Source of the DNA: Alteromonas sp. RKMC-009 | GTDB lineage: Bacteria; Pseudomonadota; Gammaproteobacteria; Enterobacterales; Alteromonadaceae | Reading direction: 5' to 3' | DNA length: 64,000 nucleotides | Assembly: GCF_003584565.2 (NCBI RefSeq) | Contig: NZ_CP031010.1 | Location: 434,001-498,000 of the forward strand | Part shown: one piece after another, positions 1 to 64,000 of the stretch | Layout of the letters: each line of letters starts with the position of its first letter | How positions within the stretch are numbered: the stretch's first letter is position 1 | Program-made: the position numbers and the translations under genes | The notes under the pieces: generated by a model | Databases searched by the model: none | What the model was told of the DNA's origin: nothing | Seen by the model: only the letters and a program-made list of their open reading frames with translations

Positions 1-1431
1 ACAGGTAAGTTGTCCTGACGCTGTAGTGAGACAAAGTTGGTACAACTGTGCTGCGCAGTCGTCAATACTGACGCCTTGCAGCACTTGTCCCGCATTGAAG
101 TCAATCCAGTGTGGTTTTTGTTCTGCTATTCTGGAATTTGACGATATTTTTATTGTGGGTACAGGGAACCCGAGCGGTGTACCGCGCCCGGTGGTGAATA
201 AAACGATATGAGCGCCACTGGCGGCCAGGGCCGTTGAACTGACAGCGTCGTTACCCGGCGCCTGCAGCAGTGACAAACCTTTCTGGTGAACAGGTTCACC
301 GTATTTCAGTACGCCGCCGACAGCCGCCTGGCCGCCTTTCTGCACCGCACCGAGGGATTTTTCTTCCAGTGTCGTTAAACCGCCGGCTTTGTTACCCGGG
401 GACGGGTTTTCGTAAACTGGCTGGTTATGGTCGAGGAAGTATTGTTTGAATTCGTTGACCAGTGAAACAATGTCGTTGAACACAGGCTCAGACACGGCGC
501 GGTCCATCAGCAACTGTTCTGCACCGAACATTTCCGGGGTTTCTGTTTGCAGTACGGTGCCGCCGATGCCGGTTAAAATGTCGGTCATGCGGCCAACCAG
601 CGGGTTAGCGGTAATACCGCTGAACGCATCACTGCCGCCGCATTTAACGCCCAGAACCAGTTCCGAGGCGGGGATCAGTTCCCGTTTATCGGCACCCACC
701 GGTTTCAGCATTTCGTAAACCAGACGGATCCCTTCTTCAATTTCGTCGCCTACCTGCTGTGAATTGTAATAACGCAGGCGGTCTTCAGGTTTATCTACCA
801 GCTCCAGCATGGCTGAAAGCTGGTTGTTCTCGCAGCCAAGACCAACGATTAAAACAGCACCGGCATTAGGATGGGAAGCCAGTGCTGCCAGAATTGCGCG
901 GGTATCTGTTAAATCGTCGCCCAGCTGCGAGCAACCAAAGGGATGAGTAAAAGCGCGGAATCCGTCACACTCGTTGGCAAAACGGCGCTCACACTCTGAA
1001 GCAATGCGCTCTGCAGTGCGGTTTACGCAGCCAACTGTATTGATAATCCATATTTCGTTGCGGATCCCAACCTTACCATTTTCCCTGCGATAGCCCATAA
1101 ACGTGCCATCTGTGGCATTGCTCCCGGTGGCACTTTTCTTCAGGTCTTTCCACGTGTATGCTTCCTGACCGCTGAGATTGGTTTTCAGGTTGTGGCTGTG
1201 AATATGGGCACCGGCGGCAACATCTTCTGTTAAATGACCAATGGGAAAGCCATATTTAACAATGTTTTCACCGGCCTTCATGGCCTTCAGGGCAACCTTA
1301 TGTCCCGCGGGGATAGCATCAGCCAGGGTAAGCTCAAGATCATTGTTTTGGATACCCGCCTCTAAGTCCATTGTTGCTACGGCAACATTGTCCTGCGGAT
1401 GAACCTGAATCAATTGGGTTTGGTCTTGCAT
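1..1431 (-). CDS. uxaA: Altronate dehydratase UxaA (3' end beyond window)
   Basis: Open on the minus strand from ATG at 1431 to the left edge: 477 codons with no stop. UxaA is about 495 residues, so only the last 15-20 are missing. It dehydrates D-altronate to 2-keto-3-deoxygluconate in galacturonate catabolism. Seen: an N-terminal SAF-like segment (about residues 10-95) and a long C-terminal dehydratase domain containing GLGCENN, LGVKCGGSDAFSG and, near the cut end, a TTGRGTPLGFPVPTIKIS segment, all typical of the altronate/galactarate dehydratase family. A good Shine-Dalgarno (AGGAG) lies 7 bases before the ATG. A perfect palindromic operator sits about 70 bases upstream. The galactarate dehydratase branch is the alternative; the kduI/kduD neighbours favour altronate. 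Confidence 0.9.
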   Translation of the reverse strand, partial: MQDQTQLIQVHPQDNVAVATMDLEAGIQNNDLELTLADAIPAGHKVALKAMKAGENIVKYGFPIGHLTEDVAAGAHIHSHNLKTNLSGQEAYTWKDLKKSATGSNATDGTFMGYRRENGKVGIRNEIWIINTVGCVNRTAERIASECERRFANECDGFRAFTHPFGCSQLGDDLTDTRAILAALASHPNAGAVLIVGLGCENNQLSAMLELVDKPEDRLRYYNSQQVGDEIEEGIRLVYEMLKPVGADKRELIPASELVLGVKCGGSDAFSGITANPLVGRMTDILTGIGGTVLQTETPEMFGAEQLLMDRAVSEPVFNDIVSLVNEFKQYFLDHNQPVYENPSPGNKAGGLTTLEEKSLGAVQKGGQAAVGGVLKYGEPVHQKGLSLLQAPGNDAVSSTALAASGAHIVLFTTGRGTPLGFPVPTIKISSNSRIAEQKPHWIDFNAGQVLQGVSIDDCAAQLYQLCLTTASGQLTC

Positions 1432-1499
1432 ACTTACACTCCTGCTGGCGAAAGGCACCGTTAATTCTGTTAAGACAATGGGAACAGTTTCTTAACATG

Positions 1500-1517
1500 A
1501 ATGCCACCGGTGGCATT
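1500..1517. promoter_or_regulatory. LacI-type operator palindrome upstream of uxaA
   Basis: AATGCCACCGGTGGCATT is a perfect 18-base palindrome between the regulator gene and uxaA. Its 14-base centre, TGCCACCGGTGGCA, recurs exactly at 7338-7351 upstream of kduD. An even palindrome with a central CG is the usual LacI-family operator form. The binding protein is probably the LacI-type regulator encoded next door, which is inference. A further short inverted repeat (GTTAAGA/TCTTAAC, 1469-1475 and 1490-1496) lies on the uxaA side and may overlap the promoter. Confidence 0.75.
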
Positions 1518-1563
1518 GTAGGTCAGAATAAACAGCGGATCAATCTTCATCAGCGAAATTCTT

Positions 1564-2586
1564 TTACTTTTCTGCTTTGCGGGTGGACTCACGAATGATC
1601 AGGTGAGGTTTCACCAGATAACTTTCCATGTCGTCCGTCGGTTTGTTCTCGATCATCGCAATAATTTTCTTCGCAGCCAGTGATGCCATGGCTGTTACCG
1701 GGCGCTTCACTGTGGTCAGCGACGGGATCACTCTGGCAGCCAGCAAGTTATCATCGAATCCGGCAATAGACAGTTCTTCCGGCACGCGTATACCCATTTC
1801 GTGAGCGACTTTCAGTACGCCGGCGGCCATTTCGTCGTTGTTGGCAAAAATGACTGCAGGGCGGGATGACTGAATAAGCAAACTGCGGGCACATTCGATA
1901 CCGCTTTCGTAACTGTTTTTACCTTCGATAACGCGGTTGTCAGGTAAATCGATGCCCAGCTCGCGCAGGGTATCGCGGAAACCTTCAAGTCGCTCAATGG
2001 AAGAGTAGTAAGCCTGCGGACCACTGATGATGGCAATGTCGCGGTGTCCCAGAGACACCAGATAACGGGCGAGATCGCTGATGGCAGCACGGTCGTCAGA
2101 CACCACAATGTTCGCGTGGTCGTCTAAATCCACTGACGCCATACGTACATAATTGATAGCCTGATCGCGCAGGGCGGCAGCCAGTTCTTTGGCTTCAGAC
2201 ACCGGCGGCAGGATCACCACACCGTCGATATTCGAGCGTTTGACGAACTTAATACAGTTGTCGATGAAATCCGGTGAGTTGTAGTGGCAGGGATGAACAA
2301 CCAGTTCATAGCCTTTTTCTGAACAGACGTTCAGAACGCCCCGTTGCACCTGGTCGATATACAGGGCATCCGGGTTATCGTAAATCATACCGAGCAGAAA
2401 TGAGCGGGAAGCTGCCAGGCCACGGGCCTGCTTATCCGGAGAAAAGCCTAACTCATCAATGACTTTCTGGATTTTTTCCCGGGTGGCCGCACCCACATTG
2501 GTGGCGCCGTTGATCACGCGGGAAACCGTACGTTTAGACACCCCTGAAAGGCGGGCTACATCATTGATAGTCGGACGTTTATCCAT
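1564..2586 (-). CDS. LacI-family transcriptional regulator of the uronate locus
   Basis: About 340 residues, the usual length for the family. The N-terminal helix-turn-helix and hinge (about residues 5-55, TINDVARLSGVSKRTVSRVI) is followed by a periplasmic-binding-protein-like effector domain containing the family signature SIAGFDDNLLAARVIPSLTTV near residue 280. A GTG codon at 2595 would add three residues; the ATG at 2586 is preferred because the family usually starts directly before the KRPT-type segment. The gene lies between the kdu-TRAP operon and uxaA on the same strand, so it probably represses uronate catabolism and releases on an intermediate such as KDG or DKI. The effector is not readable from sequence. 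The palindrome at 2607-2618 may serve autoregulation. Confidence 0.88.
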   Translation of the reverse strand: MDKRPTINDVARLSGVSKRTVSRVINGATNVGAATREKIQKVIDELGFSPDKQARGLAASRSFLLGMIYDNPDALYIDQVQRGVLNVCSEKGYELVVHPCHYNSPDFIDNCIKFVKRSNIDGVVILPPVSEAKELAAALRDQAINYVRMASVDLDDHANIVVSDDRAAISDLARYLVSLGHRDIAIISGPQAYYSSIERLEGFRDTLRELGIDLPDNRVIEGKNSYESGIECARSLLIQSSRPAVIFANNDEMAAGVLKVAHEMGIRVPEELSIAGFDDNLLAARVIPSLTTVKRPVTAMASLAAKKIIAMIENKPTDDMESYLVKPHLIIRESTRKAEK

Positions 2587-2606
2587 GTTTTTCACTTATT
2601 ATTATT

Positions 2607-2618
2607 AGCGTTAACGCT
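2607..2618. promoter_or_regulatory. Palindrome AGCGTTAACGCT in the regulator leader
   Basis: A perfect 12-base palindrome 20 bases upstream of the regulator start codon. It resembles generic LacI-family half-sites but differs from the TGCCACCGGTGGCA operators found elsewhere in this locus. It may be an autoregulatory site or the target of another LacI-type protein. Confidence 0.4.
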
Positions 2619-2749
2619 GCTCGTTTTATTTAATCATTGTTGCTCTTTGCACCTCTGACACCTGCTGTTCCCCCTGTAGGGTATCCTGCGGAACGGTCAG
2701 GTCGGGTAAGTTTAGCCTTTTACACTGCGGATTCACAATCTTAATACGT

Positions 2750-2776
2750 ACAAGCCCTACCAGTGGCAGGGCTTGT
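2750..2776 (-). terminator. Hairpin after the kdu-TRAP operon
   Basis: A 9-base perfect stem (ACAAGCCCT / AGGGCTTGT, 2750-2758 and 2768-2776) with a 9-base loop lies directly after the dctM-type stop codon. No clear U-tract follows on the minus strand, so it may only weaken read-through into the regulator gene or protect the mRNA 3' end. Confidence 0.5.
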
Positions 2777-2787
2777 TAAAGCGCATA

Positions 2788-4083
2788 TCAGAACCCCAGT
2801 GCTGCGGGCAGTGCTTCTGAGAACCACGCCACATAGGTGACTAACATCAGCACCACAAACATCGCGGCATAAAGTGGCAACAATGGCCGGATTATATTTT
2901 CCAGTTTGGTTTTTGCGATGGCACAGGTGATAAACAGTACTGCACCTACCGGCGGTGAACACAAACCAATAGATAAGTTAAGCACAATCATAATGCCGAA
3001 CTGCAACGGGGACATACCCAGCTGCATGGCAACCGGCAGAAAGATTGGCGTAAAAATAAGAACGGCCGGTGTCATATCCAAAAATGCACCCACCACAATC
3101 AACAACAGGTTGATAAGCAGTAAGATGACAATAGGATTGTCACTGAGTTCCAGTAATGCGGCGCTGAGCGTTTGCGGAATATTCTCAAACGACAGTAACC
3201 ATGACATCGCCGTAGACGCTGCAATCAGCAACATAACAATGGCGGTGGTCTCTGCAGACTTAAGCAGAATGCCGGGCAGTTCTCTGGTTTTTACCTCGCC
3301 GTAAACACCCACAGACAGGATGAGTGAATACACCACAGCAATGGCACCGGCTTCCGTTGCGGTAAATACGCCGCCGACGATACCGCCGATCACCAGCACG
3401 ATCAGAAACAGACTGGGAATAGCGGCCAGTAGTTTTTCGGCAACCACTTTCATGGGTAAGCGGTCTGACAGCGGATAGCCTTTAATTTTTGCCCAGATGT
3501 AGCACACCACCATGAGTGCCAGACCCACCATGATGCCCGGAATGTAACCCGCCATGAACAATGCAGCGATAGATACGCCGCCGCTGGCAATAGCATAAAC
3601 AATCAGGATGTTACTTGGCGGAATAAGCATGCCGGTTGTTGCAGCCGCCGCGGTAACCGCCGCAGAAAAATTAGGGTCATAGCCCTTTTTCTTCATTTCC
3701 GGCAGCATGAAACTGCCGATGGCTGAACATGCCGCTACCGCAGAACCTGAGATGGCACCAAACAGCATGCAGGACACCACGTTCACCAGTGCCAGACCAC
3801 CCGGCAGCGCACCGATAAGGGCCATGGCACATTCAATCAGCCGTTTGGCAATACCACCGCGCCCCATGATCAGACCTGACATAACGAAAAAAGGTATTGC
3901 AAGAAGCGCAAAGCTGTCCAGTCCGCCGGCCATACGCTGAGCCATCGTAGTCACTGCCGGTTCAAGCTCGATATTTATCAGCATGGCCACCATGGTTGCG
4001 AGACCAATGCTGATAGAAACGGGCACATTAATCAGTAAAAAGAAAAAGAAGCCAACGATGAGGATTATTGCAGTCATTTCCAT
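2788..4083 (-). CDS. TRAP transporter large permease, DctM family
   Basis: 431 residues, normal for DctM. It is almost wholly hydrophobic with about 12 predicted membrane segments. It carries family features such as AIPFFVMSGLIMGRGGIAKRLIE (about residue 60) and TAAAATTGMLIPPSNILIVYA (about residue 145). It is the ion-coupled translocation subunit in the inner membrane, working with the DctQ subunit (start codon overlaps the DctQ stop) and the DctP binding protein upstream in the operon. Being last in a kduD-kduI-dctPQM operon, it most likely imports a uronate or unsaturated oligouronide; the exact substrate is inferred from neighbours only. Confidence 0.93.
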   Translation of the reverse strand: MEMTAIILIVGFFFFLLINVPVSISIGLATMVAMLINIELEPAVTTMAQRMAGGLDSFALLAIPFFVMSGLIMGRGGIAKRLIECAMALIGALPGGLALVNVVSCMLFGAISGSAVAACSAIGSFMLPEMKKKGYDPNFSAAVTAAAATTGMLIPPSNILIVYAIASGGVSIAALFMAGYIPGIMVGLALMVVCYIWAKIKGYPLSDRLPMKVVAEKLLAAIPSLFLIVLVIGGIVGGVFTATEAGAIAVVYSLILSVGVYGEVKTRELPGILLKSAETTAIVMLLIAASTAMSWLLSFENIPQTLSAALLELSDNPIVILLLINLLLIVVGAFLDMTPAVLIFTPIFLPVAMQLGMSPLQFGIMIVLNLSIGLCSPPVGAVLFITCAIAKTKLENIIRPLLPLYAAMFVVLMLVTYVAWFSEALPAALGF

Positions 4084-4571
4084 TACAGCGGCTCCTGTGA
4101 CTCGTCTATCCAGAGGTTATAAATATTGATGAAGCTGTAGAACACCATGATGACGCCGGAAACAGGCAGAACGGTGTAAATCCAGCCCATTTTTACGCCA
4201 AGTGCTGCAGAAATCTGATTAAGATCCAGAGTCAGGCTGACCAGTGCGTTACCACCGACGATAAGTACCAGCACACAAAAGGTAACAACCAGCAGTTCAA
4301 CGAAGGTCATAATGAGTCTGCGCATAGTTTCAGACTGACGGTTTACGATGAGATTAAAGCCCAGATGGACTTTCTGACGGTATGCGTAAGCAGAACCTAA
4401 AATGCCAATCCAGATAAGCAGGAAGCGGGATAGCTCTTCAGTTACCGAAGCGGGATCTTTCAGCAGGTAGCGGGAAATAACCTGCCACACCACCACCAGA
4501 AGGATAGCGGCCATGGCAGCAATCAGCGACGCTGCAAGACTCTTATCAATTAACTTTACTAACTGTCGCAT
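4083..4571 (-). CDS. TRAP transporter small permease, DctQ family
   Basis: 162 residues with four predicted membrane segments: near residues 12-33, 48-66, 88-110 and 130-150. This is the expected DctQ topology. The motif LSRFLLIWIGILGSAYAYRQKVHLGFN (about residues 45-72) is typical of the family. It bridges the DctM channel and the periplasmic binding protein. The gene overlaps dctM by one base and is separated from dctP by two bases, so the three subunits are translationally coupled. Confidence 0.92.
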   Translation of the reverse strand: MRQLVKLIDKSLAASLIAAMAAILLVVVWQVISRYLLKDPASVTEELSRFLLIWIGILGSAYAYRQKVHLGFNLIVNRQSETMRRLIMTFVELLVVTFCVLVLIVGGNALVSLTLDLNQISAALGVKMGWIYTVLPVSGVIMVFYSFINIYNLWIDESQEPL

Positions 4572-4573
4572 GA

Positions 4574-5560
4574 TTACATCGCCTTAATTTTATCTAGCAG
4601 ATTACCCACTTCAGAGCCGGCATAGCTGTCGTGGAAAGGTTTTACTGCATCCACAAAGGGTTGCTTGTCGGGATAAATCACTTCCACGCCATCAGCAATT
4701 ACTTTTTCCAGAGACTCTTCTGTAGACGCCTGCCACAATTTACGCTGATAAACCACAGAGTCGGCCATGGCCTGATTGAGCCAGCCCTGCTGCTGAGGTG
4801 TAAGATTGTTCCAGGTACGCAGCGACATCAGCATGACGTCAGGTACAGAGGTGTGCTCATCCAGCGAATAGTAACGGGCGATTTCGTAGTGGCGGGACAG
4901 GTAATAGCTGGGCGGATTGTTTTCCGCACCGTCGACAACACCCTGCTGTAAAGCTGTGTACAGTTCGCCCCAGGAGACCGGTGTGGCTGCTCCGCCCAGC
5001 GCACGTACGGTTTTCACCGCTGTAGGGCTGTTCAGTACACGGATCTTTAATCCTTTTAGATCTTCCGGCGTGCGAATAGGGCGGTCAGTAGTATAGAAGC
5101 TGCGGCTGCCGGCGTCGTAGTAACCCAAACCTTTCAGCTTGAACGCTTCCACTCCAGAGAGCAAATCTTTACCCACGTTGCTGTTAAGTACGTTCCAGTA
5201 GTGCTCATTGTCACGGAACACATAGGGAATACTGAAAATCTGCATTTCCGGCGCGAAGCCTTCCAGCGGACTGGCAGACACTTTGGTCATATCCAGCGAG
5301 CCGATTTGCAACAGTTCAATCATTTCCCGTTCGGTGCCTAACTGGCTGCCGGGATAAATGGCTACCTGCATGGTGCCGCCGGAATATTCATCCAGACGTT
5401 CACCCAAAAATACCATGGCTTTATGCACAGAATGCTGGGGATCCAGAGAATGCCCCAATCTGAGTACCACCACGTCACTGTCCTGCTTACTGCCACAGCC
5501 GGCAATCAGGCTTGTGATGAATACAAGCAGCAGTACCGGCACAACTTTAAGGCGCAACAT
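4574..5560 (-). CDS. TRAP transporter substrate-binding protein, DctP family (lipoprotein)
   Basis: 328 residues. A lipoprotein signal ends in the lipobox LIAGC with Cys22, so the protein is probably tethered to a membrane rather than freely periplasmic as most DctP proteins are. The family core is visible: the ligand-carboxylate arginine region LKGLKIRVLNSP and the helix PVSWGELYTALQQGVVDGAENNP (about residues 170-215). It delivers substrate to the DctQM pair encoded directly downstream. Context with kduI and kduD points to a uronate or unsaturated uronide. The gene lies 14 bases after kduI. Confidence 0.92.
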   Translation of the reverse strand: MLRLKVVPVLLLVFITSLIAGCGSKQDSDVVVLRLGHSLDPQHSVHKAMVFLGERLDEYSGGTMQVAIYPGSQLGTEREMIELLQIGSLDMTKVSASPLEGFAPEMQIFSIPYVFRDNEHYWNVLNSNVGKDLLSGVEAFKLKGLGYYDAGSRSFYTTDRPIRTPEDLKGLKIRVLNSPTAVKTVRALGGAATPVSWGELYTALQQGVVDGAENNPPSYYLSRHYEIARYYSLDEHTSVPDVMLMSLRTWNNLTPQQQGWLNQAMADSVVYQRKLWQASTEESLEKVIADGVEVIYPDKQPFVDAVKPFHDSYAGSEVGNLLDKIKAM

Positions 5561-5574
5561 ACTTACCTCAATAC

Positions 5575-6420
5575 TTATCTGAGCTGGTCTGGCGGGAACT
5601 TGTCCATATCGTCATAGTCGAGGTTTTCCCCGGCCATGCCCCAGATGAACGCATAGTTCGCAGTGCCCACACCGCAATGAATTGACCAGGGCGGTGACAG
5701 CACGGCCTGCTCATTGGAAACAAAGATATGACGGGTTTCCTGTGGCTCACCCATAAAGTGACATACCGCCTGTCCGTCGGCTAAGTCGAAGTAGAAGTAC
5801 ACTTCGTTACGACGGTCGTGCTGGTGGGCCGGCATGGTATTCCACACACTGCCCGGTGCCAGACGGGTTAACCCCATTTGTAACTGACAGGTATCAACCA
5901 CGGTGTTGATAAGCAACTGATTGATATCACGTTCGTTACTGGTTTCCTGACTGCCAAGATGCAGCACATTGGCATCGCCTTTACCCACTTTTTTGCATGG
6001 GTAAACATGGTGCGCCGGTGCAGAATTCAGGTAGAACTTCGCCGGATTAGCCGCATCGTCTGAAGCAAACACAACGGATTCGTTATCTTTACCGATATAC
6101 AGGGCTTCTTCTTTTTCCAGTGTGTAGGTGGTGTCGCCTACAGTGACTGTGCCGGTACCGCCGATGTTAATAACACCCACTTCACGACGGGCGGTGAAGT
6201 AACTCATTTTCAGCTGGTCATCCAGTGTTTCCAGTTTCAGCGGCGCAGAAGTTGGTACTGCGCTGCCCACCATGAAACGCTCATAGTGGCTGTAGACCCA
6301 GTAAATTTTGCCGTGCTGCATGAGTTTGTCAGCCAGAAAGGCTTCACGCAGTTCATTGGTGTCGTAAGACTTAACTTCCCGTTGTCCTACGGCGTAACGG
6401 ATTTCGTGTTCAGTAGTCAT
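5575..6420 (-). CDS. kduI: 5-keto-4-deoxyuronate isomerase KduI
   Basis: 281 residues against 278 in Escherichia coli KduI. It isomerises 5-keto-4-deoxyuronate to 2,5-diketo-3-deoxygluconate, the step after spontaneous ring opening of unsaturated galacturonate from pectin. The bicupin fold is supported by the metal-site segment MPAHQHDRRNEVYFYFDL (about residues 192-209), which carries the His-x-His and Glu ligands, and by the C-terminal SPPWSIHCGVGTANYAFIWGMAGEN stretch. It sits between kduD and dctP in the operon, with a 30-base gap to kduD. Confidence 0.95.
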   Translation of the reverse strand: MTTEHEIRYAVGQREVKSYDTNELREAFLADKLMQHGKIYWVYSHYERFMVGSAVPTSAPLKLETLDDQLKMSYFTARREVGVINIGGTGTVTVGDTTYTLEKEEALYIGKDNESVVFASDDAANPAKFYLNSAPAHHVYPCKKVGKGDANVLHLGSQETSNERDINQLLINTVVDTCQLQMGLTRLAPGSVWNTMPAHQHDRRNEVYFYFDLADGQAVCHFMGEPQETRHIFVSNEQAVLSPPWSIHCGVGTANYAFIWGMAGENLDYDDMDKFPPDQLR

Positions 6421-6450
6421 GGTGCCTGTCTCTTGTAGGGTTTGTGAGGA

Positions 6451-7212
6451 TCAGCGGGCAAGGAAGCCGCCGTCGACGGCTAACACATGGCCGTTCACGT
6501 AATTGCTTGCATCACTGGCCAGAAACACCAGTGCGCCTTTTAAGTCTTCCGTTTCGCCCCAGCGTCCGGCCGGGATCCTTGAAATAATTTCCTTGCTGCG
6601 GCCTGCATCGTCCTGCAGAGCCTGCGTGTTGTCAGTGCGGATATAGCCGGGCGCAATAGCGTTCACCTGAACGTTGTGCTTGCCCCATTCATTAGCCAGT
6701 GCTTTGGTTAATCCGGCAATGGCGTGCTTGCTGGCAGTGTAGGCAGGTACTGTGATGCCGCCGCTGTAACTGAGCATAGATGCGGTATTAATGATTTTGC
6801 CGTAACCCTGCTCAATCATGTTGCGGCCGATTCGCTGGCTGAGCAGAAACGCTGAGTCTGTATTTACGCGCAACACGTTCTGCCATTCTTCCAGCGGGAA
6901 ATCTACGGCCGGGCTGCGGAAAATCGTGCCGCCGTTATTCACAAGAATATCGATACCACCCCAAACAGCCTGTGCGTCATCAGCCAGCTTCTGAACCGCT
7001 GCCATGTCAGACAGATCGGCATGCAGGGCGGTAACTTCCACGTTGCTGACGGCGCGGATTTTGGCGAGGGTTTCTTCACATCCGCCTTCACGGGAACTGG
7101 CGCAAATAACACTGGCGCCGGATTCGGCCAGAGCGACGGCCATGGCTTGTCCGATACCGCGGCTGGCACCGGTGACCAGCGCACGTTTTCCCGTCAAACT
7201 GAAGTTAGGCAT
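6451..7212 (-). CDS. kduD: 2-deoxy-D-gluconate 3-dehydrogenase / DKI reductase KduD (SDR family)
   Basis: 253 residues when started at ATG 7212, exactly the E. coli KduD length. An AAGGA Shine-Dalgarno sits 6 bases upstream, and the longer reading to 7302 adds a tail not seen in the family. It is a short-chain dehydrogenase with cofactor motif GASRGIGQ (residues 16-23), NNGG, and catalytic Ser plus YTASK (Tyr and Lys near residues 155-160). It reduces 2,5-diketo-3-deoxygluconate to 2-keto-3-deoxygluconate, which joins the product of UxaA. It is the first gene of the kduD-kduI-dctPQM operon, downstream of the operator at 7335-7354. Confidence 0.94.
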   Translation of the reverse strand: MPNFSLTGKRALVTGASRGIGQAMAVALAESGASVICASSREGGCEETLAKIRAVSNVEVTALHADLSDMAAVQKLADDAQAVWGGIDILVNNGGTIFRSPAVDFPLEEWQNVLRVNTDSAFLLSQRIGRNMIEQGYGKIINTASMLSYSGGITVPAYTASKHAIAGLTKALANEWGKHNVQVNAIAPGYIRTDNTQALQDDAGRSKEIISRIPAGRWGETEDLKGALVFLASDASNYVNGHVLAVDGGFLAR

Positions 7213-7334
7213 GACATTTCCTTTTAGCGTAAAAACGATGAATTTTGCGGGTGTTGTAAATGAACCGGAAACGCATTTTCCGGATAAGCGATGAAACACC
7301 ACACACAGTTTACAATGTTAACAATATTTAAAAT

Positions 7335-7354
7335 AATTGCCACCGGTGGCAATT
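7335..7354. promoter_or_regulatory. LacI-type operator palindrome between kduD and the DUF4861 gene
   Basis: AATTGCCACCGGTGGCAATT is a perfect 20-base palindrome in the divergent promoter region. It shares its 14-base centre with the site at 1500-1517. A possible -35 (TTGTCA, 7353-7358) and -10 (TATTTC, 7375-7380) for the rightward gene abut it, so a bound repressor could block the DUF4861 promoter and probably the kduD promoter as well. Confidence 0.8.
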
Positions 7355-7422
7355 GTCAATATATTAGTGCAAAGTATTTCCCCGAATAACGACCTCTAAA
7401 CGACGAAATCACGGAGCGCAAT

Positions 7423-8667
7423 ATGAAGAAATCAACCCTGCCACTGAGTATCATTCTGGCGTTATCCGCTGCCGCATGCAGCCCTGATAAAACCCCGTCT
7501 TCTAATCAGGAAAGTCAGGAAAAACAATCATCTGCAGAATCTGTTGTCAGTAAGGTCAGCGTGAGTAATCCGGCCGGCGGCGCAGCGCTTCCGCAACTTC
7601 TGCGTTTTCCGGCAAGCGCATTTGATGACGACAATGCAGTGACAAAAAAAGTGACAAACTTTCCTTCTGAGTGGACAAAAGATCAGCAGGGAAATGATGT
7701 TCTTAACGTTTTAGTCACATTGGATGCCGGTGAAAAAGCCACAATTGCTCTGTCAGATTCAGCCCCGGATGCACCGGATGTTGCTTACACTGAATTGTCA
7801 GTTCGTCAGGGCGGTGAATGGGATGGTAAAGAATATAAAGCAGACGGTTTCAGCTTTGAGAATGTAGATTCTTTTACTGCGCCTCCGCAACTGACTGATC
7901 ATTCATACTATTTACGTTATGAAGGACCTGGCTGGGAAAATGACCTTGTGGGATACCGCTTATATCTGGACTGGCGTAACGGCACGGATATCTTTGTAAA
8001 AACCGGTAATGAGCCCGTGCTGCATCAGGTGGGGCAGGATGGTTACGACAGCTATCATGATTTGTCTGACTGGGGCGGCGATGTGCTGAAAGTGGGTAAG
8101 GCGCTGGGTCTTGGTTCTTTTGGCCGTATGGAAGGCGACACGGTAATGCATATGCAGAACGTGGACGAGATGTCCTGGGTACTGGGCCATGACGACAAGC
8201 TGTCTGCCGGGTTCACCGTGAATTATGATGGCTGGGATGTGAATGGTAAGAAACTCGATGCCAGTGCAGATTACGAAATTCACGCCGGTGACCCGTCAAC
8301 TACGGTAACCGTGTCGTTAAGCGAAACAGCAGATGACCTGGTAACGGGCATTGTTAAGCATGACAACACTCAGTACATCGAACTTGAAATGAATGGCTGG
8401 GGCGTCATTGCCACTTACGGTAAGCAAAGCTTGCTGGGCGAAGATGACGAGCTGGGCATGGCACTGTTCTACAAAGTAGACGATATCTCCCGCAAATTTG
8501 AAGCGGAATATGACTATTTGATTCAGTTCAAGCCGGCAACAACCATGGAATATCAGTTCATGGCAGTATGGCCTTCTCACCCTGACAGCCCTGATGACGA
8601 AAGTGGCTTCACAGAACTGCTGAAAACCAAACTTAAAGCACTGGCAAGCCCTGTAACAGCGGGGTAG
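7423..8667 (+). CDS. DUF4861-family lipoprotein of the uronate locus
   Basis: 414 residues. It has a lipoprotein signal with lipobox SAAAC (Cys19), followed by a low-complexity Ser/Gln-rich linker to about residue 50. The body resembles DUF4861: the segments GWENDLVGYRLYLDWRNGTD (about residues 170-190) and HDLSDWGGDVLKVGKALGLGSFG (about 210-232) are the conserved core as I recall it. DUF4861 genes tend to lie beside polysaccharide-lyase and uronate genes, but I know of no proven reaction. The gene is divergent from kduD with a shared operator, so it is probably induced by the same uronate. The start is supported by GGAG 8 bases upstream of the ATG. A role in binding or processing oligouronides at the cell surface is inference. 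Confidence 0.78.
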   Translation: MKKSTLPLSIILALSAAACSPDKTPSSNQESQEKQSSAESVVSKVSVSNPAGGAALPQLLRFPASAFDDDNAVTKKVTNFPSEWTKDQQGNDVLNVLVTLDAGEKATIALSDSAPDAPDVAYTELSVRQGGEWDGKEYKADGFSFENVDSFTAPPQLTDHSYYLRYEGPGWENDLVGYRLYLDWRNGTDIFVKTGNEPVLHQVGQDGYDSYHDLSDWGGDVLKVGKALGLGSFGRMEGDTVMHMQNVDEMSWVLGHDDKLSAGFTVNYDGWDVNGKKLDASADYEIHAGDPSTTVTVSLSETADDLVTGIVKHDNTQYIELEMNGWGVIATYGKQSLLGEDDELGMALFYKVDDISRKFEAEYDYLIQFKPATTMEYQFMAVWPSHPDSPDDESGFTELLKTKLKALASPVTAG

Positions 8668-8674
8668 GTTGATT

Positions 8675-8831
8675 CGGGAAGCAAGCCGGACGCATGAGCT
8701 GGGAAACCTTGATGCGTTTCAAACACGCTGTGAACCCATCCATGGGAGCTCCACAGCCGCATCCCTGCGGCTGAGGGTTTGAAACGCATCAAGATTTCCC
8801 TTCCGCTCATGCTTAACCGGCTTTCCTCCCG
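8675..8831. repeat. Long imperfect inverted repeat with conserved core (copy 1)
   Basis: Fills most of the gap between the DUF4861 gene and thiH. Outer arms 8675-8689 and 8817-8831 match 13 of 15. GCATGAGC (8692-8699) pairs with 8805-8812. The main arms 8701-8724 and 8777-8800 pair at 23 of 24 positions, 17 of them consecutively (8708-8724 with 8777-8793). The 52-base interior (8725-8776) holds a small hairpin around CAGCCGCATCCCTGCGGCTG. That interior is 43/52 identical to 52086-52137, whereas the arms are different sequences. No open reading frame or transposase is present, so this looks like a dispersed hairpin element of unknown function. Confidence 0.85.
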
Positions 8832-8957
8832 TCTGGCTCCTCCCCGTAAATCTGAAAAGCCTTGCCTATCTTTGACGCTTTATAAACATTATGTATGAAA
8901 CCCATCGGGAATACCCAGCCCGTGCGTCCTGTACTCTCCCAATACATTTAACTGCAC

Positions 8958-10073
8958 TTAACGGCCGAATGCATTCAGCCAGTCTGTCCATACCGGGTCG
9001 AGTCCGCGGGCGGTGAGGCTGTTTGCCACTGCACTGGCTGAGCGGGTGTCTTCGGTTGAGAATTGCTCCAGTGCTGTTGTGGGAGCGCTGTATCCGCCAG
9101 GTTGTGTTTGCGATGCGGCAGACAATTGATTAATAGCCAATGGTACGACATTGTCGCGAAATGCCGGGGATTCCCTGGTGGAAAGGCTTAATTCCACTTC
9201 CGGAAAACACAGTCGGTAAGCGCAAATAAGTTGTATGAGCTGCTTATCTGATACCTGACTTTTCTGCGTTGCCCGGTCACCGGCGCAGGGCTTGATGCGG
9301 GGGAACGCAACGGAGTAGCGACTTTTCCAGTAGCGTTGTTGTAACAGGCTGAGATGTAATGCGGTAAATGCGCTGTCCGTCCGCCATTCGGATAACCCGA
9401 GTAATGCGCCGAGACCGATTTTGTTCATACCAGCTTCGCCAAGCCTGTCCGGTGTTGCTAACCGCCAGTCGAAATCCTGCTTTTTGCCCCGCAGGTGATA
9501 CTCCGCATAATGGGCGCGATGATAAGTTTCTTGATAAACCAGCACACTGTCAGTTCCGGCTGCTGCAAGGGCACGGTACTCATCTGTGGAAAGAGGTTGT
9601 ACCTCCATGGCAACATGGCTGAAGTGAGCCTTTACTAACTCTATTGCCTCTAGAAAATAATCCATGCCTGCTTTTGTTTCGTGCTCGCCGGTAACCAGCA
9701 ACACGGAATCAAAACCCATTTTCTTAATGGCATAAACTTCCTCTGATATTTCAGCCATGGTCAGTTTCGTGCGCTTAATTTTATTGCTCATGGTAAAGCC
9801 ACAATAGGTGCATTCGTTGGCGCACAGGTTCGACAGATACAATGGCACGAACAAAGACACGGTATGGCCGAAACGCTGGCGTGTGAGGGCCTGTGCCTTA
9901 ACTGCCATATCCGGCAGAAATCCCTCTGCGGCAGGGGATATCAGCGCAAGAAAATCCTGCCAGTGCCGGACGGAGCGTTGTAGTGCTGACATCACATCTG
10001 CCGCGCTTTTGCTGTAAAGCGCAAGCCTGACATCGTCCCAGTCTGTGCGGGACAGCTCTTCTGCCACTGTCAT
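8958..10073 (-). CDS. thiH: 2-iminoacetate synthase ThiH
   Basis: 371 residues, near the usual 377. It is a radical-SAM enzyme that cleaves tyrosine to dehydroglycine (2-iminoacetate) and p-cresol for thiazole formation in anaerobic-type thiamine synthesis. The [4Fe-4S] motif C-x3-C-x2-C is seen at Cys84, Cys88 and Cys91 (LCANECTYC). It is followed by [10 protein letters not shown] and the C-terminal BATS-like region with AFPRIKPC. The start overlaps the thiG stop by four bases. It is the last gene of the thiC operon. Confidence 0.95.
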
Positions 10074-10843
10074 GATAAGCCAGCCAGAAACTGTGTGAAC
10101 GGGCTGGTGGCGGAAGCCCGGGAGTTAACCGGTGCTGCACCGGCCAGCCAGGCCTCGCGGCCGGCTTCCACGGCTTTTGCAAACGCAGTGGCCATGGCAA
10201 CAGGTTGGGTCGCGGCAGCAATGGCGGTATTTACCAGTACTGCATCAGCGCCCATTTCCATGGCTTCGCAAGCATGAGAGGGAGCGCCGATCCCTGCATC
10301 AACCACCACCGGCACGCCGGCTTGTTCTATTATAATCTGCAGGAACTCGCGGGTTTGCAGGCCCTTATTGGAGCCGATAGGCGCGCCTAGTGGCATCACG
10401 GCAGCGCATCCGGCTTCTTCTAAACGCTTGCAGAGGACAGGATCCGCATGACAATAGGGCAGCACGTCGAAGCCTTCTTTGCACAGCACTTCAGCGGCTT
10501 TGAGAGTTTCCACGGGGTCGGGAAGTAAGAAGCGCTGATCGGGATGAATTTCCAGTTTCAGCCAGCTGGTTCCCAACAGCTCTCTGGCCAGACGGGCAGC
10601 ATAAACCGCTTCTTCCGCTGTCGCCGCCCCGGAGGTGTTAGGCAGTAATGTAACCGGCAGCGAACGCAAAACCCTGAGGGTAGGGTCGGGTACGTCGCAT
10701 TTTGAAAGCCGTTTAAGTGCAAGCGTAACAAGCCGGGTCTGGCTGGCGACCAGGGCATCTTTCATGATATCAGGGTGACTGAATTTCCCAGTACCGGTGA
10801 ATAATCTGGATGTAAAAGTGGTGCCGGCAATTGTCAGCATCAT
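10070..10843 (-). CDS. thiG: Thiazole synthase ThiG
   Basis: 257 residues, the family length. A TIM-barrel enzyme that joins 1-deoxyxylulose-5-phosphate, dehydroglycine and ThiS-thiocarboxylate sulfur to form the thiazole phosphate. Family segments visible include [13 protein letters not shown] near the N-terminus, [33 protein letters not shown] (about residues 130-162) and [29 protein letters not shown] near residue 185. Start and stop overlap thiS and thiH, so expression is coupled. Two tandem ATG codons mark the start. Confidence 0.96.
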
Positions 10844-11043
10844 TAACCTCCCGCTACAAGAGTAAAGAGTTCTACGGCATCGTCAGGTTGGAGCTTATAA
10901 TGTTGCCACTGGCTGGCCGGTATGATTGTCTGGTTTACCGCTACAGCCACTGACGGGGTTTGCTGCAGATAATCACTGATCGCATCGGCGAGCAGGCTGC
11001 CTTCTGGCAGAGTAAGCTTGTCACCGTTACACAATATGTTCAT
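10843..11043 (-). CDS. thiS: Sulfur carrier protein ThiS
   Basis: 66 residues from ATG at 11043, preceded by a GGGGGA Shine-Dalgarno. An upstream in-frame ATG would give 78 residues, longer than the family. It is a ubiquitin-fold sulfur carrier ending in the required Gly-Gly (LVAGG), which ThiF adenylates and which then carries the thiocarboxylate. It overlaps thiF by four bases (ATGA) and thiG by one base. Confidence 0.94.
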
Positions 11044-11798
11044 GGTGTTCCCCCGATATTGTTTGAGCATGCCGGACACGCCGTATTTTTATTCACCCTG
11101 AAATGGCGCAGGGTGAGGGCGCGTCCGTCATAGACGTGAAGTTGTCCGAAATCCACAGGTTGAATGCCGCACAGGTAACTGAGTGCAAGACTGGCCTGAA
11201 ACTGACCGGCAATAGCTACCACAGGACTGAATATTCCCTGTTCCATGCACATTTGTGAGTGCTCACCAATCTGTTCCATGCATTCATAACAGGCCGAGCC
11301 GGATGCAGGATTGAGCGCCAGCGCCGTGGCAGCAAAGCCTGCGGCACTGGCGGAAATGAGCGGCAGCTTATGTTCAAGGGCCAGTCCATTGACAAATTTT
11401 CTGCTGGACACGCTGTCTGTGCAATCCAGCAGCAACGAACAGTACGGCAGGTGGGTGGCAAGTCTGACGGGATCGGCCGGGTCATCAATGCATCTAATCT
11501 GACACCCGCCATGCATGGCTGCCAGTCGCGACCGTGCAGCACAGACTTTCTTTTGTCCCGCATCGGCTTCGGTAAACAGCCACTGGCGGGGTAAATTACT
11601 GAGTTCTACGATGTCATGGTCGACCAGCACAATTTCGCCAACACCGGCAGATACCAGCGCCATGGCTACCTGACAGCCCAGTCCGCCGCAGCCAAACAGC
11701 ATGACTTTTGATTGCATGAGTTGGAGTTGGGCTTCCTCATCAAAATTATCCAGCAGTAAATGACGGCTGTAGCGTGAATACAGTTCAGTGGTCAGCAC
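11040..11798 (-). CDS. thiF: ThiS adenylyltransferase ThiF
   Basis: 252 residues. An E1-like enzyme that adenylates the ThiS C-terminus. Nucleotide-binding motif GCGGLGCQVAMAL (about residues 36-48), then NLPRQWLF. Zinc-binding cysteine pairs are visible as CYECM (about residue 170) and CPAC near the C-terminus. It overlaps the end of thiDE by 14 bases and thiS by four. The homologous MoeB function is less likely given the thiS neighbour. Confidence 0.94.
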   Translation of the reverse strand: MLTTELYSRYSRHLLLDNFDEEAQLQLMQSKVMLFGCGGLGCQVAMALVSAGVGEIVLVDHDIVELSNLPRQWLFTEADAGQKKVCAARSRLAAMHGGCQIRCIDDPADPVRLATHLPYCSLLLDCTDSVSSRKFVNGLALEHKLPLISASAAGFAATALALNPASGSACYECMEQIGEHSQMCMEQGIFSPVVAIAGQFQASLALSYLCGIQPVDFGQLHVYDGRALTLRHFRVNKNTACPACSNNIGGTP

Positions 11799-13322
11799 GG
11801 CGGCACCTCCCGCGCAATGCGTTGACGGCGTCTTCCGGGTTATTGCTTTCTGTAATGGCCGTCACCACGGCAATGGCATCTGTGCCTGTGGCAGCCACGG
11901 TGTCGATATTGCTTAACTTAATACCGCCGATGGCCACAGTGGGAATGCCGTGATATTTGCAAAGTGACACGTAGTCAGCCAGCCGCGCCGTACCCTGTGG
12001 TGCAGAGGGCATATCTTTCGTTCTGGTAGGAAAAATATGACCCAGCGCTATGTAAGAAGGCCTGATTTGAATGGCGCGGCACAGCTTTGCATATCCGTGA
12101 GTGGAAATGCCCAGCCGCAACCCGGCAAGGGCAATGGCACTCAAATCGGCAGATGCGAGATCTTCCTGCCCGAGATGCACACCATACGCCCCGTGTTCGA
12201 TAGCCAGTTGCCAGTGGTCATTGATGAAAAGCTGGGTGTTGTATCCGGCAGCCATGGTTACTGCCTCGCGGATGATTTCACTCAGTTCTGCACCTTTGGA
12301 TTTAATCCGCAACTGGATGATCTTAAGATTTAAAGGGAGAAGGCGCTGCAGCCATTTAATGCTGTCCACCACGGGATAAAGCCCGGGCGCAGAGTCCAGT
12401 AATTCCGGTAAAAAATAATCATTCTCTACTGGTAACAAGCCTTCGAAAACCGCAGGGAAGTGAGGAAGCAGTGAGGCGGGAAGCAACGGTGTCTGTTGTT
12501 CAGCGTGCCCCTCACGTTCAGACGGCGGGCGACGAAGGACAGCCGTTTCAGGTAAAACCAACTCTGCCTGTTGCCAGGCTGCGGCAACCACAGCTTCGGC
12601 CAGCGAAACTGCATCTTCTGTGATGTACTGCTCAGCCATTGCTCCGGCGATGGCCGATGCCAGCAGACAACCGGAACCCCGTAAGTTAAAAGGCTGCCGG
12701 GCTTTGTGCACAAAGCGCCGGACGTTTTCTTTGCTGTACAGCACATCACAGATTTCCGACGTGTTCCCGGAGTCGGGCCGGAGCGATGAGTCTGGTCTGT
12801 GACCGCCTTTTACCAGCACCTGATCGCAGCCGGAAGCGATAAGCTGATGGGCGGCAGCCAGTTCATCCCTGGCTTGCCGTAACGTAAAGCCTGTCAGCCA
12901 GGCCAGCTCATCATAGTTCGGCGTGATAAGCGTGATGTAGGGCAATAGCCCGGCGATAGCATCAAACGACAAGTCACCGAGTTTACTCTTTGATGATGTC
13001 TGTAATACAGGGTCCCAAATCACCGGAATTTGCGGATATTCAGACAGTTTCTTAATGAGCACATGGATCTGTTCATCATTCGCCAGCGCACCCACTTTTA
13101 TTACCGCAGGGATCTGCGGCTGAAAAGCGACTTGCAGCTGTGCCGAAAATGACGCCGGCGATACCGGAGAAACGTGCAGCACACTGTCATGAGTTTGCGC
13201 GCTGACCAGCGAGACCACACTAATCTGGTGGACAGCAAAACATTGCAGCGCACGCTGGTCCTGCTGTAAACCGGCGGCGCCGGAGCTGTCGGTGCCGCCA
13301 ATGGTTAAAACACGGGGTAACA

Positions 13323-13323
<1 letters not shown>
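11785..13323 (-). CDS. thiDE: Fused HMP-phosphate kinase / thiamine-phosphate synthase (ThiD-ThiE)
   Basis: 512 residues, about the sum of ThiD (266) and ThiE (210) plus a linker. N-terminal ThiD domain: GGTDSSGAAGLQQD (residues 8-21) and VKGGH (about 171) for phosphorylating the pyrimidine. C-terminal ThiE domain from about residue 310: QLRIKSK, FINDHWQLAIEHGAYGVHLGQEDL and GHIFPTRTKDMPSAPQGT, which couples pyrimidine and thiazole phosphates. The usual ThiD start motif is GSDSGGGAGIQAD and the ThiE loop is QLRDK, so both sites carry substitutions. The gene sits between thiC (overlapping TAATG) and thiF. Confidence 0.94.
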
Positions 13324-15239
<1,916 letters not shown>

Positions 15240-15260
15240 TCAGGAGTGAGTATACAAGGG

Positions 15261-15311
15261 GCAACACCGGCAAACAGACGGTCGTCTGTTGTGATGGTGG
15301 AACGGTGTTGC
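15261..15311 (-). promoter_or_regulatory. Nested hairpins between TPP riboswitch and thiC
   Basis: A 9-base perfect stem (GCAACACCG 15261-15269 with CGGTGTTGC 15303-15311) encloses an 8-base stem (AACAGACG 15273-15280 with 15283-15290). It lies just downstream of the aptamer on the minus-strand transcript, where an expression platform is expected. No U-run follows, so simple intrinsic termination is not supported. Translational or Rho-dependent control is possible. Confidence 0.5.
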
Positions 15312-15317
15312 TGCTTG

Positions 15318-15407
15318 TTCCCTTCGCAGGTATTAGCCTGATCAGGTTCTACGGATCCCGCAATGCGGTCTCAGCTTGCTTTCATGTGAAAGACGAAGCA
15401 CTCCGAC
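15318..15407 (-). ncRNA. TPP riboswitch (thi-box) upstream of thiC
   Basis: Read on the minus strand, the conserved aptamer pieces occur in order: CGGAGTGC (15398-15405), CTGAGA (15369-15374), AACCTGAT (15341-15348) and GCGAAGGGA (15319-15327). These are the hallmark segments of the thiamine-pyrophosphate aptamer. It should repress the thiC-thiDE-thiF-thiS-thiG-thiH operon when TPP is plentiful. Confidence 0.95.
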
Positions 15408-15420
15408 AAGTTCTGTTTTT

Positions 15421-15450
15421 ACTATAATCATGAATTGAAAAAGAAAACAA
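15421..15450 (-). promoter_or_regulatory. Putative sigma-70 promoter of the thi operon
   Basis: On the minus strand TTGTTT (15445-15450) and TATAGT (15421-15426) are spaced by 18 bases. The predicted start point would fall a few bases before the TPP aptamer, which is the expected arrangement. Confidence 0.5.
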
Positions 15451-15535
15451 GCTTTGTCTTAACGCGCTGATAAGTGTCTTTAGCGAGTTTGCTGCCAGAT
15501 CGCTGGTCGGTTTGTGAAGTTTCTGGTAGGCTGAA

Positions 15536-15550
15536 TAGTAATTATTGTCA
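15536..15550. promoter_or_regulatory. Candidate Fur box upstream of feoA
   Basis: The minus-strand reading TGACAATAATTACTA agrees with the 7-1-7 Fur pattern TGATAATNATTATCA at 11 of the 14 defined positions. It lies about 70 bases upstream of feoA, a gene commonly repressed by Fur with iron. Confidence 0.45.
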
Positions 15551-15618
15551 TTAGGCTCTTCAATGTAGTCGAACACTCAACGCCAGGTTTAACGCGTTGA
15601 TTAAATTAGAGATTTTGT

Positions 15619-15852
15619 ATGACATTGTGGGATTTACCAAGCAAACAACAAGCAATTATTATCTCTGTGAAAGAGAGTTTATGTGTCAACGTAAAGGAAC
15701 GTTTATCTGAAATGGGCGTTCAGAATGGACGTGAAGTTCAGTGTGTCAGAAAAGGCCCGCTGGGCGGACCTATCGTGATGCAACTGGGTGGCAGCGTGTT
15801 TGCTATCGAAGAAAATCTCGCCGCACAAATCGAAGTTGAAGTGCGTAACTAA
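15619..15852 (+). CDS. feoA: Ferrous iron transport accessory protein FeoA
   Basis: 77 residues, the family length. A small SH3-like protein that assists FeoB. The sequence has the typical hydrophobic start, the VKERLSEMGVQNGREVQCVRKGPLGGPIVMQLGGS core and the AIEENLAAQIEVE end. It is 44 bases upstream of feoB on the same strand, with a candidate Fur box further upstream. No feoC was seen. Confidence 0.9.
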   Translation: MTLWDLPSKQQAIIISVKESLCVNVKERLSEMGVQNGREVQCVRKGPLGGPIVMQLGGSVFAIEENLAAQIEVEVRN

Positions 15853-15896
15853 CGCTCACTTTTCCGCTGTCGGCAGTAACAGGATACCCTTTTTTC

Positions 15897-17711
15897 ATGC
15901 AACGCATTTTAATGGTCGGAAAGCCCAATTCCGGTAAGAGTCTTTTATTCAATCAATTAACCGGTCTGCGACAAAAAGTCGCTAACTATCCCGGTGTTAC
16001 CGTGGAAGTTAAACGGGGTCAGTGTCAGGATTTTGAAGTGGTAGATTTGCCGGGCACTTACACGCTTCGTGGTCTTAGCCGTGATGAAGAAATCGCAATT
16101 AAAGAAATCACCGCATCGGTAGAACGTGACGATACCTCTCTGGTGGTTTGTGTGCTTGATGCCACCCGTTTAGAGCGCAGTTTAGTGCTGGGTCTGCAGG
16201 TGCAGAAACTGGCAAAAGCCAACAATAAAGCTGTACTCTTTGCCCTCAACTTCATCGACGAAGTCCGCAGGATCGGCGAAGATATCGACACAGAGGCGCT
16301 GAGTAAAGAATTAGGCAGTCCGGTAATGGCGCTGTCAGCAAGAACCCTGGACGGCTTGCATGAATTTAAGCAGACCATGCTGTCTGTTGCCAAAGCGCCG
16401 TCAGGTCATATCCCGACGACATCGCTTTCAGAGGGGGAGTCTGCGGTAAATCAGAGTCAGGCACTGGCTTCAAAGTACGGCCTGCACCTGGATGTTGTGC
16501 TGAAAAATCAGAACAGCGTCGACCGCTTCCTGTTAAACAGCTGGACCGGCTCACTGGTATTCCTCGGCGTCATGTTTGTACTCTTCCAGAGTATTTTCAC
16601 TCTCGCGGCCCCCCTGATGGACGGCGTGGAAACGCTGATCGGCAGCGCTGCTGAAGGTGTCAGTGCAATTACGCCGGAAGGCATTGTTACTGACTTTTTT
16701 AACGACGCCATATTCGGCGGTTTAGGCTCTTTCCTGGTGTTCGTACCGCAAATTATGGTACTGACATTCATTATCGGCTTGCTGGAAGACAGCGGTTATC
16801 TTGCCCGTGCGGCACTGATGTGTCACCGCCCGTTGAGCGCAGTGGGCTTATCTGGCAGAAGCTTTATTCCTTATCTTTCGGGTCATGCCTGCGCCATTCC
16901 TGCCATCATGGCGGCCCGTACTATCGAGTCGCCGCACAAGCGTCTTATCACCATGCTGACCATCCCGCTGATGTCCTGTTCAGCCCGTTTGCCGGTTTAT
17001 GCATTGTTGGTTGCGGTACTGGTGCCGGAAGACGGTACTTTCCTGGGCATTTTTGGCTTGCAGGGGGCTGCCTTCTTCGGCCTGTATTTCTTCGGCATTA
17101 TCACAGCCCTGATTGTCAGCCAGTTTCTGACACGCTTCTTACCTAAAGATCTGGAAGAGTCAGACATGCCGTTCATTCTTGAATTACCCACTTACCGCTT
17201 ACCACACTGGAAGCCGTTAACCTTCCGGGTTATCGACAGTGGGATGCAGTTTATCCGCCGTGCTGCACCGATTATTTTCGTGGTGTCGGTGGGGATCTGG
17301 ATCCTGGGTTATTTCCCGATGGGTTCGACTCTGGAAGACAGCTGGCTCGGGCAAATCGGCCATGTTATCCAGCCTGTATTCGAGCCAATGGGTCTGGACT
17401 GGCGTTACGGCGTGGCAATACTGATGTCGTTCCTCGCCCGTGAAGTATTCGTCGGTGCGCTGGGTACACTGTTCGGTATGGATGGTGCTGAAGACAATGT
17501 TAATGGTCTGGCTGAACGTATTCAGGCTGACGGACTGACAACCGGCGCCGGCCTTGGCCTTGTGCTGTTCTACGTTGTGGCGCTGCAATGTGTAGCAACC
17601 GTTGCCATGCTTAAAGGTGAAACCGGCAGTAATAAACTCGCATGGGGCCTGTACGTCGGATACGGTATCCTGGCCTACGTTATCGCCGTACTGGTGAATA
17701 TGTTGTTCTGA
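15897..17711 (+). CDS. feoB: Ferrous iron permease FeoB
   Basis: 604 residues, shorter than the roughly 770 of E. coli FeoB. The N-terminal G domain shows G1 GKPNSGKS (residues 8-15), the YPGVTVEVKRG switch region, G3 DLPGTY (about 50) and G4 NFID (about 119). It is followed by Gate-type membrane segments including SGYLARAALMCHRPLSAVGLSGRSFIPYLSGHACAIPAIMAAR with a conserved Cys region. It imports Fe(II) across the inner membrane. The second Gate half and the C-terminus look compact rather than broken: there is a clean stop after a terminal membrane helix. The Shine-Dalgarno is weak, so translation may be coupled to feoA. Confidence 0.93.
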   Translation: MQRILMVGKPNSGKSLLFNQLTGLRQKVANYPGVTVEVKRGQCQDFEVVDLPGTYTLRGLSRDEEIAIKEITASVERDDTSLVVCVLDATRLERSLVLGLQVQKLAKANNKAVLFALNFIDEVRRIGEDIDTEALSKELGSPVMALSARTLDGLHEFKQTMLSVAKAPSGHIPTTSLSEGESAVNQSQALASKYGLHLDVVLKNQNSVDRFLLNSWTGSLVFLGVMFVLFQSIFTLAAPLMDGVETLIGSAAEGVSAITPEGIVTDFFNDAIFGGLGSFLVFVPQIMVLTFIIGLLEDSGYLARAALMCHRPLSAVGLSGRSFIPYLSGHACAIPAIMAARTIESPHKRLITMLTIPLMSCSARLPVYALLVAVLVPEDGTFLGIFGLQGAAFFGLYFFGIITALIVSQFLTRFLPKDLEESDMPFILELPTYRLPHWKPLTFRVIDSGMQFIRRAAPIIFVVSVGIWILGYFPMGSTLEDSWLGQIGHVIQPVFEPMGLDWRYGVAILMSFLAREVFVGALGTLFGMDGAEDNVNGLAERIQADGLTTGAGLGLVLFYVVALQCVATVAMLKGETGSNKLAWGLYVGYGILAYVIAVLVNMLF

Positions 17712-17717
17712 TAACGG

Positions 17718-17780
17718 GTAAACAGCACTTCGTTGAGTAAGCTAATCAAAGAGCCGGGAGCTTGATGAGGTGCTGTTTAC
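17718..17780. terminator. Inverted repeat between convergent feoB and fecR-type genes
   Basis: An 11-base perfect stem, GTAAACAGCAC (17718-17728) with GTGCTGTTTAC (17770-17780), spans the convergent gap. AAGCT/AGCTT inside it may extend the fold. No U-tract on either side, so bidirectional termination is only likely from position. Confidence 0.4.
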
Positions 17781-17788
17781 AACAACCA

Positions 17789-18928
17789 CTAACGGTCATA
17801 CACCGTAACTTTGTTTATATCCGTTTTTTCAATTCTTGCTTTGCCTGAACTTTCCAAAAAATTCAGCAGAGACATCGGGTCATTGGTTTCAAATACACCG
17901 GTTACAGACATACCTGACAAGTCCGCAGAGGCGATGGTGACCTGCAATGCATTATAGCGATTAAATTCGCGAACTACGTTATCTAAACGGTCGTTCCGGA
18001 AAATCATTTCTCTGGATTTCCACGACGTCTCTCTGGCTACATCTACCGATGCTTCTGTATGAATATTACCATTGTCCTGAAGCACAGCTTTTTGTCCCAC
18101 AGTCACCAGCAGAGGCCTGTCTTTCGTTAAGTCCGGTGCAGTAAAGTCAGTCAGTTTGATACCGGTGGAGCGAAACGGAATCAGCTGTTCTTTTTTCGCT
18201 TCTCTTGCCAGTGCGACTTCTCCGGTAAGAACCGTCAATGCAACACTTCCGGGCTCACTGCGGACGTTAAATTCGGTTCCCAGCGCCTGGAACATTGTGT
18301 CGTTAACCCAGACCCTGAAGGGCTTTTGAAGATTATGTGCAACTTTGAAAATTGCTTCTCCCTGATGCAGAACGATGTTTCTGTATTTCCCGGTATAGTT
18401 AATATCTACAGCAGTCAGCGTGTTCAGGTAGATAATCGAGCCATCTTCCAGCGTGATGCTTCTTTGCTCACCCAGTGATGTTTTGTATTGTACAGGCTGA
18501 TTTTGCGCTACAGGCGTTTCGCCGGCGCTTTTAACCGGCAGCATCTGATAAGCGAAAATAGCGCCCGCCAGCAAACAGGCAGCAACCGGAAGCCAGCGGG
18601 TTTTCCGGGGGCGTCCGGACGTTTCGTGGTCCGAATTATTACCGGTCAGCTTCTGATGTTGAGTGATAGGAGTCACCTTACTGCCCGCTGCTGATTCTAC
18701 CTGAGCGAGTAATTTGTCGACGGATAGCTTTTTACTCTGATCAACATCTGACATCAGATCCAGCAACACGCATGCGTGGATAAATTCCTCCACGTGAGCA
18801 GGTCCCATCAGCAACCAGTGCGTCAGTTCACGACGATCTTTTTCGCTCAGTTCGCCATCGTCCAGCAATACCGCCCAGTAGCTAGCTTGTTCAATGATCA
18901 GAGAATTAGATTGTTTAACCATATTCAT
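17789..18928 (-). CDS. FecR-family anti-sigma / signal transducer
   Basis: 379 residues. N-terminal cytoplasmic part (about 1-90) with the FecR N-terminal-type segment QASYWAVLLDDGELSEKDRRELTHWL, one membrane helix near residues 102-121, then a periplasmic FecR domain (about 150-250: TSLGEQRSITLEDGSIIYLNTLTAV). A C-terminal STN-like domain follows (NDRLDNVVREFNRYNALQVTIA, about 310-375). It relays the signal from the TonB-dependent receptor to the ECF sigma factor encoded just upstream, with a 4-base overlap. This is the standard cell-surface signalling arrangement. Confidence 0.92.
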   Translation of the reverse strand: MNMVKQSNSLIIEQASYWAVLLDDGELSEKDRRELTHWLLMGPAHVEEFIHACVLLDLMSDVDQSKKLSVDKLLAQVESAAGSKVTPITQHQKLTGNNSDHETSGRPRKTRWLPVAACLLAGAIFAYQMLPVKSAGETPVAQNQPVQYKTSLGEQRSITLEDGSIIYLNTLTAVDINYTGKYRNIVLHQGEAIFKVAHNLQKPFRVWVNDTMFQALGTEFNVRSEPGSVALTVLTGEVALAREAKKEQLIPFRSTGIKLTDFTAPDLTKDRPLLVTVGQKAVLQDNGNIHTEASVDVARETSWKSREMIFRNDRLDNVVREFNRYNALQVTIASADLSGMSVTGVFETNDPMSLLNFLESSGKARIEKTDINKVTVYDR

Positions 18929-19467
18929 GATGCATCACTCGCAATTTGCGCTTTGCGACATTCTGTCATAGCACGGGTTAAGTATTTTCTGACGGTGTGA
19001 ATAGAAATTCCCAGTTTTTCTGCAATTTCCGCATGATTAAGGCCATCGCGCTTCCTCAGCAGTAATACTGACTGATAAACAGGTGGAAGTGTAACTAGTA
19101 TTTTCTCCAGTTCTTGTATAGCTTTCTGCCGCTCAAGTTGCAGGTGAGGGTCTTCATTGCCGGGAAAATTTTCCAGACCATCAGTAAGAGGTGTTTCATT
19201 TTGAGCAATCCGCTCATTCTTTGAACGCATTTCATGCACAAGATTTGCGGCAATACGAAACAAGTAGGCTTTGGGTTGTTCTATGAGATCTTTTCTTTCT
19301 ACATTCATCAGCCGCAGGTAAGTCTCCTGCGAAAAATCCTGAGCCTGCTGATTGTTATTCGATCGACGCATGAAGAAGGCAAACAGTTCCTTATAAGAAC
19401 TGTCGTAGAGCCCTTTTACAAAGCTGCTGCATTTACTCTTTTTATTCGTCGCAGTGTGGTTGCCCAT
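18925..19467 (-). CDS. ECF sigma factor, FecI-like
   Basis: 180 residues. Region 2 (about 15-85) includes FMRRSNNNQQAQDFSQETYLRLMN and PKAYLFRIAANLVHEMRSKNER. Region 4 (about 115-170) includes LPPVYQSVLLLRKRDGLNHAEIAEKLGISIHTVRKYLTRAM. It is paired with the downstream fecR-type gene and lies divergent from an STN-bearing TonB-dependent receptor, its likely target promoter. The ligand sensed is unknown. Confidence 0.92.
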   Translation of the reverse strand: MGNHTATNKKSKCSSFVKGLYDSSYKELFAFFMRRSNNNQQAQDFSQETYLRLMNVERKDLIEQPKAYLFRIAANLVHEMRSKNERIAQNETPLTDGLENFPGNEDPHLQLERQKAIQELEKILVTLPPVYQSVLLLRKRDGLNHAEIAEKLGISIHTVRKYLTRAMTECRKAQIASDAS

Positions 19468-19593
19468 AGAGAAAGATGTCTTGTGCCGGAATTCTGAGGG
19501 GAAGATGAATTAATACTTATCAAAATCAGATTAAAACTTCGCGGAAGTTTCAAGATAAAAAAAATAAGTACCTAAATCCAGCACTTTCACACT

Positions 19594-19632
19594 CTTTATT
19601 TATTAGTGGGCTTTCGGCCCGCATAAATAAAG
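19594..19632. repeat. Strong hairpin in the fecI / receptor divergent region
   Basis: CTTTATTTAT (19594-19603) is perfectly complementary to ATAAATAAAG (19623-19632). Between them GTGGGC and GCCCGC form an inner stem around a TTTCG loop. It lies 55 bases before the receptor start codon. It has A/T-rich outer and G/C-rich inner arms but no U-tract after it on the plus strand. It may be a leader hairpin of the receptor mRNA or a protein-binding site. Confidence 0.6.
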
Positions 19633-19687
19633 GCTCGCAACGAAGCCAATGATAATTATATGTAGTACGGATATAGGAAATACAAGC

Positions 19688-22291
19688 ATGAGAACTCGTG
19701 TCCCCAAATTTAAGAAGAAGCCAGTCGTCTTGTCAGTGATGCTGTCACTGGCCGGCAGCTTTGGCGTTGCTGCAGAGAATATTGAAAATCAGGAGCAGTT
19801 ACAGGTTACGGTGGGGCAGGTTCCGCTGGACCGGGCTTTGCAGAGCATCGCAAAACAATATGGAAAGCAGATTGTTTTCTTCTCCAATGTTGCAGACGGC
19901 CTGACAACTGAAGCGTTTTCCGGAACATATAGCGAAGAAGCTGCTTTTAATAAGCTCCTTGAAGGGACTGCGCTTAGTTATCGCTATATCAATAAGAAAA
20001 CCATCGCTATTGAAAAGAAAAATGTGGATGAAACCGTTGAGGGAAAAAAGCCCGCAGCGTCTACTGACGCCTCTGCGCAGTCAGCCGAAGCGAATAGCGG
20101 GGCCGTTAGCAAAACAAGTAAGGGGAAGGTTGAGAACATTACCGTTACCGCACAACGCCGTACTCAAAATTTACAGGAAGTACCAGTTTCAGTTTCTGTC
20201 ATGAAACGTGACCTGCTTGAAAGTGCGTCGACCGCCGGTGATGATATCCGTTTCATGTCAGCCCGCATTCCAAGTCTGAAAATTGAATCTTCGTTTGGCC
20301 GTTCTTTCCCCCGCTTTTATATTCGCGGTCTGGGCAATCAGGATTATGATGTAAATGCCTCTCAGCCGGTATCATTGATCACTGATGATGTGGTTCAGGA
20401 GAACCCGCTTTTAAAAGGTTTCCCCGTCTTTGATGTGGAGAGTGTTGAAGTGTTACGGGGTCCTCAGGGTACGTTGTTTGGCCGTAACACACCTGCAGGA
20501 CTGGTAAAGTTCACTTCGAACCGTCCTACGCAGGATTTCGAAGGTTATATCAGCGCGTCTTATTCGTCTCTGGACACATTGTCTACTCATGGTGCCATCA
20601 GTGGTGGTCTGACTGACACCGTGTCTGTGCGTGTATCTCTACTTAACCAGACACGTTCAGACTATATCGATACCCGTGCTCCGGGTTTTGAACAAAACGA
20701 TATTCTCGGGGGCTATGACGACCGTGCTGCCAAAGTGCAGGTGCTATACGAACCGAACAGTCAGTTTTCGGCATTGTTTAACTACCACACCCGTGATTTA
20801 GACGGAACGCCCACAGTGTTCAGAGCCAGTGCAATAAAGCCCGGAACCAACGACTTCGTTGATGGATTCGACCGCGATGTGGTTTATCACGATGCCGCGC
20901 AACGTGCCACGCAAACGGTGAAAACCGAGGGCGGAAGTATGAAATTGGAATATTTCACGACTGATTACACGTTTACCTCTGTAACGGGCTATGAAACTGT
21001 GGAAATGTACTCACAGGCCGATGTCGATGGTGGTTACCGGGTAAGTAGTTTTGCTGATCCTTCCGGCTACACCGGCGAATTGGGCACTGTTCCATCTTTC
21101 TCAGTTGAAAGTGCCGACGGTATTCCTGACCACAGCCAGTTCACTCAGGAGCTGAGAATGGCTTCAAACGAGTTGGGTGCGTTTGATTATCAGGCTGGTG
21201 TGTTCTTCTTCACAGAAGATCTGGATATCGACACCTTCCACTACAACGAAGACGGCAGCTTAAAGCGGTATCTGACTCAGAATCAGAAAACTGATGCATG
21301 GGCTGTGTTCGCCTCCGGTGATTACGAAGTCAATGACAGAACCAGCGTGACTGCGGGTATCCGGTACTCGAAAGATAAGAAAGATTATTTCTCTCAGCGA
21401 ATTATCTCTACCGCCAGCGACGGTGAGTTTTTTGACCCTATGTATGCTGATACGAAAGATTCTGCTATCAGCTGGGACTTGAGCGCAATGTATCAGTATT
21501 CAGATGACACTAATCTGTATACCAGGCTGGCAAAGGGGTTCAGAGCACCAAGTATTCAGGGCCGTGTTGTCAGTGGCAGCGACCCTAAACTCAGTGTTGC
21601 AGACTCAGAAGTTATTCACTCGGTAGAAGTGGGTGCTAAATCAGACCTGCTGGACAATGCAGCACGGGTAAACTTCAATCTGTTTTACTTCCAGATGAAC
21701 GATCAACAGTTAACGGCTCAATCGTCTTTTGATGAAGGGGCTGCCAAAGAGTTAGTTAATGTTGATAAGACAGTAGGCTACGGGTTTGAATTTGAGGGCG
21801 AATACGCTATCACTTCTGACCTGCTTACAACGTTAGGGGTCAGCTACAACAACACTGAAATTAAGGATGAAAACGTAGCTATCTCAACCTGTAGTTTCTG
21901 TACAGTGTTGAACCCGGTGGATGAAAACGGGCTGATTAGTGTTGACGGTCTTTCTCTTCCGCGGGCACCTGAGTGGATTGGTAATTTCACTATGCGCTAC
22001 AGCACCGAACTTGGCGATGGTGAATTGTATTTCTACACCGACTGGTCCTATGCCAGTGAAGTGCGGTTCTCACTTATTGATGCACTGGAAATGAGACAGG
22101 ACCCTTACCTTGAAGGCGGCGTGCGGGTTGGCTACCTGTTCATGGTCGACAATTATGATGTGGAAGTTGCAGGTTACGGCCGTAACATCACAGATGAAAC
22201 AGCGTTAATTGGTGGAGTGACGATCAATAACCTTGCCGGTGTGGTGAATCAGGGCAGAACCTGGGGAGCCGACGTTAAGGTGAAATTCTAA
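19688..22291 (+). CDS. TonB-dependent receptor with N-terminal STN signalling domain
   Basis: 867 residues from ATG at 19688, which begins a good signal peptide (MRTRVPKFKKKPVVLSVMLS...). An upstream start at 19649 would bury it. The STN domain (about residues 35-105) contacts the FecR-type protein. A TonB-box-like segment, ENITVTAQRR, lies near residue 150. The plug follows with RFYIRGLGNQDYDVNASQPV and VEVLRGPQGTLFGRNTPAG. The 22-strand barrel ends in an aromatic-terminal VKVKF. The plug motifs resemble receptors of the sphingomonad/alteromonad type that take up many organic substrates, not only siderophores. The substrate is unknown; the amidohydrolase downstream is a clue. A terminator follows the gene. 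Confidence 0.92.
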   Translation: MRTRVPKFKKKPVVLSVMLSLAGSFGVAAENIENQEQLQVTVGQVPLDRALQSIAKQYGKQIVFFSNVADGLTTEAFSGTYSEEAAFNKLLEGTALSYRYINKKTIAIEKKNVDETVEGKKPAASTDASAQSAEANSGAVSKTSKGKVENITVTAQRRTQNLQEVPVSVSVMKRDLLESASTAGDDIRFMSARIPSLKIESSFGRSFPRFYIRGLGNQDYDVNASQPVSLITDDVVQENPLLKGFPVFDVESVEVLRGPQGTLFGRNTPAGLVKFTSNRPTQDFEGYISASYSSLDTLSTHGAISGGLTDTVSVRVSLLNQTRSDYIDTRAPGFEQNDILGGYDDRAAKVQVLYEPNSQFSALFNYHTRDLDGTPTVFRASAIKPGTNDFVDGFDRDVVYHDAAQRATQTVKTEGGSMKLEYFTTDYTFTSVTGYETVEMYSQADVDGGYRVSSFADPSGYTGELGTVPSFSVESADGIPDHSQFTQELRMASNELGAFDYQAGVFFFTEDLDIDTFHYNEDGSLKRYLTQNQKTDAWAVFASGDYEVNDRTSVTAGIRYSKDKKDYFSQRIISTASDGEFFDPMYADTKDSAISWDLSAMYQYSDDTNLYTRLAKGFRAPSIQGRVVSGSDPKLSVADSEVIHSVEVGAKSDLLDNAARVNFNLFYFQMNDQQLTAQSSFDEGAAKELVNVDKTVGYGFEFEGEYAITSDLLTTLGVSYNNTEIKDENVAISTCSFCTVLNPVDENGLISVDGLSLPRAPEWIGNFTMRYSTELGDGELYFYTDWSYASEVRFSLIDALEMRQDPYLEGGVRVGYLFMVDNYDVEVAGYGRNITDETALIGGVTINNLAGVVNQGRTWGADVKVKF

Positions 22292-22311
22292 TCTGTTGAT
22301 CACTCTCTGAT

Positions 22312-22353
22312 GGTTGTACTGCCGGGTCAGCCCCGTAGCAGTACAACCTTTTT
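22312..22353 (+). terminator. Rho-independent terminator after the TonB-dependent receptor
   Basis: An 11-base perfect stem, GGTTGTACTGC (22312-22322) with GCAGTACAACC (22338-22348), is followed by TTTTT. It lies between the receptor and the amidohydrolase, so the second gene may depend on read-through or its own promoter. Confidence 0.85.
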
Positions 22354-22377
22354 CATCTCCCCGTAAGGTGTTTTCTT

Positions 22378-23778
22378 ATGAAATTTACCCGCGTTATTAC
22401 ACTTGTCTCACTTATCGGCGCTTCATTGTCTGCATCAGCGGCGCAATCAGTCGATATTCTTATTACCCGTGGGCATATCCTCTCTATGGACAGTACTTTG
22501 ACAGAGTATGAATCCGGTTTTGTGGCCGTTAAAGACGGCCGTATCGTGGCTGTCGGTCCACAAGAAAAAGCATCAGATTACCGTGCCGGTACTCTCCTTG
22601 ATGTGGACGGTGATCTGGTTTTGCCCGGGTTTATCAACACACATACTCATGCCTCAATGTCCTTATTGCGTTCACTGGGTGATGATGTGCCTGACCGGCT
22701 GCATAAGTATATGTTTCCTCTTGAGAAGCAATTCGTTTCCCGTGAAATGGTAAGGTTAGGTGCTGAGCTCGGTAATGTTGAAATGCTTAAAGGTGGCGTG
22801 ACCACTTATGCGGATATGTACTATTTTGAAGATGAAGTCGCAAAGGCAGTCGACGAAATTGGTATGCGTGCTGTTTTAGGACAAACCGTGATCCAATATC
22901 CTCAGGCCGATGCTAAAACCGCAGAAGAAGGGATTGATTATGCGGTTAATTTCATTAAAAGCTATGCGGATCATCCGCGCATTACTCCCGCTTTTGCGCC
23001 TCACGCTCCATACACTAATACCACCGGCACTTTGCAGAAAATTTCAGCACTTTCTGAAGGATTCGGTGTGCCTGTACTGACGCATCTTGCTGAGTCTGAA
23101 AGGGAGGAGGAGGTGATTGCTGAGCGCAGTGGCGGATTAACCCCGGTGGCCTATTTAGAAAGTATCGGTGTGCTTAACAATAATCTGATAGGGGCCCACG
23201 TCATCAGAGTGAGCAATCAGGATATTGCCCTTCTTAAAAAGCATCATGTTGGTGTAGCGCATAATATGAGTGCAAACATCAAATCAGCAAAAGGCGTGGC
23301 GCCGGTGACAGAAATGTTGAAGCAGGGCGTTGATGTTGGTCTGGGCACTGACGGCCCGATGTCAGGCAACACACTGAGCTTAATTGATGAGTTTAATCAG
23401 GTAGCTAAACTTCACAAGTTGTGGACGAATGACCGGACTAATATGCCAGCCGTCGAAGTGATAAAAATGGCAACTTCAGGCAGTGCGAAAGTGCTGAATA
23501 TGGAAAATGAGATCGGCTCTCTGGAGGAAAGCAAACGGGCAGATATTATAGTGATTGATACTAAATCGCCCAATATGACGCCTGTTTATAATCCTTACTC
23601 TGTGCTTGTGTATTCAGCTTACGCGACTAATGTAAGACACAGCATTGTGGAAGGTAAATTGCTGATGAAAGACAGGAATGTTCTCACTGTAGACGAGAGC
23701 GATATCGTTAAAAGAGCAACTGAATTTAGCAACAAAATAAAGCAGGCTTTAAAGGCACAGAATAAGCCTGTTTTATAG
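22378..23778 (+). CDS. Exported amidohydrolase, MTA/SAH-deaminase (TRZ/ATZ) family
   Basis: 466 residues. The first 22 form a Sec signal peptide (charged start, hydrophobic core, ASLSASA end), which is unusual for a family that is normally cytoplasmic. The mature part has the metal motif NTHTH (His89, His91), HAPYT, THLAESE, GAHVI and GTDGPMSG, the set of metal-binding and catalytic residues of the cytosine/adenosine-deaminase-like amidohydrolases. Close relatives deaminate S-adenosylhomocysteine, methylthioadenosine or s-triazines. It follows a FecIR-linked receptor, separated by a terminator, so it may act in the periplasm on an imported heterocyclic compound. That substrate idea is inference. 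TAAGG precedes the ATG at good spacing. Confidence 0.85.
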   Translation: MKFTRVITLVSLIGASLSASAAQSVDILITRGHILSMDSTLTEYESGFVAVKDGRIVAVGPQEKASDYRAGTLLDVDGDLVLPGFINTHTHASMSLLRSLGDDVPDRLHKYMFPLEKQFVSREMVRLGAELGNVEMLKGGVTTYADMYYFEDEVAKAVDEIGMRAVLGQTVIQYPQADAKTAEEGIDYAVNFIKSYADHPRITPAFAPHAPYTNTTGTLQKISALSEGFGVPVLTHLAESEREEEVIAERSGGLTPVAYLESIGVLNNNLIGAHVIRVSNQDIALLKKHHVGVAHNMSANIKSAKGVAPVTEMLKQGVDVGLGTDGPMSGNTLSLIDEFNQVAKLHKLWTNDRTNMPAVEVIKMATSGSAKVLNMENEIGSLEESKRADIIVIDTKSPNMTPVYNPYSVLVYSAYATNVRHSIVEGKLLMKDRNVLTVDESDIVKRATEFSNKIKQALKAQNKPVL

Positions 23779-23809
23779 ATTGCCGGCTTTTGTTTACGTC
23801 TCTTATATT

Positions 23810-23850
23810 GCCCCGCCGGAATCAAAAGACTGCAGCGGGGCTTTTATTTT
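23810..23850 (+). terminator. Terminator after the amidohydrolase gene
   Basis: Stem GCCCCGC (23810-23816) and GCGGGGC (23835-23841) followed by TTTTATTTT. It lies between convergent genes and serves the plus-strand amidohydrolase. Confidence 0.8.
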
Positions 23851-23864
23851 CCGGTACAAATTAT

Positions 23865-25049
23865 TTATACCAGCGCGTTCTGACTGACTTCCATACTACG
23901 TTTATACATAGCAAGGGCGCCGGTGGCATCCTGCTTGCGCTCGCGGATTTCTGCCAGTGCGATAAGATCCTGCTGGTTTTCATGCAGTTTGATGGCTTTT
24001 AACAACACTTTCTCGGCAAGTATGTCGTCGCCGGCGTTCAGCGCTAACTGACCCAGGCAGGAGAACAGAACAGGGTTTGTGTCGTCCTGTTTTATCCACT
24101 GTTCCAGTGCGCGGATAGCATTTGCCGGATTAGGAATACTGATTTGTGCCATGTAGGGAAGCAAGATCGGATCAGGGCCTTTCTTCTGCCACTCAACCAG
24201 ACAGGTTTCTGCTTCTTTGTGCATGCCCTGTTCCAGCAATTGCTGTGCGTAAGCTGCACGGTACGCGTTGTCCGCACGGGCTTTGCGGGGCATGTTTTCC
24301 CAGTGTTGCTTCAGTGCATTGGCACCTTGCTTACTGGCAATTTCAGCAAACTTTCCTTTCGCTATTTTCTGCGCCCACAGTACGTAATCGTCTTTTAATG
24401 GTTTGCGCCATTGCGGCAAAACTTCTTCCAGTGACTGCCACTGACCCAGTTCGCCCATAGCACGGGCCTTAAGACGGATCACCTGCGGGTTCTTTTGCGC
24501 TTTTTCATCCAGTTCGTTCAGCTTGTCCAGTGCCTCCTGCTGGTGTCCCTGTTCGAGATCGAGCCTTGCCAGCGCAACATGGGCGGCTACTTTAGCGTTA
24601 TTAAACTCTGCAGCGCGGTCCAGTAAATATCGTACCCGTTCCGGTTCGTTCAGCGCCTTGGCCACCTGTGCAGCGGCCAGAAAGTTCACGCCGTCGAAAT
24701 CGCCGTCAGTGGTATCCTGCAGTGCTTTTTTCGCCGCGATGAAATCGCCTTCAACCATTAACTGAAGACCATTGTAAAAACGGCGCTGGCGCTTACGGCG
24801 GGAAAGGCCGCCAAACCATTGTCTTGAGTCTTTAAATAACCCGAGCGTGCGGGAAAGTAACCGCCAGATGATCCACAAAGCCAGCAGACTGAAAAATACG
24901 GTAATACACAGGCTGACAACTGACATTTCAATGTGTAACTGACCCATGGAAATCAGCACATAGCCTTTGTCGCCAATAACCTGCGGCGCAATTAACATTG
25001 CGGCAAGTACCGCTATAACCAGCAGAATTGCATACACTAACCGTTTCAT
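23865..25049 (-). CDS. hemY: HemY-family heme-biosynthesis-associated membrane protein (protoheme IX biogenesis type)
   Basis: 394 residues. Two N-terminal membrane helices (about 4-22 and 40-62), then a TPR-rich cytosolic domain. The second helix is followed by the family segment RRKRQRRFYNGLQLMVEGDFIAAKKAL. This is the proteobacterial HemY of the hemCDXY cluster, not the Bacillus protoporphyrinogen oxidase of the same name. It overlaps hemX by four bases. The function is linked to heme synthesis or assembly but is not enzymatically defined. Confidence 0.92.
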   Translation of the reverse strand: MKRLVYAILLVIAVLAAMLIAPQVIGDKGYVLISMGQLHIEMSVVSLCITVFFSLLALWIIWRLLSRTLGLFKDSRQWFGGLSRRKRQRRFYNGLQLMVEGDFIAAKKALQDTTDGDFDGVNFLAAAQVAKALNEPERVRYLLDRAAEFNNAKVAAHVALARLDLEQGHQQEALDKLNELDEKAQKNPQVIRLKARAMGELGQWQSLEEVLPQWRKPLKDDYVLWAQKIAKGKFAEIASKQGANALKQHWENMPRKARADNAYRAAYAQQLLEQGMHKEAETCLVEWQKKGPDPILLPYMAQISIPNPANAIRALEQWIKQDDTNPVLFSCLGQLALNAGDDILAEKVLLKAIKLHENQQDLIALAEIRERKQDATGALAMYKRSMEVSQNALV

Positions 25050-26209
25050 TGTGCTGCCTCTCCTTTGCCGTAAGCGGCTTTAACGCGGGATTCCAGCAAG
25101 CGTTGAAGCGGTGCCATAGCACTGAGTTCTTCCGGCAGGTTTTCTTGCACATTGGCTTCACCAAGGGCATCCAGGGTAGACAGTGCGCCGTTAATTTCCG
25201 GTGCATCAGTATCAAATTTATCATTCAGCAGGGCTTTAGCGTTTGCAACCGACTGTTGATACAGATTGTCTTCACCGCTCATAGCAGCAGACTGTGCCTG
25301 CATGATTTGCAGTTTAAGCTGCTCTTTGTACAGCCACATTTCTTCAGCAGTCATCATAGGTGCAACAGGCGCATCAGTGCGTCGTACTGAAATAAAATCG
25401 TCAACAATAGAATGCCAGACTTTCGCCAGATTACTTTTCCAGTCGTCTACCGATTCAGACAGCGCTTCCTTGCCTGTATTTTCATCCGGACGGGTGAAGG
25501 TTTTTAACGGCAACGCGTCTACCTGAGACAGGAAACCTGACAGGGTTAATGCAAGTTTAACGGTGTCTGTGCGGTTAACCTGACGCAGTGTCTGAATATC
25601 CTGTGCAATCAGCCCGCGCACCGGGATCACTGACGGATCGGAAAGCTCTTTTAAACGCTGATCGGCATTTTCAAGCAGCAGCACTGCAGTATCTGTATCC
25701 TGTTCAAGCCACACTTTACGGCCGGCCATGCGCACCAGATAATCCGCTTCTGCCAGCAACCAGTCTGACGGGCGGCGGCCTTCCATTTCACCTAATTGTG
25801 ATAGTAGTTGCTCGGTTTGCAGTTGCAGGGACTCTGTTTTTTCCGTCAGGCTGTTCACCGTGCCGGCAAGTGCCTGCTTACTTTTTTCCAGTTCGATGAG
25901 CTTTCGCTGGAGTTGTGCATTTTCATCGTTCAGGTTGCCCAGAATTGCCTTTTGCGCCGACTGCTCGTCTGCCAGTGCGCTCTGACCACTGTCTTTTTGC
26001 CACAGAAACCAGTAGCCCGCCGCTGCGGTACCGGCTGCAATCAACAAGGTGAGGATAATGACAATCCATAAGCCGGCGTGGGACGGATGTTTGGAAGTAG
26101 GTTCAGCACCGGCCTTGTCTTTGCCGGATGCCGTTGACGACGGCGTGATGTCTTTTTCTTCAGGCAACACCAGTGTGGAATCCGTATTGTGTTTATCGTT
26201 GTCAGCCAT
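25046..26209 (-). CDS. hemX: HemX-family protein (uroporphyrinogen-III C-methyltransferase-like membrane protein)
   Basis: 387 residues. A charged, low-complexity cytoplasmic N-terminus (1-45), a single membrane helix near residues 47-68, a coiled coil (about 80-145, LQRKLIELEKSKQALAGTVNSLTEKTESL) and a helical periplasmic domain with RPSDWLLAEADYLVRMAGRKVWLEQD (about 145-170), the HemX signature. It lacks the SAM-methyltransferase fold its old name suggests. It lies between hemD (3-base gap) and hemY (overlap). Confidence 0.92.
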   Translation of the reverse strand: MADNDKHNTDSTLVLPEEKDITPSSTASGKDKAGAEPTSKHPSHAGLWIVIILTLLIAAGTAAAGYWFLWQKDSGQSALADEQSAQKAILGNLNDENAQLQRKLIELEKSKQALAGTVNSLTEKTESLQLQTEQLLSQLGEMEGRRPSDWLLAEADYLVRMAGRKVWLEQDTDTAVLLLENADQRLKELSDPSVIPVRGLIAQDIQTLRQVNRTDTVKLALTLSGFLSQVDALPLKTFTRPDENTGKEALSESVDDWKSNLAKVWHSIVDDFISVRRTDAPVAPMMTAEEMWLYKEQLKLQIMQAQSAAMSGEDNLYQQSVANAKALLNDKFDTDAPEINGALSTLDALGEANVQENLPEELSAMAPLQRLLESRVKAAYGKGEAAQ

Positions 26210-26212
26210 GGT

Positions 26213-26923
26213 TTACTCCCAATTTTCCTTTATCCACGCACATAGCGTGTTGTCACTGGCGTCACTGCAAACGGCAACCTGCGTTGCACCTGAGGCGCTG
26301 ATTTGTGCTGCTACTCTGTCGCTGACGGTCAGCCAGCGTTGCTTTCGCAACATGTTAGTATCATAAACGCGAAACAGCTGCTCTGCCATTTCGCCGCTGG
26401 TTGCCACTATGCCTGTAATCTGTGGCCACTGCCAATTATCTGTTTGTATAGGTTTTTCCAGCAACAGACGCTGGTAGACCGCAAATTCTTCTACGTGGTT
26501 TTGCTGCAATAAGAGCGTGTCCCGCAAAGTGGTTCGACCACCTTGCCCTTTAATAATAACGATTTGTCGCCGGTTTGCACTATTGAGTTGTGATAACGCC
26601 AATAAACCTTCTGAATTTTGCTGCTCCGGTACTGCTACAGACAGGCCACATTCCTCAAGCACCTGTGCGGTTGATGTGCCTACCGCAAACCAGCGGGAGG
26701 GCAGTGCTGACAGCGGTAACGCAGATAACAACTGCGCGGCAAAAGCACTGGTAACGATGATGTAATCTGCAGGCTGCGTTGCAAGATGATGTGCAAGACG
26801 GCTAAGTTCTTCTTCGCATGAAGTGATGGTCAGCGGGGCGACACCAGAACATGAAATACCCGCCAGGCGAAAGGCTGCGACACTTTTCGCCAGCTTCTGC
26901 TCAGGGCGGGTAATCAATATCAT
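26213..26923 (-). CDS. hemD: Uroporphyrinogen-III synthase HemD
   Basis: 236 residues, near the family length of 246. It closes and isomerises hydroxymethylbilane to uroporphyrinogen III. This poorly conserved family is recognised here by ILITRPEQKLAKSVAAFRLAGI at the start, DYIIVTSAFAAQLL (about 50-65), a central IVIIKGQGGR and the C-terminal TSGEMAEQLF segment, plus its place between hemC and hemX. It starts 12 bases after hemC. Confidence 0.93.
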   Translation of the reverse strand: MILITRPEQKLAKSVAAFRLAGISCSGVAPLTITSCEEELSRLAHHLATQPADYIIVTSAFAAQLLSALPLSALPSRWFAVGTSTAQVLEECGLSVAVPEQQNSEGLLALSQLNSANRRQIVIIKGQGGRTTLRDTLLLQQNHVEEFAVYQRLLLEKPIQTDNWQWPQITGIVATSGEMAEQLFRVYDTNMLRKQRWLTVSDRVAAQISASGATQVAVCSDASDNTLCAWIKENWE

Positions 26924-26935
26924 AGGTTTAAATGA

Positions 26936-27877
26936 TTAATCGTGCAGGGCGCTTAAAATCTCGCCGGCACCCTGTGACAGTAACGATTCTGCCACTTCCA
27001 CCCCAAGCGCTTCTGCCCGTTCGCGGTGACCGGTTGCAGATGCATACAGTAAGGTTGCGCCGTCGACGCTGCCAACCATACCGGTCAGTGTGATGGTGTC
27101 GTTGGCCAGTGTGGCAAAACTGCCGATGGGTACCTGACAGCCGCCTTCCAGACGGGTATTCATGGCCCGCTCGGCGTAAACCCGGTCTGCGGTATCTGCG
27201 TGGTTGAGCGCACCGAGCAGGGCAATCAGTTCGATATCGTCGTTACGGCATTCTATGCCGACAGCGCCCTGGCCTACCGCCGGTAAAGACAGCTCAGGAG
27301 ACAATTCATGGTTTATGCGGTCCTGCATCCCCAGGCGGATAAGTCCGGCGGCAGCGAGAATGATGGCATCGTATTCGCCGTTATCCAGCTTCGCGAGGCG
27401 GGTATTCACGTTGCCCCGTAAGTCTTTAATCTTGATGTCAGGACGATATTTACGTAACTGGCACTGACGGCGCAGGCTGGACGTACCCACGACTGCGCCC
27501 TGAGGCAAATCATCAATGCTGGCAGCGGTATTCGACACAAATGCATCGAAGGGATTTTCCCTGGGACAAATAGCGTGTAAACCAAAGCCTTCGGGAAATT
27601 CCACCGGTACATCTTTCATACTGTGTACCGCAATGTCTGCACGGCCTTCCAGCATGGCCACTTCCAGCTCTTTGATAAACAGGCCTTTACCGCCAATTTT
27701 GGCCAGCGGCGTATCGAGAATTTTATCGCCCTGGGTGCTCATGGGCACCAGTTCTACGTGCAGGCCGGGGTGGGCCATCAGCAGTTGTTCTTTGACATAA
27801 TCTGCCTGCCACAGGGCCAGTGCACTTTTGCGGGTGGCAATACGGACGGTAGTTCGGGAAACGGGTTGTTCACTCAT
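26936..27877 (-). CDS. hemC: Porphobilinogen deaminase (hydroxymethylbilane synthase) HemC
   Basis: 313 residues, the family length. It polymerises four porphobilinogens. Motifs: [18 protein letters not shown] (about 12-29), [10 protein letters not shown] (about 87-96), [11 protein letters not shown], and the cofactor-binding cysteine in [13 protein letters not shown] (about residue 245) that anchors dipyrromethane. It is the first hem gene, with hemD, hemX and hemY following on the minus strand. It lies 18 bases after an esterase gene that may share its promoter. Confidence 0.96.
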
Positions 27878-27895
27878 GGGTAAATCCTGAAAAGC

Positions 27896-28588
27896 TTAGT
27901 CGAGCACAGTTTGCAGCCAGCGGCTGATATCCTGAATTTCCTGTACACATACATTATGTTGCATAGGATAGGTTTGCCAGGTCGCTGAAAAACCATTGTC
28001 TTCAAGTGCGGTATGGGCCATTTTGCCCAGCGCTGCCGGCACCACTTCGTCATGGATGCCATGGGCCATCATCACCGGCGTAGACTTGTTGACGTCACTG
28101 GCTTCTTCTGCCAGCTTGCCCGGTTTGCACATGTAGGTAGACAGCGCCATGATGCCTGCAATTTTATGTCGCAGACGGGTGCCCAGGTGCAGCGCAATCA
28201 CACCGCCCTGAGAAAAGCCGGCCAGTACCATTTTTTCATACGGGAAGCCGGCTTCATGCTGGGCTTCAAGTAGTGCATTTACCATCTCTGCAGATTCGAT
28301 GACGCCGGCTTCATCAGCGCGGTTATCGAGATCCATGGTTTTAATGTCGTACCAGGCACGCATACGCATACCGCCGTTGATGGTTACCGGACGCTCCGGC
28401 GCATGAGGAAACAGAAAACGCACTGGTAAAGCAGCCGGTATCTGCAGTTCGGGGACAATTGGGGCAAAGCCGTGTCCGGAGTCACCTAAACCGTGCAGCC
28501 AGATAACACAAGCCTGCGGGTTGTCACCCGTATTTGCTTCTACGTAGGGTAATAAGGCTTCTTTCATATTGTCGCTTCTGTTACTCAA
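27896..28588 (-). CDS. Alpha/beta-hydrolase, carboxylesterase/phospholipase family
   Basis: 230 residues. The family fold shows VIWLHGLGDSGHGFAPIVPEL (about 29-49), the nucleophile elbow GFSQGG (about 122-127), the acid in HGIHDEVVP and a terminal catalytic His in PMQHNVC. It matches small carboxylesterases of the EstB / acyl-protein-thioesterase type. It lies 18 bases upstream of hemC on the same strand and is divergent from gmk. The substrate is unknown. Confidence 0.9.
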   Translation of the reverse strand: MSNRSDNMKEALLPYVEANTGDNPQACVIWLHGLGDSGHGFAPIVPELQIPAALPVRFLFPHAPERPVTINGGMRMRAWYDIKTMDLDNRADEAGVIESAEMVNALLEAQHEAGFPYEKMVLAGFSQGGVIALHLGTRLRHKIAGIMALSTYMCKPGKLAEEASDVNKSTPVMMAHGIHDEVVPAALGKMAHTALEDNGFSATWQTYPMQHNVCVQEIQDISRWLQTVLD

Positions 28589-28619
28589 TTCTTAGCGCTA
28601 TGCTACCATTGCCGTCTGA

Positions 28620-29291
<672 letters not shown>

Positions 29292-29399
29292 AAAGATCTT
29301 GCTGATTAAACCTACAAAATACTAGGACTTGAAAGGCATGTGTTGTATACTGCGCGGCCATTTTGAGTTTTACGCTTTTATTCATTTTCGGAGAGATAC

Positions 29400-29672
29400 A
29401 TGGCACGCGTAACCGTAGAAGACGCCGTTGATAAAGTTGGTAACCGCTTTGACCTCGTACTGGTTGCAGCACGACGTGCTCGCCAGCTGGCAACCGAAGG
29501 TAAAGAAGCACAGGTTGATGTGCAAAACGATAAGCCGACGGTAACCGCTTTACGCGAAATCGAAGAAGGCCTGGTTACTGCCGATACGCTGGATCAAGAT
29601 GATCTGCGTGATCAGGAAAGACAAGAAAGCGCGGATTTCGCTTCTGTAGCGAACATCCTGTCTGAGCAATAA
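29400..29672 (+). CDS. rpoZ: RNA polymerase omega subunit
   Basis: 90 residues, the E. coli length. [29 protein letters not shown] is the conserved omega N-terminus that clamps the beta-prime C-terminus. GGAG lies 8 bases upstream of the ATG. A strong terminator follows, so spoT probably also has its own promoter. Confidence 0.97.
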
Positions 29673-29705
29673 TCAGCGGATCGCTGCTGTCATTCAGACT
29701 ATACA

Positions 29706-29745
29706 AACGCCAGTGAGCTTTTAATCGGGTTCACTGGCGTTTTGC
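29706..29745 (+). terminator. Terminator between rpoZ and spoT
   Basis: An 11-base perfect stem, AACGCCAGTGA (29706-29716) with TCACTGGCGTT (29731-29741), followed by a short T-run. Confidence 0.8.
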
Positions 29746-29815
29746 TATTGGCATTCCCTACAATACTTCATTATTCTGTTTCTATTGGCTTTATTCGCAG
29801 GAAAGTTGTCTACAC

Positions 29816-31924
29816 GTGTATTTATTCGAGGGTTTAAAACAAAAAATCTCTGAGTATCTGTCAGCAGAACGGGTTCAGCTGGTACAGGACAGCTTTGTTT
29901 TAGCTCATGAAGCCCATGACGGACAGATGCGATCCAGTGGCGATCCCTACATTACTCACCCTGTTGCTGTAGCCGGTATTCTGGCTGATATGCATCTTGA
30001 TCACGAAACGCTGATGGCTGCGCTGCTGCACGACGTGATTGAGGACACCCACTACAACCAGGAAGATCTGGCTGAAGCCTTTGGCGATACCGTTGCCGAG
30101 CTGGTGGAAGGGGTAAGTAAGCTGGACAAAATTGCGTTCAGCAGCAAGCAGGAAGCACAGGCAGAGAACTTCCGTAAGATGATGATGGCGATGGTGCAGG
30201 ACATCCGCGTGATCCTCATCAAGCTGGCCGATCGCACCCACAATATGCGTACGTTAGGGGCGCTGCGTCCCGATAAGCGACGTCGTATTGCCCGCGAGAC
30301 GCTGGAAATCTATGCGCCGATTGCCCATCGTCTGGGTATCCACGACATTAAGAACGAGCTGGAAGATCTGGGTTTTCAGGCCATGTATCCCATGCGTCAC
30401 CGCGCCCTGAAGTCTGCGGTGAAACAAGCCCGTGGGAACCGTAAAGAAATTATCGACAACATCCGTCAGGAACTGGCTACCCGTCTGGGCGAGCACAAAA
30501 TTGAAGGCGATGTTATCGGCCGCGAGAAGCACCTGTATTCAATTTACCGCAAAATGAAGAACAAGGAGCTGATGTTCAACGAAGTAATGGACATTTATGC
30601 CTTCCGTATTGTGGTTGAAAGTGTGGATAACTGTTATCGCTCGCTGGGTGCCATGCACAGCCTGTACAAGCCCATCGAAACACGCTTCAAAGATTACATC
30701 GCGATTCCGCGCACCAACGGTTATCAGTCGCTGCACACGTCGTTAATTGGTCCTCACGGTATTCCGGTGGAAGTACAGATACGTACACTGGCCATGGATC
30801 AGATGGCAGATAAAGGGGTCGCAGCCCACTGGCTGTATAAAGAACCGGGCGACAGTGACACAACTGCCCAGCTTCGTGCCCGTAAATGGATGCAGTCATT
30901 ACTTGAACTGCAGCAGAGCGCCAGTTCCAGTTTTGAATTTATCGAGTCGGTGAAAACAGACTTGTTCCCGGAAGAGATTTACGTATTCACGCCGGACGGC
31001 CGTATTATCGAGCTGCCCATGGGCGCCACTGCCGTAGATTTTGCCTATGCCGTTCACTCGGACATTGGTAACACCTGTGTAGGTGTACGGGTAGAACGTC
31101 GTAACTACAGCCTGAGTAAGCCGCTGGAAAACGGCCAGACGGTGGAAATTATTACCTCGCCGAAAGCTAAGCCGAATGCTAACTGGCTGAACTTTGTGGT
31201 CAGTGCCCGTGCCCGTACCCGTATCCGCCAGTATTTACGCAGACAGCATTCGCAGGAAGCGGTGAATATGGGTAACCGTCTGCTTCGTCATGCGCTGGGT
31301 ACAGTGAAACTGGATGATATCAGTCAGGAAGATATCGACCGCGTGGTTGCGGAAACCAAACATCAAACTTTCGAAGACTTGCTGACAGACATTGGTCTGG
31401 GTAATGAACTGAGCGCCATTGTTGCCCGCCGTTTGCTGGGTGAATCGGCAGAGATCCCGGATAAGAAAGGCAATGTGGCTATCCGCGGTACAGAAGGCTT
31501 GCTGGTGCACTACGCCCGCTGCTGCCATCCCATTCCTGATGATGAAATTGTGGCGGTACTCAGCCCCGGCCGTGGGATGACGATTCACCAGACGGGTTGT
31601 AAAAATATCCGTAAACTGGCGAAAGAAGAGCCTCAGCGTGTGCTTCCCATGCAGTGGGACGATGCGCCGCAGGGCGAATTTAAGGCTTCGCTGCGTATTG
31701 AACTGTACAATCACCAGGGTACACTGGCGAATCTGACCAATATGATTTCCAGCTGCGATTCCAACATTATTGGGCTCCAGACAGAAGAAAAAGAAAGTAA
31801 TATTTATTTCATCGATATTGAATTGACGACACATAACCGCGTGCATCTGGCGCGGATTATGAAGAAGATCAGAACCATGTCAGAAGTGCAGAAGGTCTCG
31901 CGTCACAGTCAATCCCGACACTAA
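29816..31924 (+). CDS. spoT: Bifunctional (p)ppGpp synthase/hydrolase SpoT
   Basis: 702 residues, the E. coli SpoT length. The GTG start at 29816 gives MYLFEGL, matching the SpoT N-terminus. The hydrolase HD domain is intact (HDVIEDT, about residue 72). The synthetase domain (about 200-340) includes [13 protein letters not shown], followed by TGS (about 390-450) and a C-terminal ACT domain (about 625-700). It sets (p)ppGpp level in response to starvation. It is followed 17 bases later by ridA. Confidence 0.97.
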
Positions 31925-31941
31925 TTTACACAGGATTCAAC

Positions 31942-32328
31942 ATGGCTAAAGCAATTATTCAGACCGATAAAGCGCCACAGGCGATCGGCACTTACAGTCA
32001 GGCAGTTAAAGCAGGCACCACCGTTTATTTGTCTGGCCAGATCCCGCTGAACCCGGAAACCATGGAAATCGTATCTGACGATTTTTCCGAACAGGCTAAA
32101 CAGGTTTTCGAAAACGTGAAAGCCGTATGTGAAGCTGCTGGCGGTACTATCAACGATTTGGTTAAGGTAAATATCTTCCTGCCGGATCTGTCTCATTTCG
32201 CCACGGTAAACGAAATCATGGCGCAATATTTCACTAAGCCTTATCCGGCCCGTGCCGCCATTGGCGTGAAAGAACTGCCAAAAGCGTCGCAAATTGAAAT
32301 CGACGGCATCATGGAATTGCCTGAGTGA
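31942..32328 (+). CDS. ridA: Enamine/imine deaminase RidA
   Basis: 128 residues, the family length. It hydrolyses reactive 2-aminoacrylate and related enamines. Signature segments: [24 protein letters not shown] (about 18-41) and [23 protein letters not shown] near the C-terminus with the catalytic Arg. It follows spoT, the usual order, and is closed by a terminator. Confidence 0.96.
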
Positions 32329-32347
32329 TTTCACCCGGATAGTTATG

Positions 32348-32375
32348 AAAACCGCACATTGTTGCGGTTTTTTTT
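32348..32375 (+). terminator. Terminator after ridA
   Basis: Stem AAAACCGCA (32348-32356) and TGCGGTTTT (32363-32371) continuing into a T-run. A classical intrinsic terminator. Confidence 0.9.
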
Positions 32376-32484
32376 ATGCCTGAAGGACGGAATACTTAAC
32401 CGTTTATTTCCGGAAATGAAAATAGTTTGAAAGATAACGCTACGGGCGCAGGTCTCTTTAAATTCAAAACCTGAGGAGAGTGTT

Positions 32485-33099
32485 ATGCGCTTAATTTTTA
32501 TGTTGTTACTTATTGTTGCCGGCGGGCAGGTGTTCGCGGCAGCAATGCCGTCAAAGGCCGCAGATGAAGTTCGTCCTTTACTGGAAGGCATGACAGTGCC
32601 CGATGTAGTGGTATCTGATACAGATGGTGCGCCGTTCAGTTTAAAAGCGCTGTTGATGCAAAAGCCGTCAGTGGTGTTGTTTTATCGGGGGGGCTGGTGC
32701 CCGTATTGTAACCGTCAACTGGCGGGTCTGAAGGATATCGAAAAGCCATTGTCAGATCTTGGCTATCAGATCCTGGCAATTTCGCCCCAGTCATTAGAGC
32801 AGTTAACGTCACAAAAGCTGGAGAGTGAATTTGCAGCAAGGCTGTTGTCTGATGCAAAACTGAACGCCCTGAATGCGTTCGGGATCAGCTATTATGTGGA
32901 TGATGAAACAGCAAAGCGTTACAAAGGCCATGGCATCGCCCTGACAACCGATGAGACAGGAAAGCCCGTCCTGCCTGCACCTGCTGTGTTCATTGTCGAT
33001 ACTGAAGGTAAAATTCAGTTCAGCTACGTTAACCCTGATTATAAAGTACGGCCGTCTCCGGCATTGATCCTCGCTGCAGCAGAGGCAATTGCCAGATAA
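32485..33099 (+). CDS. Exported peroxiredoxin-like (AhpC/TSA) thiol protein
   Basis: 204 residues. A signal peptide (1-19, ending FAA) precedes a thioredoxin fold. The redox motif is WCPYC (Cys72, Cys75), a CXXC rather than the single peroxidatic Cys of classical AhpC, as found in peroxiredoxin-like proteins. An APAVFIVDTEGKIQF segment near residue 165 supplies the cis-Pro region. GAGGAG lies 7 bases before the ATG. Likely a periplasmic thiol peroxidase or disulfide exchange protein; the partner is unknown. Confidence 0.85.
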   Translation: MRLIFMLLLIVAGGQVFAAAMPSKAADEVRPLLEGMTVPDVVVSDTDGAPFSLKALLMQKPSVVLFYRGGWCPYCNRQLAGLKDIEKPLSDLGYQILAISPQSLEQLTSQKLESEFAARLLSDAKLNALNAFGISYYVDDETAKRYKGHGIALTTDETGKPVLPAPAVFIVDTEGKIQFSYVNPDYKVRPSPALILAAAEAIAR

Positions 33100-33117
33100 A
33101 CCTGTCTTTTCTGACAA

Positions 33118-33144
33118 GGGCTGCCGGACTTGAACCGGCAGCCC
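33118..33144. terminator. GC-rich stem-loop after the thiol protein gene
   Basis: A 10-base perfect stem, GGGCTGCCGG (33118-33127) and CCGGCAGCCC (33135-33144), with a 7-base loop and no U-tract. Its position suggests termination or mRNA 3' protection. Confidence 0.55.
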
Positions 33145-33208
33145 CTCGCAAACCTGCTATGAATGGCTTACACTGCGCCTATCCGCAAATAAATATGCCT
33201 TAATTATC

Positions 33209-35281
33209 ATGCAGTCACTCGCTCAAACACCCATCACCACGTTGAAAGGCGTCGGCGCAAAGGTGGCTGAGAAGTTAACAAAAATAGGTCTGCACACCGT
33301 ACAGGATGTCCTTTTTCATCTGCCATCCCGTTATGAAGACCGCACTCAGGTTTACGAGATTGAAGATTGTAAGCCGTTTACTCACGTGAGTATTCAGGGT
33401 GAGGTAAAAACCGCCGACATTCAGTACGGCAAAAAACGTATGTTTGTGGTGAAGGTGTCTGACGGTACCGGCACCATCACGCTTCGTTTTTTCCATTTCG
33501 GCGCGGTTCAGCGCACCATGATGACGCCTGGCAACGAAGTACGTTGTTTTGGCGAAATCCGTACAGGTAAATGGGGGCTGGAGATGATGCACCCTGAATT
33601 TGCTCTCATCGGCGAAGACGACGGCGAAACAGAAGATACTCTGACCCCGGTTTATCCCACCACAGAAGGTGTTAAGCAGCTTACGCTGCGCAGTCTTACC
33701 GACCAGGCGCTTAAACTGCTGGAGAAAGGCGCATTAAGCGATCTGCTCCCGCAAGGCATGTATGAAGGACAGGTGTTGCTGGCAGATGCTCTGAAGCTTG
33801 TTCACCGCCCGCCACCGGATGTTCCGCTGGAAATGATGGAAGAAGGCCGGCACCCTGCACAGAAGCGTCTTATTCTCGAGGAATTACTGGCACATCACCT
33901 GAGCGTACTGAAGGTGCGTCAGCAGGCCCAGGCCCAGCCGGGTATTGCCATTCAGATTAATCAGTCTTTGATTGACCAGTTATTGGGTAACCTGCCTTTT
34001 TCGCCCACCGGCGCACAGCAGCGGGTCGTCAACGACATTCAGAAAGACATGGCCATGAATTGCCCGATGATGCGGCTGGTGCAGGGAGATGTGGGCTCAG
34101 GGAAAACCCTGGTGGCAGCGCTTGCTGCATTATCTGCTATCGGCGCCGGTTATCAGGTTGCCCTGATGGCACCTACAGAACTGCTGGCTGAGCAGCATGC
34201 CAGCAACTTCCGTGACTGGCTTTCACCACTAGGCATTGAAGTGGGCTGGCTGGCCGGTAAATTGAAAGGTAAGGCCCGGCAGGAAGTACTGACACGTCTG
34301 GCGTCGGGTGAAATACAAATGCTGGTGGGCACTCATGCCATATTCCAGGAGCAGGTGGAATATCAGCAACTGGCACTGGTCATCGTGGATGAACAACACC
34401 GCTTTGGTGTACACCAGCGTCTGGCGTTAAGGGAAAAAGGTGAAAAGCAGGGGCGCTTCCCCCATCAGTTGATTATGACGGCTACGCCTATTCCCAGAAC
34501 GCTGGCGATGACAGCCTATGCAGATCTTGATACCTCCGTGATTGATGAACTGCCCCCCGGCCGTTCACCGGTAACCACGGTTGTACTTCCGGATACCCGC
34601 AGAGGGGATGTGATTGCCAGAGTCTATGAAGCATGTCACAACCAGGGGCGTCAGGCTTACTGGGTGTGTACGTTGATTGACGAGTCTGAAGTGTTGCAGT
34701 GTCAGGCGGCTGAAGATGCTGCTATTACTCTTAGAACCGCTTTGCCGGATTTACGGGTCGGGCTGGTACACGGCCGCCTCAAGCCGGCAGAAAAGCAGGC
34801 GGTCATGGATGAATTCAAACGCGGTGAGCTGGATTTGCTGGTGGCAACCACGGTCATAGAAGTGGGCGTGGATGTGCCCAATGCCAGTATTATGATCATC
34901 GAAAACCCTGAGCGCCTTGGTCTGGCACAATTGCACCAGCTTCGCGGCAGGGTGGGGCGAGGTGCGGTAGAGAGTCAGTGTGTGCTGATGTACTCAGCCC
35001 CGCTGTCCAAAACAGCGACGCAGCGTCTGGGCGTGCTCCGTGAATCAAACGACGGCTTTTACATTGCCCAGAAAGATTTAGAAATCCGTGGTCCGGGAGA
35101 ATTAATGGGGACAAAGCAAACCGGTATCGCAGAGATGCGTATTGCCGATCTTGTCCGCGATGCGCAATTGGTACCTCAGGTGCAATCTATCGCAGAAAAA
35201 TTGTGGCAGGACTATCCAAGCCATGCTCAGGCGATAATTAACCGCTGGATTGGCTTTAAGGAACAGTACGGTAATGCATAA
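33209..35281 (+). CDS. recG: ATP-dependent DNA helicase RecG
   Basis: 690 residues, near E. coli RecG (693). It remodels stalled forks and Holliday junctions. Wedge domain in the first 150 residues, Walker A GDVGSGKT (about 294-301), DEQH box (VDEQHRFG, about 395), motif III TATPIPRT, and the C-terminal helicase segment GLAQLHQLRGRVGRG. It overlaps rsmJ by eight bases. Confidence 0.97.
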   Translation: MQSLAQTPITTLKGVGAKVAEKLTKIGLHTVQDVLFHLPSRYEDRTQVYEIEDCKPFTHVSIQGEVKTADIQYGKKRMFVVKVSDGTGTITLRFFHFGAVQRTMMTPGNEVRCFGEIRTGKWGLEMMHPEFALIGEDDGETEDTLTPVYPTTEGVKQLTLRSLTDQALKLLEKGALSDLLPQGMYEGQVLLADALKLVHRPPPDVPLEMMEEGRHPAQKRLILEELLAHHLSVLKVRQQAQAQPGIAIQINQSLIDQLLGNLPFSPTGAQQRVVNDIQKDMAMNCPMMRLVQGDVGSGKTLVAALAALSAIGAGYQVALMAPTELLAEQHASNFRDWLSPLGIEVGWLAGKLKGKARQEVLTRLASGEIQMLVGTHAIFQEQVEYQQLALVIVDEQHRFGVHQRLALREKGEKQGRFPHQLIMTATPIPRTLAMTAYADLDTSVIDELPPGRSPVTTVVLPDTRRGDVIARVYEACHNQGRQAYWVCTLIDESEVLQCQAAEDAAITLRTALPDLRVGLVHGRLKPAEKQAVMDEFKRGELDLLVATTVIEVGVDVPNASIMIIENPERLGLAQLHQLRGRVGRGAVESQCVLMYSAPLSKTATQRLGVLRESNDGFYIAQKDLEIRGPGELMGTKQTGIAEMRIADLVRDAQLVPQVQSIAEKLWQDYPSHAQAIINRWIGFKEQYGNA

Positions 35282-36032
35282 CATTCCGGTGTTTATTGAC
35301 GAAACGCAAAGCGAAGAACAACAGAACCAGTTAAAAAGGGTTGCAGAGCACTGGCAGTTCAGTGTGCAGAATACGCTGCCCGCCGGGCTGGCCCTCACCC
35401 TCGAAGACGGCAAGCTGGCAGTGAAAGATTTTTCCGAAGCCAAACAGCAGGGCGTGTTTGTGGATTTCCTGTCTGGCAGCAGCGTGTATCGCCAGCAACA
35501 TGGCGGCGGTAAAAAAGAACCCATTGCCAAAGCGGTGGGTGTGAAAGGTCAGGAAGTGCCTGTAGTTCTGGATGCAACGCCCGGGCTCGGGCGGGATGCC
35601 TTTGTACTGGCGTCGCTGGGCTGTCGTGTAGTGATGATGGAACGCTCTCCTGTCGTTGCGGCATTGCTGGCCGACGGCTTACACCGTCTTGCAGAGCAAG
35701 CACCTGAATTAGAAGAAAAATTCAGGCTGATTCATGCTAACAGTATTGAAGGGATGAATACATTGGATGAGCAAATAGATGTAGTTTATCTTGATCCAAT
35801 GTTTCCACATCGCAAAAAATCTGCTTTAGTAAAGAAAGAGATGCGGGTCTTTCAACAATTACTGGGCAGTGACGACGATGCTGACAGTTTGTTGGCGCCG
35901 GCAAGGGAGCTCGCCGGAAAACGTGTTGTTGTAAAACGTCCCGCGTATGCAGAACCGCTGGCTGATGTGCCGCCTGCTATGGCCATCACCAGTAAAAAGC
36001 ACCGTTTTGACGTGTACATTTCCACTCATTAG
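35274..36032 (+). CDS. rsmJ: 16S rRNA (guanine-N2-)-methyltransferase RsmJ
   Basis: 252 residues from ATG 35274, inside the end of recG. The in-frame start at 35250 would add eight residues not in the family. It methylates G1516 of 16S rRNA. SAM-binding and family motifs: VVLDATPGLGRDAFVLASLGCRVVMMERSP (about 96-125) and the catalytic-type VVYLDPMFPHRKKSALVKKEMRVFQ (about 168-192), near identical to E. coli. It is translationally coupled to recG. Confidence 0.95.
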   Translation: MHNIPVFIDETQSEEQQNQLKRVAEHWQFSVQNTLPAGLALTLEDGKLAVKDFSEAKQQGVFVDFLSGSSVYRQQHGGGKKEPIAKAVGVKGQEVPVVLDATPGLGRDAFVLASLGCRVVMMERSPVVAALLADGLHRLAEQAPELEEKFRLIHANSIEGMNTLDEQIDVVYLDPMFPHRKKSALVKKEMRVFQQLLGSDDDADSLLAPARELAGKRVVVKRPAYAEPLADVPPAMAITSKKHRFDVYISTH

Positions 36033-36041
36033 GAGAGAAGT

Positions 36042-36515
36042 ATGATTAACGTTGGCAGTACATTGCCTGAAGTAACCTTTGGTTTGTTAAAGGATGGCAA
36101 GACAACCAACCCGCACACCAATGATATATTTGGCGGCAAACGCGTTGTAGTATTCGCCGTACCCGGCGCTTTCACCCCGACCTGTTCTGCGGCGCACCTG
36201 CCCGGCTATGTCGCCCTTGCTGACAAGATCAAAGCTAAAGGGGTCGATGACATCGTCTGCATCTCAGTAAATGATGCTTTTGTGATGGATGCGTGGGGAA
36301 AATCAGCTAATGCGGAAGAAATCACCATGCTGGCTGACGGCAATGCTTTTTTCACCCGCACTATTGGTCTTGATATGAATACCAGTGACTTTGGTGGTGT
36401 GCGCAGTATGCGTTATTCCATGCTGGTTGAAGATGGTGAAGTAGTAAAACTGAATGTTGAAGACCCCGGACGTTTTGAGGTGTCTGACGCAGAAACAATG
36501 CTTAACAGCCTGTAA
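36042..36515 (+). CDS. Peroxiredoxin, Prx5 family
   Basis: 157 residues. Peroxidatic Cys48 sits in PGAFTPTCS with the conserved Pro and Thr, and a second cysteine lies at residue 73. No glutaredoxin domain is fused. FGGVRSMRYSMLVEDGEV supplies the active-site Arg. It reduces peroxides using glutathione or thioredoxin. GGAGAG precedes the ATG, and the gene lies 9 bases after rsmJ, so it may be cotranscribed. Confidence 0.94.
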   Translation: MINVGSTLPEVTFGLLKDGKTTNPHTNDIFGGKRVVVFAVPGAFTPTCSAAHLPGYVALADKIKAKGVDDIVCISVNDAFVMDAWGKSANAEEITMLADGNAFFTRTIGLDMNTSDFGGVRSMRYSMLVEDGEVVKLNVEDPGRFEVSDAETMLNSL

Positions 36516-36831
36516 ATAGTCTTAATGCATTCAAATGATGGAATTGACTAATACTTTAGTCGATTCCATGACTTATCTCTCTCCCTTTATTGTTCTGTAA
36601 CTACCAGAAATTCATTGATTTTTATAAATGTTTAGTAAGCGCTATCTATTTATGCGTTTTTTACAACATTTAATGTACAGTATGCGCCATTCTGCTATTC
36701 TTAAAGAATAGAGCGGTATACCTATGCAGGTGGAGATTATTTGGTACTTCACGAAGAAAACCATTAATCATCCGTGCGCTCATGCTCACAGGGTAAGTTG
36801 AGCAGCTCAAACGGAACCATGGAGGGAAAGT
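36516..36831. promoter_or_regulatory. Regulatory gap upstream of the CsgD/VpsT-like gene
   Basis: A 316-base gap. It holds an imperfect inverted repeat, GGAATTGACTAA paired with TTAGTCGATTCC (36540-36567), perhaps ending the peroxiredoxin transcript. A T-rich stretch follows (36610-36670). CTATTCTT-A-AAGAATAG (36695-36711) is a 17-base palindrome 120 bases before the regulator, a possible binding site. A 25-codon open frame from ATG 36724 to TGA 36801 could be a leader peptide but has only a weak ribosome site. No RNA gene was recognised. Confidence 0.45.
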
Positions 36832-37521
36832 ATGTTGAGCAAAAACCAGAAGTTTGGTGTCTATCTGATATCCAAATCCTTATCTTCAGATGAAGCAAGC
36901 GACGATCAGGTCATCCTTTTCAAGCATCTTTTGCAAACCTGTGGTTATGAAATCACAGAACTCACGTCTATAGAACAGTTAGAAACCACCTCCAATCAGG
37001 ATCTTATTTTTTACGATGCCGCTAAGGCTGAAGAAAAAATGGAAGCGTTTTACCGTTATCAGGGCTTTGCCCGCTGGATTCTGTTTAATCTGGAACACGG
37101 CGATATTGATGAATGTGAGGCTATCATTGCGGGTGTGGAGGGAACCTTCTATACCTCTGACTCACCTGAATTATTACTGAAAGGTGTGCGCCGGCTGGCC
37201 AAAATGGATGTGTGGTTTAAACGCAATTCCATTAACGAGGCATTGCGCCGGTTGCGGCAACAAACCCGTAAAGCTAATACGGCTATTTCCCGTCCCAAAG
37301 AGTTAAATAAAATGGCACTGCATCCCAAGCTTACCAAGCGGGAAGTCACCATTATTGAGCTGGTGGCGCAGGGTTCACAGAACCAGGAAATCGCTGATCA
37401 GCTGCATATCAGTGTGAATACGGTAAAAACGCATATATACAGTATTTTCCGTAAAACCCATTCGAGAAACCGGATTGAGTTGCTGTCGTGGTCACAGCAA
37501 TTCGTCAGTGAGTACTCCTGA
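36832..37521 (+). CDS. CsgD/VpsT-like LuxR-family regulator
   Basis: 229 residues. A receiver-like N-terminal domain (about 1-120) lacks the usual phosphorylation pocket, and a LuxR HTH lies at about 165-220 (LTKREVTIIELVAQGSQNQEIADQLHISVNTVKTHIYSIFRK). This is the architecture of CsgD and VpsT. WFKR at residues 128-131 falls where VpsT carries its c-di-GMP-binding W[F/L/M][T/S]R motif, with Lys replacing Ser/Thr. It may control matrix or biofilm genes; no matrix genes are in this window. GGAGGGAAAG precedes the ATG. Confidence 0.85.
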   Translation: MLSKNQKFGVYLISKSLSSDEASDDQVILFKHLLQTCGYEITELTSIEQLETTSNQDLIFYDAAKAEEKMEAFYRYQGFARWILFNLEHGDIDECEAIIAGVEGTFYTSDSPELLLKGVRRLAKMDVWFKRNSINEALRRLRQQTRKANTAISRPKELNKMALHPKLTKREVTIIELVAQGSQNQEIADQLHISVNTVKTHIYSIFRKTHSRNRIELLSWSQQFVSEYS

Positions 37522-37582
37522 CGCTTCAAGAATCTTACCGGGCACACTATAATCCGGCTTTTGAATTTGCCGGAGTCAGTTT

Positions 37583-38764
37583 GTGATCCAGAAAGATGTC
37601 ATTGTAATCGGTGCGGGCGCTGCCGGATTGTTCTGCGCAGCGCAGGCGGGTAAGCGTGGCCGCGCTGTCGCTGTACTGGATCACGGCAAGAAAGTCGGGC
37701 GTAAAATACTCATGTCCGGCGGCGGACGGTGCAATTTCACCAACATGTACGCTGAACCGGCCAATTTTCTGTCTGCGAATCCTCATTTCTGCAAATCTGC
37801 TCTGAGCCGCTATACCCAGTGGGACTTCATCTCACTGGTGAGCGAATACGGCATTCCCTATCATGAGAAGACTTTAGGTCAGTTGTTCTGTGATAACAGC
37901 GCATCAGACATCGTAGATATGCTGGTAAAAGAATGTGATAAAGCCGGTGCTGAAATCGTTACCCGCTGTGACATTCTGAGTGTGGAGAAAACAGAAACCG
38001 GCTATGCGCTTAGCACTTCGCTGGGCGATTATGTTTGCGAATCCCTGGTTATCGCTACCGGCGGTCTGAGTATGCCGAAAATTGGCGCTACGCCTTTCGG
38101 CTACAAAATTGCAGAACAGTTCGGTCTGAAAGTCTTGCCAACACGAGCCGGCCTGGTGCCTTTTACATTGCACGACAAAGACAAGCAGGCGCTGGAAGCA
38201 TTAAGTGGTATCGCTGTCGATACGTCAGCAAGTTGTAACGACACATCCTTCCGCGAAGCGATGCTGTTTACTCACCGGGGGTTAAGCGGCCCGTCTATGC
38301 TACAGATATCGTCTTACTGGCATCCGGGGGACACCCTGCATATCGACTTACAACCTGCCATGAGCGCCGCTGAATATCTGACAGCCGCTCAACAGGATAC
38401 GCCCGACGCGCAACTCTCTACGGTACTCAGTAAGTTCTATCCTAAACGGCTGGCACAAACCTTTATCGACACCCTACAGTGGCCTAACGAACCGGTAAAA
38501 CGCCTGACCCACAGCCAGATAGCAGAAATCGATAACACCCTGTCTGACTGGCAAGTCACGCCCAATGGTACAGAAGGCTACCGCACCGCAGAGGTGACAC
38601 TGGGCGGCGTAGATACTGACGAACTGTCGTCGAAAACCATGATGAGTAAGAAAGCCGAAGGCTTATTCTTCATTGGCGAAGTGGTAGACGTCACCGGTTG
38701 GCTCGGCGGCTACAACTTCCAGTGGGCCTGGAGCAGCGCCTGGGCCGCCGGGCAGTATGTTTGA
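37583..38764 (+). CDS. YhiN/HI0933-family flavoprotein (NAD(P)/FAD-dependent oxidoreductase)
   Basis: 393 residues, GTG start. FAD-binding GxGxxG is seen as VIGAGAAGLFCA (about residues 7-18), followed by GRKILMSGGGRCNFTN (about 40-55) and GLSMPKIGATPFGYKIAEQFG, all family signatures. The C-terminal GLFFIGEVVDVTGWLGGYNFQWAWSSAWAAG completes the flavin site. The physiological substrate is not established for this family. Confidence 0.93.
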   Translation: MIQKDVIVIGAGAAGLFCAAQAGKRGRAVAVLDHGKKVGRKILMSGGGRCNFTNMYAEPANFLSANPHFCKSALSRYTQWDFISLVSEYGIPYHEKTLGQLFCDNSASDIVDMLVKECDKAGAEIVTRCDILSVEKTETGYALSTSLGDYVCESLVIATGGLSMPKIGATPFGYKIAEQFGLKVLPTRAGLVPFTLHDKDKQALEALSGIAVDTSASCNDTSFREAMLFTHRGLSGPSMLQISSYWHPGDTLHIDLQPAMSAAEYLTAAQQDTPDAQLSTVLSKFYPKRLAQTFIDTLQWPNEPVKRLTHSQIAEIDNTLSDWQVTPNGTEGYRTAEVTLGGVDTDELSSKTMMSKKAEGLFFIGEVVDVTGWLGGYNFQWAWSSAWAAGQYV

Positions 38765-38773
38765 TGGAAGATG

Positions 38774-38797
38774 CGCCATCCCGTAAGCGGGATGGCG
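38774..38797. terminator. Stem-loop between convergent YhiN-like and DUF21 genes
   Basis: CGCCATCCCG / CGGGATGGCG forms a 10-base stem around TAAG. Positioned to stop transcription from both sides; no long U-tract. Confidence 0.65.
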
Positions 38798-38806
38798 ACG
38801 CTCTTA

Positions 38807-39952
38807 TCAGGCCCTATGCTCGTTAATGGTGGTGGTGAGCTGTTCGGCTTTGGTTTCTATCTCAACTTCAACGGCAGTGCTGCCCTGAACTGCATTCTTT
38901 GAAACGCTGGCAGGGGTTACGGCGCTGATGCCTTTTAACAGGCGGCCAAGAATGTCCGCTCCGGTGATGATGCGGGGCTTGGCGCCCCAAACCAGCACCA
39001 CGTCAACATCGATGGTGCCATCATCATGGGCGTCCAGCGTTTCCTGCGCTTTCAGGTGCCACAGCACTTCGGATAACATAAGAGATTCATCCCGCACGAT
39101 TAACGGGCGGTGACAGAAATCATAGATATCAAACGGTTTGTCGGTATCAAAAAGGGCTGCCCGCAAAGCACCGTCAGCATCAAGAATGAGCAACGGGTTA
39201 TTTTTCTCATCGGCGAGTACTACCCATTTATGCCCGCTCTGGTTAATTTTCTTCAGAAGTTCATCTGAGCTGTTGCGTACGAATTCCGGCACAATGGGAA
39301 AGTCCAGTTTGGCGGGTAGCTGAATAATGGACTCCGGCTCAAGTAATTCACCCTCCTGCATCACCGATACTTCATCGATAGCAAGGAAGTTAAGTGCTCC
39401 GGTACCTTCCACATGGTCAACCTCTGCTTCTTCGGCGTCCACGTGCTGTTTAATCACTTTACGCAGATCGTTATCCCGCATGTATTCAACGCCTTCGCGG
39501 CCCAGCCAGCCATCAAGCAATAAGGCGGAGGGCTTGGAAACGGGATACAGGATGATCTGATAGAAACGCATTACCGGTGATAACACTGACGCCATGCGCA
39601 TGGCATTTCTGGAGAAATAAGCCTGCGGCATAATTTCACCGAAAATGGTAATAAAACCGGTAGAAAACAGGAACGAGGCTGCGCCCGTCAGCACAGAGTC
39701 TGACAGCAATGCCAGCAACACGTTAATCCCTACGTTACCCCACAGAATAGTGGTGAGCAGGAAGTTAGAGTCCTGTCTCAGCTTCAGAATTTTCGCCGCG
39801 GTTTTATCTCCGTGGCTGACTTCCATTTCCAGTTGCAAACGGCTGACTGAAAAGAACGCCAGGTTAAGTCCGGAGAACATGGCTGACTGTGAGATACAAA
39901 AGAGGATCCCGAGCCATACGTAAAGTTCCTGATTGCTTAACGCAAAATCCAT
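38807..39952 (-). CDS. CNNM/DUF21-domain membrane protein (CorB/CorC-like)
   Basis: 381 residues. DUF21 transmembrane domain (about 1-165) with helices near 10-30, 60-85, 92-110 and 125-150, containing SAMFSGLNLAFFSVSRLQLEMEV and TTILWGNVGINVLLALLSDSVL. A cytosolic region follows with GVEYMRDNDLRKVIKQH and two weak CBS-like stretches (about 205-330). The family is linked to magnesium or other divalent cation transport. The C-terminal tail is polar and variable. Confidence 0.87.
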   Translation of the reverse strand: MDFALSNQELYVWLGILFCISQSAMFSGLNLAFFSVSRLQLEMEVSHGDKTAAKILKLRQDSNFLLTTILWGNVGINVLLALLSDSVLTGAASFLFSTGFITIFGEIMPQAYFSRNAMRMASVLSPVMRFYQIILYPVSKPSALLLDGWLGREGVEYMRDNDLRKVIKQHVDAEEAEVDHVEGTGALNFLAIDEVSVMQEGELLEPESIIQLPAKLDFPIVPEFVRNSSDELLKKINQSGHKWVVLADEKNNPLLILDADGALRAALFDTDKPFDIYDFCHRPLIVRDESLMLSEVLWHLKAQETLDAHDDGTIDVDVVLVWGAKPRIITGADILGRLLKGISAVTPASVSKNAVQGSTAVEVEIETKAEQLTTTINEHRA

Positions 39953-40059
39953 AAATAAATACTGCCTGATAGTAAACGGGTGGCGAGTGTAAACCGGTAA
40001 AGCAAATAGTGTTAACCGGAATTTTTATCGACACGAAAGAATATGGGAATCGTAGCGTA

Positions 40060-40638
40060 TTAAACAGGAACTGCCAGTACAATCAAGCGCAAACGGGGAT
40101 TGGGCGTCATATCATTAAACGGATAACAGGTGATAAGTTGGATTTCGTCTTTGTTCCGTTCGATGAACCAGCGGTGAGTATGCGAATCGACAATATTGGT
40201 CTTACTCACCCGATAGGTACGCCATTGTCCGTGGCTGTCCTGGATCTGAAAGGTGTCTCCTGTCTGCACATGCTGCAGAAAATTGAAATGGGTGTCACGG
40301 TGACCGGAATACACCTGTGTGCCGCTCTCCCCGGGCAATGCCGTGCCGTCTATGTGGCCGGGGCCAAAGGCCAGGCTGCTGCCATGGCTCCCCGACAACA
40401 TATACAGGCGCTGGTTGTGGCCGGGAAAGGTCAGTACGGCTACGGGCCAGTTGTCTGACCACGACCATGGTTTAACGGTGTGACCGGTTTCCAGGGTTTC
40501 CTCCCAGGCATCTGCAATAAGCCGTTGCGCTAATACTGCTTTTGCCGCAATCCATAATGTATTGCCAAAACACAGGGTGCCGGTTGCCAGAAGCAGGGCG
40601 GGGAGTGCTGTCTTCAGGTATTTTACTTTTATCCTCAC
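40060..40638 (-). CDS. Class GN (marine proteobacterial) sortase
   Basis: 192 residues with an N-terminal membrane anchor (about 8-30). Sortase catalytic set: His113 in SGHRDTHF, Cys171 in LITCYP and Arg182 or Arg184 in NPRLRL. This is the single-substrate sortase type of Gram-negative marine bacteria. It lies 12 bases downstream of the gene for its predicted target, a VIT/vWA protein with a C-terminal sorting signal. It should cleave that signal in the periplasm; what the target is attached to is not known to me. Confidence 0.92.
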   Translation of the reverse strand: MRIKVKYLKTALPALLLATGTLCFGNTLWIAAKAVLAQRLIADAWEETLETGHTVKPWSWSDNWPVAVLTFPGHNQRLYMLSGSHGSSLAFGPGHIDGTALPGESGTQVYSGHRDTHFNFLQHVQTGDTFQIQDSHGQWRTYRVSKTNIVDSHTHRWFIERNKDEIQLITCYPFNDMTPNPRLRLIVLAVPV

Positions 40639-40650
40639 TGCACGGCCGCC

Positions 40651-42687
40651 TTATCTTACTTTTATCCGTTGCCAGAACAGTAAGGCGAGGCCTGCAACAA
40701 TACACAGTATACCCAGCCAGAGTGTCAGTTCCGCTGTGGTGGCGGTTTGCGGATATTGCAGTTGCTGATGTGACATGCCCTGCGGCAGTTGATTCGCTAC
40801 CCGCAGACGGAGCGGTGGACGGGGGCTGTTTTCATAAGTCACCGGTGACTGATCGATAGCAACAAATGAGGTAAAGCGGGACAACAGACTATGTTGCAAC
40901 GCCACCGCTGTCACTTGGTCTTTAACCTTTTCTTCACTAAGCGAGCCGATTCGCCCTTCATCTTCAATATGGGCAATTTTTTGTCTGGCCCAGCGTGCGC
41001 CGGCGCCGCTGCCTTCCGGCATATCCGATGACGTGAGCGTTTGCGACCAGAGCTGACTGGCGGTTTCACCGCTTACGGTGACACTGCTGACAGGCGTTTT
41101 TGTGGAGGCAAAAGACAGCAGGGGTTCGTTAAGATACAAATCCGGCGTATTTGCAGGATAGACCTCTGCATCTTCCGGCCAGCCCGGCTGGATGTTTTTG
41201 GCTGCACTGTGGTTAAGCTTTGCGAACAGACTGTTCATCTGCGGGGCAATATCCTGCGGATTGGCAATAAATTCATAGGTGCCACGGCCAGCCTGCGCAG
41301 CCTTATGCATGAAGTAACTGTTGGGAGCAGAGCCAATCCCCACTGTGAATAACCGCGATGTGCCTGCGAAGTTGCTGATCAGGCTGAACAGCTCTGCCTC
41401 GTTACCCACAGCTCCGTCAGTGATGAATACCACCTGGTGGAGGCGTTCATTCCGCGGATTCTGTGCAAAGGCTGCAGTCAGCGCAGGTACCATTTGTGTA
41501 CCGCCATCGGCCTGCAACTGATTTACCCATTGCCGCGCCGCTTGTCTGGCGGGAGGCGTTGCAATATTTGCCTCTGCGAACATCAGCGAAAAACGGTCAC
41601 TAAACGCGATAACGTTAAAAAGGTCGGTATCCTTAAGCTTATCAATAGCAGTAATCAAACCCGATTTAGCCTGAATAATTGATTGCCCCTGCATCGAGCC
41701 TGATGTGTCGATGACAAATGTGATGTCGCGGGGCAGCGTTTGCGGCTGTGTGATGGCGGGGGGCATCACCATTAGCAGGGAAAAGTAATCATCACCGGAT
41801 TGCTCGGTAAAAAGGGCTGCGACCGGTTCTGCAGAAGGGGCAGGGAGCCAGCGAAGCACAAAATCACGGTCCATTTCACTGTGACCCTCTTTAAGGGTGA
41901 TAGTGAACTTGTCGTTTTGCCTTGTCAGATCGATGTCATGATACAGCGCATACACCGAGGTAAGTGGCATACCACCGTTCAGAGAAATAGTGAGTGCCAG
42001 AGGATTCGTTTTTCCACTACCGGGCAGAATAAACGGCGGAAACAGAGCTGCAGGGTCTGCATACCCGGTGGTTGCCGGGGCCTCCGATTCACGGCTGTTC
42101 ATGTCCACGCCCGGCATGTACCTCGGGGTAAGCGTGGTGGGCAGCCTCCATGAAAATTCGCCCCGGCGGAACTCTGCGATATCAAGAAATTGCAGTGTAA
42201 CCTCGATGCTTTCTCCCGGTGCGATATGGCTGACTTGCTGCGTAAATAAATTGGGGCGCTGCTGTTCTGTCAGTGCAGCCCGTTTTCCCTGTACCACGGC
42301 GTCGCGGTATAGGCGGCGGGCTTCCTGCCGTGGCTTGATAATGCCTTCAATCACCCGTGAGCCGGTACGGATAGTCATATGAGTAACAGCCGCCTTGTCC
42401 GGTAGCGGAAAGGTGTACACACCATTGACCGGCCCGTTGCTCTGGTTTTTAAAAATCTGCCGGTACGTCACGTTCACCAGTACGCCGTTGATCTGAACAT
42501 CTGCATCCGTGAGTACATGTAAAGCGGCCTGCCCGTTTGCGTCGTTGCTTTGTAACGTCATGTTACCGGACTGGTAGCGGGGTAGTGTGTCAGCAAACGA
42601 AGCAAAAGCCGGCCACATGAAAAGTATTAGCAGCAACAAATTAAAGTGGCTGCGGGCAGGGCAGCGGCGGATGGGATTCGTGAACAT
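40651..42687 (-). CDS. Marine proteobacterial sortase target protein (VIT and vWA domains)
   Basis: 678 residues. Signal peptide (about 1-32). VIT domain (about 45-175: VLVNVTYRQIFKNQSNGPVNGVYTFPLP). vWA domain from about residue 320 with MIDAS motif DTSGSMQ. The C-terminus is a tripartite sorting signal: YPQTA (residues 645-649), a hydrophobic segment (about 655-672) and a basic RIKVR tail. The form resembles inter-alpha-trypsin-inhibitor heavy chains. The adjacent class GN sortase is its probable processing enzyme. Confidence 0.92.
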   Translation of the reverse strand: MFTNPIRRCPARSHFNLLLLILFMWPAFASFADTLPRYQSGNMTLQSNDANGQAALHVLTDADVQINGVLVNVTYRQIFKNQSNGPVNGVYTFPLPDKAAVTHMTIRTGSRVIEGIIKPRQEARRLYRDAVVQGKRAALTEQQRPNLFTQQVSHIAPGESIEVTLQFLDIAEFRRGEFSWRLPTTLTPRYMPGVDMNSRESEAPATTGYADPAALFPPFILPGSGKTNPLALTISLNGGMPLTSVYALYHDIDLTRQNDKFTITLKEGHSEMDRDFVLRWLPAPSAEPVAALFTEQSGDDYFSLLMVMPPAITQPQTLPRDITFVIDTSGSMQGQSIIQAKSGLITAIDKLKDTDLFNVIAFSDRFSLMFAEANIATPPARQAARQWVNQLQADGGTQMVPALTAAFAQNPRNERLHQVVFITDGAVGNEAELFSLISNFAGTSRLFTVGIGSAPNSYFMHKAAQAGRGTYEFIANPQDIAPQMNSLFAKLNHSAAKNIQPGWPEDAEVYPANTPDLYLNEPLLSFASTKTPVSSVTVSGETASQLWSQTLTSSDMPEGSGAGARWARQKIAHIEDEGRIGSLSEEKVKDQVTAVALQHSLLSRFTSFVAIDQSPVTYENSPRPPLRLRVANQLPQGMSHQQLQYPQTATTAELTLWLGILCIVAGLALLFWQRIKVR

Positions 42688-42768
42688 GAGTGTCTTCCGT
42701 TACGGTGTGTAGGGTTATTTCAGCACCGTAATCTGGCAAGCTTGCGGAGGATATGTGGCGAAGAAGCA

Positions 42769-43263
42769 ATGAATTCAGGCGAATTATGGAGTAAAGTGAA
42801 AGATATTCCTCTACACACACAGCAACACGGTTCTGAGTTATCTATGTCGCACCGGACTAGCCGTAAAAACAGCATGTTAACAGCACCTTACCGGTGGTGT
42901 TTAATGCTGGGTGCCTGTGTGAGTCTGACGCTTGGGTTTATTGGTGTGGTCGTGCCGGGTATGCCGACCACGGTCTTCGTGCTGATTGCTGCCTGGCTGG
43001 CGGCCCGCAGTTCACCGTCGCTGGCTTTATGGCTGGATAATCACAAAGTCACCGGACCGATAATTCATCACTGGCGAAACGGGCGCTGTATGCCGCGCAG
43101 TGCAAAATATGCTGCTACGGCAGGTATGTCATTGTCAGCGGTGATCATGGCAGTAACAGCCACGCCGGTTTGGGTGATGGCCGGTACGGATATCATGATG
43201 TTGTGTGTGCTTATCTGGTTGTGGCGTCTGCCGGAACCTGAGTTGCCGGATGGTAAAGCCTGA
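42769..43263 (+). CDS. DUF454 (YbaN-like) inner-membrane protein
   Basis: About 164 residues from ATG 42769. The family region begins near residue 38, and a second start at ATG 42844 would give 139 residues; neither has a convincing ribosome site. The core LGFIGVVVPGMPTTVFVLIAAWLAARSSPSLALWL is the DUF454 signature, followed by HHWRNGRCMPRSAKYAA and two membrane helices. The function is unknown in the family. It is one base upstream of the DnaJ-related gene and divergent from the sortase target gene. Confidence 0.85.
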   Translation: MNSGELWSKVKDIPLHTQQHGSELSMSHRTSRKNSMLTAPYRWCLMLGACVSLTLGFIGVVVPGMPTTVFVLIAAWLAARSSPSLALWLDNHKVTGPIIHHWRNGRCMPRSAKYAATAGMSLSAVIMAVTATPVWVMAGTDIMMLCVLIWLWRLPEPELPDGKA

Positions 43264-43264
43264 C

Positions 43265-43903
43265 ATGACAAAGTCTGCTGGTCATGAAGCAACACTCCGA
43301 CACTTACAACTGACACTCTATGCGATGCAAAGCCGGTTCGAAGCGGGGATCAGCGAGTTTGAGCTTATCAGCCTGTTGCAAAAACCACCGTATTCCCTTT
43401 TCGATGAAACCGCTTTGCGCGACAGCCTGGCGCTGTTCCGTTGTCACTTTATTCTGTTCCATTGTCTTTACCGTCTTCAGGATGAGTGGCTGGCGGAAAA
43501 GCTGGGCTTACTGAATATTCATACGACGTTCATCCGGCTGGAACCCTTGCCGGTATCAACAGAAACCCCGGTACTGGCGGATCCGCTGCGGGATTACTAT
43601 CTGGATTGGAACAACTTTGACAGCACCGGCAAAGAAGATGTGGATGCGCTGATAGACAGTTTCTGGGTCAAAATGGGCAGCGGCATTCACATGTCCGCAG
43701 ACGAAAACACGATTAATGAAGCACGCAATGTGCTTGAGATCGCACCGGATGTACGACTGACCCGCAGCCTGATAAAGAAACAGTATCGTCATTTGCTGCA
43801 CAGGCACCATCCTGACAAAGGCGGGGAGAATCCGGTTGCTGCTGAACTGGTGAGGGCCTGTGAAGTATTACTGAGTGCGGTTAAGCAGGAACCGCTGGCC
43901 TAA
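43265..43903 (+). CDS. DnaJ-related protein with C-terminal J-like domain
   Basis: 212 residues from ATG 43265, one base after the DUF454 stop. An N-terminal DnaJ-related domain (about 5-110: LQLTLYAMQSRFEAGISEFELISLLQ) is followed by a short C-terminal J-domain with the HPD motif (HRHHPDKGG, about 184-192), needed to stimulate Hsp70 ATPase. The J-domain is at the C-terminus rather than the usual N-terminus. It overlaps the convergent TetR gene by four bases. Likely a co-chaperone; clients unknown. Confidence 0.85.
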   Translation: MTKSAGHEATLRHLQLTLYAMQSRFEAGISEFELISLLQKPPYSLFDETALRDSLALFRCHFILFHCLYRLQDEWLAEKLGLLNIHTTFIRLEPLPVSTETPVLADPLRDYYLDWNNFDSTGKEDVDALIDSFWVKMGSGIHMSADENTINEARNVLEIAPDVRLTRSLIKKQYRHLLHRHHPDKGGENPVAAELVRACEVLLSAVKQEPLA

Positions 43904-44520
43904 ACATTATCGGTACGTAATCCGCCGAAATAGATTTTCATCAGGATGGGGGCTTTCGTGGTGATGTCGAAAGCTTCCGGCGCTTCCAGATATTCCGACA
44001 AAATACCACGCATAAAACAGTTCATCGCCAGGGTGTAATCTTCCGGTGTAATGTCCGCAGACAACTGGCCTAATTTAATGGCCCGTTTGTAGTAGGCAGA
44101 GAACGCCTGAATCTTGTCGTACTTTGCCGTAGTGTGCTTTTCCTGACTACACTTTAAGTCACCACTGTAATCACACTTTAACATGAAAAGTGTAAGTGTT
44201 TTACGTAGTTGCTCATCTTGATCGAGATCGAGGAATATGTTCGTACATAACTCCTGTAACTGACCGACAGGATTGGGGTGTTCAGCTTCCAGTCCTTCCA
44301 TGATCCGTTCGATAAAAGGAGTATGCAGGTTCTCATGGAGCGCATCGAAGATCTCCATTTTGTTTTTAAAGTGCCAGTACACGGCACCCCTTGTCACATC
44401 TGCCTTGCGGGCGATTTCTTCAAGGGATGCTTTAGCAACACCGCGCTCTGTAAAAACATCGACAGCGGCCTTTAATATGGTCTGTTTTGTGAGCTCAGCA
44501 TCTTCTTTTGTTCTGCGCAT
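43900..44520 (-). CDS. TetR-family repressor, AcrR-like
   Basis: 206 residues from ATG 44520, which has GGAG 7 bases upstream; the longer reading to 44550 is not family-like. HTH at about 13-58 (TKQTILKAAVDVFTERGVAKASLEEIARKADVTRGAVYWHFKNK) is very close to AcrR/TtgR. The C-terminal ligand domain is AcrR-type. It is divergent from the acrA/acrB-like efflux genes, the usual arrangement, so it probably represses them and responds to toxic hydrophobic compounds. Confidence 0.93.
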   Translation of the reverse strand: MRRTKEDAELTKQTILKAAVDVFTERGVAKASLEEIARKADVTRGAVYWHFKNKMEIFDALHENLHTPFIERIMEGLEAEHPNPVGQLQELCTNIFLDLDQDEQLRKTLTLFMLKCDYSGDLKCSQEKHTTAKYDKIQAFSAYYKRAIKLGQLSADITPEDYTLAMNCFMRGILSEYLEAPEAFDITTKAPILMKIYFGGLRTDNV

Positions 44521-44543
44521 CGTATTCTCCGCGAGATTGACAA

Positions 44544-44567
44544 CATACATACAAGAACGTATCTTTA
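44544..44567. promoter_or_regulatory. Candidate TetR operator in the efflux divergent region
   Basis: A partial dyad, CATACATACAAGAACGTATCT, has ATAC and GTAT half-sites reminiscent of the TACAT-type AcrR box. It lies between the repressor and efflux genes. Symmetry is weak, so this is tentative. Confidence 0.3.
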
Positions 44568-44630
44568 GAAGGTAAACCTTTAATGTGCAATTGTCCAGCC
44601 CCCGTGGCTGTATCAGGAAGACTTATTGTT

Positions 44631-45791
44631 ATGAAAAAACTGTTTTTAACTGCCGTCACAGCGATAGCGCTGGCCGTTGCCGGTGGCTGTTCTGACCAAA
44701 ACGGGCAACAAGCCGCTCAGGCAAGCCAGGGTGGTCAGCAACCCGCACCTTCTGTGTCTGTAGTGACAATTGCCAGTCAGCAGGTAGAGCACACGGTTAC
44801 ACTGCCCGGGCGTGTAAGCCCGATGCGCCAGTCGCAGGTGCGTCCGCAGGTAGAAGGTGTGCTGACCGAACGTTTGTTTGAAGAAGGTGCGTTGGTGGAA
44901 AAAGGCCAGCAACTTTACCAAATCGATGACGCCCGTTTCGCTGCGCAACTGGCCAGTGCTAAAGCTGATCTGAAAAGTGCGCAGGCGAGTTTGAAAACGC
45001 TGGAAGCACGTTCAGCCCGTTATAAAGATTTGCTCAGCCGCAACGCCGTCAGCCGTCAGGAGTATGATGATGCACTGGCTGAAGCCGAGCAGGCAGAAGC
45101 GCAAATCAGTGTCGCTCAGGCCGCGGTAGATTTAGCCAAAGTGGATTTAGACTACACCAAAGTGTATGCCCCTATCAGCGGTCAGATTAGCCGCAGTTAT
45201 GTCACCGTTGGTTCACTGGTAACAGCCAATCAGGAACAACAGCTGGCTACCATTACCCAGTTGAATCCGGTTTATGTTGATATGCAGCAAAGCGGAAAAG
45301 GTGTTCTGACACTGCGTAAAGCGATGCAGCAAAGCGGCACACTGCCGGTGAAACTGATTCTGGATGAAACCACAGGTGAAGCGTATGAACATCAGGGTGA
45401 ACTGAAATTCTCTGAAGTGACAGTAGATGAAACAACCGGTGCGGTTGCACTGCGTGCAGAACTGCCTAACCCTGATTCACTGTTGATGCCGGGTCTTTTC
45501 GTGAAAGCAACAGTAGTGCTGTCTAACACTGATGAGTTACTGGTACCGCAACGTGCTACCACCCGTCAGCCAGACGGTTCGATTGTGGTCATGACGGTGA
45601 ATGCGTCGGACAAAGTTGAGCCCCGCCAGATCACTGTATCAGGTGCATGGCAGGATCAGTACATGGTGAAAGGTGGCGTGCAGGCTGGTGACAGAGTCAT
45701 TGTGACCGGTTATCAGAAAGTGCAGCCGGGTATGCAGGTGAATGCTAAACCCTGGCAGGCCGGTAACGCTCAGGCGAAAAACGGACAGTAA
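44631..45791 (+). CDS. RND efflux periplasmic adaptor (AcrA-like lipoprotein)
   Basis: 386 residues from ATG 44631, which begins a lipoprotein signal with lipobox VAGGC; AGGAAG lies upstream. The lipoyl/barrel-sandwich halves flank a coiled-coil hairpin (about 100-170: AKADLKSAQASLKTLEARSARYKDLLSRNAVSRQEYDDALAEAEQ). Beta-barrel and membrane-proximal domains follow (about 210-370). It links the inner-membrane pump encoded 34 bases downstream to an outer-membrane TolC-type channel not present in this window. Confidence 0.93.
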   Translation: MKKLFLTAVTAIALAVAGGCSDQNGQQAAQASQGGQQPAPSVSVVTIASQQVEHTVTLPGRVSPMRQSQVRPQVEGVLTERLFEEGALVEKGQQLYQIDDARFAAQLASAKADLKSAQASLKTLEARSARYKDLLSRNAVSRQEYDDALAEAEQAEAQISVAQAAVDLAKVDLDYTKVYAPISGQISRSYVTVGSLVTANQEQQLATITQLNPVYVDMQQSGKGVLTLRKAMQQSGTLPVKLILDETTGEAYEHQGELKFSEVTVDETTGAVALRAELPNPDSLLMPGLFVKATVVLSNTDELLVPQRATTRQPDGSIVVMTVNASDKVEPRQITVSGAWQDQYMVKGGVQAGDRVIVTGYQKVQPGMQVNAKPWQAGNAQAKNGQ

Positions 45792-45825
45792 GCGCGACTA
45801 ATTTTCAGGCAGGAACACATTCTTT

Positions 45826-48800
45826 ATGGCACGTTTTTTTATTGATCGCCCTGTGTTTGCATGGGTGCTGGCTCTGATCACAATCATGGCCGGCCTCTTG
45901 TCGATACAAGGTCTTCCCATCGAACAGTATCCCAAGGTTGCCCCTCCCTCGGTAACCATCAGTGCGTCTTATCCGGGCGCCTCTGCGGAAACTATCGAAA
46001 ATACCGTCACCCAAATCATTGAGCAAAGCCTGTCGGGCATCGACAATCTGCGTTATTTCACATCAAGCAGTGAAAATACCCGGATGACGATTACCCTGAC
46101 CTTCGAGCCGGGCACTGACCCGGACACTGCGCAGGTTCAGACTCAGAACAAGGTACAAAGCTCCGTCTCCCTGTTACCTACACAGGTTCAGCAGCAGGGC
46201 GTAACCGTGACCAAGTCAAACGATACGTTTGCTGTGGTTATCGGTTTCTACTCTAAAGACGGGCGCTTGTCCCAGTTCGATTTGAGTGACCTGCTGGTAT
46301 CAGAATATCAGGATCCCATTTCCCGTGTGAACGGCGTGGGTACAACCCGTGTATTCGGTGCCCAGCGTTCTATGCGTATCTGGCTGGACCCTGACAAACT
46401 GTACAGCTACAACATGACGCCTGTGGATGTTCAGGGCGCAATACAAACTCAGAATACAGACATTTCTGCCGGACAACTGGGTGGCCTGCCGGCCATTGAA
46501 GGTCAGCAAATCAATGCCACTATCACGGCGCAGTCTATCTTGCGTACCGTGGAAGATTTCGAAAATATTGTATTGCGGGTTAACACCGACGGTTCACAGG
46601 TGCGCGTGAAAGACGTGGCACGGGTTGAACTGGGCTCTGAAAACTACAGCTACATCGCACGTTATAACCGTCAGCCCGCGTCCGGTATGGCGGTATCTCT
46701 GGCGACCGGTGCCAACGCTTTGGACACCATTGAGCGGGTAAAAGCCAAAGTGGAAGAAATGGCAGTGAACCTGCCTGACGGTGTTGAAGTGGTGTATCCG
46801 GTCGACAGTTCGCCGTTCATCAAACTTTCTATTGAATCAGTGGTTAAAACCCTGCTGGAAGCCATTGTGCTGGTATTCTTCGTGATGCTGCTGTTCCTGC
46901 AAAACTGGCGGGCGACACTGGTACCCACCATTGCAGTACCTGTGGTACTGATGGGAACATTCGCGGTTCTGTTTGCCTTCGGCTACAGCATTAACGTACT
47001 GACCATGTTTGCTATGGTTCTGGCTATCGGTCTGCTGGTGGATGATGCCATTGTTGTGGTAGAGAACGTTGAACGTATCATGGAAGAAGAGGGGCTTTCT
47101 GCCAAGGAAGCAACCCGCAAATCCATGGGACAGATCACCAGCGCGCTGGTGGGTATTGCTGTGGTGCTTTCCACCGTGTTTATCCCGATGGCTTTCTTCA
47201 GCGGCTCTGCCGGTTCGATTTACCGTCAGTTCTCAATCACCATTGTTGCAGCCATGAGCTTCTCAGTACTGGTGGCAATTATCTTGTCCCCGTCTTTGTG
47301 TGCCGTACTGCTGCGCAAAAAAGATGTGATGAACAAGCGTGAAACGGGTTTCTTCGGCTGGTTTAACCGTAACTTCAACAAAGGTCGTGACGGCTACGAG
47401 CGCGCTGCAGTGGGTATGGCGGGTAAAATCAAACGCTTCCTGCTGATTTACGTGGTACTGGTTGGCGGCATGGCGTTTATTTTCAGTCAGCTGGCAGGCT
47501 CGTTCTTACCGGATGAAGATCAGGGACGGGTCATGGTTCTGGTTAATGCTCCTCCGGGCGCAACAGCCGGCCGTACGCTGGAATCGATGAAGACGGTGGA
47601 AGATTTCTTCCTGGACACCAAAGGCGATGTGGTGAAAGACATGTTCACCATTGTCGGCTTCAGTTTCACCGGTGCTGCGCAGAACTCAGGGATGGCCTTT
47701 GCTCACCTGGTCGACTGGGAGAAACGGGACGAGTCCAGCAGTGCGTTTACCGTTATTAACCAGGCCTACGGTGCTCTGGGACAAATCGAAGATGCCATGG
47801 CATTCCCGATTTTACCGCCACCAATCCGTGAATTGGGTAACGCAACGGGCTTTGATTTCCAACTGGTAGATCGCGCCGGTAACGGCCACGAAGCCCTGAT
47901 GAATGCCCGTAACCAGTTCCTGGGCATGGCGGCGCAGAATCCGAAGCTGGTGGGTGTACGCCCGAACGGTCTGAGCGACGTGCCTCAGTTCAAGATTAAC
48001 ATCGACAGTGAAAAAGCGTCTGCACTTGGCCTGTCACTCAGTGATATTAACAGCACGCTCAGCATCGCCTGGGGTTCTACTTATGTGAATGACTTCATTG
48101 ACGCCGGACGTATCAAGCGTGTGTATATGCAGGCTGACGCCGCTTACCGTATGGATCCTGAAGATCTGGAAAAATGGTTCGTGCGCAACAGTGATGGTGA
48201 CATGGTAGCGTTCAGCGCGTTCTCTACAGTGGAGTGGAATTACGGCTCGCCTAAACTGGAACGTTTCAACGGTGTCTCTGCTGTGAATATTCAGGGTAGT
48301 CCTGCACCCGGCGTATCGTCAGGTGAGGCAATGGCCGTGGCACAGGAATTGGTGAAGCAGTTACCACCGGGCTTCGGTCTGGAATGGTCCGGCTTGTCTT
48401 ATGAAGAACAGGCCGCCGGTTCGCAGGCGCCTATGCTTTATGCATTGTCTATTCTGGTGGTATTCCTGTGTTTGGCTGCACTATATGAAAGCTGGTCTGT
48501 ACCATTCGCCGTCATGCTGGTGGTACCGTTAGGTATTTTAGGTTCGGTAGTTGCCGCCTGGTTATTCGGTTTGCCGAACGACGTTTACCTGCAGGTAGCG
48601 TTCCTGACCACAGTAGGTCTGGCAGCGAAAAACGCCATTCTGATTGTGGAATTCGCTAAGGAACAGTACGAGCACGGTATGGACTTAATGGAAGCGGTAT
48701 CGACTGCCGCCAAGCAACGTTTCCGTCCTATCCTGATGACGTCCATGGCCTTCATTCTGGGTGTAACGCCGCTGGCTATTTCCTCCGGCGCGGGCTCTGA

Positions 48801-48936
48801 AAGCCAGAACGCTATCGGTATCGCTGTAATGGGTGGTATGTTCGCGGCAACCTTCCTGGCTATCTTCTTCGTACCTATGTTCTATGTGATGGTCGTCAAG
48901 TGGTTTGGCGCAAAGAAAGCCACTGAAGAAGAGTAA
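45826..48936 (+). CDS. RND multidrug efflux permease (AcrB-like, HAE1 family)
   Basis: 1036 residues, against 1049 for E. coli AcrB. N-terminal MARFFIDRPVFAWVLALI, large periplasmic porter loops after TM1 and TM7, and the proton-relay aspartates in TM4 (GLLVDDAIVVVENVERIM, about 405-420). TM10-11 carries AAKNAILIVEFAKEQ, and PMAFFSGSAGSIYRQFSITI is in the usual position. It exports drugs and other amphipathic compounds using proton flow, with the upstream adaptor. A strong terminator follows. Confidence 0.96.
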   Translation: MARFFIDRPVFAWVLALITIMAGLLSIQGLPIEQYPKVAPPSVTISASYPGASAETIENTVTQIIEQSLSGIDNLRYFTSSSENTRMTITLTFEPGTDPDTAQVQTQNKVQSSVSLLPTQVQQQGVTVTKSNDTFAVVIGFYSKDGRLSQFDLSDLLVSEYQDPISRVNGVGTTRVFGAQRSMRIWLDPDKLYSYNMTPVDVQGAIQTQNTDISAGQLGGLPAIEGQQINATITAQSILRTVEDFENIVLRVNTDGSQVRVKDVARVELGSENYSYIARYNRQPASGMAVSLATGANALDTIERVKAKVEEMAVNLPDGVEVVYPVDSSPFIKLSIESVVKTLLEAIVLVFFVMLLFLQNWRATLVPTIAVPVVLMGTFAVLFAFGYSINVLTMFAMVLAIGLLVDDAIVVVENVERIMEEEGLSAKEATRKSMGQITSALVGIAVVLSTVFIPMAFFSGSAGSIYRQFSITIVAAMSFSVLVAIILSPSLCAVLLRKKDVMNKRETGFFGWFNRNFNKGRDGYERAAVGMAGKIKRFLLIYVVLVGGMAFIFSQLAGSFLPDEDQGRVMVLVNAPPGATAGRTLESMKTVEDFFLDTKGDVVKDMFTIVGFSFTGAAQNSGMAFAHLVDWEKRDESSSAFTVINQAYGALGQIEDAMAFPILPPPIRELGNATGFDFQLVDRAGNGHEALMNARNQFLGMAAQNPKLVGVRPNGLSDVPQFKINIDSEKASALGLSLSDINSTLSIAWGSTYVNDFIDAGRIKRVYMQADAAYRMDPEDLEKWFVRNSDGDMVAFSAFSTVEWNYGSPKLERFNGVSAVNIQGSPAPGVSSGEAMAVAQELVKQLPPGFGLEWSGLSYEEQAAGSQAPMLYALSILVVFLCLAALYESWSVPFAVMLVVPLGILGSVVAAWLFGLPNDVYLQVAFLTTVGLAAKNAILIVEFAKEQYEHGMDLMEAVSTAAKQRFRPILMTSMAFILGVTPLAISSGAGSESQNAIGIAVMGGMFAATFLAIFFVPMFYVMVVKWFGAKKATEEE

Positions 48937-48955
48937 TCCGAAGTACTTCTGAATG

Positions 48956-48988
48956 ACGCCGCCCTGCAGCTTGCAGGGCGGCGTTTTT
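48956..48988 (+). terminator. Terminator after the efflux operon
   Basis: A 13-base perfect stem, ACGCCGCCCTGCA (48956-48968) with TGCAGGGCGGCGT (48972-48984), then TTTTT. A strong intrinsic terminator. Confidence 0.93.
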
Positions 48989-49013
48989 ATTTCCCGCCTT
49001 TTAATCGCTTTGC

Positions 49014-50972
49014 GTGTCTGTCCCGTGTCCGCTTTTAGTCTTAAAAATTAATTCCGATCAATACCTTCAGAGCAGAATATGGCAAGATGCCGGTCATGCT
49101 GTAAAACGTATTGATGCGGAGAATGCTGACATGGCTGTGGTTTTACCTCCAAAACCGGTATGGAACCAACTCATCAAATCGGGCTGTCGTGTATTTGTAG
49201 GCGGTAATGCCTCTGTACCTTATGCCCTCATTCAGGATCTTATCGATCACAGTACAGGCTTCAGTGACATTGAAATGGTGCACATGCTGGCGTTGGGCGA
49301 CACGCGCTGGGCAAAGGAGCAACACAGGCAACTGTTTAAAGTAAACACCTTTTTTATCGGTGGCGAAGAAGTACGCCGTGCTGTGGACGAAGGAAGGGCC
49401 GATTACACGCCGGTATTCTTATCTGAAATATCCAGCCTGTTTACTGACGGCACACTGCAACTGGATGCAGTGCTGGTAAACGTGAGTCCGCCGGATGAAC
49501 ACGGTTACTGCTCGTTAGGTGCATCGGTGGATATATGCATGTCGGCAGTCCGGCATTGCGATATCGTGATTGCGCAAATCAATGAGTCTGTTCCCCGCAC
49601 ATCAGGACATTCCTACATTCACATCAGTGAAATTACTGCATGTATTCAGGCGGACCAGGAGCTGGTTGAGGTAGCGCCGCCACCCATAGACAGCATTACC
49701 GAAAGGATTGGGCAATACGTGGCGATGCTGGTGGAAGACGGCTCAACCCTGCAATTCGGCATCGGTAAAATTCCCAGCGCCACATTAAAATACTTACTGC
49801 ATCATAAAGACCTGGGCATTCACAGTGAAATGCTCACAGACAGTATTATTGAAGTGATTGAATCCGGCGCGATTTCCAACCGGAAGAAAACTTTTCACCC
49901 TGGCAAAGTGGTGACCAGCTTTGCTATCGGTACCCGCAAATTATATGACTTTATTGATAACAACCCGCATATTGAGTTTTACCCCAGCAGTTATGTGAAT
50001 AAGCCTACCAACATCGCCAAAAACGACAAAATGGTAGCCATAAACAGTGCTCTTGAAGTGGATCTCACCGGACAGGTGGTGGCTGATTCCATTGGTTACG
50101 ATTTTTACAGCGGCATTGGCGGACAGGTTGATTTTGTCAGCGGCGCGTCTATGAGCAAAGGCGGCAAGCCCATCATTGCTTTGCCTTCTACGGCAAAGAA
50201 CGAAACGGTATCCCGTATAAAACCCTGTATCACAGAAGGGGCGGGCGTGGTGACCAGCCGGGGAAATGTACACTACGTGGTAACGGAATACGGCGTGGCG
50301 TCTTTGCGGGGTAAGAGTATCCGCGAGCGCGCCATGGAGCTTATCCGTGTGGCGCACCCGAAATTCCGGGGTCAGTTACTGGAAGAAGTCCGCAAGAATT
50401 ACTGGGTGCCCCATTATCAGGAAAAGTACCCGACGGATATTCCTGAACTGGGCGCGATTCAGTTACAGAAGCTGGTGATCCAGGGTGAAACCTATTATCT
50501 GCGGCCGCTGAATCCGGCAGATGAACGCCGTCTGCAGGAGTTTTTCTATTCCCACACGAAAGAGACGCTGCGCCTGCGTTACAACTATGACCCTAAGCAA
50601 ATGTCACGGGAGAAATCCTGTAATCTGGTGAGCGTGGATCAGCGCACTGATGCGGCGCTGTGCATTGTGCGTCAGGAAGGTTCGCGGATCACGATTCACG
50701 CGGTAGGCCGGTTCTACTTTAATCCTGAAGATAATTCCTGCGAAGCGGCATTTGTTACCCGTGAAAATCAGCAAGGGAAGGGCATGGCCAAGTTGCTCTT
50801 GTCCCGCCTGATTGATATCGCCAAAGCCAGAAAGATGCGTCGCATGCTGGCCTATGTGCGGGCTGAAAATAAGCCGATGATTGCGATTTTCGAGAATGCT
50901 AATTTTAAGCGCCTGTTTTCCAGTGATCCCAGCGATGTTGAACTGGAATTGAAACTGGAGGATGAAGCGTGA
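49014..50972 (+). CDS. Acetyl-CoA hydrolase/CoA-transferase fused to a GNAT acetyltransferase
   Basis: About 652 residues with a GTG start. Residues about 1-460 form a class I CoA-transferase / acetyl-CoA hydrolase domain: VSPPDEHGYCSLGASVD (about 158-175), FGIGKIPSATLKYL, and GIGGQVDFVSGASMSKGGKPIIALPSTAKN with the Glu-type loop TEYGVASLRGKS (about 422-433). Residues about 490-650 form a GNAT domain: YYLRPLNPADERRLQEFFYS, REKSCNLVSVD and ENQQGKGMAKLLLSRLIDIAKARKMRRMLAYV with the acetyl-CoA-binding Q/RxxGxA/G loop. The start may be internal, since upstream context is weak. It overlaps the deacetylase gene by four bases. The fusion could be a protein lysine acetyltransferase of the Pat type or a CoA-transferase controlled by acetylation. 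Confidence 0.88.
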   Translation: MSVPCPLLVLKINSDQYLQSRIWQDAGHAVKRIDAENADMAVVLPPKPVWNQLIKSGCRVFVGGNASVPYALIQDLIDHSTGFSDIEMVHMLALGDTRWAKEQHRQLFKVNTFFIGGEEVRRAVDEGRADYTPVFLSEISSLFTDGTLQLDAVLVNVSPPDEHGYCSLGASVDICMSAVRHCDIVIAQINESVPRTSGHSYIHISEITACIQADQELVEVAPPPIDSITERIGQYVAMLVEDGSTLQFGIGKIPSATLKYLLHHKDLGIHSEMLTDSIIEVIESGAISNRKKTFHPGKVVTSFAIGTRKLYDFIDNNPHIEFYPSSYVNKPTNIAKNDKMVAINSALEVDLTGQVVADSIGYDFYSGIGGQVDFVSGASMSKGGKPIIALPSTAKNETVSRIKPCITEGAGVVTSRGNVHYVVTEYGVASLRGKSIRERAMELIRVAHPKFRGQLLEEVRKNYWVPHYQEKYPTDIPELGAIQLQKLVIQGETYYLRPLNPADERRLQEFFYSHTKETLRLRYNYDPKQMSREKSCNLVSVDQRTDAALCIVRQEGSRITIHAVGRFYFNPEDNSCEAAFVTRENQQGKGMAKLLLSRLIDIAKARKMRRMLAYVRAENKPMIAIFENANFKRLFSSDPSDVELELKLEDEA

Positions 50973-51910
50973 CAGTGAGGATATTTCGCGGCAAGGACTG
51001 CCTGCATCATGATGTGGGGCATGACCATCCGGAGTCGCCGGACCGCTTGTATGCCATCGACGATCAGTTACTGGCGTCAGGTCTGGAAATGACCTGCCAG
51101 CATGCCGATGCCAAACCCTGTAAAAAGGAACATCTGGTCTTAGCCCATGACCCCTACTATGTCGACAGTATTTTTGAACGCTCGCCGAAAACGGGTCTGG
51201 TGTGGGTGGAAGACGATACCGGTATGACTCCCATTACGCTGAGCGCTGCGCTGTATGCTGCCGGTGCCGGTATAGACGCAGTAGACTGGGTAATGGACGG
51301 AGAAGACCGGCAGGCATTTTGTGCCGTGCGCCCGCCAGGTCACCACGCAGAATACGCATCGGCCATGGGATTCTGCCTGTTTAACAACATCGCTGTCGCC
51401 GCCCGTTACGCATTAAAGCATTATGATTTAAGCCGGGTAGCTATTGTCGATTTTGACGTACACCACGGTAATGGCACGGAGAATATTATTGCCGGTGATG
51501 AGCGCATTATGATGTGCTCATCGTTTCAGCACCCGTTCTATCCCCATAGCGGCGCACCGGTTTCTGCCAGCAACATTCTCGGTGTGCCACTGGACGCGGG
51601 AGCTACGGGTGAAGCATTCCGGGAAAAAGTGTCTTACTGGTTCGATGCACTGAAGAACTACAAACCCGAGCTGATCCTGATTTCTGCCGGGTTCGATGCC
51701 CATGCAGAAGACCACATGGCGCATTTACGCTTGCGGGAAGACGATTACAAGTGGATCTCCGCAGAACTGCGAAAAGTCGCTGACGCCTGCTGCCACGGCA
51801 GAATCGTGAGCACACTGGAAGGTGGCTACAACCACAGCGCCCTGGCCCGCTCCGTTGTCGCTCATATCAAGGGTTTACAGGGCGACGCTAACGAAACCGG
51901 CGGCGCGTGA
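50969..51910 (+). CDS. Histone-deacetylase-family protein (class II HDAC / AcuC-like)
   Basis: 313 residues, GTG start overlapping the upstream stop. Zinc and catalytic motifs are present: VRPPGHHAEYASAMGFCLFNNIAVAA (about 113-138), IVDFDVHHGNGTENI (about 155-169), SAGFDAHAEDHMAHLRL (about 231-247) and TLEGGYN near the C-terminus. It removes acetyl or other acyl groups from lysines or acetylated small amines. Tight coupling with a GNAT-bearing fusion suggests a reversible acylation pair. The substrate is not readable. Confidence 0.93.
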   Translation: MTVRIFRGKDCLHHDVGHDHPESPDRLYAIDDQLLASGLEMTCQHADAKPCKKEHLVLAHDPYYVDSIFERSPKTGLVWVEDDTGMTPITLSAALYAAGAGIDAVDWVMDGEDRQAFCAVRPPGHHAEYASAMGFCLFNNIAVAARYALKHYDLSRVAIVDFDVHHGNGTENIIAGDERIMMCSSFQHPFYPHSGAPVSASNILGVPLDAGATGEAFREKVSYWFDALKNYKPELILISAGFDAHAEDHMAHLRLREDDYKWISAELRKVADACCHGRIVSTLEGGYNHSALARSVVAHIKGLQGDANETGGA

Positions 51911-51914
51911 TCCT

Positions 51915-52160
51915 AATTAGCCGTGGTGGTCGTTTTCGCGAACGGGGGGAGGTGTTGCCTGCAAAACTTACTACGGCATGTGTTCGTATAGAGCCGCAGG
52001 GAGCAAAGTAACCCGCAAAACCGGTAAAGCCTGATTAACCGTGGTGGTCATTTTCGCGTGCGGGGAGAGAGGTTGCCTGCAAAACTCGCTGTAAATCCAT
52101 CCCTGGAAGCTCGGCAGCCGCATCCATGCGGCTGACGGTTTTGCAGGCAACCTCTCTCCC
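51915..52160. repeat. Hairpin repeat (copy 2) preceded by a solo arm copy
   Basis: A 23-base perfect inverted repeat (52063-52085 with 52138-52160, arm GGGAGAGAGGTTGCCTGCAA plus AAC) encloses a 52-base interior (52086-52137). That interior has a small hairpin (52115-52134) and is 43/52 identical to the interior of the 8.7 kb element. Upstream, 51915-51968 is a 46/54 copy of 52033-52086, the left flank and arm without an interior. The stretch lies between the deacetylase gene and the minus-strand DUF6436 gene and contains no gene. Confidence 0.85.
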
Positions 52161-52185
52161 TCTCGCTGGCACAGACTCCAGACAA

Positions 52186-52722
52186 TCAGCTTTTAACTGC
52201 GCAATAGCAGCCTTCGCCGGCTATGTTAAGCATTGCGCCGTTGAAATCCGGTTTTTGAACTTCTGCCGCGATAGTGGTGACCAGATCATCGCCGGTATAG
52301 CAGCCGAGTCCTGTTGCATAAGCACCCAGATACCGGAGCTGGTTTTTACTGTCGATGACTGCAACGGCGGGAAAGCTGGGGATTTCGGCGGCGAGGGATG
52401 AGTATTCGTTGATGTTCAGTGTTTTAAAAACATAACCATTATCCTGCAGCAGGTTTGTCAGCTCTTTCTGATGCTGCCGGCTCAGGGAATTGCAGAAGCA
52501 GGGCGTGTCTGCCTCGAAATGGACGATGGTGCCGGGAGTGATGCCTGCCTCTGCCATTTCAGAAACAAAACGTGTATCGAAGTCTTTGTCCTGCGAAGCG
52601 GACGTGAGGGTAAGGTCGGGATCGAAAGGGACTGTCTGATTACCGCCGTATACCCACAGACCGGTCATTAGTACGCAAAGCCAGGCAATCATCAACAGCC
52701 AGCTGGCTTTGCCCTTCATCAT
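52186..52722 (-). CDS. DUF6436-like membrane-anchored thioredoxin-fold protein
   Basis: 178 residues from ATG 52722; an adjacent ATG is at 52719. N-terminal membrane helix (about 6-26). The rest looks like a thioredoxin fold with a short CFCN motif after [10 protein letters not shown] (about residue 70) in place of a classical CXXC pair, and [29 protein letters not shown] (about 113-141). Two further Cys occur in [10 protein letters not shown] at the end. The DUF6436 assignment is from memory. The start overlaps the chemoreceptor stop, so it is coupled to that gene. Confidence 0.65.
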
Positions 52723-54200
52723 ACGCTGAATTTCTGTATGGCTGCCTGCATGTCCCTGCACAGTGAAGAAAGTTGTACTACCTGTTGCTCAAGTTGCGCT
52801 GCTGTGGCGGCTTCTTCCTGAGATAGTTCGTGCATTTTCGCCGTACTTTCCGCAATAGACTGGGAAGCGGCTTCCTGTTCAACGGCAGAACTTGCCACTT
52901 CAGTCATGTGCTCAGAGGCCGACGTAATTTGTTCTTCAATTTCAGACATGGCTGAGCTGGCATTGGAGGAATCTTCTACAGCCTTGTCTACCAGAGTAAT
53001 ACAGGTCTGCATCTGCTCCACGGAGCTGGCGGTACTGGCAACTAACTGTTCGGTAATGGTGGTGATTTCATCCGCACTTTCTTTCGAGCGGATTGCCAGC
53101 GTGCGAACTTCGTCTGCTACTACAGCGAAACCGCGACCATGTTCGCCGGCACGGGCGGACTCAATTGCCGCGTTCAGGGCCAGCAGGTTTGTTTGCTCGG
53201 CTACCGCGGTGATAGAGCGCATGGCATCTGAAATGTTACTACACCGTTCATTGAGTTCGGCATTGGTTTTTGCTGCCTGAGTCAGCACACTCTTAAGCGA
53301 AGCGATGGAGCTTGCCGTTGCATCTATGGCTTGCTTGGAATCGCCGGTGAGTGAGGAAGCCTGACTGGTTTTATCGTTGGCAAGCTGGGTTCTTTCTGTC
53401 GTCAGTTGCATCGACACTGCAATTTCTTCAGACGCGGATGAAACGCTGCTGACCTCATTGGCACTTTCGGCACTGGTACGGCTCAGTTCTACCGTAGCTG
53501 ACTTTATCACTTCACTGGACGAGGCTACTTTGTCTGTTAACTGGCGGGCATTGGCCACCAGAGACTTAATTTGCATGAGCAAATCAGCAAACTGACTGAT
53601 GCCTTTGTTGTCCTGCGGGATTTTAATAGTCAGGTCAATGCGGTCCCTTTGTGCGAGAACCTGAGACACTGTATTACTGAGGGCAAACGCATTGACGCCT
53701 TCGTCGTGGGAGCGTTTGGCAACATACATAAGCGCCACACATTCAGCAATAGCGAACAGGGCATGTAAAACCAGAATGAAGAAAGTGATGTGCCCTTCTT
53801 CAAAGATGAAAACACCCGCTCCCTGAGTCTGCAGTACGAAGAAGCCGATGTGATGAACCGCTACAACGGCGGTAGCAATGCCAATTACCAGCCAGTCCCG
53901 GAATACAACCAGGATGGCCAGAAGAACGAAAATTTCGAAGTGCCACTCAATGAGACCAAAGGTCTGGTTGATGTGCAGCGCTGTCATCAACTGCACGGCA
54001 ATAGCGATTGTCGCCCGGCTTAGCAGAGAGCCCGGTTGGGTAAAACTGAAAAACAGCGGCAGTGCAATAATAGGTAAACCGAAGATAAAGGCGGGTAACA
54101 GTTCGCCGGTGTAAAAACCGATTGCAACAGCAAGCGCAAACTGCACGGGCAATATAATGCGAAAGATCCTGTGACCGTCAAGAATCCAGGGATATTGCAT
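52719..54200 (-). CDS. Methyl-accepting chemotaxis protein with multi-helix membrane sensor
   Basis: 493 residues. Five or six N-terminal membrane helices (about 15-165) replace the usual periplasmic ligand domain. They contain [20 protein letters not shown] and VAVHHIGFF, histidine-bearing segments that might bind a metal or small ligand. A HAMP-less linker then leads to a signalling domain with the hairpin tip [42 protein letters not shown] (about 320-361). It signals to CheA. It overlaps the DUF6436 gene. Confidence 0.9.
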
Positions 54201-54359
54201 GGGGCGTCCTCAATGTAACTATCTACGCACTGAGTATAGGTCAACTTTCTGTCAACGATGTGCGCCAGATCAAATTAATGCATAGCATAGTACGCATATG
54301 TGCACTGCTCCATGGCACTTTTGTCTAATCAGGCGCAATTGTCGTTTAAATTGTTCGTA

Positions 54360-55325
54360 TTACAGCCACCGCTTCCACAGCATCGCAATCAGCATAACCA
54401 CGGCCAGTCCGCCCATTGCACTCATTAACAGGGTAAACGCGCCCGGAGATTCTGTCCCCGGCAGTCCTGCCACATTCATGCCGAATACACCGGTAAGAAA
54501 AGACAGTGGCAGGAAGATGGCGGTGACCATGGACAGTACATACATTCGCATCCCTTGCTGGTCAGCAATCCGGTTTCTCAACTCATCTTGCAGAACAACA
54601 GCCCGTTCGCGGGCTAAATCCAGGTCCTCGACATAGCGGGCTATGCGGTCAGTTTGCTCCCGTAAAAAGAATGCCTGGTCTTGCTCAAGAAATCCTGAGA
54701 AACGGAACAGGGTGTCCAGCGCGTCCCGCTGTGGTGCCAGAAAGCGCCGGATTGTCGCTGCCTGCCGGCGCAGGTCTGCGAGACTTTGACGGTCCTGTTT
54801 GTTCAGTGAAATATCCTCTTCAAAAGCGATCAGTGCTTCATCAATTTCGTCAACAGCATCGTGAATACGATCAGCAATACGCATCACCAGATCGAGAAGT
54901 AAATCTGACGGGGAGGTAGGCGCATTGCCTGATGTCACATCGTCCTGAAGGTTTTGCACCGATAGCAGGCGGCGGTCTTTCCGGCGGGCAGTGACGATAA
55001 GGTTTTTCTCACACCAGATCCGTAATGACACCATGTCTTCCGGGTCAGCATCGGGGTTTTTATTGATTCCCCTGAGGTATATCAGCACGCCATGATCCAG
55101 CTGCATAGCCCTCGGGCGGGTTTCCGGTGCGCACAGTGCATCACTGATGGCACTGGTTACTGATAAATCTGCCAGAATAGACGCTGAGTCCGGGGCGTCA
55201 CTTTGTACGTGCACCCATTTGTATTCATCAGGCTGGCAGGGCTTTGTCAGCTCGCTTTGCTCAAGCGCCCGGGCGTGGCCGTCTGCTGAAATAATATAGG
55301 CGGTTAAAAATGCTGTACCCGTCAT
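54360..55325 (-). CDS. ZntB-like CorA-family transporter
   Basis: 321 residues. A cytoplasmic alpha/beta N-domain with a long helical stalk (about 150-255), then two C-terminal membrane helices (about 262-282 and 295-315) with the family GMN motif between them (GVFGMNVAGLPG, about 283). The GMN followed by AGLPG resembles ZntB (zinc) more than CorA (magnesium). The transported ion is not provable from sequence. Confidence 0.88.
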   Translation of the reverse strand: MTGTAFLTAYIISADGHARALEQSELTKPCQPDEYKWVHVQSDAPDSASILADLSVTSAISDALCAPETRPRAMQLDHGVLIYLRGINKNPDADPEDMVSLRIWCEKNLIVTARRKDRRLLSVQNLQDDVTSGNAPTSPSDLLLDLVMRIADRIHDAVDEIDEALIAFEEDISLNKQDRQSLADLRRQAATIRRFLAPQRDALDTLFRFSGFLEQDQAFFLREQTDRIARYVEDLDLARERAVVLQDELRNRIADQQGMRMYVLSMVTAIFLPLSFLTGVFGMNVAGLPGTESPGAFTLLMSAMGGLAVVMLIAMLWKRWL

Positions 55326-55401
55326 AATATGGGCTCCCTGTGCTGCGTTAATTTTTGCGACTGTGTTAAAGTAGCGCGAGCTAAATTTACCACGAGGTCT
55401 T

Positions 55402-55920
55402 ATGCGTAATCTAACCCGTTTCTCCTTTGCGTTAACTGTAGCAATGATGTTTTTTGTTACGCAGGCACAGGCATTTACGTTTCGTTTGTCTCAGCAGGAC
55501 CTGAATCAGGTCGTGCGGATGACCTTTCCGCAAACACAGTATTACCAGGATATGAAGGTTGTTATCAGCGACCCGTCATTGTTTCTGCAAGCCAATAATA
55601 ACGTGGCTGTAGAAGTGAATTTGCTGGGTACGCAGGGCGGTCAGAAGATGGAAGCGGCAGCCAGATTAAGTGGTGAGCTGTTTTATGACGGCAGTAAAGG
55701 CGAGTTGCAAATCATCCGTCCCAAACTGGATGATTTTAACGTGTTGAGCAGCACACTGGATAACGAGAAGGACATCCTGCGCTGGGCTGAACAGCTTAAA
55801 GGGCAGTCTGCACCGGTGATCCTGCTGGTGAATTTTAAAGATCTGAACCTGTCCATACTGGGTAACCGTTTGCCACGGGATATGCGGGTGGAAAGTGGTC
55901 AACTGGTTATAGAATTTTAA
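55402..55920 (+). CDS. DUF1439-family exported protein (YceB-like)
   Basis: 172 residues with a signal peptide (about 1-24, ending AQA) and no lipobox cysteine, unlike E. coli YceB. FRLSQQDLNQVVRMTFPQTQYYQDMKVVISDPSLFL (about 27-62) is the DUF1439 core. The function is unknown, possibly in lipid handling given the fold family. It lies 20 bases upstream of the ATP-grasp gene. Confidence 0.8.
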   Translation: MRNLTRFSFALTVAMMFFVTQAQAFTFRLSQQDLNQVVRMTFPQTQYYQDMKVVISDPSLFLQANNNVAVEVNLLGTQGGQKMEAAARLSGELFYDGSKGELQIIRPKLDDFNVLSSTLDNEKDILRWAEQLKGQSAPVILLVNFKDLNLSILGNRLPRDMRVESGQLVIEF

Positions 55921-55940
55921 TCTGTCCGGACGGAGTAGTT

Positions 55941-56816
55941 ATGTCTGTGATTGCTTTCCTTTCAATGGATACGTCGGCCCTTGAAGATTTCTTCGTTTAC
56001 GATGAAATGCTTATCCCTCATTTCAACGCACATGGCTACGATGTTGAAACCATTGCCTGGCGGGATGAATCCGTGGACTGGAACAGATTTAGCCATGTGA
56101 TTGTGAGAAGTCCCTGGGATTATCAGCAGGATCCCGACGGGTTTATTGCGTGCCTTGAGCGCATTGAAGCTTCACAGGCCACGCTACACAACCCGTTGTC
56201 ACTCATGAAGTGGAACATTGAAAAAACGTATCTGCAGTCGCTGGAAAGTCAGGGCGTACCGGTGGTGCCCACAAGTTGGGCAGACTCTTTTTCGGCAGAC
56301 TGGTTTATTGAGCAATTTGTAGTATTCAAAACAGACGAACTGGTGATCAAACCGGCGCTGAGCGCCAATGCTGACGATACGTTTCGCATTCATCGCGGTG
56401 ATGCAGCAGACTATACCGCTCAACTGAATGAGCTTTTTCACAACCGCAAGTTGATGGTGCAGCCTTTTTTACAAAGTGTCACCGGCGAGGGTGAGTACTC
56501 ACTCTTTTACTTTGGCGGGCAGTACAGTCACACGTTGTTAAAGCAACCAAAGGCGGGCGACTTCAGGGTACAGGAAGAACACGGTGGCAGGTTATCCGCT
56601 TTTACCCCTGATGGTGACATGCTAAGTGTTTGTGAAGCAGCACTCAATGCTATGCCTGACTGCTATCTGTATGCGAGAGTCGACCTTATCCGGACTGATA
56701 CAGGCTGGGCAATTATGGAGCTGGAACTCATTGAGCCATCGCTCTATTTTAATATTGATGAATCCTCCGCCGCCCGTTTTGTTGATGTGTTTGTAAGCCG
56801 TCACGGTAAAGGCTGA
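55941..56816 (+). CDS. ATP-grasp family enzyme (RimK/DcsG-like)
   Basis: 291 residues. N-terminal pre-ATP-grasp part (about 1-95, HVIVRSPWDYQQDP), then an ATP-grasp core with VIKPALSANADDTFRI (about 135-150), MVQPFLQSVTGEGEYSLFYFGGQYSHTLLKQPKAGDFRVQEEHGG (about 173-217) and the Mg-binding end WAIMELELIEPSLYF. It is similar to hypothetical proteins related to glutathione-synthetase-like ligases. It should join a carboxylate and an amine with ATP; the substrates are unknown. It follows the DUF1439 gene closely. Confidence 0.82.
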   Translation: MSVIAFLSMDTSALEDFFVYDEMLIPHFNAHGYDVETIAWRDESVDWNRFSHVIVRSPWDYQQDPDGFIACLERIEASQATLHNPLSLMKWNIEKTYLQSLESQGVPVVPTSWADSFSADWFIEQFVVFKTDELVIKPALSANADDTFRIHRGDAADYTAQLNELFHNRKLMVQPFLQSVTGEGEYSLFYFGGQYSHTLLKQPKAGDFRVQEEHGGRLSAFTPDGDMLSVCEAALNAMPDCYLYARVDLIRTDTGWAIMELELIEPSLYFNIDESSAARFVDVFVSRHGKG

Positions 56817-56823
56817 AGGAAAC

Positions 56824-56852
56824 AAAAAGGGCTGCAGCCGGACTGAGCCCTT
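56824..56852 (-). terminator. Terminator after the DUF3300 gene
   Basis: Stem AAGGGCT (56827-56833) and AGCCCTT (56846-56852). On the minus strand it is followed by TTTGTTT, fitting termination of the DUF3300 gene. It may also serve the convergent ATP-grasp gene. Confidence 0.7.
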
Positions 56853-56869
56853 ATTAATAAAACGCGGCG

Positions 56870-58195
56870 TTAATCTTTGTCCCGCATTCTTGCGCCGTTA
56901 CTTACTTTCTCCCGGCTTTGCTGATGATATTGCGGCCGTGGAGCAGGTTGTTGGCGGGAGACATTATTTTTCCCCGCATACTGATTTCTGCTTGCGGCTG
57001 CGTCTCTGCCATTTCCCTGTGCGTTATAACTGTTCTGAGCCCTGTACTGTTTAACCTGACGGTCCTGCTGTACCGGCTGCGTGTAGCGTTTTACGTCCGG
57101 TGACTGGCGTACAATGTTGTTAGTTTCCGGCCCTTTGGCCCGTGGCTCAATTTGACGGTATTGCTTGTCCGGAGTACTGCGCTTATCTGTTTCATTGCCG
57201 GAATAGCGTTTCACATGTTTCTGATTGACCGGCTCCTGTCTGTTAACAACAGAGCGGCTTACTACTGCAGGCGCGCTGCGGGGAGAACTGTTGTAGTCCA
57301 CTTTATGCCTCACAGGCCTTGCGTCATTGATGTAACGGGTGTCTTTCGTGCTGACCACGCGGTCTGAATAGCGCACCCGGCGATGCTCTGCACTATGTTG
57401 CCATGGCTGATAATCGCGGCTGTAAGAGCGCTTGATGTCACTACCATAGTAAAAGCGTTTCACCGGCCGGCGGGTAACAATCACATGGCGATCGTGCCAG
57501 CTGATACCGCCGAAATAGAAGGTAGTAGACAGCCGGATCCCGGGATTCCAGTAGAATGACGCGGTTTGATGGTAGTGAACAGGGTGATGCCAGTACACAG
57601 GGGCGATGGCCGGATGCCACCAGTTGCCGTAAACCACCCGTGTATCGTAGTAGGGAACATACACAATTTCTTTGCGTACCGGTTCAATAACAATCACTTC
57701 GCGGTCACGCTCAATGCGCTGATATTCATTGTTTATCAATGTGCCGGCATTCAGTGCGTGCTGACGCAATACCTGAACTCTTGCCAGAACGCGGCTTTGA
57801 CTGATTAGTACATTGTCGCCAAGGGCCTGTAGCCAGTCGAGATCGTTGCTTAATGTATGCAGTATGTCGCTGAAAGGTACGATTGCTTTAACACTGGGAT
57901 CCCAGTTGAAATCTTCAATTGCCTCTTCCACTTCCTCACTGTCCATTTCTGCATGATCCTGACGCCAGCGGTCAGCAGCCACCACTTCCAGAGGGTAAGT
58001 AGATGCAATGAGAATGTGAGTAAGAATGGTGTCCGGATAGAGGGCAACCGGCGCCAGCAAACTGTCGAGTTCAGCGTCGGTATAGGCCGCGTTCTGCTGC
58101 TGTATCTGCTGTGTTTCAGCACTGAGTGCTGTGGATGGCAGTATCAGGGCTCCGGCAGCCAGAGAAGCGATAACGGCAAAGGTAACAGGTTTCAT
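56870..58195 (-). CDS. DUF3300-family exported protein
   Basis: 441 residues from ATG 58195 (GGAG 5-6 bases upstream). Signal peptide about 1-26. DUF3300 core (about 40-190: SLLAPVALYPDTILTHILIASTYPLEVVAADRW, SVKAIVPFSDILHTLSNDLDWLQALGDNVL). Then a His/Trp/Tyr-rich stretch (WWHPAIAPVYWHHPVHYHQ, about 215-235) and a long basic, Gln/Arg/Ser-rich low-complexity tail (about 270-441). An envelope protein of unknown function; the His-rich part could bind metal. Confidence 0.87.
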   Translation of the reverse strand: MKPVTFAVIASLAAGALILPSTALSAETQQIQQQNAAYTDAELDSLLAPVALYPDTILTHILIASTYPLEVVAADRWRQDHAEMDSEEVEEAIEDFNWDPSVKAIVPFSDILHTLSNDLDWLQALGDNVLISQSRVLARVQVLRQHALNAGTLINNEYQRIERDREVIVIEPVRKEIVYVPYYDTRVVYGNWWHPAIAPVYWHHPVHYHQTASFYWNPGIRLSTTFYFGGISWHDRHVIVTRRPVKRFYYGSDIKRSYSRDYQPWQHSAEHRRVRYSDRVVSTKDTRYINDARPVRHKVDYNSSPRSAPAVVSRSVVNRQEPVNQKHVKRYSGNETDKRSTPDKQYRQIEPRAKGPETNNIVRQSPDVKRYTQPVQQDRQVKQYRAQNSYNAQGNGRDAAASRNQYAGKNNVSRQQPAPRPQYHQQSREKVSNGARMRDKD

Positions 58196-58270
58196 AGTCA
58201 CTCCGTTATTCCGCAAAATATCACGGAATGTAGTCAGTATATGAAACGTTATAGCCGGTTATACATTAAC

Positions 58271-58308
58271 CAAACCTGAACCAATCCGTTACGGGTGGTT
58301 CAGGTTTG
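58271..58308 (-). terminator. Stem-loop after ribA
   Basis: A 13-base perfect stem, CAAACCTGAACCA (58271-58283) and TGGTTCAGGTTTG (58296-58308), directly after ribA on the minus strand. Only a few T residues follow, so termination strength is uncertain. Confidence 0.65.
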
Positions 58309-58314
58309 TCAGAA

Positions 58315-58929
58315 TTATTTGAACATGTGAGGGTCGAAAACGTGGCCGAGCTTTTCGGTTTTTGTTTTCAGGTAATGTTTATTGTCTTTAGTCATGCCGT
58401 GATCGATAGGCTTTCTGGCAACAATTTCGATGCCTAAGTCTTCCAGCGCTTTCAGTTTGCGGGGATTATTCGTCATCAGCTCCACTTTGCCGATTTTCAG
58501 TGTGTCCAGCATGAGTTTACAGATATCGTAGCTGCGTAAATCTGCATCAAAACCCAGATGCTCATTCGCTTCAACGGTATCCATGCCGCTGTCCTGCAGG
58601 TTGTAAGCGCGGATTTTATTCAACAGGCCAATACCCCGGCCTTCCTGGCGCAAATACAGAATCACGCCGAAACCGTGGTCGACAATATTCTGCATGGCTT
58701 TTTCCAGTTGGAAGCCACAATCGCAACGTGTACTGAATAAAGCATCACCGGTAAGGCATTCTGAATGAATACGAATCGGCACAGTATCGCCTTCTTCCCA
58801 CGAGCCGTAAGATAATGCCACATGTTCCTGCCCGCTTAATTCAACAAAGCCGTGAATGCGGAATTCACCCATACGGGTAGGGAGTTTGGCGGAACTGATA
58901 TATTCGTATTTAGGTTGCTTACTGGTCAT
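58315..58929 (-). CDS. ribA: GTP cyclohydrolase II RibA
   Basis: 204 residues, against 196 in E. coli. First step of riboflavin synthesis from GTP. Zinc ligands in SECLTGDALFSTRCDCGFQLEKAM (about 55-78), GTP-binding and catalytic YLRQEGRGIGLLNKIRAYNLQDSG (about 93-116), and NPRKLKALEDLGIEIVAR near the C-terminus. No fused RibB domain. Confidence 0.96.
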   Translation of the reverse strand: MTSKQPKYEYISSAKLPTRMGEFRIHGFVELSGQEHVALSYGSWEEGDTVPIRIHSECLTGDALFSTRCDCGFQLEKAMQNIVDHGFGVILYLRQEGRGIGLLNKIRAYNLQDSGMDTVEANEHLGFDADLRSYDICKLMLDTLKIGKVELMTNNPRKLKALEDLGIEIVARKPIDHGMTKDNKHYLKTKTEKLGHVFDPHMFK

Positions 58930-59038
58930 TGCACTTCTATGCCTGCTATTTCATCCACGGTAATGTGGGGATGATGTGACATTTTACAAGATAGTGAGTG
59001 TGATATTATAGCAATTGTTTATGAAATAGTGCTGACAG

Positions 59039-61909
59039 TTACAACCTGACAAAATTATCCAGCGGAGCGGGGTGGGCAATTGCAAAGCCCTGAGCGAAAT
59101 CCACACCAATGGCACGCAGGGATTCCATCGCCAGCGCGCTTTCTACGTATTCGCCGACTGTCGACATGCCAATGGCCTTGGCCACATCATTGATAGACGA
59201 CACCAGTACCTTATTCACCGGACTGGTATGCATGTCCTGAACAAAGCTGCCATCAATTTTCACGCAGTTAACCGGCAAATCCCTTAAATAGCCGTAGGAC
59301 GAGAATCCGGTACCAAAATCATCAAGGGCAAATTTACAACCTAACTGTTTAAAGGTGCGGATAAATTCTAATGTTCTGTCCATCTGCACAATGGCGGCCG
59401 TTTCAGTAATTTCAAAACAAATTTTACTGTAAGGCACATTGTGTTGCTCAAACGCTTTCAGGATTTGCAGTTTCAGATTTTCATCTGCCAGTGCCGTGCC
59501 GCACAAATTAATATTGCACTGGGCAAGGTTAGCCAGTTGAACGGGATGGGCTCCCAGCCAGCTGAGCGTATGGGTAACAACCCACTGGTCTATGAGGGGA
59601 GAAAGATCGTATCTTTCCGCTGTCGGCAGGAAAGCTGCCGGTTCATATATCTGGCCCTGGTCTCCCTTCATGCGCACAAGAATTTCAAAGTAGTCACCGC
59701 CGGCTTCCGTTTGCAGAGGCATGAGCGGCTGATAATAAAGTTCAAAGCCGCCGGACTGCAGCGCAGACTGAATGCGCTTCACCCAGTCGAGTTCTTCGGT
59801 GTAACGTTGCAGCGCCTCGTCATTACCTTTTAACTGATGAATACAATTTCTGCCGTTCCGCTTGGCCATATAACAGGCATTATCTGCCAGACTTAACAGA
59901 TGCTCCGCACTGGCGTCGATTTGATCGCTGTTCACCATGCCGATACTGACACCCAGATTGAATACCTGGTTATCCCAGACAAACCGGTAGGCCTGCACCG
60001 CATTCAGCATCTTGTTACCACACAAGAATGCTGATTCTTCAGTTTCGGTTGTGTATAAAGCGGCAAATTCATCGCCTCCCAGCCTAGCCAGCAGGCCACG
60101 GTTGCCTAATGTGGATTTCAGCAGGCTGGCAATTTCTTTGATTAGTCTGTCACCTGCTTTATGACCACAGGTATCGTTAACGGTTTTAAATCTGTCCAGG
60201 TCGAGGTATTGCAGGATAACTGGCGGAGAGTTTTCTGTACGTGCCTGCATCGCGCTGGCCAGTTGCAATTCAAATTCTCTGCGGTTCATCGCGCCGGTGA
60301 GGGAATCGTGGCTGGCGAGGTATTGCAGGCTCAGGTCCATTTCTTTGCGGCTGGTGATATCAAATACCGAACCGTAAAGGTAAATATCGTCACTTTCCCG
60401 TTTTAACTGACAGGAGAGTGAAAACCAGAACTCACTGCCATCAGCCCGGGTACCGCGGATTTCTTTTCCCAGAATCACATTTTTCTCAAGCAGCTCGGCG
60501 ACCAGGGCTTTACGGTCATTTTCATCGGCATAGAAGGTGGCTGTGTTGGTGACAGATTTGAGCATATCGCCTTCACTGTCATAGCCAAATACGGCACACA
60601 TAGCAGGGTTGACCGTTTTTAGCTTGCCATCAAGGGTAGAGGTATACAGCCCTTCTGCGGCAGTGCGGAACAGATCGTAAAAGCGCTGGAGATCAGATAT
60701 CCGGCGGCGCTGGGTAGAGAGCTGATCATCACTCACCGTGCGCTCTTGTATTTCAGCACCAATTCCCAGTGCCATCACCGACAGCACCACGATAAGGATT
60801 TCCAGGACCGGTGACACATCGTCAAAAGATATCCCGTTTACCATGTTAGAAAAACAATGGGTAAACGCCACCATGAACAGCCCCCAGGCCAGCAGGTATA
60901 TGAAAGTGAGGGACGGAATACGGCGATCGCGATATATCAGTGCTTCAAGGGCAAACAGAGTGGTAAATACAGGCATTGCAAAGCAGCCTGTACTGAACGT
61001 GAAGAACGGATTACCTAATGCCAGTGCGGCAATAGCCAGTGCGCCAAGGGCGATACTTTGCAGAAGATGGACAAGCTGAGGCACGCGGGTGAAGAAGTGG
61101 CGGGTCAGTTTCAAAAGAACAAAACACACCATCAGCATCAGCAGAGTGAATATAATTTCAAAGTGTTGTTGCAGGCCGCTGGCAATAACCAGTTCCCCTT
61201 GCACCCAGACCAGAATCAACAGGCAATTTGCGGCCAGTGCTGACAGCCAGAATCTGCTGCGGGTTTGTTTATACAACCAGGTCAGCAAGAAATAGCCGAA
61301 CAGCACGGTCAGTGAACCTGTGGTAAGGCCGAAAAGGAGTAAATTATTTTGTTGCCGCTCCGACAGCTTTTGGGTGTCCCATAAATACACCGGAAATGCG
61401 CGGAAGCCATGATCTTTCAACCTGACGGCCAGTGTGGTGGTGACGCCGGCCTGTAACGTAACAGGAACAACCAGTGCGCCCTGCCGGTAATACTCTGCTA
61501 CCGGTTCAGAAGCGGTTAAAACCGTGGCGCTTAGCAGGTTGCCACGGGCGTCCAGCGTAAAGATACCGGCCTCATCAACGCCGGGCTTTTCAATACTGAC
61601 TACCAGTGACGACGCACGGTCGAGAACGGAATGGACATCAATGAACTGCCATAACGCCTCACCATCCTCAAGGGGCATCAACGAATCGCTGACAGGCAGG
61701 TTTGAGCGGTTCTGTAGGGCTTCTGAGGGAGTGAGGTTGTCGCCGGCAACATAAACCGGTACTTCGGCATTCAGGTTGACTGACACAAAATCGCGGGAAA
61801 GAAGTTTATCGGCGGCGATACTGCACAGCGGACTGAACAACAGCCCGGTTATTATCAGTAACACTGTGACAAAAAAATTGCCGGCTCCCGCCCGCTCAGC
61901 ACGTCTCAT
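59039..61909 (-). CDS. 7TMR-DISM sensor with PAS, GGDEF and EAL domains
   Basis: 956 residues. Signal-anchor near 15-33, periplasmic DISMED2-like domain (about 40-180), seven-helix membrane domain (about 190-390), PAS (about 405-520), GGDEF (about 530-690, GGDEF intact) and EAL (about 705-956). The I-site four residues before GGDEF reads RxxL, not RxxD, so feedback inhibition is probably absent. In EAL the first motif is EILVR, but the other motifs (NINLCG, EITE, DDFGTGFSS, KIDGSF, AQGF) look intact. Likely a c-di-GMP enzyme, sensing a carbohydrate-like or other periplasmic cue. Confidence 0.9.
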   Translation of the reverse strand: MRRAERAGAGNFFVTVLLIITGLLFSPLCSIAADKLLSRDFVSVNLNAEVPVYVAGDNLTPSEALQNRSNLPVSDSLMPLEDGEALWQFIDVHSVLDRASSLVVSIEKPGVDEAGIFTLDARGNLLSATVLTASEPVAEYYRQGALVVPVTLQAGVTTTLAVRLKDHGFRAFPVYLWDTQKLSERQQNNLLLFGLTTGSLTVLFGYFLLTWLYKQTRSRFWLSALAANCLLILVWVQGELVIASGLQQHFEIIFTLLMLMVCFVLLKLTRHFFTRVPQLVHLLQSIALGALAIAALALGNPFFTFSTGCFAMPVFTTLFALEALIYRDRRIPSLTFIYLLAWGLFMVAFTHCFSNMVNGISFDDVSPVLEILIVVLSVMALGIGAEIQERTVSDDQLSTQRRRISDLQRFYDLFRTAAEGLYTSTLDGKLKTVNPAMCAVFGYDSEGDMLKSVTNTATFYADENDRKALVAELLEKNVILGKEIRGTRADGSEFWFSLSCQLKRESDDIYLYGSVFDITSRKEMDLSLQYLASHDSLTGAMNRREFELQLASAMQARTENSPPVILQYLDLDRFKTVNDTCGHKAGDRLIKEIASLLKSTLGNRGLLARLGGDEFAALYTTETEESAFLCGNKMLNAVQAYRFVWDNQVFNLGVSIGMVNSDQIDASAEHLLSLADNACYMAKRNGRNCIHQLKGNDEALQRYTEELDWVKRIQSALQSGGFELYYQPLMPLQTEAGGDYFEILVRMKGDQGQIYEPAAFLPTAERYDLSPLIDQWVVTHTLSWLGAHPVQLANLAQCNINLCGTALADENLKLQILKAFEQHNVPYSKICFEITETAAIVQMDRTLEFIRTFKQLGCKFALDDFGTGFSSYGYLRDLPVNCVKIDGSFVQDMHTSPVNKVLVSSINDVAKAIGMSTVGEYVESALAMESLRAIGVDFAQGFAIAHPAPLDNFVRL

Positions 61910-61976
61910 TCCCTGCTCGCACCATCTTGTTTTGATTGTTTTTTATACTAATACAAACCTTGCAGGATCACGAATC

Positions 61977-62285
61977 CTATTTTGAGTTGATGTGCTGCCA
62001 TAAAGTGTCTGTATTACTCGCGATGCCGCCAGCGGGCTCCAGCCACATGGCATCACATAACCATTCAATGCAAAGGAGAAAACGTAATTCTCCGGCAGAA
62101 TAAATAACCTGCATACGATCTGCGCCCCATTCAGGAGGTTGGGGCACAGCATCCAGTAGTGCACCTAACCGGTTAGCAAATTGGGTTGCTCTGGCCGGTG
62201 TATCAGGCAGGGGAAACGCCAGTAAAATAAGTTCGTTCTGCCTTTTGGCTTGTTGTTTCAGAGCTTCTGCTGTTAACTGCTGCAC
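61977..62285 (-). CDS. Hypothetical 102-residue protein downstream of selO
   Basis: GTG start at 62285 with GGAGGA upstream, overlapping the end of selO by 13 bases; a longer in-frame reading to 62366 would run deep into selO. The residues begin VQQLTAEALKQQAKRQNEL and contain PEWGADRMQVIYSAGELRFLLCIEWLCDAMWLEP (about 52-85). I recognise no family. The tight junction and matching strand suggest coupling to selO. Confidence 0.6.
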   Translation of the reverse strand: MQQLTAEALKQQAKRQNELILLAFPLPDTPARATQFANRLGALLDAVPQPPEWGADRMQVIYSAGELRFLLCIEWLCDAMWLEPAGGIASNTDTLWQHINSK

Positions 62286-63700
62286 GACAGCATTCCTCCA
62301 CGTGTTTGTTTCGGCGGTGTGCTGAAAGGGTGGCTGTCCCATCGCGTATCGAAGGGCGAAGTACATGCCTCCAGCAATTGCTCACAGGTTGTAAAGTCGC
62401 CGCTTTCTGCATCTTCAATGGCTTGTTGTAGAAGATGGGTTCGCGGGATCACCGCCGGATTAAACGGGCGGATATCCTCAGGCTGCGTCGACTGTTCAAA
62501 CCGTAATGAGCGGTAATTTTGCCACCAGTTATCAAATGTCTCACGATCAACAAAATCATCACGTAGCGGACAGCGTGAATCTGTAAGGTTTGTAAGTGCC
62601 AACTTTCTAAAAGAAAAAGTGTAGTCTGACTGTTGCTGTTCCAGCATATTAAGCCACTGATTAACTACTGGCATGGATGAGGGAGAAGCGCTGTCCAGTC
62701 CCATCCGCCGGCACATCGCATTGCCGAACTGGTTAATAAACGCCGGTTCGTAGCGTTGCAGAGCAGAGCGGATTTCATCAACGGAGCAGTGGTCAGAAAA
62801 GCAGTGCGCCAGTACATTCAGATTCCACAGGCCAATGCCAGGTTGCTGATCAAATGCGTAGCGTCCCTGATGATCAGAGTGGTTAAAGACGGCATCAGCC
62901 TTAAACCCGTCCATAAAGGCATAGGGCCCGTAATCAAAGGTAATCCCGTGCACAGACATATTGTCTGTATTCATCACGCCATGGACGAAACCGTGAGTTT
63001 GCCACAACGCAATCAGCCGTGCGGTACGTAAAGTGATGGCCGTGAGCAGGGCCAGATGAGGATTTGCAGCATCGAGGCATTCCGGGAAGTGGGTAGCCAA
63101 CGTGTAGTCAAACAGTGCATTGAGCTTGTCTTTTTCACCGCTGTGGAAGAAGTATTCAAAATGCCCGAAGCGTATGTGACTTGGGCAGGTGCGGATCATC
63201 ATCGCTCCCTGTTCCGGCTGCTCCCGGAAAACGGTTTCTGCGCTGCTGAAGAGGCACAAACTTCGTGATGAGGGAATACCAAGGGCATGCAATGCTTCGC
63301 CGCCAATATATTCGCGGATCGTTGAGCGTAATACCGCGCGGCCGTCTGCGCCTCTGGAATAAGGTGTCGGACCGGCGCCTTTGAGGTGCAGGTCTGTTAC
63401 TTTGCCTTCTTTATCCACCGCTCCTGCCAGCAGTAAGCCGCGGCCGTCGCCAAGAAACGGGTTCCACTGGCCAAACTGATGACCACCATATTTCTGAGCC
63501 ACTGCGCTTTCGCAAAGTGCTGAGCTTTCATCCGCCAGTAACGTGGTAATGTGATTATCTGTCCACCATGCCTCAGGCAGGCCCAATTGTGCGGCCAGTG
63601 GCCGGTTCACCAGGCGCAGCTGTTGTTGCTTAAGCACTGCCGGTTTTACAGGGGAAACCATGGATGACAGTGCGCTGGCATAACTGTGAGTAAGTTTCAT
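62273..63700 (-). CDS. selO: Protein adenylyltransferase SelO (YdiU/UPF0061)
   Basis: 475 residues, against 478 in E. coli. A pseudokinase-fold enzyme that AMPylates proteins under oxidative stress. Motifs: FGQWNPFLGDGRGLLLAG (about 75-92), DLHLKGAGPTPYSRGADGRAVLRSTIREYIGGEALHALGIPSSRSL (about 102-147), HGVMNTDNMSVHGITFDYGPYAF (about 238-260). The C-terminal Cys473 in LSCSS matches the conserved redox cysteine position. Confidence 0.96.
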   Translation of the reverse strand: MKLTHSYASALSSMVSPVKPAVLKQQQLRLVNRPLAAQLGLPEAWWTDNHITTLLADESSALCESAVAQKYGGHQFGQWNPFLGDGRGLLLAGAVDKEGKVTDLHLKGAGPTPYSRGADGRAVLRSTIREYIGGEALHALGIPSSRSLCLFSSAETVFREQPEQGAMMIRTCPSHIRFGHFEYFFHSGEKDKLNALFDYTLATHFPECLDAANPHLALLTAITLRTARLIALWQTHGFVHGVMNTDNMSVHGITFDYGPYAFMDGFKADAVFNHSDHQGRYAFDQQPGIGLWNLNVLAHCFSDHCSVDEIRSALQRYEPAFINQFGNAMCRRMGLDSASPSSMPVVNQWLNMLEQQQSDYTFSFRKLALTNLTDSRCPLRDDFVDRETFDNWWQNYRSLRFEQSTQPEDIRPFNPAVIPRTHLLQQAIEDAESGDFTTCEQLLEACTSPFDTRWDSHPFSTPPKQTRGGMLSCSS

Positions 63701-63875
63701 GGGGGCCTTAAGAAATTCGGGAAAATTAGTCTGATGTGTTTTGATACTGATTTCCAGTTAACATCAGGCTATGTAGATTACTAAAAATTAATTATAAACT
63801 CAGCCCCGGAAGAGAGCGTAATCAATAATAATCCCACTAACCACGGCAATCCCACTCAACAAGGAGTATTGAGAC

Positions 63876-64000
63876 GTGTTAACGATTCATCATTTAAATA
63901 ATTCGCGGTCGCAACGGTTACTCTGGTTACTGGAGGAGCTGGATGTTGAGTACAAACTGGAGAAATACCAGCGGGATGCGAAGACGGGTCTTGCGCCGGT
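63876..64000 (+). CDS. Glutathione S-transferase (N-terminal part only)
   Basis: GTG start at 63876 with AAGGAG 10 bases upstream. The 41 visible codons read MLTIHHLNNSRSQRLLWLLE, then ELDVEYKLEKYQRDAKTGLAP, a typical GST thioredoxin-fold start with the glutathione-site Ser/Arg after the first strand. It is cut by the right edge. Confidence 0.82.
   Translation, partial: MLTIHHLNNSRSQRLLWLLEELDVEYKLEKYQRDAKTGLAP

Follow-up and report, generated by a model that had tools for sequence, protein, structure and literature searches.

Two hairpins in a 64,000-nucleotide stretch of Alteromonas sp. RKMC-009 (contig NZ_CP031010.1, positions 434,001 to 498,000; called the window below) are best read as copies of a dispersed non-coding element of Gammaproteobacteria, which has its core in common with YPAL and Ysr224 of Yersinia. 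The conserved part is a 52-nt three-way junction bearing two hairpins, each with a six-base loop on a closing C-G pair, and the arms would form a double-stranded handle for which pairing is the sole requirement. The element would work as a folded RNA, with a protein holding both of its like loops. Taken as a whole, this account of a core-conserved dispersed hairpin acting as a protein-held RNA is probably correct. The preliminary description of the two loci had proposed selection on structure, a recombination or inversion target, or an element that copies its neighbouring arm. Its observation is confirmed as right and general; constraint on structure is the best-supported of these readings, and copying of the neighbouring arm is not supported.

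The anatomy of the two copies (Table 1) agrees with what was first described. The interiors, each 52 nt long, are identical at 43 of 52 positions in direct comparison, and the paired arms that enclose them, 24 nt in the 8.7-kb copy and 23 nt in the 52-kb copy with 52 nt between in each, are unrelated in sequence between the copies. Four of the nine interior differences make up two compensated base pairs, and two more are the second base of both hexaloops. RNA fold z-scores on the core strand are -11.0 (8.7-kb copy) and -9.4 (52-kb copy), and the complement strand of both likewise folds far better than shuffles. The two-loop motif has two matches in the window against 0.01 expected, and 0 of 100 shuffles reached two. 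Pairing in the predicted fold of the 8.7-kb copy extends, mismatches included, to 8675-8831. Both copies are situated between convergent frames, the 8.7-kb left arm starting 34 nt past the stop codon of the + strand gene 7423-8667. Around neither copy was a promoter- or terminator-like site detected, which counts against the RNA reading. That neither copy holds an open reading frame is a fair statement, since the overlapping frame (91 aa from an ATG, 52126-52401, + strand, over the 52-kb right arm) is antisense over the 191-aa frame 52186-52761 and is taken as spurious. An Rfam scan of the window at the gathering cut-off returned TPP only, a riboswitch at 15302-15415 (- strand, 71.4 bits) upstream of the - strand frame 13323-15206. 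This frame and its neighbours, which we take to resemble a thiamine synthesis operon, end near the 8.7-kb copy.

Table 1. Features of the two element copies, in window coordinates
Feature	Position	Strand	Basis or remark
Outer mismatched left-arm part, 8.7-kb copy	8675..8700	+	pairs with 8801-8831 in predicted fold
Left arm, 8.7-kb copy	8701..8724	+	96% complementary to 8777-8800
Conserved 52-nt core, 8.7-kb copy	8725..8776	+	covariance model R1 and pattern match
Inner hairpin 1 with 5-nt bulge, 8.7-kb copy	8727..8749	+	A2 columns 10-32, covarying
Hairpin 1 loop, 8.7-kb copy	8738-8743	+	ATCCAT; complement ATGGAT
Inner hairpin 2, 8.7-kb copy	8752..8775	+	A2 columns 35-58, covarying
Hairpin 2 loop, 8.7-kb copy	8761-8766	+	ATCCCT; complement AGGGAT
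Right arm, 8.7-kb copy	8777..8800	+	complementarity to left arm
Outer mismatched right-arm part, 8.7-kb copy	8801..8831	+	predicted fold
Partial direct repeat of left flank and left arm of 52-kb copy, without core	51912..51968	+	86% identical to 52030-52086; likely remains of an array unit
Left arm, 52-kb copy	52063..52085	+	100% complementary to 52138-52160
Conserved 52-nt core, 52-kb copy	52086..52137	+	covariance model R1 and pattern match
Inner hairpin 1, 52-kb copy	52088..52110	+	A2 columns 10-32
Hairpin 1 loop, 52-kb copy	52099-52104	+	ATCCCT; complement AGGGAT
Inner hairpin 2, 52-kb copy	52113..52136	+	A2 columns 35-58
Hairpin 2 loop, 52-kb copy	52122-52127	+	ATCCAT; complement ATGGAT
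Right arm, 52-kb copy	52138..52160	+	complementarity; end 26 nt from - strand frame 52186-52761

The case for constraint on structure comes from the rest of the family. With three mismatches or fewer allowed, a pattern search gave 13 hits in this genome and 0 in a reversed control. Covariance model R1, whose 66 columns comprise seven arm pairs and the core and which was built from 12 copies of this genome, detected 19 places at an E value of 1 or below, of which 15 score 60 bits or more. Among the 12 seeds, 99.2% of pair cells pair, a figure that falls to 40-46% when the partner is shifted by one column, and 12 of the 21 pairs are changed on both sides, against 6.4 in shuffles. The arms were scored at positions 8-21 outward of the core only, which are absent from R1 and so avoid circularity. 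Arms of 13 copies from this genome pair at 11.46 of 14 positions within a copy and at 5.88 when swapped between copies; the corresponding values are 12.21 and 5.78 for 72 copies of other named records, drawn from 106 hits with weaker, cut-off or odd-length hits excluded. Core identity is 0.815 in this genome and 0.817 in the others, and left-arm identity 0.325 and 0.298. Pairing within but not between copies implies that the arm sequence is nearly free and the pairing constrained. Some copies break the pairing rule, the lowest scores being 7/14 in this genome and 6/14 elsewhere; a lack of complementarity in most copies, which the preliminary description had named as evidence against its claim, is not seen among the copies scored. 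The 52-nt core length is retained in 196 of 199 copies. Integron attC sites have the consensus box GTTRRRY, which is found at the right end of the core in 0 of the 13 copies, and terminal inverted repeats were not seen in copies of this genome. The gene dnaA occupies bases 769-975 of the 4.93-Mb contig. The 14 element loci are confined to its first 1.44 Mb and to the part beyond 4.14 Mb, and 12 of 14 fall in the origin half (p 0.006 in a test picked after the data were seen); the listed loci of another genome, G047, show no clear clustering of this kind.

Beyond this genome, R1 has matches in 35 of 59 Alteromonas genomes, from 0 to at least 62 per genome, and in 52 of 274 genomes of the class Gammaproteobacteria, representing 46 of 222 genera; the number of candidates scored makes the per-genome figures lower bounds. 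Among named genomes, a scan gave at least 120 matching stretches, and among the matches listed are Alteromonas, Lysobacter, Microbulbifer, Neiella, Reinekea, Pantoea, Sedimenticola, Ectothiorhodospira and Thiohalomonas. The 8.7-kb copy has zero matches in plasmids. Two stretches of viral contigs (L334, L335) match the core pattern exactly, and arrays of alternating orientation and regular spacing are present in Neiella litorisoli (L271 4783-5754) and in another record (L328 2983-3831).

How does the element relate to repeats already known? YPAL prefers stop codons and is said to have been first described in De Gregorio 2006. The same 52-nt core is recognised by eye on the opposite strand of the published RU-2 sequence (PMC2759123), and YPAL is likewise dispersed, intergenic and hairpin-forming; it is reported to be mobile, with target duplications of 3-26 bp and targets at or beside dyad symmetry (PMC2229807). 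RU-2 is presented as a conserved 168-nt unit, arms included, in 60 intergenic regions of one genome (PMC2759123), whereas in the copies studied here the core alone is conserved and the arms are particular to each copy. The consensus of the Rfam model of Ysr224 (RF02770) has the same core and both loops, on the core strand. However, that model includes Yersinia-specific flanks, and the copies of this genome, where matched, score 13-32 bits, under its gathering score of 70: the 8.7-kb copy reaches 13.1 bits, and four of eight loci match at E up to 1 (L011 at 32.4 bits, three at 21.6-22.4). Ysr224 is listed among the 20 most prevalent annotated sRNAs (PMC9029176), and several copies of differing expression are reported in Y. 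ruckeri (PMC12112432). The common core thus places the element in the same superfamily as YPAL and Ysr224, while it is not Ysr224 by the Rfam rule and not YPAL by its arms. Both the core in RU-2/YPAL and the reported expression of Ysr224 copies speak for the protein-held RNA proposed above, and the copies of Alteromonas sp. RKMC-009 may likewise be transcribed. ERIC, Correia/NEMIS and other bacterial MITEs are similarly described as small, dispersed and intergenic, with long stem-loops (PMC2229807, PMC10969869), and RNase III processing is reported for Correia elements (PMC10969869); MITEs of the ERIC/Correia type have conserved termini in the published account (PMC2229807), whereas here it is the interior junction that is conserved. 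In titles and abstract openings, with few subscription papers covered, no publication was found that places the core outside Yersinia and Erwinia or links it to CsrA, and a literature search by loop letters returned unrelated papers only. REP/RAYT repeats bear a GTAG or CGTC tag next to a short palindrome.

New copies probably arrive as whole MITE-like units, preferably just past gene ends and oriented so that the core strand is sense to the gene upstream, and old copies remain, their arms drifting by paired changes and their tandem arrays growing, shrinking and swapping halves; such mobility may extend to Alteromonas sp. RKMC-009. The element measures 198-200 nt in G093, a Chromatiales genome, where it forms a MITE-like unit with terminal inverted repeats. 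Its terminus TACGTGTTCC occurs 127 times at two mismatches or fewer (5 for the reversed control), with CTAAA to its left in 9 of 13 copies examined. Over 11 aligned copies, seven of them distinct, five arm pairs are changed on both sides and 14 core pairs are invariant; three copies have mismatched arms that resemble halves of different types. Pairs of termini also lie 92, 249 and 288 nt apart (C1:17432-17523, C12:10355-10603, C65:2109-2396), spacings that suggest variants of differing size, some of them perhaps coreless. In A. confluentis, one subfamily has common arms at several sites, with paired differences. These two subfamilies indicate that fresh copies bring their arms along and that old copies have lost the likeness. 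Sharing of one arm sequence by other copies, which the preliminary description had likewise set against its own reading, is therefore true within recent subfamilies and not otherwise.

Comparison of related genomes shows how copies change in place. Flanks from this genome match those of A. confluentis copies for 9 of 14 queries (8 loci), in a comparison covering 21 loci of 38 hits. In six clean pairs, 10 of the changes at the inner 14 positions of the arms are compensated and 2 are one-sided, which again favours selection on structure; six of the ten come from pair 8, possibly replaced by another copy, and one-sided changes prevail farther out. Pairs 5 and 6 (mis-paired array copies) and pair 7 (arms mismatched in both species) were excluded from this count. 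Both window copies are absent from A. confluentis, where the 8.7-kb site has the same genes with a short terminator-like hairpin between. Two further genomes, G046 and G047, are 93-99% identical in long aligned blocks; at the sites compared on both sides the elements are present in both, and alignments often break there, some G046 copies lying at contig ends with possible assembly effects. The elements differ by array length, by swapped half-elements and by loss of an inner hairpin between repeated loop words. Loci H, K, N and R are nearly unchanged, and a G047 copy at locus B has lost hairpin 1 and kept perfect arms. Next to the element at this locus, G046 (L205) holds a long open stretch that spans about 2.36 kb from one aligned block to the next, and in its place G047 (L195) has 0.7 kb with core-bearing array units. 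Loci A and E hold, at the same place, very different yet self-complementary arms; an origin of these from another copy of the same genome was rejected, as no match was found in the parts of G046 and G047 searched. Upstream of elements L197 and L198 of G047 (left of about 9850-9980) the sequence is the same and includes a T-run, as though a gene end had been duplicated together with its element; no rRNA was found at L197. A position of G047 loci D and F behind rRNA operons was considered and dropped, an Rfam scan finding no rRNA in 4.3 kb at locus D. Neither the A. confluentis nor the G046/G047 comparison yielded a clean filled and empty pair with a target duplication.

Copies tend to sit behind a gene end, oriented so that the core strand is the sense strand. 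For 145 copies, with gene context taken from a crude ORF caller, the neighbours are both in core sense in 56, both antisense in 25, convergent in 32 and divergent in 19, with 12 copies within a frame and 1 undecided. No more than 100 nt from the arms there are 63 gene 3' ends in the sense of the core strand and 26 in that of its complement (p 1e-4, on the same crude calls), a placement behind gene ends like that of YPAL. In the outer 22 nt of 138 copies, T-runs are present on the left in 10 copies and on the right in 5, A-runs on the right in 2 and on the left in 1.

If the fold acts as RNA, the functional strand should tolerate G.U mismatches. Isolated arm mismatches on the core strand comprise 30 G.U and 76 A.C in 138 non-redundant copies of 159 collected, and A.C predominates in 47 copies, G.U in 16 (p 1e-4 by a sign-flip test). 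A second set of previously unused loci (40 of 53 hits taken, 32 copies left after removal of near-duplicates) gave 6 G.U and 18 A.C (p 0.03), and a third, from further Alteromonas (46 of 56 hits taken, 29 copies), gave 7 and 10, which is not significant (p 0.7). The three sets pooled, 199 copies, hold 43 G.U against 104 A.C; the core helices have no asymmetry (6 against 5). A transcription-linked mutation bias was considered as the cause and rejected, the direction being the same in four gene contexts (G.U/A.C 12/43 with both neighbours in sense, 4/8 with both antisense, 6/9 convergent, 3/10 divergent) and reversed, at 6/4, in 14 copies without clear gene context. Since A.C on the core strand is G.U on its complement, it is on the complement that pairing appears to matter, and a core-strand RNA as the sole functional form is not favoured. 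Against the complement strand, the core strand is usually sense to the upstream gene and the Ysr224 model lies on it.

On the complement strand, both loops read ANGGAN and are closed by C-G. This holds for both loops in 69 of 71 model-found copies and in 29 of 29 further copies; among the 71, A1 and A5 are invariant, G3 and G4 occur in 70 or 71, and N2 and N6 vary. As R1 was built from such copies, part of the loop invariance is due to selection of the sample, while the choice of variable bases is not. The high-affinity CsrA/RsmE site is described as a hexaloop ANGGAX directly on a stem (PMC4005645), and bridging by one CsrA dimer is reported for 10-63 nt between sites, with an optimum above 18 (PMC7652899); 20 nt separate the two GGA motifs in the 52-nt core. 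The hairpins of CsrB/RsmZ are alike in coming as a pair, with an ANGGAN hexaloop directly on the stem and GGA spacing in this range. However, CsrB and RsmZ are dedicated sRNA genes, whereas the present element is a dispersed repeat with its loops on the complement strand, and its binding is a prediction. Both the excess of A.C over G.U on the core strand and the fit of the two complement-strand loops to the CsrA/RsmE hexaloop are new here. They allow the tentative suggestion, possible though doubtful, that a MITE-like repeat of Gammaproteobacteria spreads a bivalent CsrA/Rsm site, a complement-strand ANGGAN pair at fixed distance on a sequence-free stem. Two sequence signals on the same strand lead to CsrA; opposed to it are the orientation of the genes, the strand on which the Ysr224 model lies and one carrier that apparently lacks CsrA. 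CsrA was found in 48 of 52 carrier and 187 of 222 non-carrier genomes (p 0.18), and in 40 of 41 carriers and 172 of 195 non-carriers that are near-complete (p 0.09). The carrier in question (G254, 98% complete) gave zero CsrA above the cut-off, a second search included, and its copy (L083) has both loops kept and perfect inner arms. Very stable stems are described as a possible disadvantage (PMC7652899).

Several other explanations have to be weighed against a protein-held RNA. Paired arms could also be produced without selection, by a neutral correction in which replication through a long imperfect palindrome switches template and copies arm onto arm. The G093 arm changes in blocks of adjacent pairs, the mismatched chimeric copies and the perfect arms of the G047 locus B copy that lacks hairpin 1 fit such a process, but it does not predict the strand asymmetry of mismatches and leaves the covariation of the short core stems unexplained; we give it a modest chance of being the right account. 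Alternatively, the element may act as DNA and have no RNA function, an unseen transposase or nuclease recognising the folded single strand or cruciform, with loops and junction as its binding site and the arms paired because mobility needs a hairpin. This would suit the MITE-like unit with terminal repeats in G093 and the copy number of 0 to at least 62 within one genus, and the orientation bias with its left T-runs (10 of 138 copies, against 2 right A-runs) would fit target choice at terminators. However, a cruciform predicts no one-strand excess of A.C over G.U, and copies persist at identical sites in two species, and we consider a purely DNA-level role unlikely.

The two remaining ideas, both raised at the outset, fare worse. 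Were arms made at insertion by copying adjacent target sequence, differing self-complementary arms such as those of loci A and E, which match no other copy compared, would be expected; yet arms are mostly homologous at the sites common to two species, recently amplified subfamilies carry their own arms to new sites, and a one-arm, coreless site was not found among the sites compared, making this very improbable. A target of recombination or inversion is hardly credible. The alternating-orientation arrays (L271, L328) and the rearrangements at elements between G046 and G047 might hint at it, but the stretches compared hold zero inverted segments between copies, the changes look like repeat-mediated duplication and deletion, and the rearranging arrays provide no positive evidence for it.

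A core described only in Yersinia and Erwinia in the papers covered is found here in 46 of 222 sampled gammaproteobacterial genera, and the Rfam model fails to reach the copies tested. As conservation is confined to the interior, such a family would escape any method based on aligning entire repeats. The arms, which change fast yet in pairs, also offer a natural case in which to tell selection from template-switch correction in palindromes. The element may affect neighbouring genes. If the CsrA reading is true, dispersed copies would titrate CsrA or bring it to gene-end transcripts and antisense transcripts, and a selfish repeat would be tied to a global regulator. Were CsrA to bind the loops, a global regulatory network would include this repeat as a component that spreads.
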